Virus record (IMG/VR): IMGVR_UViG_3300025141_000570
Location: 1 to 28,100 of that record
Reading direction: 5' to 3' (one strand)
Origin: a virus
Length of the DNA: 28,100 bases
Shown: positions 1-28,100 of the stretch, piece after piece
Position numbering within the stretch: position 1 is the first letter of the stretch
Layout: every line of letters starts with the position of its first letter
Position numbers and translations under genes: made by a program
The notes under the pieces: generated by a model
What the model was told of the DNA's origin: nothing
The model's database searches: none
The model's input: only the letters and a program-made list of their open reading frames with translations

Positions 1-218
1 TTGGTAAATACTTTGACGGTACTGTGATTGGTGATGTACAAGTAGGAACTTCTCTTACTGCTTATTCTCACGGTGTAGTTACTAGTGGTATTGTAACTGC
101 ACAAGGTGGATTCATTACTGGTTCTGGTACAACAGCAGTCCAAATGTCAATATCTGGAAACAATCTCCTCTTTACTGTTGTGGGAATAGGTACAACCCAC
201 TTAGTTCTCGTACCATAA
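1..218 (+). CDS. C-terminal fragment of a repeat-rich virion protein (5' end outside window)
   Basis: The frame is open from the first bases of the window to the TAA at 216-218, so this is the tail of a larger upstream gene; the in-frame GTG at 24 is not a convincing start. The visible 70 or so residues are Gly/Thr/Val rich and contain the short beta-repeat signatures SGIVTAQGGFITG and GIGTT, ending in HLVLVP. The same GIVTAQ-type repeat occurs in the C-terminal part of the 835-residue protein at 13817-16324, which suggests a fibre or baseplate-associated structural protein. Its position immediately before gp8 fits the baseplate region. The stop codon lies inside the late-promoter box that precedes gp8. 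The specific family cannot be named from this fragment. Confidence 0.75.
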   Translation, partial: GKYFDGTVIGDVQVGTSLTAYSHGVVTSGIVTAQGGFITGSGTTAVQMSISGNNLLFTVVGIGTTHLVLVP

Positions 219-222
219 ATAA
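215..222 (+). promoter_or_regulatory. T4-type late promoter box upstream of gp8
   Basis: ATAAATAA lies 17 nt before the gp8 start and overlaps the stop codon of the preceding gene. It matches the core of the T4 late promoter (TATAAATA), recognised by the gp55 sigma factor with the gp33/gp45 co-activators. By the T4 spacing rule transcription would begin near 227, giving a leader of only about 13 nt, and that leader shows no Shine-Dalgarno sequence. Confidence 0.7.
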
Positions 223-239
223 CTAAAAAATTATAAAAA

Positions 240-1796
240 ATGGCCGCAATTATAACCGACCAAATTAGAATTTTGAACGCAAGGAATTTTCTTGCTGGAA
301 TAACCACGACAGATAATTCGTATTATTCTTTTATTGGTTTACCAAATCCGTCAGACATTCAGAGTGATTGGGATAATAGTCCTCCTGCTCCTATTGACAG
401 TTTTGATGATGAAAATGAATATTGGGAAACAATTATTGCACTGAAGAAGATTAATTCTGGCGATGTTAAACTAGTAATTCCCAAAATTGCTTGGAGATCT
501 GGTAACAAATATGATATGTATCGCCACGATTACAGTGTTTCTAATACTGCTCCAATATCGGGTTCGACTAATTTGTATGGATCGTCATTTTATGTAATGA
601 ATAGTGATTATAGAGTTTATGCTTGTTTGCAAAATGGCACTACACCGGAAACTCCAAATGGAAGTCCTTCTCTTGATGAACCAAAATTTATTGATTTAGA
701 ACCAAGAACGGCAGGTACTAGTGGTGATGGATATGTTTGGAAATATCTTTATACAATTAATCCTTCAGATATTGTAAAATTTGATTCAACTAATTATTTA
801 CCAGTTCCTAGTGATTGGGCAACTTCGGATACATATAGTTCAGTTCGTAATAATGCTGTTGGTGGATCTCTTAAAATTGCCACTATTACGAATAGAGGAG
901 TTGGTCTTGGAACTGCTGGTGTAGTTTATACAAAAGTTCCAATCAATGGAGATGGAACAGGAGCAGAATGTACTGTTTCTATTAATAATGATTCACAAGT
1001 TGACTCTGTGGTTATATCAAATCAAGGTTCTGGATATACGTGGGGAAATATTGATTTAGTTAAAGGTGGAGTTCCAACAGGAATTACCCGACCATCATTT
1101 GATGTTATTATTCCTCCGCAAGGTGGGCATGGATTTGATGTCTACAGAGAATTGGGTTCAAGAAATGTCCTTATGTACTCTAGATTTGAAAATGATATTC
1201 AAAATCCGGATTTTATTACAGGAAATCAAGTTTCAAGAGTTGGTATTATTGAAAATCCTAAAGCATATGGATCTTCAGCAGTTTTATCACTTGATAAAGC
1301 CAGTGCGGTTCAAGCTCTTAGATTAACTGGAATTGGTTATAGTTCAGCAACTTTTGCGGCAGATTCTTTCGTCACTCAAGTAGTTTCTACAGGAACAACT
1401 GCTGTTGCGAGAGTTGTTAATTATGATCAAGCAACGGGAGTATTAAAAGTCTGGCAAGACAGAACAATGTCAGGATTTAATACTGTTGGAGTTGCGATAA
1501 CGAATCCTGAATATGGATTTGTTCAAAATGAGTTCTCTTCATCTCCTGGTAGTGGCGGAGCATTAACTATTATTGGTGGATCAGTTGTCGAAGGATTGTC
1601 AATCGATAATACTTTTACTGGTGTCTCAACCGTAATAAATAATAGGACATACTACCTTGGTCAATCATTTGTAAATGGAATTGCAGATCCCGAAGTCACA
1701 AAAGATTCTGGTAACGTAATTTATGTGGATAATAGACCATCCGTCACGCGGTCTGCCAATCAAAAAGAAGATGTCAAGGTTATATTGCAGTTCTAA
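240..1796 (+). CDS. gp8: Baseplate wedge subunit gp8
   Basis: Structural component of the baseplate wedge, which in T4 binds gp7 and gp10 and helps hold the wedge together. Recognition rests on family blocks: an N-terminal region ending in a PKIAWRSGNKYD block (T4 has a matching IPRRDWG block), SGDGYVWKYLYTI at 161-173, GIIENPKAY at 335-343, and the C-terminal VIYVDNRPSVTRSANQKED block near 493-511, where T4 gp8 has MIYMENRPP. At 518 residues it is much longer than T4 gp8 (334). The extra length sits mainly in two beta-rich insertions, about residues 208-292 (one GSGYT repeat) and 360-465 (a TGTTAVARVV repeat). Only 6 nt separate it from the giant gene downstream, so the two are probably cotranscribed. 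No good Shine-Dalgarno precedes the ATG. Confidence 0.93.
   Translation: MAAIITDQIRILNARNFLAGITTTDNSYYSFIGLPNPSDIQSDWDNSPPAPIDSFDDENEYWETIIALKKINSGDVKLVIPKIAWRSGNKYDMYRHDYSVSNTAPISGSTNLYGSSFYVMNSDYRVYACLQNGTTPETPNGSPSLDEPKFIDLEPRTAGTSGDGYVWKYLYTINPSDIVKFDSTNYLPVPSDWATSDTYSSVRNNAVGGSLKIATITNRGVGLGTAGVVYTKVPINGDGTGAECTVSINNDSQVDSVVISNQGSGYTWGNIDLVKGGVPTGITRPSFDVIIPPQGGHGFDVYRELGSRNVLMYSRFENDIQNPDFITGNQVSRVGIIENPKAYGSSAVLSLDKASAVQALRLTGIGYSSATFAADSFVTQVVSTGTTAVARVVNYDQATGVLKVWQDRTMSGFNTVGVAITNPEYGFVQNEFSSSPGSGGALTIIGGSVVEGLSIDNTFTGVSTVINNRTYYLGQSFVNGIADPEVTKDSGNVIYVDNRPSVTRSANQKEDVKVILQF
1635..1642 (+). promoter_or_regulatory. Late-promoter-like box inside gp8
   Basis: The sense strand reads ATAAATAA within codons for gp8 residues 465-468 (VINN). 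It matches the intergenic late promoter boxes of this window and lies about 160 nt before the giant gene at 1803, which has no room for a promoter in its 6-nt gap. It could supply an internal late promoter for that gene. Equally it may be a chance match in AT-rich coding sequence, since Asn-Asn coded AATAAT readily produces it. Confidence 0.35.
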
Positions 1797-1802
1797 AGAA
1801 TT

Positions 1803-4800
1803 ATGTCTCAAATAACAAATCTAAACGTATCACCTTATTATGATGATTTTGATCCCACTGACAATTTTCATAGAGTGTTATTTAAGCCTGGATACCCCGT
1901 CCAGGCTAGAGAATTAACATCTCTTCAATCTATTTTACAAAATCAAATAGAAAGATTTGGACAACATTTCTTTAAGGAAGGTGCGAAAGTAATACCAGGT
2001 AATACTGCTTATAATCAAAATTATCATGCTATTGAACTCAATAATACTTATCAGGGAGTTCCAATAGATGCTTATACTGATCAATTAATAGGATCAAAAA
2101 TTACTGGTAAGACAACTGGAGTAACTGCTGTTGTTGATAGTGTTTTATTATCATCCGATTCGGAGAGAGGAAATACAACATTATATGTAACTTATATTGC
2201 TTCAAGTAATCAAGATAATACAACTTCTGTATTTGCCAGTGGCGAATCATTGAGTTCAGAAGTTCAAATTTTAAGTGGTCTCCTTGGTAATAGTTCATTT
2301 GCTCCTGGAGAAACTTTTGCAATTACTGCTGCTACGAATGCATCTTCAGTAGGATCTTCTTTCTCAGTCATTAATGGTGTCTATTTTATTAGAGGAAATT
2401 TTGTAAATGTAGATGATGAGACTTTAGTTCTTGATCAATATTCTAATACTCCCAGTTATAGAATAGGTTTTTATATTAACGAAGAAATTATTACTTCTGA
2501 TCAAGATGAATCTTTAACTGATAATTCAACCGGATTTAATAATTATGCTGCTCCAGGTGCTGATAGACTCAGACTATCGGTATCGCTTTTCAAAAAACCT
2601 TTAACTAATTTAAATGACCAAAATTTCATTGAATTAGCAGTTGTTGAAAATGGTATTTTAAGAACAAAAAGTGTAGAAACTCAATATTCTGTAGTTAGTG
2701 ATGAATTAGCAAGAAGAACATATGATGAATCGGGTCATTATGTTATAACTCCTTTTGATGTTAAGGTTAGAGAATCCCTGAATGATAATATGGGTAATAA
2801 TGGAGTTTTGGAGGAAGGACAACTTACTTCTGCAGGGACTCCGGTAGATGATGATCTAGCATTATATCAAATTTCTCCAGGAAAGGCATTTGTTAAAGGG
2901 TATGAAATTGAAACCATTACTTCGACTAATGCAGATTGTCCAAAACCAAGAGTCACAAAAACTATTGAAGATGAAGCATTATTTTATAATACTGGATCTA
3001 CAATAAGATTGAATAGAGTTTTTGGAACTCCTCTTGTAGGAATAGGTAATACATATGTTCTTAGTTTAAGAGATTCTAGAGTAGGATCCGCACAAACTAC
3101 ACCAGCAGGAAATGAAATTGGACTAGCAAGAGTTTATGATTTTAAATTAGAATCTGGTTCATATAGTCTTAAAAATGATGATTTAAATGAGTGGAACATT
3201 GCTCTTTATGATGTTCAGACTATTACACAGGTTACATTAAATGAGAATATTACATTAACCACACCAGTTGTTGTAAAAGGAAAAAATAGTGATGCGACTG
3301 CATATCTTAAAGATAGTGTAAGTGGTACTAATGTTCTTGATCTTTATGATAAATCAGGAACTTTTATGCTGAATGAGGCATTTGAGTTTAATGGAACTGA
3401 TAATGGAAGAGTTGCAATTGCTATTACTAGTTATGGACTATCTGATGTTTCATCTGTACATGGAAATATTGGTGGAGTTGTTGGCGTAGGAACTACATTT
3501 AGTGCTAATGTTATTCAACATAATAAATTTACGGTTGGTGTTGCAACTTTCACTGGTGTTGATAATAATGGAATAAGTACAGTAACTTCTTCATCTGATG
3601 GTTTTCCTAATCGACTTTATGAAGGTAATTTACTTGAGTTTAATGGTATCGTATATCTTGGTGGTGGTGCGCTTGCCTACTCGATTCCTTGGCGTACCAG
3701 AGTTGTAAGTGTAGGGTCTAGTACAGTAACAGTTACAGGCGTTACTACTGTTAGTGGTCTTTATGATGGTGGAATTCCAAGTTCGCCATTCCAGGTGCGA
3801 GATCTTAAAGTACTACAGTCAAATTTAGAGTCTTCTAGTGATAATACACTTTATAGTGCACTTCCAAGAGCAAATATCTCTACAGTAAATCTTGAAGATT
3901 CTTATATCATAATAAGAAAATCTGAGACAGTAACTATTGCAGGGAATCAATTAGCAACACCTATTACTGCGGGTGTAAATGAAACTTTCCAACCATTTGA
4001 TGAAGAAAGATATTCATTGATTAGGTCCGATGGATCTACAGAACTATTAACTGCAGATAAATTTGGATTTAGTGCTGCTTCAACATCACTTCAAATTTAT
4101 AATTTAGGAGCAGCTGATGGTGCAGCAAGACTAACATATACGTTGAAGAAAACTAAACCCAAAGCAAAGAAAAAGAGAAAAAATAGAGTTAATACAGTTA
4201 TAATTGATAAATCCACTCTTGAAGGATCTGGTTCTGGTGATGGAACTCTTGATGATGGATTAACATATGGTAGTTATCCATATGGAACAAGAGTTCAAGA
4301 TGATAAAATTTCACTAAATCTTGCTGATCTTGTTGAAGTTCATGGCATTTATGAATCAACAGATATTACAGAACCTTCTGCGCCTACGGTTATATTGTCT
4401 TCTATTTCTGGACCTGCAGGTAGTACATCAGATCTCATACTTGGTGAAAAAATTATAGGTCAGAATAGTAAAGCAATTGGTATTGTTGCAGCAAAACTTA
4501 CAGATTCTCAAGTTGCATTTATTCCCAAAAATTCATATAATTTAAGAGAAGGTGAAGTTGTAAAATTTGAAGAATCTAAAATTCAAGCAACAGTTTCTCA
4601 ATTAAATGAATCTAGTTTTAATATTTCAAAACATTATAGTTATACTGCTGGACAGCGTGGATCTTTCTATGACTATGGATCTATAAACAGAAAAGATGAT
4701 TTTGAAGCACCTACAAAGCAGTTGAAAATTTATTTTTCAAATGGATATTATGATTCCAGCGATGATGGAGATATTACAACAGTTGATTCATACACCGAAT

Positions 4801-7800
4801 CATTTGATTATACTACTGACATTAGATTTATAAATGGAGAGAGATTAACTGATATTATTGACATTAGACCGAAAGTTTCTACTTATACAGTTGCTGCAGA
4901 CGCAAGGTCTCCGTTTGAGTTTTATGGTAGAACATTTAATGAAGCAGGAAATTCTGCTGCAAATATTTTAGCATCAGACGAATCTCTTAATTTCACATAT
5001 TCATTCTATCTTGCAAGAATAGATAGAATTTATCTCACTAAGGATGGAAAATTCCAAATTCAATATGGAGATTCGGCAGAAATTCCAGATTTGCCCGTAC
5101 CAATTGATAATGCAATTGAAATTGCAAGAATAAATCTTCCTCCATATCTTTATCAACCTTCTCAAGCTTCAATTGATTTTATGGAGCATAAGAGATATAG
5201 AATGGTCGATATTAGACAACTTGAGAAGAGAATTAAAAATCTTGAATATTATACATCATTAAGTTTACTTGAAACAAACACTGCTAATATGTTTGTTGCT
5301 GATAGTCAAGGTTTGAATAGATTTAAATCTGGATTCTTTGTTGATAACTTTACTAATGCAAGAACTCAAGAGAATGAACTTCCTTATAAAAATAGTATTG
5401 ATATTGGAAATAAAACATTAAAACCTCAACATTATACAAATGCAATTGATCTTGTTCTAGGTCCTGTTGTTAATGTTGATCCTACAGCGGATTTAGCATT
5501 CAGGTCTCCCGAAGGTATTAATATAAGAAAAACTTCTGATGTAATTACTCTTGATTATGCTGAAGTTGAATGGTTATCTCAAAATTTTGCTACTAGAACT
5601 GAAAGTGTAACACCATTTTTGGTAAGTTTTTGGCAAGGTTCGCTTACATTAACACCTGCCACAGATACTTGGATTGATACTACAAGATTAGAAGCAAAGA
5701 TTATTAAAGCTGAAGGTGATTATAATGAAACCATGAGAGATATGGTTGAAAATAATAATGTTGATCCACAAACTGGATTTGCTCCTACTATTTGGAATGC
5801 ATGGGAAACCAATTGGACGGGAAGTGATGTTACGACATCCACAAGAATCAGAACGATTAGGAGTGGTAGAGTACCATCTCGTCGTGGTCCAGGTGGTACG
5901 AGTCAGAGAAGGACAATTAATTATACACTGACAAATACAGTTATTCAAGAAACGTTAAGAGAACAAAAAGATACTGGTGTAAGATCAAGAACTGGAAGTA
6001 GACTTAGTGTTACTGAACAATGGGATAATACTTCTGTTGGAGATAGAGTTGTAAGTAGAGATGCTGTTCCTTATATGAGGTCCAGAAATATTCAATTTGT
6101 TAATAAGAAAGTTAAACCACTTACAAAAATGTTTGCTTTCTTTGATGGAATGAATGTAACTAGATTCTGTGTTCCAAAACTTCTTGAAATTTCTATGACT
6201 TCTGGCACATTTGATGTTGGAGAAACTGTAATTGGAACTGCACAGCGAATGGGTGTTGGACCTAATTGGGAAGCATCAAGTCCAAAAATAACATTCAGAA
6301 CTGCACGATCAAATCATAAGTCTGGTGAATATAATTTTCCTACAACCACATATAAGCAAAACCCATATAATTCACGGCCACTTGCTGAATCTTATTCATC
6401 ATCATCAACAACTTTGAATATTGATACATTCTCATTACAAGAACAGGCACAAGGTGAGTATTTTGGTTGGGTTGAACCAGGAATGATTCTTGTTGGGCAA
6501 ACAAGTGGTGCTCAAGCAACAATTACAGACCATAGATTGATTTCTGATATAGCTGCAGACTTAAATGGTAGTTTCTTTATTCCTAATCCGAATATTGAGA
6601 CAAATCCAAAATTTGAAGCGGGAACAAAAGTACTTACTTTTGTTAATGATAGCGCAAACAATCAAGAAACTGCGACTACAATTTCTGAAGAAGGATACAA
6701 TGCAACAGGAACTCTTGAAACAGTACAGGAAAATATTATTTCTGTGAGGAATGCAAGAGTTCAAAATAAACTTAAATTTGAAGATCACGCAGTTAATAGA
6801 ACAACTGGAATGCAAGTTATTCAGACTAGAACTCTGAGTAGTCATACATCACGTCATAGTATGACTCAATATTATGATCCTTTGGCGCAATCATTCTTAG
6901 TTGATGAAGAAGGTGGTATCTTTATTACAAGATGTGACATATTCTTTAGGAGTAAGGATGATGATAATATTCCAGTAACTCTTCAGATTAGAACAATGAA
7001 GGAGGGAACACCAACACAAAAGGTTTTACCATTCTCCGAAATTATTTTAAATCCAGATGATATTACTACTTCTGGAGATGGATCTGTTGCGACACCATTT
7101 GTATTTGATGCTCCTGTTTATCTTGACGGAAATGATGAATATGCTATTTGTGTAGCATCAAATTCTACTAAGTATAGCGTTTATATTTCTAGAATTGGTG
7201 AAAATGATCTCTTAACTGATGCATTTATCTCAAACCAACCATATCTTGGTTCACTCTTTAAATCACAGAATGCTTCTACTTGGGAACCCAGTCAATGGGA
7301 AGACTTGAAGTTTGTTCTTTATAGAGCAGATTTTGTTGATAAAGGTACAGTTGAGTTTTATAATCCTGCATTAAGTGAAGGAAATGGACAAATTCCAACA
7401 TTGATGGATGATTCATTGTCTATGAATTCAAGAAAAGTAAGAGTTGCACTTTCCACAACAATTAATGATCCAGATCTTTCTGTTGGTAATATTATTAGTC
7501 AGACAGGAAATAATGCAACTGGTAATTATGTTGGAGCTGCTGGTAGTGCGACAGGAACTTTAAATGTTATTAATGTTGGAATTGGATACACTGGTCCATT
7601 TACTTATCCTGGAGTTAATTTAACAACACTTACTGGAGATGGTAGTAATGCAACTGCTGATATTCAAGTTAAAATTGATGGAACAGTTGGATTTGCAACT
7701 ATTTTAGCAGGTGGATCTGGATATTTGATCGGTGATACTCTTGGCGTAACTACTATTGGAAGTAATAATGTTGGTACTGCATTACGACTATCTGTCACAT

Positions 7801-9326
7801 CAATTGGAAGTACTAATGAATTTATTATTAATAATGTTCAAGGAAACTTTATTTCTGTTGGATCGGCATCTACTGTTCAATTTATTAATGGATCAGGAAT
7901 AACAACAGCATTAAATTGGGCAGGTAGTGGTTCAACAATGTCTAATATGTCAGATGTTGGTGGTGTTCAATTTAATAATCTTTATGTTGTAAATGATGGA
8001 TTACATATAAAAGTAAATCATAAAAATCACGGAATGTATCATGAAGATAATTTGGTTACAATATCTGGTGTTGAATCAGACTTCAAACCAACGAAATTAA
8101 CTTCACCATATGCTGCAACTAATAATGGACCTTTATCAGTTGAGTCGGTTGCTAGTTTCCAATCATTTGAAAATGTTGGTGTTGGTACTACAAATGCTGG
8201 TTATTTGCGTATCGGTGATGAAATTATTGGATTCACAACAGCATCTTCAAATGCTATTGGTGGAATAATTACTAGAGGAAATACTCCAAAAGATTATCCA
8301 ACAGGAACACCAGTTTATAAGTATGAATTGAATGGAATCTCACTTAAGAGAATTAACAAGACGCACGAATTAAGTGACGTAACAATTTCAGATGCGATCA
8401 ATTTTGATTCTTATAATATTAAAGTTGGTATGAGTACTGGTGGTGTTGATAGAACTCCTTCTTCTGGATGGCCAAAACTTTATATAAGTAATACTAAGTC
8501 TGGTGGCGGAAGAAATATTAAGGCAACTCAAAATATGCCTTATGAAATTATTACACCAATGGTCCAGAATGTTACTGTCCCCGGAACAACCTTAAGTGGT
8601 ATGATTAGGACAGTAAGTGGAAAGAGTATTAGTGGAAATGAGATTCCTTTTATAGATAAAGGATGGGAAACTATTACATTAAATCAACAAAATTATGTTG
8701 ATTCTCCTAGAATTATTTGTTCCGAAGTTAATCAGAACAATAAATTAACTGCTCTTCCTGGTAGTAAATCATTCCAATTGGGTGTTATATTAGAATCTTC
8801 TGATACAAAATTATCTCCGGTAATTGATACTCAAAGAGTTAATACTATTTTAACATCAAGTAGAGTTAATAGTGTAATTGAAAATTATGCTACAGATAAG
8901 AGAGCAAATTCTTTAACTAATGATCCGACTGCAATGCAGTATATTTCTAAAGAAATTAATCTTGAAAATTCTGCAACTTCATTACAAATTATGATAAATG
9001 CAAATATGAATACCTATACAGATATTCGTGCTTTCTATGCAATAAGTGAGAAGGATAACTTTAATCCAGTATTTACACCTTTCCCTGGATATGATAATCT
9101 AGATAATAGAGGTGAGATGATCAAACTTGAGGATAGCAGTGGTCGTTCTGATGTGTATGTTTCACTTCCTTCTGAAGGTTCTATGGCGGATGCTTGGTCG
9201 GAATATACATTTAGTTCAAAAGAGTTGCCTTCATTTAGAGCATATCGAATTAAATTTGTATTAACTTCAACCAGTCAAGTATATGCTCCTTCAGTTAAGG
9301 ATTTAAGAGTAATAGCACTTGCTTAA
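1803..9326 (+). CDS. Giant virion structural protein (DUF4815-like N-terminus), baseplate/fibre region
   Basis: A 2507-residue protein in the slot that in T4 holds genes 9-12 and wac. The N-terminus (NVSPYYDDFDPTDNFHRVLF, then PGYPVQARELTSLQ) is the signature I associate, from memory, with the DUF4815 family of marine T4-like virion proteins. Further landmarks: a very basic linker at 782-795 (KKTKPKAKKKRKNR) followed by a Gly/Ser/Asp-rich stretch; a helix-rich block near 1120-1165 (MEHKRYRMVDIRQLEKRI); FDVGET at 1470-1475; YDPLAQSF near 1690; two glycine-rich repeats with GIGYTGP at 1926-1932 and GGSGY ending at 1974; and a GDEII...RG domain near 2115-2180 resembling the C-terminal domain of gp15. 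No transmembrane segment or signal peptide is seen. Likely roles are a baseplate peripheral scaffold or fibre attachment. The gene is intact, with 2 nt before the next one. Exact function unknown. Confidence 0.88.
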   Translation: MSQITNLNVSPYYDDFDPTDNFHRVLFKPGYPVQARELTSLQSILQNQIERFGQHFFKEGAKVIPGNTAYNQNYHAIELNNTYQGVPIDAYTDQLIGSKITGKTTGVTAVVDSVLLSSDSERGNTTLYVTYIASSNQDNTTSVFASGESLSSEVQILSGLLGNSSFAPGETFAITAATNASSVGSSFSVINGVYFIRGNFVNVDDETLVLDQYSNTPSYRIGFYINEEIITSDQDESLTDNSTGFNNYAAPGADRLRLSVSLFKKPLTNLNDQNFIELAVVENGILRTKSVETQYSVVSDELARRTYDESGHYVITPFDVKVRESLNDNMGNNGVLEEGQLTSAGTPVDDDLALYQISPGKAFVKGYEIETITSTNADCPKPRVTKTIEDEALFYNTGSTIRLNRVFGTPLVGIGNTYVLSLRDSRVGSAQTTPAGNEIGLARVYDFKLESGSYSLKNDDLNEWNIALYDVQTITQVTLNENITLTTPVVVKGKNSDATAYLKDSVSGTNVLDLYDKSGTFMLNEAFEFNGTDNGRVAIAITSYGLSDVSSVHGNIGGVVGVGTTFSANVIQHNKFTVGVATFTGVDNNGISTVTSSSDGFPNRLYEGNLLEFNGIVYLGGGALAYSIPWRTRVVSVGSSTVTVTGVTTVSGLYDGGIPSSPFQVRDLKVLQSNLESSSDNTLYSALPRANISTVNLEDSYIIIRKSETVTIAGNQLATPITAGVNETFQPFDEERYSLIRSDGSTELLTADKFGFSAASTSLQIYNLGAADGAARLTYTLKKTKPKAKKKRKNRVNTVIIDKSTLEGSGSGDGTLDDGLTYGSYPYGTRVQDDKISLNLADLVEVHGIYESTDITEPSAPTVILSSISGPAGSTSDLILGEKIIGQNSKAIGIVAAKLTDSQVAFIPKNSYNLREGEVVKFEESKIQATVSQLNESSFNISKHYSYTAGQRGSFYDYGSINRKDDFEAPTKQLKIYFSNGYYDSSDDGDITTVDSYTESFDYTTDIRFINGERLTDIIDIRPKVSTYTVAADARSPFEFYGRTFNEAGNSAANILASDESLNFTYSFYLARIDRIYLTKDGKFQIQYGDSAEIPDLPVPIDNAIEIARINLPPYLYQPSQASIDFMEHKRYRMVDIRQLEKRIKNLEYYTSLSLLETNTANMFVADSQGLNRFKSGFFVDNFTNARTQENELPYKNSIDIGNKTLKPQHYTNAIDLVLGPVVNVDPTADLAFRSPEGINIRKTSDVITLDYAEVEWLSQNFATRTESVTPFLVSFWQGSLTLTPATDTWIDTTRLEAKIIKAEGDYNETMRDMVENNNVDPQTGFAPTIWNAWETNWTGSDVTTSTRIRTIRSGRVPSRRGPGGTSQRRTINYTLTNTVIQETLREQKDTGVRSRTGSRLSVTEQWDNTSVGDRVVSRDAVPYMRSRNIQFVNKKVKPLTKMFAFFDGMNVTRFCVPKLLEISMTSGTFDVGETVIGTAQRMGVGPNWEASSPKITFRTARSNHKSGEYNFPTTTYKQNPYNSRPLAESYSSSSTTLNIDTFSLQEQAQGEYFGWVEPGMILVGQTSGAQATITDHRLISDIAADLNGSFFIPNPNIETNPKFEAGTKVLTFVNDSANNQETATTISEEGYNATGTLETVQENIISVRNARVQNKLKFEDHAVNRTTGMQVIQTRTLSSHTSRHSMTQYYDPLAQSFLVDEEGGIFITRCDIFFRSKDDDNIPVTLQIRTMKEGTPTQKVLPFSEIILNPDDITTSGDGSVATPFVFDAPVYLDGNDEYAICVASNSTKYSVYISRIGENDLLTDAFISNQPYLGSLFKSQNASTWEPSQWEDLKFVLYRADFVDKGTVEFYNPALSEGNGQIPTLMDDSLSMNSRKVRVALSTTINDPDLSVGNIISQTGNNATGNYVGAAGSATGTLNVINVGIGYTGPFTYPGVNLTTLTGDGSNATADIQVKIDGTVGFATILAGGSGYLIGDTLGVTTIGSNNVGTALRLSVTSIGSTNEFIINNVQGNFISVGSASTVQFINGSGITTALNWAGSGSTMSNMSDVGGVQFNNLYVVNDGLHIKVNHKNHGMYHEDNLVTISGVESDFKPTKLTSPYAATNNGPLSVESVASFQSFENVGVGTTNAGYLRIGDEIIGFTTASSNAIGGIITRGNTPKDYPTGTPVYKYELNGISLKRINKTHELSDVTISDAINFDSYNIKVGMSTGGVDRTPSSGWPKLYISNTKSGGGRNIKATQNMPYEIITPMVQNVTVPGTTLSGMIRTVSGKSISGNEIPFIDKGWETITLNQQNYVDSPRIICSEVNQNNKLTALPGSKSFQLGVILESSDTKLSPVIDTQRVNTILTSSRVNSVIENYATDKRANSLTNDPTAMQYISKEINLENSATSLQIMINANMNTYTDIRAFYAISEKDNFNPVFTPFPGYDNLDNRGEMIKLEDSSGRSDVYVSLPSEGSMADAWSEYTFSSKELPSFRAYRIKFVLTSTSQVYAPSVKDLRVIALA

Positions 9327-9328
9327 TT

Positions 9329-9559
9329 ATGGAATACGTAAAAGTAAAGGATCACTCAAATTTGATGAGAGATCCTCAAACGCAAAGCATTGTAAACACC
9401 AATCAATCTGCTTATGATGAATATATTGCGAGACGTGATGCTAACAAAGAAACGGATCAAAAATCTCAAAGTATGGAAGAAGATCTTGCTAACTTAAAAG
9501 GTGAGATCACTGAAATTAAGGATTTATTACACCAGCTTGTTCAGTCTAAATATCAATAA
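9329..9559 (+). CDS. Small acidic coiled-coil protein, probable virion-associated
   Basis: 76 residues starting MEYVKVKDHSNLMRDPQT. The N-terminal half contains a NTNQSAYDEYIARR block and the C-terminal part (about 48-72) is a heptad-like helix (LANLKGEITEIKDLLHQLV), consistent with a short oligomerising coiled coil. It starts 2 nt after the giant gene's stop and ends 14 nt before gp13, so it is translated within the same late operon. I recall similar small proteins next to neck genes in marine T4-like phages, with no assigned function. The position matches T4 wac (fibritin), but it is far shorter and shows no clear similarity. A small neck or baseplate accessory is plausible but unproven. 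Confidence 0.65.
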   Translation: MEYVKVKDHSNLMRDPQTQSIVNTNQSAYDEYIARRDANKETDQKSQSMEEDLANLKGEITEIKDLLHQLVQSKYQ

Positions 9560-9573
9560 AGGAAAGTGTGTAA

Positions 9574-10425
9574 ATGGCGCAACCATCTACCAGAACAGAA
9601 TTAGTTGATTATTGTAAAAGAAAATTGGGTGCTCCAGTTTTAGAGATCAACGTTGCGGATGAGCAAATTGATGATCTGATGGATGATGCTATCCAATTTT
9701 TTCAAGAAAGACATTTTGATGGTGTATATCAAACTTTTTATAAGTATCAAGTAACGAAAGATGATATTGATAGAGGAAGAGCAAATGGCGGAAGTAATGG
9801 TAAAATAGGAATATCTACAGTTACTGCAGATGCTACAATTGTAGGTTCTGCTACTACTCAATTTTCTTATGAAGAAAATAGCAATTTCTTACAGATTCCA
9901 CCGAATGTAATAGGAGTTACTAAGTTATTCCATTTTGATGGAAGTAACACCATGACTAATAATATGTTCAGTGTGAAGTATCAGTTATTCTTAAATGATA
10001 TCTACTATTGGGGATCTACTGAACTCTTATCCTATGCTATGGTTAAGACATATCTTGAAGATTTGGATTTCTTATTAACCACACAGAAGCAAATTAGATT
10101 TAATAAAAGACAAGATAGACTTTATCTTGATATTGATTGGTCTACTTTAACCGTTGATGATTATTTGATTATTGATTGTTATGCAACATTAGATCCAAAT
10201 GATTATGCTAAAGTATGGAATGATTCATTTATAAAACCATATTTGACTGCATTGATTAAGAAGCAGTGGGGTCAAAATATGATGAAATTCCAAGGAGTAA
10301 AACTTCCGGGTGGAATCGAATTAAATGGAAGACAAATGTATGATGATGCTCAAAGAGATTTAGATTCCATCATGGAAAAAATGTCCAACACTTATGAACT
10401 ACCACCTCTTGATATGATAGGATAA
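9574..10425 (+). CDS. gp13: Neck protein gp13
   Basis: Head-completion/neck protein which, with gp14, forms the collar at the portal vertex that accepts the tail after packaging. 283 residues (T4 gp13 is 309). Recognisable parts are the N-terminal helical block LVDYCKRKLGAPVLEINV, DEQIDDLMDDAIQFFQERHF with its following YQTFYKYQVT segment, and a middle and C-terminal part including DPNDYAKVWNDSFIKPYLTA and KKQWGQNMMKFQGV. The start is supported by an AAGGAA ribosome binding site at 9559-9564, just after the preceding stop. It overlaps gp14 by one base (TAATG), implying translational coupling of the two neck proteins. Confidence 0.95.
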   Translation: MAQPSTRTELVDYCKRKLGAPVLEINVADEQIDDLMDDAIQFFQERHFDGVYQTFYKYQVTKDDIDRGRANGGSNGKIGISTVTADATIVGSATTQFSYEENSNFLQIPPNVIGVTKLFHFDGSNTMTNNMFSVKYQLFLNDIYYWGSTELLSYAMVKTYLEDLDFLLTTQKQIRFNKRQDRLYLDIDWSTLTVDDYLIIDCYATLDPNDYAKVWNDSFIKPYLTALIKKQWGQNMMKFQGVKLPGGIELNGRQMYDDAQRDLDSIMEKMSNTYELPPLDMIG

Positions 10426-11930
10426 TGGTATTAAATTCATTTTTCCTACAAGGTTCTCCTGGAGAGCAAAATTTAGTACAAGATTTAATCAACGAACAGT
10501 TGAGGATGTATGGTGTTGAAGTACATTATATGCCCAGAAAATATATAACAGAGAAAACAGTAATACAAGAAGTTATAGCATCAAAATTTGATAATGCATA
10601 TCCTATAGAAGCATATCTTAATAATTATGAAGGATATGGAGATCAAACTACACTACTATCAAAGTTTGGTATTCAGGCAATTAATGAAGTAACTTTAACA
10701 ATTTCAAAAGATAGATTTGAATCATATATAAGTCCACTTTCAGATGGACAAGATGGTATTAAGATAATGACCAGACCTGCAGAAGGTGATTTAATTTATT
10801 TTCCTTTAGGCGATAGATTATTTGAAATTAAATATGTTGAACATTCTCAACCATTTTTCCAACTTAAAAAGAATTATATTTACACATTAAAATGTGAACT
10901 CTTTAGATATGAGAATGAAGTTATTGATACAGGTGTTGGAGTTATTGATGATGTTCTTGCCGGAGATAGTTCTAGCGGTAGTTATGGTGGCGGTGGCGGA
11001 TATATAGACTCAGAAGGTGAAGGTAGCGGTACTAAGGATATTGTTGCGGGAACGGTTGCTTCTAAAACATTGACTATGGTTGGTCTTGGTACAGGAGCAG
11101 AAGCATATACTGGATATGTTGCTGATGGTGCTATTAGATTTATTACGGTAACTAATCGTGGTGGTGGATATTCACTTACTCCACGAGTTGCAATATCATC
11201 TGCTCCTTCAACAGGAGTCAATGGTATTGGTACAGCAACTATGATTGGTGGTGTTGTTGCATGTAATTTGAATGTTGATCCTTCAAACAAATCAGTACAA
11301 AGTGTTGAGATATTAAATCCAGGTATGGGTTATACAGGAGCACCTGGAGTAAGATTTGTTGCACCACCCACAGGTGGAGCAGGTGCTGCTGGAACAGCGA
11401 CAATTGGTGATGGTGTAGTTGGTATTATTACCATAACTAATGGTGGTTCTGGATATACAGTGGCATCTAAACCACTAGTAACCTTTACTGGTTCTGCTAC
11501 TGTATCCGCCGCAGCAACAGTGGTTGTTAGTTCTGCGGGAACAATTAGTCAAATTCGTCTTACAAATTCTGGACTTGGGTACACTACACCACCAACAATC
11601 ACATTTGCTAATCCACCAGTTACAGGATCAGGATCTTATTCATTCAACGAAATAGTAACTGGACAGACTTCTGGTGTTACTGCCAGAGTTGTTAAGTGGA
11701 CAGAATCAACAAGAAGATTAGAAGTTTCAAATTATACTGGCAATTTTGATGTTGGAGAAACAATTGTTGGAACAGCGTCTTCCGCAAGTTATGAGTTATT
11801 CTCTTCAGCTCATACTAGTGCTGATACTGGTTCTGGTACTGTTGGTGGGTTTGGTGTAAATGATGAAATAGAAGAAGCAGCAGATGGTATAATCGATTTT
11901 AGCGAAATAAATCCCTTTGGGATGCCTTGA
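10425..11930 (+). CDS. gp14: Neck protein gp14 with inserted glycine-rich repeat domain
   Basis: Neck/collar protein working with gp13 to seal the filled head and dock the tail. Residues 1-180 match the T4 family: EQLRMYGVEVHYMPRKY, AYLNNYEGYGDQ, FGIQAINEVTLTIS and EGDLIYFPLGDRLFEI all have counterparts in T4 gp14. The last 20 or so residues (IIDFSEINPFGMP) correspond to the conserved acidic tail. Between them, about 181-475, lies an insertion that makes this protein 501 residues against 256 in T4: a Gly/Ser linker, four GGGY/GYT-type repeats with tyrosines at 249, 303, 344 and 386, then a GQTSGVTARVV...FDVGETIVGT module (412-450). The same module types occur in gp8 and the giant protein. The insertion probably forms a beta-rich decoration on the collar. 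The start overlaps the gp13 stop. Confidence 0.95.
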   Translation: MVLNSFFLQGSPGEQNLVQDLINEQLRMYGVEVHYMPRKYITEKTVIQEVIASKFDNAYPIEAYLNNYEGYGDQTTLLSKFGIQAINEVTLTISKDRFESYISPLSDGQDGIKIMTRPAEGDLIYFPLGDRLFEIKYVEHSQPFFQLKKNYIYTLKCELFRYENEVIDTGVGVIDDVLAGDSSSGSYGGGGGYIDSEGEGSGTKDIVAGTVASKTLTMVGLGTGAEAYTGYVADGAIRFITVTNRGGGYSLTPRVAISSAPSTGVNGIGTATMIGGVVACNLNVDPSNKSVQSVEILNPGMGYTGAPGVRFVAPPTGGAGAAGTATIGDGVVGIITITNGGSGYTVASKPLVTFTGSATVSAAATVVVSSAGTISQIRLTNSGLGYTTPPTITFANPPVTGSGSYSFNEIVTGQTSGVTARVVKWTESTRRLEVSNYTGNFDVGETIVGTASSASYELFSSAHTSADTGSGTVGGFGVNDEIEEAADGIIDFSEINPFGMP

Positions 11931-11937
11931 TAAATAA
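11930..11937 (+). promoter_or_regulatory. T4-type late promoter box upstream of gp15
   Basis: ATAAATAA whose first A is the last base of the gp14 stop codon (TGATAAATAA). The predicted start of transcription is near 11942, followed directly by a GAGGA ribosome binding site at 11945-11949 and the gp15 ATG at 11960. Confidence 0.75.
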
Positions 11938-11959
11938 AATATAAGAGGACTCTAAAAAA

Positions 11960-12964
11960 ATGTTTGAATATTTTTATCACGAAATTTTTAGACGAACCAT
12001 TATATCTTTTGGTTCTCTATTTAATGACATTAAAATAAAACATGACAATGCTGATGATGTAGTAACATCTCAACTTAGAGTTCCTTTGGCTTATGGTCCA
12101 ACTCAAAAATTCTTAGCCAGACTTAAGCAATCTCCAGATTTAAACAAATCTATTGCTCTTACTTTGCCGAGGATGTCATTTGAGTTTATTGGATTGCAAT
12201 ATGATCCCTCAAGAAAAGTCACTACTACGCAAAGATTTACAAAAGGATTAGCTGCTGATAAGACATCTATATCAAAAGCATATATGCCAGTACCATATAA
12301 TATGACTTTTGAGTTGTCAATTATGACAAAATTGAATGATGATATGCTCCAGATCGTTGAGCAGATTCTTCCTTATTTTCAACCATCTTATAATATGACA
12401 ATCAATTTATTGGAAACAATAGGAGAAAAAAGAGATATACCAGTTATTCTTGAAAGCATTGTTTCAAAAGATGATTATGAAGGTGATTTTACTACAAGAA
12501 GAGCATTAATTTATACTTTGAGATTCAGTGCAAAGACATACCTATTCGGTCCTATCAGCACTGCTACTGCCGATATCATCACAAAGTCTACTGTTGGATT
12601 TATTGCTGGAAATCTTTCCGGTACAGTTCCAGACAGAGATGTTTCATACTCCACTGAAAGAAGAGCACTTAAGAATTATAGTGGTCAGATTCTTACTGTG
12701 TTGATGGACGATGTGGCTGTTGATGACACTGTAATAAAAGTAGTAGAACCTGATAATATAACTGTAGATACATATATTGATCTGGATGGTGAGGAAGTGT
12801 ATGTTAAATCTGTTGGTACTGATAGTATTACAGTATCCAGAGGTCAAGATGGAACTACTATTACTACACACTTAAATGGAGCAGAAATTAAATCCATTAC
12901 AGCGGCCGATGCTGATCTCATTCCAGATGGAGATGACTTTGGATTTAGTGGTGCATTCGGATGA
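11960..12964 (+). CDS. gp15: Tail terminator / sheath stabiliser gp15 with C-terminal extension
   Basis: Forms the hexameric ring at the head-proximal end of the tail, capping tube and sheath and connecting to the neck. The N-terminus (MFEYFYHEIFRRTIISFGSL) parallels T4 gp15 (MFGYFYNSSFRR). DDMLQIVEQILPYFQPSYN at 127-145 is almost identical to the T4 block, and KRDIPVILESI and RRALIYTLRF follow in family order. 334 residues against 272 in T4. Beyond about residue 244 the T4 proline-rich tail is replaced by a compact domain (VLMDDVAV...YIDLDGEEVYVKSV...VSRGQDGTT...HLNGAEI) that resembles a domain near residues 2115-2180 of the giant protein. It is preceded by its own late promoter and a GAGGA site. 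The stop overlaps the gp16 start (ATGA). Confidence 0.95.
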   Translation: MFEYFYHEIFRRTIISFGSLFNDIKIKHDNADDVVTSQLRVPLAYGPTQKFLARLKQSPDLNKSIALTLPRMSFEFIGLQYDPSRKVTTTQRFTKGLAADKTSISKAYMPVPYNMTFELSIMTKLNDDMLQIVEQILPYFQPSYNMTINLLETIGEKRDIPVILESIVSKDDYEGDFTTRRALIYTLRFSAKTYLFGPISTATADIITKSTVGFIAGNLSGTVPDRDVSYSTERRALKNYSGQILTVLMDDVAVDDTVIKVVEPDNITVDTYIDLDGEEVYVKSVGTDSITVSRGQDGTTITTHLNGAEIKSITAADADLIPDGDDFGFSGAFG

Positions 12965-13437
12965 AAATGACAAAAAAGTTTGATAGATTAAATAGAGAAT
13001 TTGATATTGAAATGGATATTAATGAATCAGAATCTAACGTTATTACCGCAGATATAGTTGAGGCACCGGAAGAACAAGTTGGCGTAAAGAGACCCGATAG
13101 ACTTACTCAAACTGATATCACAAAAGATTACGAATATACAAGAGGTAATCTTTACAGTATAATTGAAAAGGGACAAGAAGCAATTAATGGTATTCTTGAA
13201 CTTGCTCAAGAAAGTGAAATGCCTAGAGCATATGAAGTTGCTGGACAACTTATTAAGAGTGTTTCTGATGCAACCGATAAGTTAATGGATCTTCAGAAGA
13301 AATTAAAAGAAGTAGAAGAAGAGAAAGAAGTTAAAGGACCAACAACTGTAAACAATGCTTTATTTGTAGGTTCAACGGCAGAACTGTCAAAATTACTTAA
13401 GTCAAATAAAGCAGAGCAGGAAGAACTAAATAATTAG
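12961..13437 (+). CDS. gp16: Terminase small subunit gp16
   Basis: Small subunit of the packaging motor. In T4 it forms rings, recognises concatemeric DNA and regulates gp17 ATPase and nuclease activity. 158 residues (T4 164). The central helix-rich core runs from DYEYTRGNLYSIIEKGQEA (57-75) through MPRAYEVAGQLIKSV and SDATDKLMDLQKKLKEV (102-118). The C-terminal block NNALFVGSTAELSKLL (131-146) corresponds to T4 NATVFMGSPTELMDEI. The N-terminus is acidic and probably flexible. The ATG overlaps the gp15 stop, and a second in-frame ATG lies six bases later, so the true start could be Met3. Unlike T4, gp17 does not follow directly: four genes intervene. Confidence 0.94.
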   Translation: MKMTKKFDRLNREFDIEMDINESESNVITADIVEAPEEQVGVKRPDRLTQTDITKDYEYTRGNLYSIIEKGQEAINGILELAQESEMPRAYEVAGQLIKSVSDATDKLMDLQKKLKEVEEEKEVKGPTTVNNALFVGSTAELSKLLKSNKAEQEELNN

Positions 13438-13445
13438 AAAAGATC

Positions 13446-13805
13446 ATGACAGTAAAGTCCGGTATTCATTCCGCGATACCATCAATTAATATTACAATAC
13501 CTCAAGGTGCTGATTACAATGAGGAATTTTTCTATACCTACAATGATGGTTCAGCAGTAGATCTTACTGGTTATGCAGTAACAGCTTCTTTAAGAAAACA
13601 TGTTAGTGCTGCTGCGTCTACAGGATTTAGTTATGTCGGTATTGCTTCTTCTGCAGGTGGTAAAGTTAAACTTGAAATGAGTGCCGCTGTTACTGGTATT
13701 GTAACTGAAGGTCGATATTTTTATGACGTGAAGATGACATCTGGTAATGGTACTGTAATAAGATTGGTAGAAGGAAACGCCTTAGTCCTTGCCGGTATAT
13801 CCTAG
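13446..13805 (+). CDS. Small beta-rich hypothetical protein, possible fibre or head accessory
   Basis: 119 residues with alternating polar and hydrophobic stretches suggesting a single beta-sandwich domain: INITIPQGADYNEEFFYTY, VDLTGYAVTASLRKH, GKVKLEMSAAVTGIV and GRYFYDVKMTSG in order. This pattern (a 'qGady...f.y', 'dLtGyav.a.lRk', 'g.Y.YDv' scaffold) occurs in many small phage structural or fibre-associated domains, but I cannot name a family. It lies 8 nt after gp16 and 11 nt before the long fibre-like gene, so it probably acts with that protein, for example as a connector or chaperone. It contains no catalytic motif or signal peptide. Function unknown. Confidence 0.65.
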   Translation: MTVKSGIHSAIPSINITIPQGADYNEEFFYTYNDGSAVDLTGYAVTASLRKHVSAAASTGFSYVGIASSAGGKVKLEMSAAVTGIVTEGRYFYDVKMTSGNGTVIRLVEGNALVLAGIS

Positions 13806-13808
13806 GAG
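13804..13808 (+). promoter_or_regulatory. Ribosome binding site overlapping a stop codon, supporting a GTG start
   Basis: AGGAG at 13804-13808 begins inside the TAG of the upstream gene and lies 8 nt before GTG at 13817. Its strength and spacing argue that the 835-residue protein starts with GTG (GTG GCA TTA) rather than at a later ATG. Confidence 0.65.
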
Positions 13809-13816
13809 AAATATAA

Positions 13817-16324
13817 GTGGCATTAAAAAAACCCTCAGAACTTTTTAATAAAATTGAAATCAATCCTTTTGAAGAGGTGAAAAGTTCTTATAAAGAGAAT
13901 AATGTCTCTACTATTGATGAAGCTTTTAGTGCATTTCAAACAAATGTAAATCACATTCAATCGTTAAATGATTTTACACAGACATTTGGAACTTTTAGTA
14001 AGAATGTAGAGAAAATACAGGATATATCAGAAGAAATTGAAGAAATAAAGGAAGATATTGATTCTCTTGCTACAAAAGAGAATTTAGATGATGCTATGAC
14101 AGCACATCTACTTTATGTTAAGGATAGTATTGCTAAAGTAGAAGAAGGTATTGAAACTTTAAATACAAAGTCTATTTTCAAAATTAAAAATGACTTTTCA
14201 TCTTTAGCAGAAAAAGTAAATAATTTCTTAAGTGTTGATGCATTACAATATAAGAATGATCTTTTAAGAAGTGAGAATAGAGTTGATTCTAATTTTGGAA
14301 AATTAAAGGATCTTTTAATTTCTGAATCTGAAGATCTTAGTGCAAAAGTTGAAGAAAGAGTAGATTCTATTAAAGAAGAAGTTGGTGGAATTAATTCAAA
14401 ATCTTTAGATAAGATAAGAAGTGAAATCTTTTCCATGTCGGAAGATTTAGATAATGTAATTAAAAAAGAAATTCCTAGGTATAAGACATTCTTTGCAGAA
14501 ACTGAATTAAAGACAGAAAAATCTTTAAACTTTTTTACCGAAGAATTTAAGAATAAAATTCAAACTGTTGAGAAGGATTATAAAGAAAAGGTAAGTAATC
14601 TGAATGATACAGTTCAGGAATTTATTAATAAAGAAATTCCAAAATATAAGAATTTAATTGTTGAAAATAAACTTGAATCTGAAACTCTAATCAATACTCT
14701 TAAAGAAACTTTACAGAAAGATGTAAAATTAATAAATGATCAATTATCATTAGTAACAGATGATTTGGAAAGTGGATTTGCAGAATCTTCTGAGAAGGTA
14801 GATAAAGGACTTTCTAATCTTCAAACAGTAATTGATGAATCAAAATCCAATATTAATGATATTTCATCATTATATGAAAATCTTTATAAGGATTTTAAAA
14901 AGAGAGAAATTCATGAGGATAAGAAACTAAATGAATTCAAATATAATATTGAAACCATCTCTAATAAGGTAGATACTCATGCTATAGATTATGATACCAA
15001 ATTGAGAAATGAAGTTGGATTACTTGAAGAAGGTGTTGAGTCACTTGAAGTGGATGTAACTAATAAGATTAAAGATTTAAAACTTGTTATTTCTATAAAT
15101 GAAGAGCACATTAAAAAGCAAGATAAGTATATTGATGAGATAAAAAAATCTGTTAAGAAAACTGTTAGGTCATTAGATATTGATCTCTTTGAGAAAAAGA
15201 ATAAGAGTTTAGTTAAAAAGATTCTTTATATTGAAAATGTATTAGAGAGTTTTAAGGAAAAAACTCTTACAGAAGGTCTTTTAGATGTTCCACCACAAAC
15301 AAATAATTCCGATTCATTAACTCCTTTAGATCAAAAATACGCAACACTTGATGATTTACAGAATCATTATAAGATTTTTATCAATAGGATTCAACAGCAA
15401 TTGTCTACACTTGGTGGTGGTGGAGAAACACAACTTCAGTATCTTGATGATATTGTTGGTGTAGCAACAAATCTTTCCGCATATGATGGAATGTATCTAC
15501 AGGTTGATACTTCCGGACCTGCAGGAAAGAAATTTAAGTTTGGTGAGATTACTGTAGGTGCTGCTGGAACTTGGAGATACGATACTGCTGGTATTAGCAC
15601 TTCTAAAAATATTGGTATTGGTACAACATCTTCAGCTGATACAGCATTACTTGTTGTAGGTGATGCATGGATGTCTGGTAATTTATCTGTTGCAGGAACG
15701 GTTACTCATAATGATGTACAAAATCTTGAATCCATTGGTATTGTTACTGCACAGACTGGAATTCGTGTTATTACTGGTGGTATTGATGTAAGTGCTGGTA
15801 TTGTCACTATACCTTCTACAATAGTTGGTGCTGCTGTTACAACCGATTCGCAAGGAGTAAGAGTTGCTGGTGTTGTAACTGCTACTAGTTTTGTAGGTGA
15901 TGGAGCATTTAATAATGTTAATATAACTGGTATTACTACTTTAGGATCTGATAATGGAATAGGTGCTGTTACGGTTGGAGTAGGAACTACAGCACTTTTG
16001 GTTGATGGTAACGCAAGAATAACTGGTATTCTTTCTGTTGGTCAAGGAACTATTACTTTAAATGGAAGCGATAATAAGTTAAATGTTGGAACAGGAATTA
16101 CTTTAAATGCTGCTACTGGTAAGATTGAAGCACCAGAAATTATAACGTCTGGAACGACGGGTGCATTCTATCCTCCAGTAATGAATACCACACAGAGAAA
16201 TGCACTTACTGTTACCGCAGGTGCTATGGTTTTCAATACTACAGATACTAAACTACAATTTTATGATGGAAGTGCATGGCAAGATGCAAGTGGCGTCTCT
16301 ATTGGACTTGCTATAGCAATCTAA
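13817..16324 (+). CDS. Long coiled-coil plus beta-repeat fibre-like structural protein
   Basis: 835 residues. About 1-483 is almost entirely charged helix rich in Lys, Glu, Asp and Asn (for example IQDISEEIEEIKEDIDSLA), typical of a long coiled-coil rod. Within it a KEIP(R/K)YK motif recurs, with tyrosines at 145, 222 and 277; spacings of 77 and 55 residues are multiples of 11. After a Pro/Asn linker (about 490-500) and a GGGGE hinge, residues 540-783 carry glycine/threonine beta repeats such as GIGTTSSADTALLVVGDA, GIVTAQTGIRVITGG and VGVGTTALLVDGNARITG. A terminal domain (784-825, YPPVMNTTQRNALTVTAGAM, then KLQFYDGSAWQD) is the kind found at the tips of marine phage fibres. It starts with GTG after AGGAG. 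Likely a whisker or fibre attached to the neck or tail; this role is inferred from architecture and position. Confidence 0.8.
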   Translation: MALKKPSELFNKIEINPFEEVKSSYKENNVSTIDEAFSAFQTNVNHIQSLNDFTQTFGTFSKNVEKIQDISEEIEEIKEDIDSLATKENLDDAMTAHLLYVKDSIAKVEEGIETLNTKSIFKIKNDFSSLAEKVNNFLSVDALQYKNDLLRSENRVDSNFGKLKDLLISESEDLSAKVEERVDSIKEEVGGINSKSLDKIRSEIFSMSEDLDNVIKKEIPRYKTFFAETELKTEKSLNFFTEEFKNKIQTVEKDYKEKVSNLNDTVQEFINKEIPKYKNLIVENKLESETLINTLKETLQKDVKLINDQLSLVTDDLESGFAESSEKVDKGLSNLQTVIDESKSNINDISSLYENLYKDFKKREIHEDKKLNEFKYNIETISNKVDTHAIDYDTKLRNEVGLLEEGVESLEVDVTNKIKDLKLVISINEEHIKKQDKYIDEIKKSVKKTVRSLDIDLFEKKNKSLVKKILYIENVLESFKEKTLTEGLLDVPPQTNNSDSLTPLDQKYATLDDLQNHYKIFINRIQQQLSTLGGGGETQLQYLDDIVGVATNLSAYDGMYLQVDTSGPAGKKFKFGEITVGAAGTWRYDTAGISTSKNIGIGTTSSADTALLVVGDAWMSGNLSVAGTVTHNDVQNLESIGIVTAQTGIRVITGGIDVSAGIVTIPSTIVGAAVTTDSQGVRVAGVVTATSFVGDGAFNNVNITGITTLGSDNGIGAVTVGVGTTALLVDGNARITGILSVGQGTITLNGSDNKLNVGTGITLNAATGKIEAPEIITSGTTGAFYPPVMNTTQRNALTVTAGAMVFNTTDTKLQFYDGSAWQDASGVSIGLAIAI

Positions 16325-16328
16325 AAAC

Positions 16329-16339
16329 CTAAATATAAG
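16329..16339 (+). promoter_or_regulatory. Possible variant late promoter (CTAAATATAAG)
   Basis: The 36-nt gap before the 121-residue ORF contains CTAAATATAAG, one base off the TATAAATA core. Its spacing to the ATG at 16361 is like the other late promoters of this window. It is weaker evidence than the exact boxes. Confidence 0.35.
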
Positions 16340-16360
16340 TAGGAATACTAATTATTTGCA

Positions 16361-16726
16361 ATGAAAGAGTCTGTACAAATTGAAGACCTAGCAGGAAATC
16401 TTGCTTATGAGTTTATTGACTTAATTAAACCTGAACCAATTAAAATTCCTCAATCACGCATTAATTTTATTGAACAAGACATAAAAGAGCAGTTGGAAGA
16501 AGCATCAAGAATTCCAACCAAAACTGGAAATATTATCGTTGTTAATTTAGGTTGGCGCGGAAAAAACTATTGCATAAGAATCTTTTTCCCCAACCTTAAA
16601 AAACCATCACGCAGAGAAGTTCAGGATCAGTTGCAGAAAATCTATCCTGGCGCTAAACTCTGGAACTACCAAGTATCGGACTATGAACCCGGAGAACCAC
16701 TCCTCCAAGTGGGAGGAAGAAGTTAA
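16361..16726 (+). CDS. Conserved-type hypothetical protein upstream of gp17
   Basis: 121 residues, mixed alpha/beta, without recognisable catalytic residues. Visible parts: an N-terminal amphipathic helix (EDLAGNLAYEFIDLIKPEPI), a charged helix (FIEQDIKEQLEEASRI, about 37-52), a beta strand NIIVVNLGWRGKNYCIRIFF (57-76), a basic helix KKPSRREVQDQLQKIYPGAK and a C-terminal GEPLLQVGGRS. I recall small proteins in this position in marine T4-like phages with no assigned role. It sits in the island between the terminase genes and overlaps the 59-residue ORF by 44 nt. A packaging or fibre-assembly accessory is possible. Function unknown. Confidence 0.75.
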   Translation: MKESVQIEDLAGNLAYEFIDLIKPEPIKIPQSRINFIEQDIKEQLEEASRIPTKTGNIIVVNLGWRGKNYCIRIFFPNLKKPSRREVQDQLQKIYPGAKLWNYQVSDYEPGEPLLQVGGRS

Positions 16727-16862
16727 GAAGGAAACGGAAGAATTAAAAAAAAGAGTTGACAATTTACAGAGAATGCTAGATATGACTTTAGAACATCAAA
16801 AGAGAAATTTACTACAACCCAAAGGACACCCACAAACATTCGGAAAATATACAATGATGTAA
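16683..16862 (+). CDS. 59-residue coiled-coil ORF overlapping the upstream gene
   Basis: ATG at 16683 opens a different frame from the 121-residue gene, overlaps its last 44 nt and runs to TAA at 16860-16862. The product starts MNPENHSSKWEEEVKKETEE, continues with LKKRVDNLQRMLDMTLEHQK, a heptad-type charged helix (about 9-40), and ends in QTFGKYTMM. Without it, 16727-16874 would be the largest non-coding gap in the window. Its end lies 12 nt before gp17, and the stop overlaps the AGGAG site of gp17, implying coupled translation. The upstream CGGA makes a poor ribosome binding site, so the ORF may depend on coupling to the upstream gene. No function is assignable. Confidence 0.6.
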   Translation: MNPENHSSKWEEEVKKETEELKKRVDNLQRMLDMTLEHQKRNLLQPKGHPQTFGKYTMM

Positions 16863-16874
16863 GGAGATTTTATT

Positions 16875-18536
16875 ATGTCAGTTGAAGAACATTATCTAGG
16901 TAATCCATTACTAAAAAAAGCGAATACTGCTATTAACTTTACTCAAGACCAAGTTCTTGAGTTTCTGAGATGTAAAGATGATCCAGTATATTTTGCAAAG
17001 AAACATGTTAAGATTGTTTCTCTTGATGAAGGACTAACTCCATTTAGACCTTATGATTTCCAAGAATCATTAATTAGAAATTTCCACGAGAATCGATTTA
17101 ACATTTGTAAGATGCCCAGACAGACGGGCAAATCTACAACTGTTGTGGCGTACCTTCTTCATTATGCTGTTTTTAATGATAGTACAAATATTGGTATTCT
17201 AGCAAACAAGGCAGCAACCGCAAGAGAACTCTTAGGCAGATTACAAACTGCATATGAGAACTTACCTAAATGGATGCAACAGGGTATAATATCCTGGAAT
17301 AAAGGTAGTTTGGAGTTGGAGAATGGCAGTAAGATATTGGCAGCTTCTACATCTGCGTCTGCTGTCAGAGGCATGTCCTTTAATATCCTCTTTCTTGACG
17401 AGTTCGCGTTCGTCCCAAATCACATTGCTGAGTCGTTCTTTGCCTCTGTTTATCCTACTATTACTTCTGGCAAATCAACGAAAGTCATAATGGTTTCTAC
17501 CCCTCACGGGATGAACCATTTTTATAGGTATTGGCATGATGCTGAAAGAGGAAAGAATGAATATATTCCGACAGAAGTTCACTGGTCTGAAGTACCAGGT
17601 AGAGATTCTGTATGGAAAGAGCAAACCATTGCCAATACTTCAGAACAACAGTTTAAAGTTGAATTTGAATGCGAATTTCTAGGGTCTGTAGATACTCTGA
17701 TTGCTCCTAGTAAGTTAAGGACATTAGTATATGATAGTCCAATTCAAAGAAGTGCTGGACTAGATGTACATGAAGCAGTAAAGGAAAACCACGATTATAT
17801 AATTACGGTTGATGTAGCAAGAGGAGTTAGTGAAGATTATTCTGCTTTTGTTGTTGTTGATATAACAGAGTTTCCACATAAAGTTGTTGCAAAGTATCGC
17901 AATAATGAAATCAAACCAATGCTATTTCCCAACATCATATATGAGGTAGCAAGGAATTATAATATGTCTTATATACTCTGTGAGGTCAATGATATAGGCG
18001 ACCAGGTGGCGTCTTTGCTTCATTATGACCTAGAGTATCAAAATGTGCTTATGTGCTCCATGAGAGGCAGGGCCGGGCAGGTTGTAGGTCAAGGGTTCTC
18101 TGGTAAGAAAACTCAACTTGGAGTTAAAATGTCCAAGACGGTTAAGAAGGTAGGGTCTCTTAATCTTAAAACTTTAATCGAAGAAAATAAGGTAATATTC
18201 AGTGATTATGAGATTATTTCTGAACTTACTACCTTTATTCAAAAGAATAATTCATTTGAAGCAGAAGAAGGTTGTAATGATGACCTTGCTATGTGTCTTG
18301 TCATATATGCCTGGTTAGTAGCACAAGATTATTTTAAAGAACTTACTGATCAAGATATTAGAAAAAGATTGTATGAGGAGCAAAAAAATCAAATAGAACA
18401 GGATATGGCTCCTTTTGGTTTTATTGAAGATGGGTTGGGTGAAGAAAGTTTTGTTGATGATAAGGGTGATAGGTGGTTTACCGATGAGTATGGAGATAAA
18501 GGTGGCGGAATGGACTATATGTGGAACTACTTGTAA
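16875..18536 (+). CDS. gp17: Terminase large subunit gp17 (packaging ATPase/nuclease)
   Basis: Motor of DNA packaging: an N-terminal ATPase pumps DNA through the portal and a C-terminal RNase H-fold nuclease cuts headful lengths. 553 residues (T4 610). Visible motifs: adenine-binding region FRPYDFQESLI (57-67); Walker A PRQTGKST at 81-88 (T4 has SRQLGKTT type); Walker B ILFLDEFAF with D175/E176; coupling motif STPHG at 208-212. In the nuclease part, D313 in IITVDVARGVSEDYSAF, E370 in YILCEVNDIG and D469/D470 in CNDDLAM give the acidic metal-binding set. AGGAG at 16862-16866 supports the ATG. The N-terminus lacks the long T4 extension. All key residues are present and there is no intein or frameshift. 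Confidence 0.99.
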   Translation: MSVEEHYLGNPLLKKANTAINFTQDQVLEFLRCKDDPVYFAKKHVKIVSLDEGLTPFRPYDFQESLIRNFHENRFNICKMPRQTGKSTTVVAYLLHYAVFNDSTNIGILANKAATARELLGRLQTAYENLPKWMQQGIISWNKGSLELENGSKILAASTSASAVRGMSFNILFLDEFAFVPNHIAESFFASVYPTITSGKSTKVIMVSTPHGMNHFYRYWHDAERGKNEYIPTEVHWSEVPGRDSVWKEQTIANTSEQQFKVEFECEFLGSVDTLIAPSKLRTLVYDSPIQRSAGLDVHEAVKENHDYIITVDVARGVSEDYSAFVVVDITEFPHKVVAKYRNNEIKPMLFPNIIYEVARNYNMSYILCEVNDIGDQVASLLHYDLEYQNVLMCSMRGRAGQVVGQGFSGKKTQLGVKMSKTVKKVGSLNLKTLIEENKVIFSDYEIISELTTFIQKNNSFEAEEGCNDDLAMCLVIYAWLVAQDYFKELTDQDIRKRLYEEQKNQIEQDMAPFGFIEDGLGEESFVDDKGDRWFTDEYGDKGGGMDYMWNYL

Positions 18537-18548
18537 ATGTCAATTTTA

Positions 18549-18556
18549 ATAAATAT
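18549..18556 (+). promoter_or_regulatory. T4-type late promoter box upstream of gp18
   Basis: ATAAATAT in the 54-nt gap between gp17 and gp18, 34 nt before the gp18 ATG. A GGAG ribosome binding site follows at 18579-18582. It would separate abundant sheath expression from low-level terminase expression. Confidence 0.75.
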
Positions 18557-18590
18557 TTTTTAGATAAACTGAGATTTCGGAGAAAAAAGA

Positions 18591-20807
18591 ATGGCGACTC
18601 CTCAATTATCTCCCGGTGTACTAACTAGGGAGGTTGATTTAACTGTAGGAAGAGCTGATAATGTACTTGATAATATTGGAGGCATCGCAGGTCCATTCCC
18701 AATTGGACCTGTTGATTTTCCTATCAATATTTCATCAGAGCAGGATTTAATTTCTGCATTTGGAAAACCTCTTTCAACTGACGCACAATATGAGTATTGG
18801 ATGGCTGCCTCATCCTTTCTCCAATATGGTGGAGTCTTAAAAGTAGTTAGAACTGCTGGCAGTACTCTACAAAATGCTAATGCTGGCGTTGGGGTTGCTT
18901 ATACAACAATGACTGGTGTAACCAGAATTGATAATTATGACGATTACATGGAGAACCATGCTGATGGCGAAGACACCAATTATACCTGGGCGGCAAAGAA
19001 TTCAGGTACTTGGGCAAATAATTTAAAGATTTGTACTATTGACGATTTTGCTGATCAAACGATTGGTATTACGACAAGTAGTTTAACACTAGCTGGCGCT
19101 CAAATCGGTTATGGTATTACCGCTGGATTGAGTGGAGTTGTTATTCCTGGAGCAGGAACAACCAGTTCCTTTACTGGATATTTGAAAGGAATTATCACTG
19201 GCGTTACAACTGACGCAACTAATGAAGCGTCTACAATTGATATTAAGGTTGTATCAAGAGTTTCTGCAGCAAATACAGAAATTAAGATTAGTTATGCAGA
19301 GAGCACTCAATGGGCATCTTTCGATACTTCAGATAGTTGCTATTTTGTAAATAACTCTGGTATTAATACTGGACTTTCCGCTACTCTTGCGGCATATACA
19401 CCTACAACTGCAGTTGACTGGTATGACCAACAGAAACTTGGAATTACCAATGGAGTAATGTATTGGAAGTCTATTGCTCCAAGACCTATTTCTAACAAGT
19501 ACGTTCTTGATAGAAATGGTAAGAATGACGGATTCCACGTATGTGTTATTGATGACTTAGGTGAAATCACTGGAGTCACAGGAAGTATTATTGAGAAGCA
19601 CGTAGGTCTTTCTAAGGCAAAGGATGCTATCTCAGCAGTTAATTCTCCTCAGAAGATTTGGTACGAGCAATATATTGCTGATTTCTCAACACAAGTTTAT
19701 GCAGGAAGCAATCCTTCCAATGCAGAAGACACGTATTGGAAGACAAATCCTGTTGCTACTGGATTCTCAACTGAATTCACAGCAGTTACAGTTGGAGATA
19801 GTCTTTGGGGTTTAAATGCTCAGGACGTAACTTATAGCGCAATTGGTAACAATTCATATGTTATTAGTGGTGGTGTTGACTATTCCACCAACAAAGGTAT
19901 GGCTGCTACTTTAGGAGATCTACAAACCTCCTATAATAAGTTTTCTAATGCCGATGAAATTGCCATGGACTATTTGATCATGGGTCCTGGATTAACTTCC
20001 AGAGAATTGTCTCAGGCAAAAGCAGGTCACCTTCTTGCCTTAGCTAATAGTAGAAAAGATTGTGTTGCTCTTGTTGGACCACATAGATCAGATTTGATTG
20101 GTGTTACTAATGACGACACACAAACTGCTAATCTAGTTAAATATTTCAGTCCACTGATGTCTACATCTTATGGCATCTTTGATAGTGGATATAAGTATAC
20201 TTATGATCGATTTAATAATAAGTTCCGTTGGATTCCCACTAACGGTGATATCGCAGGTCTAATGGTTCGCACCAATTTAATTGCTTATCCTTGGTTCTCA
20301 CCTGCTGGTCAACAAAGAGGAATCATTAATAATGCTATCAAACTTGCTTTTAACCCAAGCAAGGCACAAAGAGATATCCTATATCCTTTGAGAATTAACT
20401 CAGTTATTACTCAACCTGGAATTGGAACACTTCTCTTTGGTGATAAAACTGCTCTTGGATATGCCTCGGCATTTGATAGAATTAACGTTCGTCGTTTGTT
20501 CCTTACTGTCGAGCAAGCACTGCAGAAAGCAGCAGAAGCTCAACTCTTTGAACTGAACGATGAGTTAACGAGAGCAAACTTTAAGAACATTGTTGAACCT
20601 TATCTTCGTGATGTTCAAGCAAAGAGGGGTCTATACGGATTCTTAGTTGTTTGCGATGCCACGAACAACACTCCTGATGTTATTGATAACAATGAATTTA
20701 GAGCGGACATCTACCTCAAGCCTACCAAGTCTATCAACTATGTCACACTGACATTTGTTGCTACTAGAACTGGTGTAGCGTTTGAAGAAGTCGCTGGTAC
20801 TGTTTAA
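18591..20807 (+). CDS. gp18: Tail sheath protein gp18
   Basis: Contractile sheath subunit that polymerises around the gp19 tube and drives injection on contraction. 738 residues (T4 659). The N-terminus (MATPQLSPGVLTREVDLTVG) is the typical sheath arm, followed by GIAGPFPIGPVDFPINI and the SEQDLISAFGKP block. The outer domain (about 150-300) is Gly/Thr rich and longer than in T4, holding the variable surface insertion. The conserved C-terminal core includes LVGPHRSDLIG, YKYTYDRFNNKFRWIPTNGD, the PWFSPAGQQRG block, RDILYPLRINSVI and INYVTLTFVATRTGVAFEEV at the end. It has its own late promoter and a well-spaced GGAG site. gp19 follows after 45 nt. Confidence 0.98.
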   Translation: MATPQLSPGVLTREVDLTVGRADNVLDNIGGIAGPFPIGPVDFPINISSEQDLISAFGKPLSTDAQYEYWMAASSFLQYGGVLKVVRTAGSTLQNANAGVGVAYTTMTGVTRIDNYDDYMENHADGEDTNYTWAAKNSGTWANNLKICTIDDFADQTIGITTSSLTLAGAQIGYGITAGLSGVVIPGAGTTSSFTGYLKGIITGVTTDATNEASTIDIKVVSRVSAANTEIKISYAESTQWASFDTSDSCYFVNNSGINTGLSATLAAYTPTTAVDWYDQQKLGITNGVMYWKSIAPRPISNKYVLDRNGKNDGFHVCVIDDLGEITGVTGSIIEKHVGLSKAKDAISAVNSPQKIWYEQYIADFSTQVYAGSNPSNAEDTYWKTNPVATGFSTEFTAVTVGDSLWGLNAQDVTYSAIGNNSYVISGGVDYSTNKGMAATLGDLQTSYNKFSNADEIAMDYLIMGPGLTSRELSQAKAGHLLALANSRKDCVALVGPHRSDLIGVTNDDTQTANLVKYFSPLMSTSYGIFDSGYKYTYDRFNNKFRWIPTNGDIAGLMVRTNLIAYPWFSPAGQQRGIINNAIKLAFNPSKAQRDILYPLRINSVITQPGIGTLLFGDKTALGYASAFDRINVRRLFLTVEQALQKAAEAQLFELNDELTRANFKNIVEPYLRDVQAKRGLYGFLVVCDATNNTPDVIDNNEFRADIYLKPTKSINYVTLTFVATRTGVAFEEVAGTV

Positions 20808-20823
20808 TTAATCTATTCATACT

Positions 20824-20831
20824 ATAAATAA
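20824..20831 (+). promoter_or_regulatory. T4-type late promoter box upstream of gp19
   Basis: CTATAAATAAC contains the full TATAAATA consensus, the best match in the window. The predicted transcription start near 20836 falls immediately before the AGGAGG ribosome binding site, so the leader would be only about 17 nt. Confidence 0.8.
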
Positions 20832-20837
20832 CAAACA

Positions 20838-20843
20838 AGGAGG
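20838..20843 (+). promoter_or_regulatory. Strong Shine-Dalgarno of gp19
   Basis: AGGAGG 9 nt before the gp19 ATG at 20853 is the strongest ribosome binding site seen here, in keeping with the high copy number of tube protein. Confidence 0.8.
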
Positions 20844-20852
20844 ACCAAAACA

Positions 20853-21428
20853 ATGGCAGTAGGACACAGAATTGAAGATTTTAAGGCAACACTAACGGGC
20901 GGCGGTGCACGCCCCAATTTATTTGAAATCGAAATGACTGAAGGTAACGCCAGCATAGGATTACCTGCAGAAAATACAAAGATGTTGTGTAAAGCAGCTT
21001 CTTTGCCCGCATCAAACATTGCACCTATTGAAATTCCTTTTAGAGGAAGAACATTTAAAGTTGCTGGAGACAGAACTTTCGATACTTGGACAATTACTAT
21101 AATTAATGACACCAATTTTGAAATTCGCACAGCGATGGAAAACTGGATGCAAAAGATTGGTCAGTATGCTGATGCTAGTGGCGACACGAATCCAGCTGAC
21201 TATCAAATTGATGCAACCGTTAAACAGCTTTCAAGACTAGCATCAGCTGCAGGAGCAGTTGATGGAACTGGTTTAGAATCTGTTTATGAATATACCTTCT
21301 ATGGTATTTTCCCAACCAACATTAGTGCAATTGACCTTTCTTATGATACTGGAGATTCGATTGAAGAATTTACAGTTGAATTCCAAGTTCAATACTGGGA
21401 ACCAAAACCCGGAAATAATCAAGGTTAA
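20853..21428 (+). CDS. gp19: Tail tube protein gp19
   Basis: Inner tube subunit that polymerises in hexameric rings on the baseplate hub and forms the DNA channel. 191 residues (T4 163). Visible family pattern: an N-terminal strand region with GGGARPNLFEIEM, CKAASLPASNIAPIEIPFRG, the core GRTFKVAGDRTFDTWTITII (about 65-84), DTNFEIRTAMENWMQKIG, and the C-terminal YEYTFYGIFPTNISAIDL plus EEFTVEFQVQYWEP strands. The additional length is mainly around KQLSRLASAAGAVDGTGLES (about 124-143). It has a consensus late promoter and the strongest ribosome binding site in the window, consistent with its abundance in virions. Confidence 0.97.
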   Translation: MAVGHRIEDFKATLTGGGARPNLFEIEMTEGNASIGLPAENTKMLCKAASLPASNIAPIEIPFRGRTFKVAGDRTFDTWTITIINDTNFEIRTAMENWMQKIGQYADASGDTNPADYQIDATVKQLSRLASAAGAVDGTGLESVYEYTFYGIFPTNISAIDLSYDTGDSIEEFTVEFQVQYWEPKPGNNQG

Positions 21429-21443
21429 TTCCAAAAAGGTCTT

Positions 21444-21467
21444 TGATCTACTCTGATAAATAGATCA
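21444..21467 (+). repeat. Inverted repeat around the gp20 promoter
   Basis: TGATCTA (21444-21450) and TAGATCA (21461-21467) form a perfect 7-bp inverted repeat with a 10-nt spacer. The late promoter box of gp20 starts in the spacer and runs into the right arm. It may be an operator-like element or coincidence. Confidence 0.5.
21456..21463 (+). promoter_or_regulatory. T4-type late promoter box upstream of gp20
   Basis: TGATAAATAG 27 nt before the gp20 ATG. The predicted start of transcription is near 21468. The leader contains no clear Shine-Dalgarno sequence. Confidence 0.7.
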
Positions 21468-21489
21468 CAGACAAGATGTAAAATAAATC

Positions 21490-23163
21490 ATGCCTAAGTT
21501 ATTTGGATTTTCTATCGATGATAGTGAATCAAAATCACCCACTACTCTATCACCTGTTCCTCCCAATAAGGAGGATCAGAGTGATCACTATCTGAGTAGT
21601 GGGTTTTTTGGTTCCTATGTTGATATTGAAGGTGTTTACAGAACTGAATTTGATCTTATTAAAAGATATCGTGAAATGGCTCTTCATCCTGAAGCGGATA
21701 GTGCTATTGAGGATATTGTTAATGAAGCAATCGTATCAGATACTAATGATAGTCCAGTAGAAATTGAACTATCTAATCTCAATGCTAGTGATGGCATTAA
21801 AACTAAGATTAGAAATGAGTTTAAATATATTAAAGAAATGCTTGATTTTGATAAAAAATCGCATGAGATCTATAGAAATTGGTATATTGACGGTAGATTG
21901 TATTATCATAAGGTAATTGACCTTAAAAAACCACATGAAGGTATACAAGAACTACGTTATATTGATGCACTAAAGATGCGTTATGTACGTAGAAATAAGA
22001 AAAATGATAAGGATAAATTCAAGAAGCATAATAATCTAATTGAAGATAATCCAATGGATTATGAGTTTCCTGAATTAGAGGAATACTTCATCTATAATCC
22101 AAAGATGACGTATCCAATAGGAAGTCCTCTACATTCTGGATCAAGTGCTGGTGCTAATGCTGGTATTAAATTTACTAAGGATTCTATCACATTTTGCACT
22201 TCTGGACTTGTAGATAGAAATAAGGGATCAACACTTTCATATCTCCACAAATCAATTAAAGCTCTTAATCAACTTAGAATGATTGAGGATAGTCTTGTTA
22301 TCTATAGACTATCAAGAGCACCAGAACGTAGAATTTTCTATATTGATGTTGGTAATCTTCCTAAGGTAAAGGCAGAGCAATATCTCCGTGATGTTATGAT
22401 GAGGTATCGTAATAAGTTAGTATATGATGCTAATACTGGTGAGGTTCGTGATGATAAGAAATTCATGAGTATGCTAGAAGACTTCTGGCTTCCTAGAAGA
22501 GAAGGTGGTAGAGGTACGGAGATTACTACTTTACCTGGTGGTCAGAACCTTGGAGAGATTACTGATATTAAGTATTTCCAAGACAAACTATACAGAGCAC
22601 TTAATGTTCCTGTTTCTAGGATTGGTGGTGATGGTGGATTTAACCTTGGAAGGTCTTCAGAGATCTTAAGAGATGAGGTTAAATTTAGTAAGTTTGTTGG
22701 ACGTTTGAGAAAGAGATTCTCGGCAATGTTTAGTGATATGCTTAAGACTCAATTGATTCTTAAGAATATTATTACTCCTGAGGATTGGGAAGTAATGGCA
22801 GATCATATTCAATATGATTTTATCTATGATAACCACTTCTCAGAACTAAAAGAAACTGAACTTCTTACTGAGAGACTTAATATGGCTGCAACAGCAGAAC
22901 CATATATCGGCAAGTATTATTCTCAAGATTATGTTCGCCGTAAGATTCTTCGTCAAGCAGATGAGGAAATTATTGAACAGGATAAGTTGATTGCTAAAGA
23001 AATTGCGGATGGAGTTATTCCTGACCCAATGGCACCTATTGACCCAGAAACTGGTCAACCCTTATCTGATATGGGAGATCTTGGAGCTCCTGTTCAAGAA
23101 CCTGAAGTAGATGCTCAAATAATGGAACCATCTGACAAACAAGTCAAGTCTGCAGAGATTTGA
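21490..23163 (+). CDS. gp20: Portal protein gp20
   Basis: Dodecameric portal at the unique capsid vertex: it nucleates prohead assembly and is the channel for packaging by gp16/gp17. 557 residues (T4 524). Diagnostic blocks are VYRTEFDLIKRYREMALHPE (49-68), DSAIEDIVNEAIVSD (70-84), RNWYIDGRLYYHKVID, ELRYIDALKMRYVRR, HKSIKALNQLRMIEDSLVIY followed by RLSRAPERRIFYIDVGNLP, EGGRGTEITTLPGGQNLG, and NVPVSRIGGDGGFNLGRS. The end is acidic and Pro rich. This is the gene commonly used to survey marine myoviruses. Its first 120 bases contain strong inverted repeats (see 21537-21609). No Shine-Dalgarno is evident, and the stop codon merges with the next late promoter. Confidence 0.99.
   Translation: MPKLFGFSIDDSESKSPTTLSPVPPNKEDQSDHYLSSGFFGSYVDIEGVYRTEFDLIKRYREMALHPEADSAIEDIVNEAIVSDTNDSPVEIELSNLNASDGIKTKIRNEFKYIKEMLDFDKKSHEIYRNWYIDGRLYYHKVIDLKKPHEGIQELRYIDALKMRYVRRNKKNDKDKFKKHNNLIEDNPMDYEFPELEEYFIYNPKMTYPIGSPLHSGSSAGANAGIKFTKDSITFCTSGLVDRNKGSTLSYLHKSIKALNQLRMIEDSLVIYRLSRAPERRIFYIDVGNLPKVKAEQYLRDVMMRYRNKLVYDANTGEVRDDKKFMSMLEDFWLPRREGGRGTEITTLPGGQNLGEITDIKYFQDKLYRALNVPVSRIGGDGGFNLGRSSEILRDEVKFSKFVGRLRKRFSAMFSDMLKTQLILKNIITPEDWEVMADHIQYDFIYDNHFSELKETELLTERLNMAATAEPYIGKYYSQDYVRRKILRQADEEIIEQDKLIAKEIADGVIPDPMAPIDPETGQPLSDMGDLGAPVQEPEVDAQIMEPSDKQVKSAEI
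21537..21609 (+). repeat. Nested inverted repeats with T-tract inside the 5' end of gp20
   Basis: ACCCACTACTC (21537-21547) and GAGTAGTGGGT (21594-21604) are perfect 11-bp complements. Between them TCCTCC (21558-21563) and GGAGGA (21570-21575) form a second stem with a 6-nt loop, and GTGATCAC (21581-21588) is an 8-bp palindrome. A run of six T follows the outer stem (21604-21609). The RNA could fold into a large branched hairpin followed by a U-tract, like an attenuator, although it lies within codons for residues 16-40 of the portal protein. Confidence 0.5.
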
Positions 23164-23170
23164 TAAATAT
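23163..23170 (+). promoter_or_regulatory. T4-type late promoter box upstream of gp67
   Basis: ATAAATAT begins with the last base of the gp20 stop (TGATAAATAT), 23 nt before the start of the prohead core gene. Confidence 0.7.
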
Positions 23171-23193
23171 TTAAAATTGTACTATTTAATGCT

Positions 23194-23391
23194 ATGCCTG
23201 AAGTAACTAATGCTGATTTAATGGATATGATGGCTTCTGATGAGTCGCCATCTGGAATAAGTGATAGAATTAAAGATATTCTTTTCACAAAGAGTGCTGA
23301 TAATATTGATGATATTAAACCTTCAGTATCTAGTAGTATGTTTGGTCAAGAAGAACCAGAAGAAGAACCAGAAGTTGAATCTGAAGAGTAA
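23194..23391 (+). CDS. gp67: Prohead core protein gp67-like
   Basis: 65-residue, highly acidic protein directly after the portal gene, the position and character of T4 gp67 (80 residues), an internal prohead core component degraded by the gp21 protease during maturation. The N-terminus is helical (TNADLMDMMASDESPSGISD, then RIKDILFTKSAD) and the last 15 or so residues are nearly all Glu/Pro (EEPEEEPEVESEE). Assignment rests on synteny (20-67-x-21-22-23) and composition, since direct similarity to T4 is weak. A late promoter precedes it, but no Shine-Dalgarno sequence is seen. Confidence 0.8.
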   Translation: MPEVTNADLMDMMASDESPSGISDRIKDILFTKSADNIDDIKPSVSSSMFGQEEPEEEPEVESEE

Positions 23392-23400
23392 TACTAGTTT

Positions 23401-23408
23401 ATAAATAA
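23401..23408 (+). promoter_or_regulatory. T4-type late promoter box upstream of the 189-residue protein
   Basis: ATAAATAA in the 51-nt gap after gp67, 34 nt before the ATG at 23443. It would drive the 189-residue gene and gp21, which overlap. Confidence 0.7.
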
Positions 23409-23420
23409 CTAATAATCACA

Positions 23421-23453
23421 ATGTCCATCGACGGAATGAATAATGGCTCATAA
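23421..23453 (+). CDS. Possible 10-codon leader peptide overlapping the next gene
   Basis: ATG at 23421 opens MSIDGMNNGS and stops at TAA 23451-23453, overlapping the first codons of the 189-residue gene in another frame. It starts close to the predicted transcription start near 23413. It may be a translated leader that delivers ribosomes to the ATG at 23443, which has only a weak GGAA upstream, or a chance ORF. Confidence 0.25.
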   Translation: MSIDGMNNGS

Positions 23454-24012
23454 TCCTGTAGGAACTTGTACTGCAGTTACGACTGGTACATCTAATGTTA
23501 ATTCAACTGCATTTTCTCATCAATCTGATAGTTTGAGAGTCACTGCTTTAACCAAAGGTGCTCATATTGGTATTGGCACAAGTGGTGTTGTTGCGACTCC
23601 GGCAAATTACTTTGTTGCTGAGAATACAACGGAAGTTATTAATATTGGTAAACCCCGATCACAAAGAGTTGTTGGTGTTACCAGTGCTGCTGCTACCACT
23701 ACATTAACATTCCCAGAAGGTGAAGGATCTCAATTTGTGGTTGGAGATTCTGTTTCCTTATCTGTAGGTGGCAATTCAGATTATGATTTCAGTGATTACA
23801 TTGTAATGAGTGTTAATAACACAGATCCTTTAGGAGGAACTTTCTCTCAGAGTATTGTTGTTAACTATCCTTCTGTTAGTCCATATCCAAATACAACAAG
23901 AGATGGTCTTGGATATGATGCATATGTGAGAGGTACTTTCACAGTTGGTACATTGGCATTAGGAACTGGTGTGGCATATCTACAGCAAGTACAAGTTAGC
24001 GGAGATTCCTGA
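23443..24012 (+). CDS. Unrecognised beta-rich protein in the gene 68 position, possible head component
   Basis: 189 residues between gp67 and gp21, where T4 carries gene 68 (prohead core). It does not look like T4 gp68: it is not acidic and helical but Gly/Thr/Val/Ser rich, suggesting beta structure (VGTCTAVTTGTSNVNSTAFS, GAHIGIGTSGVVATPANYFV, TTTLTFPEGEGSQFVVGDSV, DAYVRGTFTVGTLALGTGVA). It has no catalytic motif, signal peptide or membrane segment. Its own late promoter precedes it, and its stop overlaps the gp21 ATG (TGATG), so it is translated with the protease. A capsid decoration or head-associated structural protein is a reasonable guess from location and composition. Function unknown. 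Confidence 0.75.
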   Translation: MAHNPVGTCTAVTTGTSNVNSTAFSHQSDSLRVTALTKGAHIGIGTSGVVATPANYFVAENTTEVINIGKPRSQRVVGVTSAAATTTLTFPEGEGSQFVVGDSVSLSVGGNSDYDFSDYIVMSVNNTDPLGGTFSQSIVVNYPSVSPYPNTTRDGLGYDAYVRGTFTVGTLALGTGVAYLQQVQVSGDS

Positions 24013-24662
24013 TGAAACTTATTAGAGAAGAAATCGAATCAGTAAAGTTTATTACCGAAGGAAAAGGTGATAAAAAATCTTTATTCATTGAAGGACCCTT
24101 TCTTCAAGCGAATATCAAGAACCGTAATGGTCGGATGTATCCATTAGAAACTCTTCAAAAGGAAGTTTGTAGATATAATGAATCTAATGTTGCAACAGGT
24201 AGAGCACTTGGCGAATTAGGTCATCCTGATGGTCCAACTGTTAATCTTGATAGAGTTTCTCATAAAATTATTTCATTAAAAGAATCTGGTTCCAATTTTA
24301 TTGGTAGAGCAAAGATTCTTGAGACTCCTATGGGTCAAATCGCCAAGTCCTTAATTAATGAAGGTGTAAAACTTGGTGTATCCTCTCGTGGTATTGGTTC
24401 ATTAAAACCAACCAAAGAAGGATTTAATGTTGTTGGCGACGACTTTATGTTAGCTACTGCTGCTGATATCGTTGCTGATCCTTCTGCTCCTGATGCTTTT
24501 GTTGAAGGAATTATGGAAGGAAAAGAGTGGGTTTGGGAAGGTAATACCCTTCGTGAAAGACTCGCTGCTAATACAAAGCATCAAATAGACGTTCTTGTGG
24601 CGCAAAAAGCGTTAGAAGAGCATAAATTGGATTTATTCAATCAGTTTTTAAACTCATTGTAA
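24012..24662 (+). CDS. gp21: Prohead core scaffold protease gp21
   Basis: Serine protease that, inside the prohead, cleaves the scaffold and core proteins and trims gp23 after (L/I)xE sites, then degrades itself. 216 residues, almost the T4 length (212). Visible signature elements: GPFLQANIKNRNGRMYPLET (28-47), GELGHPDGPTVNLDRVSHKI with candidate catalytic His71, and GVKLGVSSRGIGSL with candidate nucleophile Ser124 or Ser125, followed by ADIVADPSAPDAFVEGIMEG. An ITE at 14-16 is a potential self-cleavage site. The ATG overlaps the preceding stop, with GGAG at 24001-24004 as ribosome binding site. The catalytic residues are proposed from motif context, not from an alignment. Confidence 0.96.
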   Translation: MKLIREEIESVKFITEGKGDKKSLFIEGPFLQANIKNRNGRMYPLETLQKEVCRYNESNVATGRALGELGHPDGPTVNLDRVSHKIISLKESGSNFIGRAKILETPMGQIAKSLINEGVKLGVSSRGIGSLKPTKEGFNVVGDDFMLATAADIVADPSAPDAFVEGIMEGKEWVWEGNTLRERLAANTKHQIDVLVAQKALEEHKLDLFNQFLNSL

Positions 24663-24673
24663 ATTCTCAATTT

Positions 24674-24681
24674 ATAAATAA
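24674..24681 (+). promoter_or_regulatory. T4-type late promoter box upstream of gp22
   Basis: TTTATAAATAAATATAG contains TATAAATA plus an overlapping ATAAATA four bases later. It lies 42 nt before the gp22 ATG. It is the last clear late promoter before gp23 and may drive both scaffold and major capsid genes. Confidence 0.75.
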
Positions 24682-24712
24682 ATATAGATTAAATTACTAC
24701 TAAAGGTTAATC

Positions 24713-24718
24713 GGAGAG
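24713..24718 (+). promoter_or_regulatory. Ribosome binding site of gp22
   Basis: GGAGAG 5 nt before the ATG at 24724, supporting this start over later methionines. Confidence 0.65.
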
Positions 24719-24723
24719 TTCAA

Positions 24724-25854
24724 ATGTCGCGTGGCACACAATTACAAGAAATGGAAACTGGCACAAAGCAATCCAAAACCGCTGTCAATGCTAACGCTAA
24801 AGCAGCTGATCCGCTAAAGGGTCTGGATTCAGGATCAACTCCTGGACAGGCTGCTGTTGAGGATCTTGGAGGGCCTACACCTGACAACTACAAACCAGAT
24901 GATGATTCAGCTAAGCTGAATACACCTGGTGGAAGTCTTAAGCAAGTTAAGGATGTTGTCAACAAGGGTGCTAAAGCAGGAATGGCAGCGCAGACTAGCG
25001 CTACTCCTGTAAGTGTTCCTGAAGATACTGAGATTACTGACGAAGTAATCGAAGAGGAAGAAGTTACTACTGATGAAGTAGTTGAAGAAGAAACTGCCGA
25101 AGAAGCAGTTGTTGCTGAAGCACCTGATTTTGAAGAAATCAGTGTTGCCGAAGACGTAGAAGCACTTCTTTCTGGCGAAGAACTCTCTGAAGAATTTCAA
25201 GAGAAAGCAAAAACAATCTTTGAAGCTGCTATTAGGCACAAGATTGAAAACGCTAGAGAAATTCTAGAATCACAATATGTCGAAAGACTTAACGAAGAGA
25301 TTGTAGAAATTAAAACTGAACTCTCTGAGCGTGTTGATTCTTACCTAGAATATGTTTCATCTGAATGGATGGAAGAAAATAAATTAGCCGTTGAGGCTGG
25401 TCTTAAGGAAGATCTTAATGCTTCCTTTATGACTGGTTTGAAAGGCCTCTTTGAAGAGCATTATGTATCACTCCCTGAAGAAAAATATGATGTACTAGAG
25501 AGTATGGTAGAAAAACTAGATGACATGGAAACCAAGCTCAATGAGCAAATCGATAGGAACATACAACTGAATAAGAGACTTTCTGAGTCTACTTCAGATG
25601 TAATTCTTGCCGACGTTTCTGAAGGCCTTGCTGCCACGCAGAAAGAAAAGCTTGCCGCACTTGCTGAAAGTGTAGAGTTTGAAAGTGAAGCAAATTATCG
25701 TGAAAAACTGGAGACTTTGAAAGATTCTTATTTCGTTTCTAAGCCTTCAACCGTTAAGACAGAAACTCTTTCAGAGGGAGTAGAAGCTGCTCCTGAATCA
25801 GTATCGAATTCGATGTCTGCTTATCTGAGGACGCTCTCGACTTTTAACAAATAA
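24724..25854 (+). CDS. gp22: Prohead core scaffold protein gp22
   Basis: Main internal scaffold of the prohead, around which gp23 assembles; later cut to peptides by gp21. 376 residues against 269 in T4. The core matches the family: SEEFQEKAKTIFEAAIRHKI, VSSEWMEENKLAVEAGLKED, then LNASFMTGLKGLFEEHYVSL-PEEK, and EKLAALAESVEF in the T4 order. Mostly charged coiled coil. The N-terminal 130 or so residues have no T4 counterpart: a flexible Gly/Pro/Ala/Lys part followed by a run dominated by Glu, Asp, Val and Thr (about 99-140). Candidate gp21 cleavage sites of LxE type include LSE in EELSEEF, RLSES and TLSEG. It has a strong promoter and ribosome binding site, and gp23 follows after 55 nt. Confidence 0.95.
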   Translation: MSRGTQLQEMETGTKQSKTAVNANAKAADPLKGLDSGSTPGQAAVEDLGGPTPDNYKPDDDSAKLNTPGGSLKQVKDVVNKGAKAGMAAQTSATPVSVPEDTEITDEVIEEEEVTTDEVVEEETAEEAVVAEAPDFEEISVAEDVEALLSGEELSEEFQEKAKTIFEAAIRHKIENAREILESQYVERLNEEIVEIKTELSERVDSYLEYVSSEWMEENKLAVEAGLKEDLNASFMTGLKGLFEEHYVSLPEEKYDVLESMVEKLDDMETKLNEQIDRNIQLNKRLSESTSDVILADVSEGLAATQKEKLAALAESVEFESEANYREKLETLKDSYFVSKPSTVKTETLSEGVEAAPESVSNSMSAYLRTLSTFNK

Positions 25855-25905
25855 ACTGAATTTAACATTAATTCAAACTAAAAAACAATTACACTTAAGG
25901 TAAAC

Positions 25906-25931
25906 GCAAATGTTCCATTCCGAACAATTGC
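25906..25931 (+). promoter_or_regulatory. Hairpin enclosing the gp23 start codon
   Basis: GCAAATGTTC (25906-25915) and GAACAATTGC (25922-25931) pair at 9 of 10 positions with a 6-nt loop. The gp23 ATG (25910-25912) lies in the left arm. The AAGG ribosome binding site (25897-25900) is just outside. Such a stem could regulate initiation or stabilise the capsid mRNA. Confidence 0.45.
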
Positions 25932-27331
25932 AGGAAAAGTGGGCACCTCTCCTCAATGCTGAGGGTGCGGGCGAGATCCAAGATTCTCACCGTAGAGCTG
26001 TTACCGCCGTCCTGCTAGAAAACCAAGAAAAATTTCTGAGAGAGCAAAACTCTTTCTCCGAGTCCGGTTCATTCCTGACAGAAGCAACACCAACTAACGC
26101 CTCCGGTACTGGTGGATTTGGTTCTGATTCTGCTCCTGCTGGTCCTACTGCTGGATTCGACCCCGTTCTGATCTCCCTGATCAGACGCTCCATGCCTAAC
26201 CTGATCGCTTATGATCTGGCTGGCGTTCAACCGATGAGTGGTCCTACTGGACTTATCTTCGCAATGCGCTCGCAGACCTATAAGGAAGGTTCTAGATCCG
26301 AAACTTTCTACGACGAAGTAGATTCGGCGTTCTCTGGACAGCCTTACGGATTCGATGTTCAGGAAGGAACTGAGCAAAACGTTGGTATGGGTACTACTGG
26401 ACAGTCCGGTACTAACCCTGGCGTTCTGAACCCAGTTGGTACTGCTACTTCTACTGCCTACAATGTAGGTCAGGGAATGCCCACAGCTGATGCTGAAGCA
26501 CTTGATGGCACTGCTAATGATGCCTTCAACCAGATGGCATTCAGCATTGAGAAAGTTACGGTTACTGCTAAGTCCCGTGCTTTGAAAGCTGAGTATTCAC
26601 TAGAACTCGCTCAAGACCTTAAGGCCATTCACGGTCTTAACGCTGAAGCAGAACTTGCTAACATCTTGAGTACTGAGATCCTCGCTGAAATTAACCGCGA
26701 AGTTATCCGTACTATCTACAAGACTGCTGAGCAAGGCGCTGTTCAGAACGTTGCTACCGCTGGTCAGTTTGACCTCGATATCGACTCCAACGGCAGATGG
26801 TCTGTTGAGAAGTTCAAAGGACTTCTGTTCCAAATCGAGCGCGATGCTAACGCTATCGCACAAAGAACTCGTCGCGGAAAGGGCAACATCATCCTCTGCT
26901 CTGCAGACGTTGCTAGTGCTCTTACAATGGCTGGTGTTCTGGATTATACTCCTGCACTTAACGCCAACTTGAACGTTGACGACACAGGTAATACTTTCGC
27001 AGGAACTCTGCAAGGTAAGTACCGCGTCTACATTGACCCTTATGCTGCTAACCTAGTTGGCACAGGTGGTCCTCAAGGCGGAAACCAGTACTACGTTGTT
27101 GGATACAAAGGTTCTTCACCTTATGACGCTGGTCTATTCTATTGCCCCTACGTGCCCCTCCAAATGGTACGCGCAGTTGGCGAGAATTCCTTCCAACCCA
27201 AAATCGGATTTAAGACTCGTTACGGTATGGTTGCTAACCCCTTCGCTGAAGGAACCAACCAAGGATTGGGTCGTCTTAAGACGAACAACAATCGCTACTA
27301 CCGTCGCGTTGCTGTTAAGAATCTTATGTAG
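25910..27331 (+). CDS. gp23: Major capsid protein gp23 (precursor)
   Basis: HK97-fold major capsid subunit forming the hexamers of the head. 473 residues (T4 521). The N-terminus parallels T4 (LQEKWAPLLNAEGAGEI against LLNKWKPLLEGEGLPEI; LLENQEKFL against IFENQEKDF). GSFLTE at 53-58 followed by Ala matches the T4 maturation site FLTE/A, so gp21 should remove the first 58 residues. Further blocks: RRSMPNLIAYDLAGVQPMSG, PTGLIFAMRS, KSRALKAEYSLELAQDLKAI, AELANILSTEILAEINREVI, and the end YRVYIDPYA...NNNRYYRRVAV. Codon usage differs from neighbours: C-ending codons such as TAC, AAC and CGC prevail, as expected for a very highly expressed gene. No late promoter box precedes it directly, and a strong terminator follows. 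Confidence 0.99.
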   Translation: MFHSEQLQEKWAPLLNAEGAGEIQDSHRRAVTAVLLENQEKFLREQNSFSESGSFLTEATPTNASGTGGFGSDSAPAGPTAGFDPVLISLIRRSMPNLIAYDLAGVQPMSGPTGLIFAMRSQTYKEGSRSETFYDEVDSAFSGQPYGFDVQEGTEQNVGMGTTGQSGTNPGVLNPVGTATSTAYNVGQGMPTADAEALDGTANDAFNQMAFSIEKVTVTAKSRALKAEYSLELAQDLKAIHGLNAEAELANILSTEILAEINREVIRTIYKTAEQGAVQNVATAGQFDLDIDSNGRWSVEKFKGLLFQIERDANAIAQRTRRGKGNIILCSADVASALTMAGVLDYTPALNANLNVDDTGNTFAGTLQGKYRVYIDPYAANLVGTGGPQGGNQYYVVGYKGSSPYDAGLFYCPYVPLQMVRAVGENSFQPKIGFKTRYGMVANPFAEGTNQGLGRLKTNNNRYYRRVAVKNLM

Positions 27332-27360
27332 AAAGAAGTTTATATACTTCAATCATTTAC

Positions 27361-27392
27361 AAGACTCTCCCAATCGGGAGGGTCTTTTTTTT
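27361..27392 (+). terminator. Rho-independent terminator after gp23
   Basis: AAGACTCTCCC (27361-27371) pairs with GGGAGGGTCTT (27376-27386) over 11 bp with one G-U wobble and an AATC loop, followed by a T-run reaching 27392. It lies 30 nt after the gp23 stop. A small extra stem (GAAGT/ACTTC, 27335-27350) precedes it. There is no A-run on the 5' side, so it acts in the + direction only. It ends the head operon. Confidence 0.93.
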
Positions 27393-27394
27393 AT

Positions 27395-27403
27395 CTAAAT
27401 ACT
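27395..27403 (+). promoter_or_regulatory. Possible variant late promoter after the terminator (CTAAATACT)
   Basis: CTAAATACT immediately follows the T-tract and lies 14 nt before the ATG at 27418. It differs from the T4 late core TATAAATAC by one base. A promoter is expected here because the terminator isolates the downstream genes. Confidence 0.4.
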
Positions 27404-27417
27404 TAAAAAGCAGAATA

Positions 27418-27975
27418 ATGTCCAGACAAATTGATAATAGGAATTTTTTATCTCCTACCGGATTTAAATTTGCTTTAGATAAAGCTCCTAAAGTTGCATT
27501 TTTTTGTAACCAAGCAAATATTCCTTCTCTAGACCTTGGAGTAGCAATTCAACCTACCTACTTAAAAGATATTGAACAACCAGGTGATAAAGTTAAATTT
27601 GGTGATTTAAGATTAAGATTTATGGTTGATGAAAATCTTAAAAATTATATAGAAATTCAAACTTGGATAAGAGGATTGGGTTATCCAGAATCTGGTGAAG
27701 ACATAAAAAGACTAGCATCTGGAAATAAAGAACTAGATATGAAATCTAGATCTTGGGCAAATGTTTTTTCTGATGGAACACTTCAGATTTTAACTAGTGC
27801 TATGGTTGCTAAATTTCAAGTAAGATTTAGACAAATGTGGCCTTATTCCTTGACAACAGTGACTTTTGATGCTACAGCTAATGATATACAATACTTTACA
27901 GCAGATGTAAGTTTTAAATATTTGATATATGAATTAACTGATTTAGACGGAAACCCATTATGTAGTTGTGATTAA
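27418..27975 (+). CDS. gp3: Tail-tube-fold protein in the gp3 position (tail completion/sheath stabiliser candidate)
   Basis: 185 residues between gp23 and uvsY, the position where marine T4-like phages carry the protein annotated as gp3, which terminates and stabilises the tail. Visible parts: NFLSPTGFKFALDKAPKVAF (9-28), the strand-rich PGDKVKFGDLRLRFMVDENL (55-74) with NYIEIQTWIRGLG after it, and VTFDATANDIQYFTADVSFK (148-167) near the end, followed by YLIYEL. The FxVDE..NY..I..W pattern and the final TADVSFKY strand resemble the tail-tube/gp54 family (T4 gp54 has FRMDSEASNYRAMQDWV and TTFDVTFAYRV), so a tube-initiator-like role is an alternative. The C-terminus has a CSC motif. It lies behind a terminator and ends directly at the uvsY ATG. 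Identity as gp3 rests mainly on synteny. Confidence 0.6.
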   Translation: MSRQIDNRNFLSPTGFKFALDKAPKVAFFCNQANIPSLDLGVAIQPTYLKDIEQPGDKVKFGDLRLRFMVDENLKNYIEIQTWIRGLGYPESGEDIKRLASGNKELDMKSRSWANVFSDGTLQILTSAMVAKFQVRFRQMWPYSLTTVTFDATANDIQYFTADVSFKYLIYELTDLDGNPLCSCD

Positions 27976-28100
27976 ATGACGATTGACCTTGATACTATAC
28001 AAAAGATGTGGGAGAAAGACTCACATATTGACCCAGATAATTTACATACAGAATCCTTAAATATTCCTTCATTACATGCAAAATATTTTGAGTTATATAA
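27976..28100 (+). CDS. uvsY: Recombination mediator UvsY (N-terminal part, truncated by window end)
   Basis: ATG directly follows the upstream stop codon and the frame stays open to the window edge (41 codons). The sequence begins MTIDLDTIQKMWEKDSHID and continues DPDNLHTESLNIPSLHAKYF. T4 UvsY has the same arrangement (DLQEELKKDVFIDSTKLQYE, then NNVMLYSKW): a short helix, a (F/H)ID block, then a hydrophobic helix ending in K-W/Y. UvsY loads the UvsX recombinase onto gp32-coated single-stranded DNA, so the window moves here from virion to DNA metabolism genes. No separate promoter or ribosome binding site is seen, so translation is probably coupled to the upstream gene. Confidence 0.85.
   Translation, partial: MTIDLDTIQKMWEKDSHIDPDNLHTESLNIPSLHAKYFELY

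Follow-up and report, generated by a model that had tools for sequence, protein, structure and literature searches.

The stretch of DNA analysed here (the window) spans an entire virus record (28,100 bases, GC content 35.5%), and its + strand carries a T4-like structural operon. The operon starts with the end of an open reading frame (ORF; 3-218), followed by gp8, a giant gene, a 76-aa ORF, gp13, gp14, gp15 and gp16, and continues after gp16 with fibre genes, gp17, sheath, tube, portal, protease, scaffold and capsid. The baseplate wedge subunit gp8 (518 aa, 240-1796) was recognized by phrog_438 (E=4e-160) and Pfam Phage-Gp8. The giant (2507 aa, 1803-9326) consists of 2507 codons read in one frame from an ATG, with 0 internal stops, and was assigned as a VrlC/DUF4815 baseplate protein by a full-length phrog_358 match, Pfam DUF4815 and identity to a protein of phage S-SM2. 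It is followed by a 76-aa coiled-coil partner protein (9329-9559; phrog_473, virion structural protein; profile E=5.5e-26) and by the gp13 neck protein (head-tail adaptor Ad2; 9574-10425; phrog_211, E=9e-49). The initial annotation, which placed one intact 7.5-kb gene and a 76-residue ORF between gp8 and gp13, is confirmed by these two ORFs, and its reference to T4, in which genes 9, 10, 11 and 12 and wac occupy this interval, is also correct.

Several other features of the operon were recorded. The gp14 protein (10425-11930) has 501 aa versus 256 in T4, and its C-terminal half matches profiles of giant baseplate proteins (phrog_708, phrog_701 and phrog_2885). The gp16-gp17 interval (13446-16726) holds three ORFs of 119, 835 and 121 aa, the first matching phrog_3304 ('L-shaped tail fiber protein assembly') and the second being a fibre gene with a GTG start. 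The ORF behind the major capsid gene (27418-27975) matches the tail-tube family phrog_45 (E=9e-38), as does the tube gene (20853-21428); in S-SM2, a gene just behind the capsid gene is named gp3.

Family membership and the solved relative of the giant protein

By hmmscan, the giant matched phrog_358 with 2097 bits (query 1-2507, profile 1-2055 of 2056) and Pfam DUF4815 with 209 bits against a curated cut-off of 30. The DUF4815 match falls into three stretches (residues ~12-79, 188-412 and 1058-1295); thus, the DUF4815-like N-terminus of the initial annotation is present, but the similarity is not confined to it. A tblastn search matched 1540 phage records; in 385 of them, a single location accounted for 80% or more of the query. 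The nearest relatives over the full length were found in Bellamy (56.2% identity) and S-SM2 (55.9%), and the S-SM2 homologue is annotated 'VrlC protein' and sits in the gp8-gp13 slot as here. Among the 80 top IMG/VR loci, the majority align with the giant across its entire length, and when 64 relatives were extracted at the coordinates of their matches, 62 had no internal stops or unknown bases. The breadth of these phage records, the whole-length loci and the intact relatives together indicate that the giant is real beyond chance. More distant relatives occur in Ackermannviridae, Herelleviridae and other myoviruses, and the length of the open frame is graded, from 1152 residues in Kayvirus through 1601-1644 in Ackermannviridae and pf16 and 1934 in Menderavirus to 2396-2762 in Kyanoviridae. 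The gene order gp8, VrlC, small coiled-coil gene and (gp13) is present here. The giant belongs, as a marine representative of cyanophage type, to a family of phage tail-tip proteins that was known before (VrlC/DUF4815), and in Kyanoviridae the gp8-gp13 slot is normally filled by VrlC. In the Synechococcus elongatus genome, used as a control, DUF4815 was also detected above the cut-off, possibly within a phage-tail-like element.

The small partner gene is almost invariant. A homologue lies directly behind VrlC in 196 of the 199 loci with enough sequence, and also behind VrlC in the Ackermannviridae (Vibrio VP-1 and Kuttervirus). The protein carries an RDPxT-like motif near its N-terminus and a coiled-coil-like C-terminus, and a 52-aa ORF with an RDPYS motif occupies the corresponding place in Kayvirus. 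The comparison of the Herelleviridae 52-aa ORF with the 76-aa ORF by HMM was not significant, and no PDB match linked the two; a sequence link was not accepted, the RDPxS/T motif and the coil, judged by eye, being all that they share. The VrlC homologues of Deep-Blue, Vp4 and A511 are also reported to be accompanied by a small gene, which is termed a chaperone (PMC11406892). The 76-aa coiled-coil protein is probably a conserved partner or assembly factor of VrlC.

The sole PDB relative identified by sequence is the baseplate protein ORF65/DUF4815 of Staphylococcus phage phi812, also called TmpF (9EUF; 15 entries in all). With phmmer, it aligned collinearly with the giant in four segments from query residue 6 to 1853 (E=1e-48), and profile searches with each half of the giant against ORF65 gave E~1e-44. 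ORF117 of Kayvirus GH15 is this same protein, with 1152 aa. Structure prediction by overlapping segments with a structural search, as proposed in the initial annotation, gave the same answer: AlphaFold models of aa 121-1320 (pLDDT 76) and aa 1308-2507 (pLDDT 80), based on alignments of 54 sequences, both had phi812 baseplate chains as their top three PDB matches in Foldseek, with no other match at E<=0.001, and the C-terminal model also retrieved other DUF4815/VrlC proteins among predicted viral structures. In VIA-align, the C-terminal model aligned with 9euf_0 (Z 13.3, 416 residues, 5.6 A; TmpF 682-1151), and the N-terminal model with 9eui_Q (Z 15.4, 335 residues), the latter with a large rmsd of 22.1 A over several domains (21.7-22.1 A for this model). 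Global TM-scores of the models to TmpF were low, probably owing to an unreliable arrangement of domains in the monomer model.

The location of this relative also bears on a different assignment, in which the giant would be a neck or whisker protein in place of fibritin. In its favour are the label 'putative neck protein' borne by the homologue in P-TIM68 (an annotation only) and the position of the giant next to gp13, but the solved homologue is located in the baseplate and no fibritin match was found, which makes a neck function extremely improbable.

Domain architecture and a polymorphic module

A five-way alignment and structural comparison divide the giant into conserved parts and insertions. 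The N-terminal DUF4815 part (aa 1-400; 1803-3002) matches phi812 ORF65/TmpF 4-257, and conservation across the family peaks within it at aa 1-50 (73% identity). This part is followed by an insertion of several beta domains (aa 401-1057; 3003-4973), which was delimited by the five-way alignment and modelled mostly with pLDDT >75, and whose counterpart in phi812 TmpF comprises just ~140 residues. Within this insertion, VIA alignment identified a small beta domain like T4 gp7 domain V (aa 859-936; 4377-4610). The C-terminal half of DUF4815 (aa 1058-1295; 4974-5687), defined by the Pfam stretch, has M, D, R and E positions that are invariant across 54 sequences and a conserved 24-residue helix (aa 1134-1157, within KRYRMVDIRQLEKRIKNLEYYTSLSLLE) that aligns with TmpF ~465-490 and may be a trimer element. 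The helix-rich block described in the initial annotation is not seen in the two models, which are overwhelmingly beta and have one conserved helix at ~1134-1157.

Further downstream lies a lectin-like beta domain (aa 1693-1853, corresponding to TmpF 789-952; 6879-7361), which accounts for 87 bits of the 9EUF phmmer match and was also recovered by VIA; residues 811-959 of Deep-Blue Gp176 have likewise been reported as lectin-like (PMC11406892). This domain is well conserved between a Staphylococcus phage and a cyanophage in the five-way alignment, and, judging from this sequence conservation, a structural role appears more likely for it than host-specific binding. The next segment is an insertion that includes glycine-rich repeats and a GDEII/RG module (aa 1854-2370; 7362-8912) that is mostly absent from TmpF. 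The GDEII/RG module (aa ~2092-2182) resembles tail-tip domains of lambda gpJ and JBD30 (VIA Z 6.3-7.7, 66-75 residues, 2.2-2.5 A). The protein ends with a jelly-roll-like domain (aa 2371-2507; 8913-9323) that aligns with TmpF 1046-1152 and terminates in RVIALA. The five-way alignment attributes most of the extra length of the cyanophage protein to the insertions spanning aa ~401-1057 and ~1854-2370; a further, smaller insertion lies near 1460-1580.

A polymorphic module (aa ~542-680; 3425-3839) was detected within the first insertion by comparing the window with the related loci L005, L272 and L273. Between the window and L005, 137 of the 415 bases of the module differ (70% nucleotide and 52% amino acid identity), compared with ~1% of codons in the rest of the VrlC gene and a small second cluster of differences at aa ~1349-1369. 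The flanks are near-identical DNA, the edges of the block are sharp, and the phages that carry the two alleles are nearly identical in other respects. L272 and L273, which come from other metagenomes, carry the L005 allele, the former with a 4-residue insertion. A small beta barrel predicted at aa ~572-673 (model residues 452-553) overlaps the module, and the corresponding region ranks, in two clades, with the more rapidly changing parts of the protein (1.7-2.3 times the average). Hypermutation of the DGR type was rejected because the changes show no strong adenine bias and affect all codon positions; the variation looks like allelic exchange by recombination, with the window allele coming from one contig that may be a chimeric assembly. 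A donor of the variable block was not found.

Relationship to T4 baseplate and fibre proteins

In the initial annotation, the giant was regarded as a possible substitute for T4 gp9, gp10, gp11, gp12 and fibritin. Such a fused or composite protein would fit its position in the same gp8-gp13 interval, and would also fit the failure to detect the T4 proteins elsewhere: gp11 was not found in 15 VrlC genomes, gp12 and fibritin were undetectable in the four kyanovirids tested and, apart from one weak fibritin match in GH15, in all seven VrlC genomes tested, and gp10 was represented in the VrlC genomes tested by N-terminal pieces only. On the other hand, searches of the giant itself with Pfam and PHROGs, with the T4 proteins as reference, revealed no gp9, gp10, gp11, gp12 or fibritin domains. 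The gp9/10 N-terminal domain PF07880 had no match at E up to 1, PF08677 (gp11) had no match, and no short-fibre, collar or fibritin domains were found by profile. Both VrlC half-alignments gave probabilities of 0-2% with each T4 protein in hhalign, like the shuffled sequences that served as negative controls, the positive controls (TmpF and Kuttervirus VrlC) reaching 98.8-100%; on this ground, a gp9-gp12/wac fusion was rejected. Folds of T4 gp9-12 or fibritin were also not seen among the PDB matches listed, where a missing entry does not exclude a fold.

Moreover, the premise that gp9 is missing turned out to be an effect of the window's left edge. The ORF cut there (3-218), recognized through comparison with L005, is the end (C-terminal 71 residues) of a gp9/gp10-N-type baseplate protein gene. 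Window 1-2000 is 99.9% identical to L005 4875-6874, and L005 extends 4.9 kb further left, where the complete gene (304 aa, L005 4175-5089) lies between a gp7-type giant and gp8. The N-terminus of the 304-aa protein resembles T4 gp10 (42% over 67 aa, E=3e-11) and T4 gp9 (37.5% over 48 residues), and the protein matches PF07880 and phrog_677. The cut ORF also resembles the end of an S-B05 protein located in the gp7-gp8 interval. With this gene left of gp8 in L005, loss of gp9 in this clade was rejected. In S-RIM8 and S-SM1, gp9 is likewise close to VrlC and left of gp8, and 287 phage records, mostly of cyanophages, match at least 80% of this gp9. The gp9/10 N-terminal domain was not found in the Bellamy and S-SM2 genomes, and Bellamy matches the C-terminal part only of the gp9 profile, at two other places. 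The result that would refute the initial annotation by its own account, a gp9-gp12 homologue at another place in the genome, was thus obtained for a gp9/gp10-type protein; gp11, gp12, wac and the rest of gp10 were undetectable in the VrlC genomes tested.

Two additional observations concern this region. L005 3807-4172 contains a shorter copy of the gp9/gp10-N start that ends after 121 residues (PF07880, E=8e-9) and forms with 4175-5089 an apparent tandem partial duplication, either real or an assembly effect. In addition, 75 bp of the window fibre gene (15824-15898) are 84% identical to L005 4805-4879 in the gp9-like gene, possibly a shared fibre module.

Since the same phage population has a gp9/gp10-N protein, gp9 or gp9/gp10-N occurs alongside VrlC in S-SM1, S-RIM8, P-TIM68, S-SSM7 and S-B05, and the profile comparisons with T4 proteins are no better than those with shuffled sequences, it is highly improbable that the giant is a composite of the five T4 proteins. 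Baseplate periphery, the location implied by the initial annotation, is by contrast very probable given the homology to phi812 ORF65/TmpF and A511 Gp106; none of the results pointed to the fibre-attachment role also suggested there.

A replacement of a different T4 protein, gp7, by VrlC has been proposed (PMC7029224). In its favour, the small domain at aa 859-936 looks like domain V of T4 gp7, aligning with 5iv5_BJ and 9f4a_A0 (chains called gp7 by inference from their length and numbering) at Z 7.7-7.9 over 70 residues and 1.9-2.0 A in VIA; values of Z <8 may arise by chance. However, a separate gp7-type giant (phrog_2885) is present upstream of gp8 in Bellamy and in L005 (E=7e-250 in the latter), S-SM2 has a giant annotated gp7, and T4 gp7 ~724-758 can be traced in the upstream giants of Bellamy, S-SM2 and S-RIM8. 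A GxxIxGxTSGAxAxV-like motif appears three times within VrlC, which also speaks against this assignment, and the gp7 profile did not match VrlC in hhalign. Substitution of gp7 by VrlC is thus very unlikely.

A less direct relationship to T4 might also be considered, in which VrlC and the 76-aa protein perform the job of the T4 gp10-gp11-gp12 tail pin and short fibre via non-homologous parts. DUF4815 was present in all 16 chosen genomes and absent from T4, gp11 showed the opposite pattern in the 15 of those genomes tested, and VrlC is at the same locus as T4 gp10-gp11-gp12. The genomes were, however, picked by the presence of VrlC, profiles could miss distant relatives of gp10-gp12, and other cyanophage fibre genes in the gp16-gp17 interval could be the short fibres. 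Such an exchange of modules is a possible reading that can be held only tentatively. A stronger version, that the inserted barrel at aa ~542-680, which is absent from the Gram-positive homologue and swapped by recombination, sets which host surface is accepted, and that VrlC and its 76-aa partner form a replaceable host-contact unit in place of the T4 tail pin and short fibre, appears unlikely.

Proposed role and comparison with known systems

The preferred reading is that the giant is VrlC, a peripheral baseplate protein homologous to phi812 TmpF and A511 Gp106, which quite probably forms trimers at the wedge ends, contributes an outer layer and swings toward the cell. In Listeria phage A511, two Gp106 trimers are attached to the proximal part of each tail fibre, the pyramids that they form give the baseplate its double-layered look, and these pyramids turn toward the cell wall once the receptor-binding protein has bound (PMC9863714, PMC11406892). 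VrlC had earlier been predicted to make the double-layered baseplates of T4-like phages (PMC6630229, PMC7029224). By analogy, trimers of the cyanophage protein would stand out from the wedge ends, forming a second, outer baseplate layer, and, after fibre binding, would swing cellward, anchor the phage and help to trigger contraction; the trimers, pyramids and reorientation are carried over to cyanophage VrlC by inference from the literature on its homologues. The lectin-like and jelly-roll domains lie in the C-terminal half of VrlC. In cyanophages, the shared scaffold has probably grown from ~1150 to ~2400-2760 residues via inserted beta domains; the one at aa ~542-680 appears to be swapped between alleles and may make contact with the host.

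These findings remove the claim of a composite replacement of gp9-gp12 and tie one of the largest cyanophage structural proteins to a solved baseplate component. They also reveal a gp9/gp10-type protein encoded in the gp7-gp8 interval. VrlC is still listed under 'unknown function' in PHROGs and as 'virulence-associated' in many records. The giant is ordinary in its family membership, its place at the baseplate periphery is well supported, and the proposed replacement of a gp9-type protein is wrong; what merits further work is the module with two alleles and the small gene that almost always accompanies VrlC.

Compared with known systems, the giant shares with T4 gp9, gp10, gp11, gp12 and fibritin the genomic interval and no sequence-profile similarity. 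Gp106 of A511, Gp176 of Deep-Blue and Gp120 of Vp4 belong to the VrlC family by published annotation (PMC11406892); they differ from the giant in host and size and are likened to it through published descriptions. TmpF of phi812 (PDB 9EUF, 9EUI and 9EUJ) resembles the giant in the order of its DUF4815, lectin-like and C-terminal domains, but it comes from a phage of a Gram-positive host, has 1152 aa versus 2507 and lacks the greater part of the two large insertions (aa ~401-1057 and ~1854-2370). The VrlC proteins of the Ackermannviridae phages Kuttervirus barely (a phage name) and Vibrio VP-1 share the family (hhalign 100%), the small partner gene and the IALA ending, whereas they have ~1612-1622 aa and insertions smaller than those of the cyanophage giant. 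The closest system is the VrlC of Kyanoviridae (S-SM2 SSM2_099 and Bellamy gp113; T4-LIKE GC 400; phrog_358), with 56% identity over 2507 residues. Unlike the window phage, S-SM2 and Bellamy lack an ORF in the gp7-gp8 interval, where the window phage has the gp9/gp10-N gene, and have two extra small ORFs ahead of gp13; common to all three are a VrlC gene between gp8 and a small coiled-coil gene and gp13 downstream.
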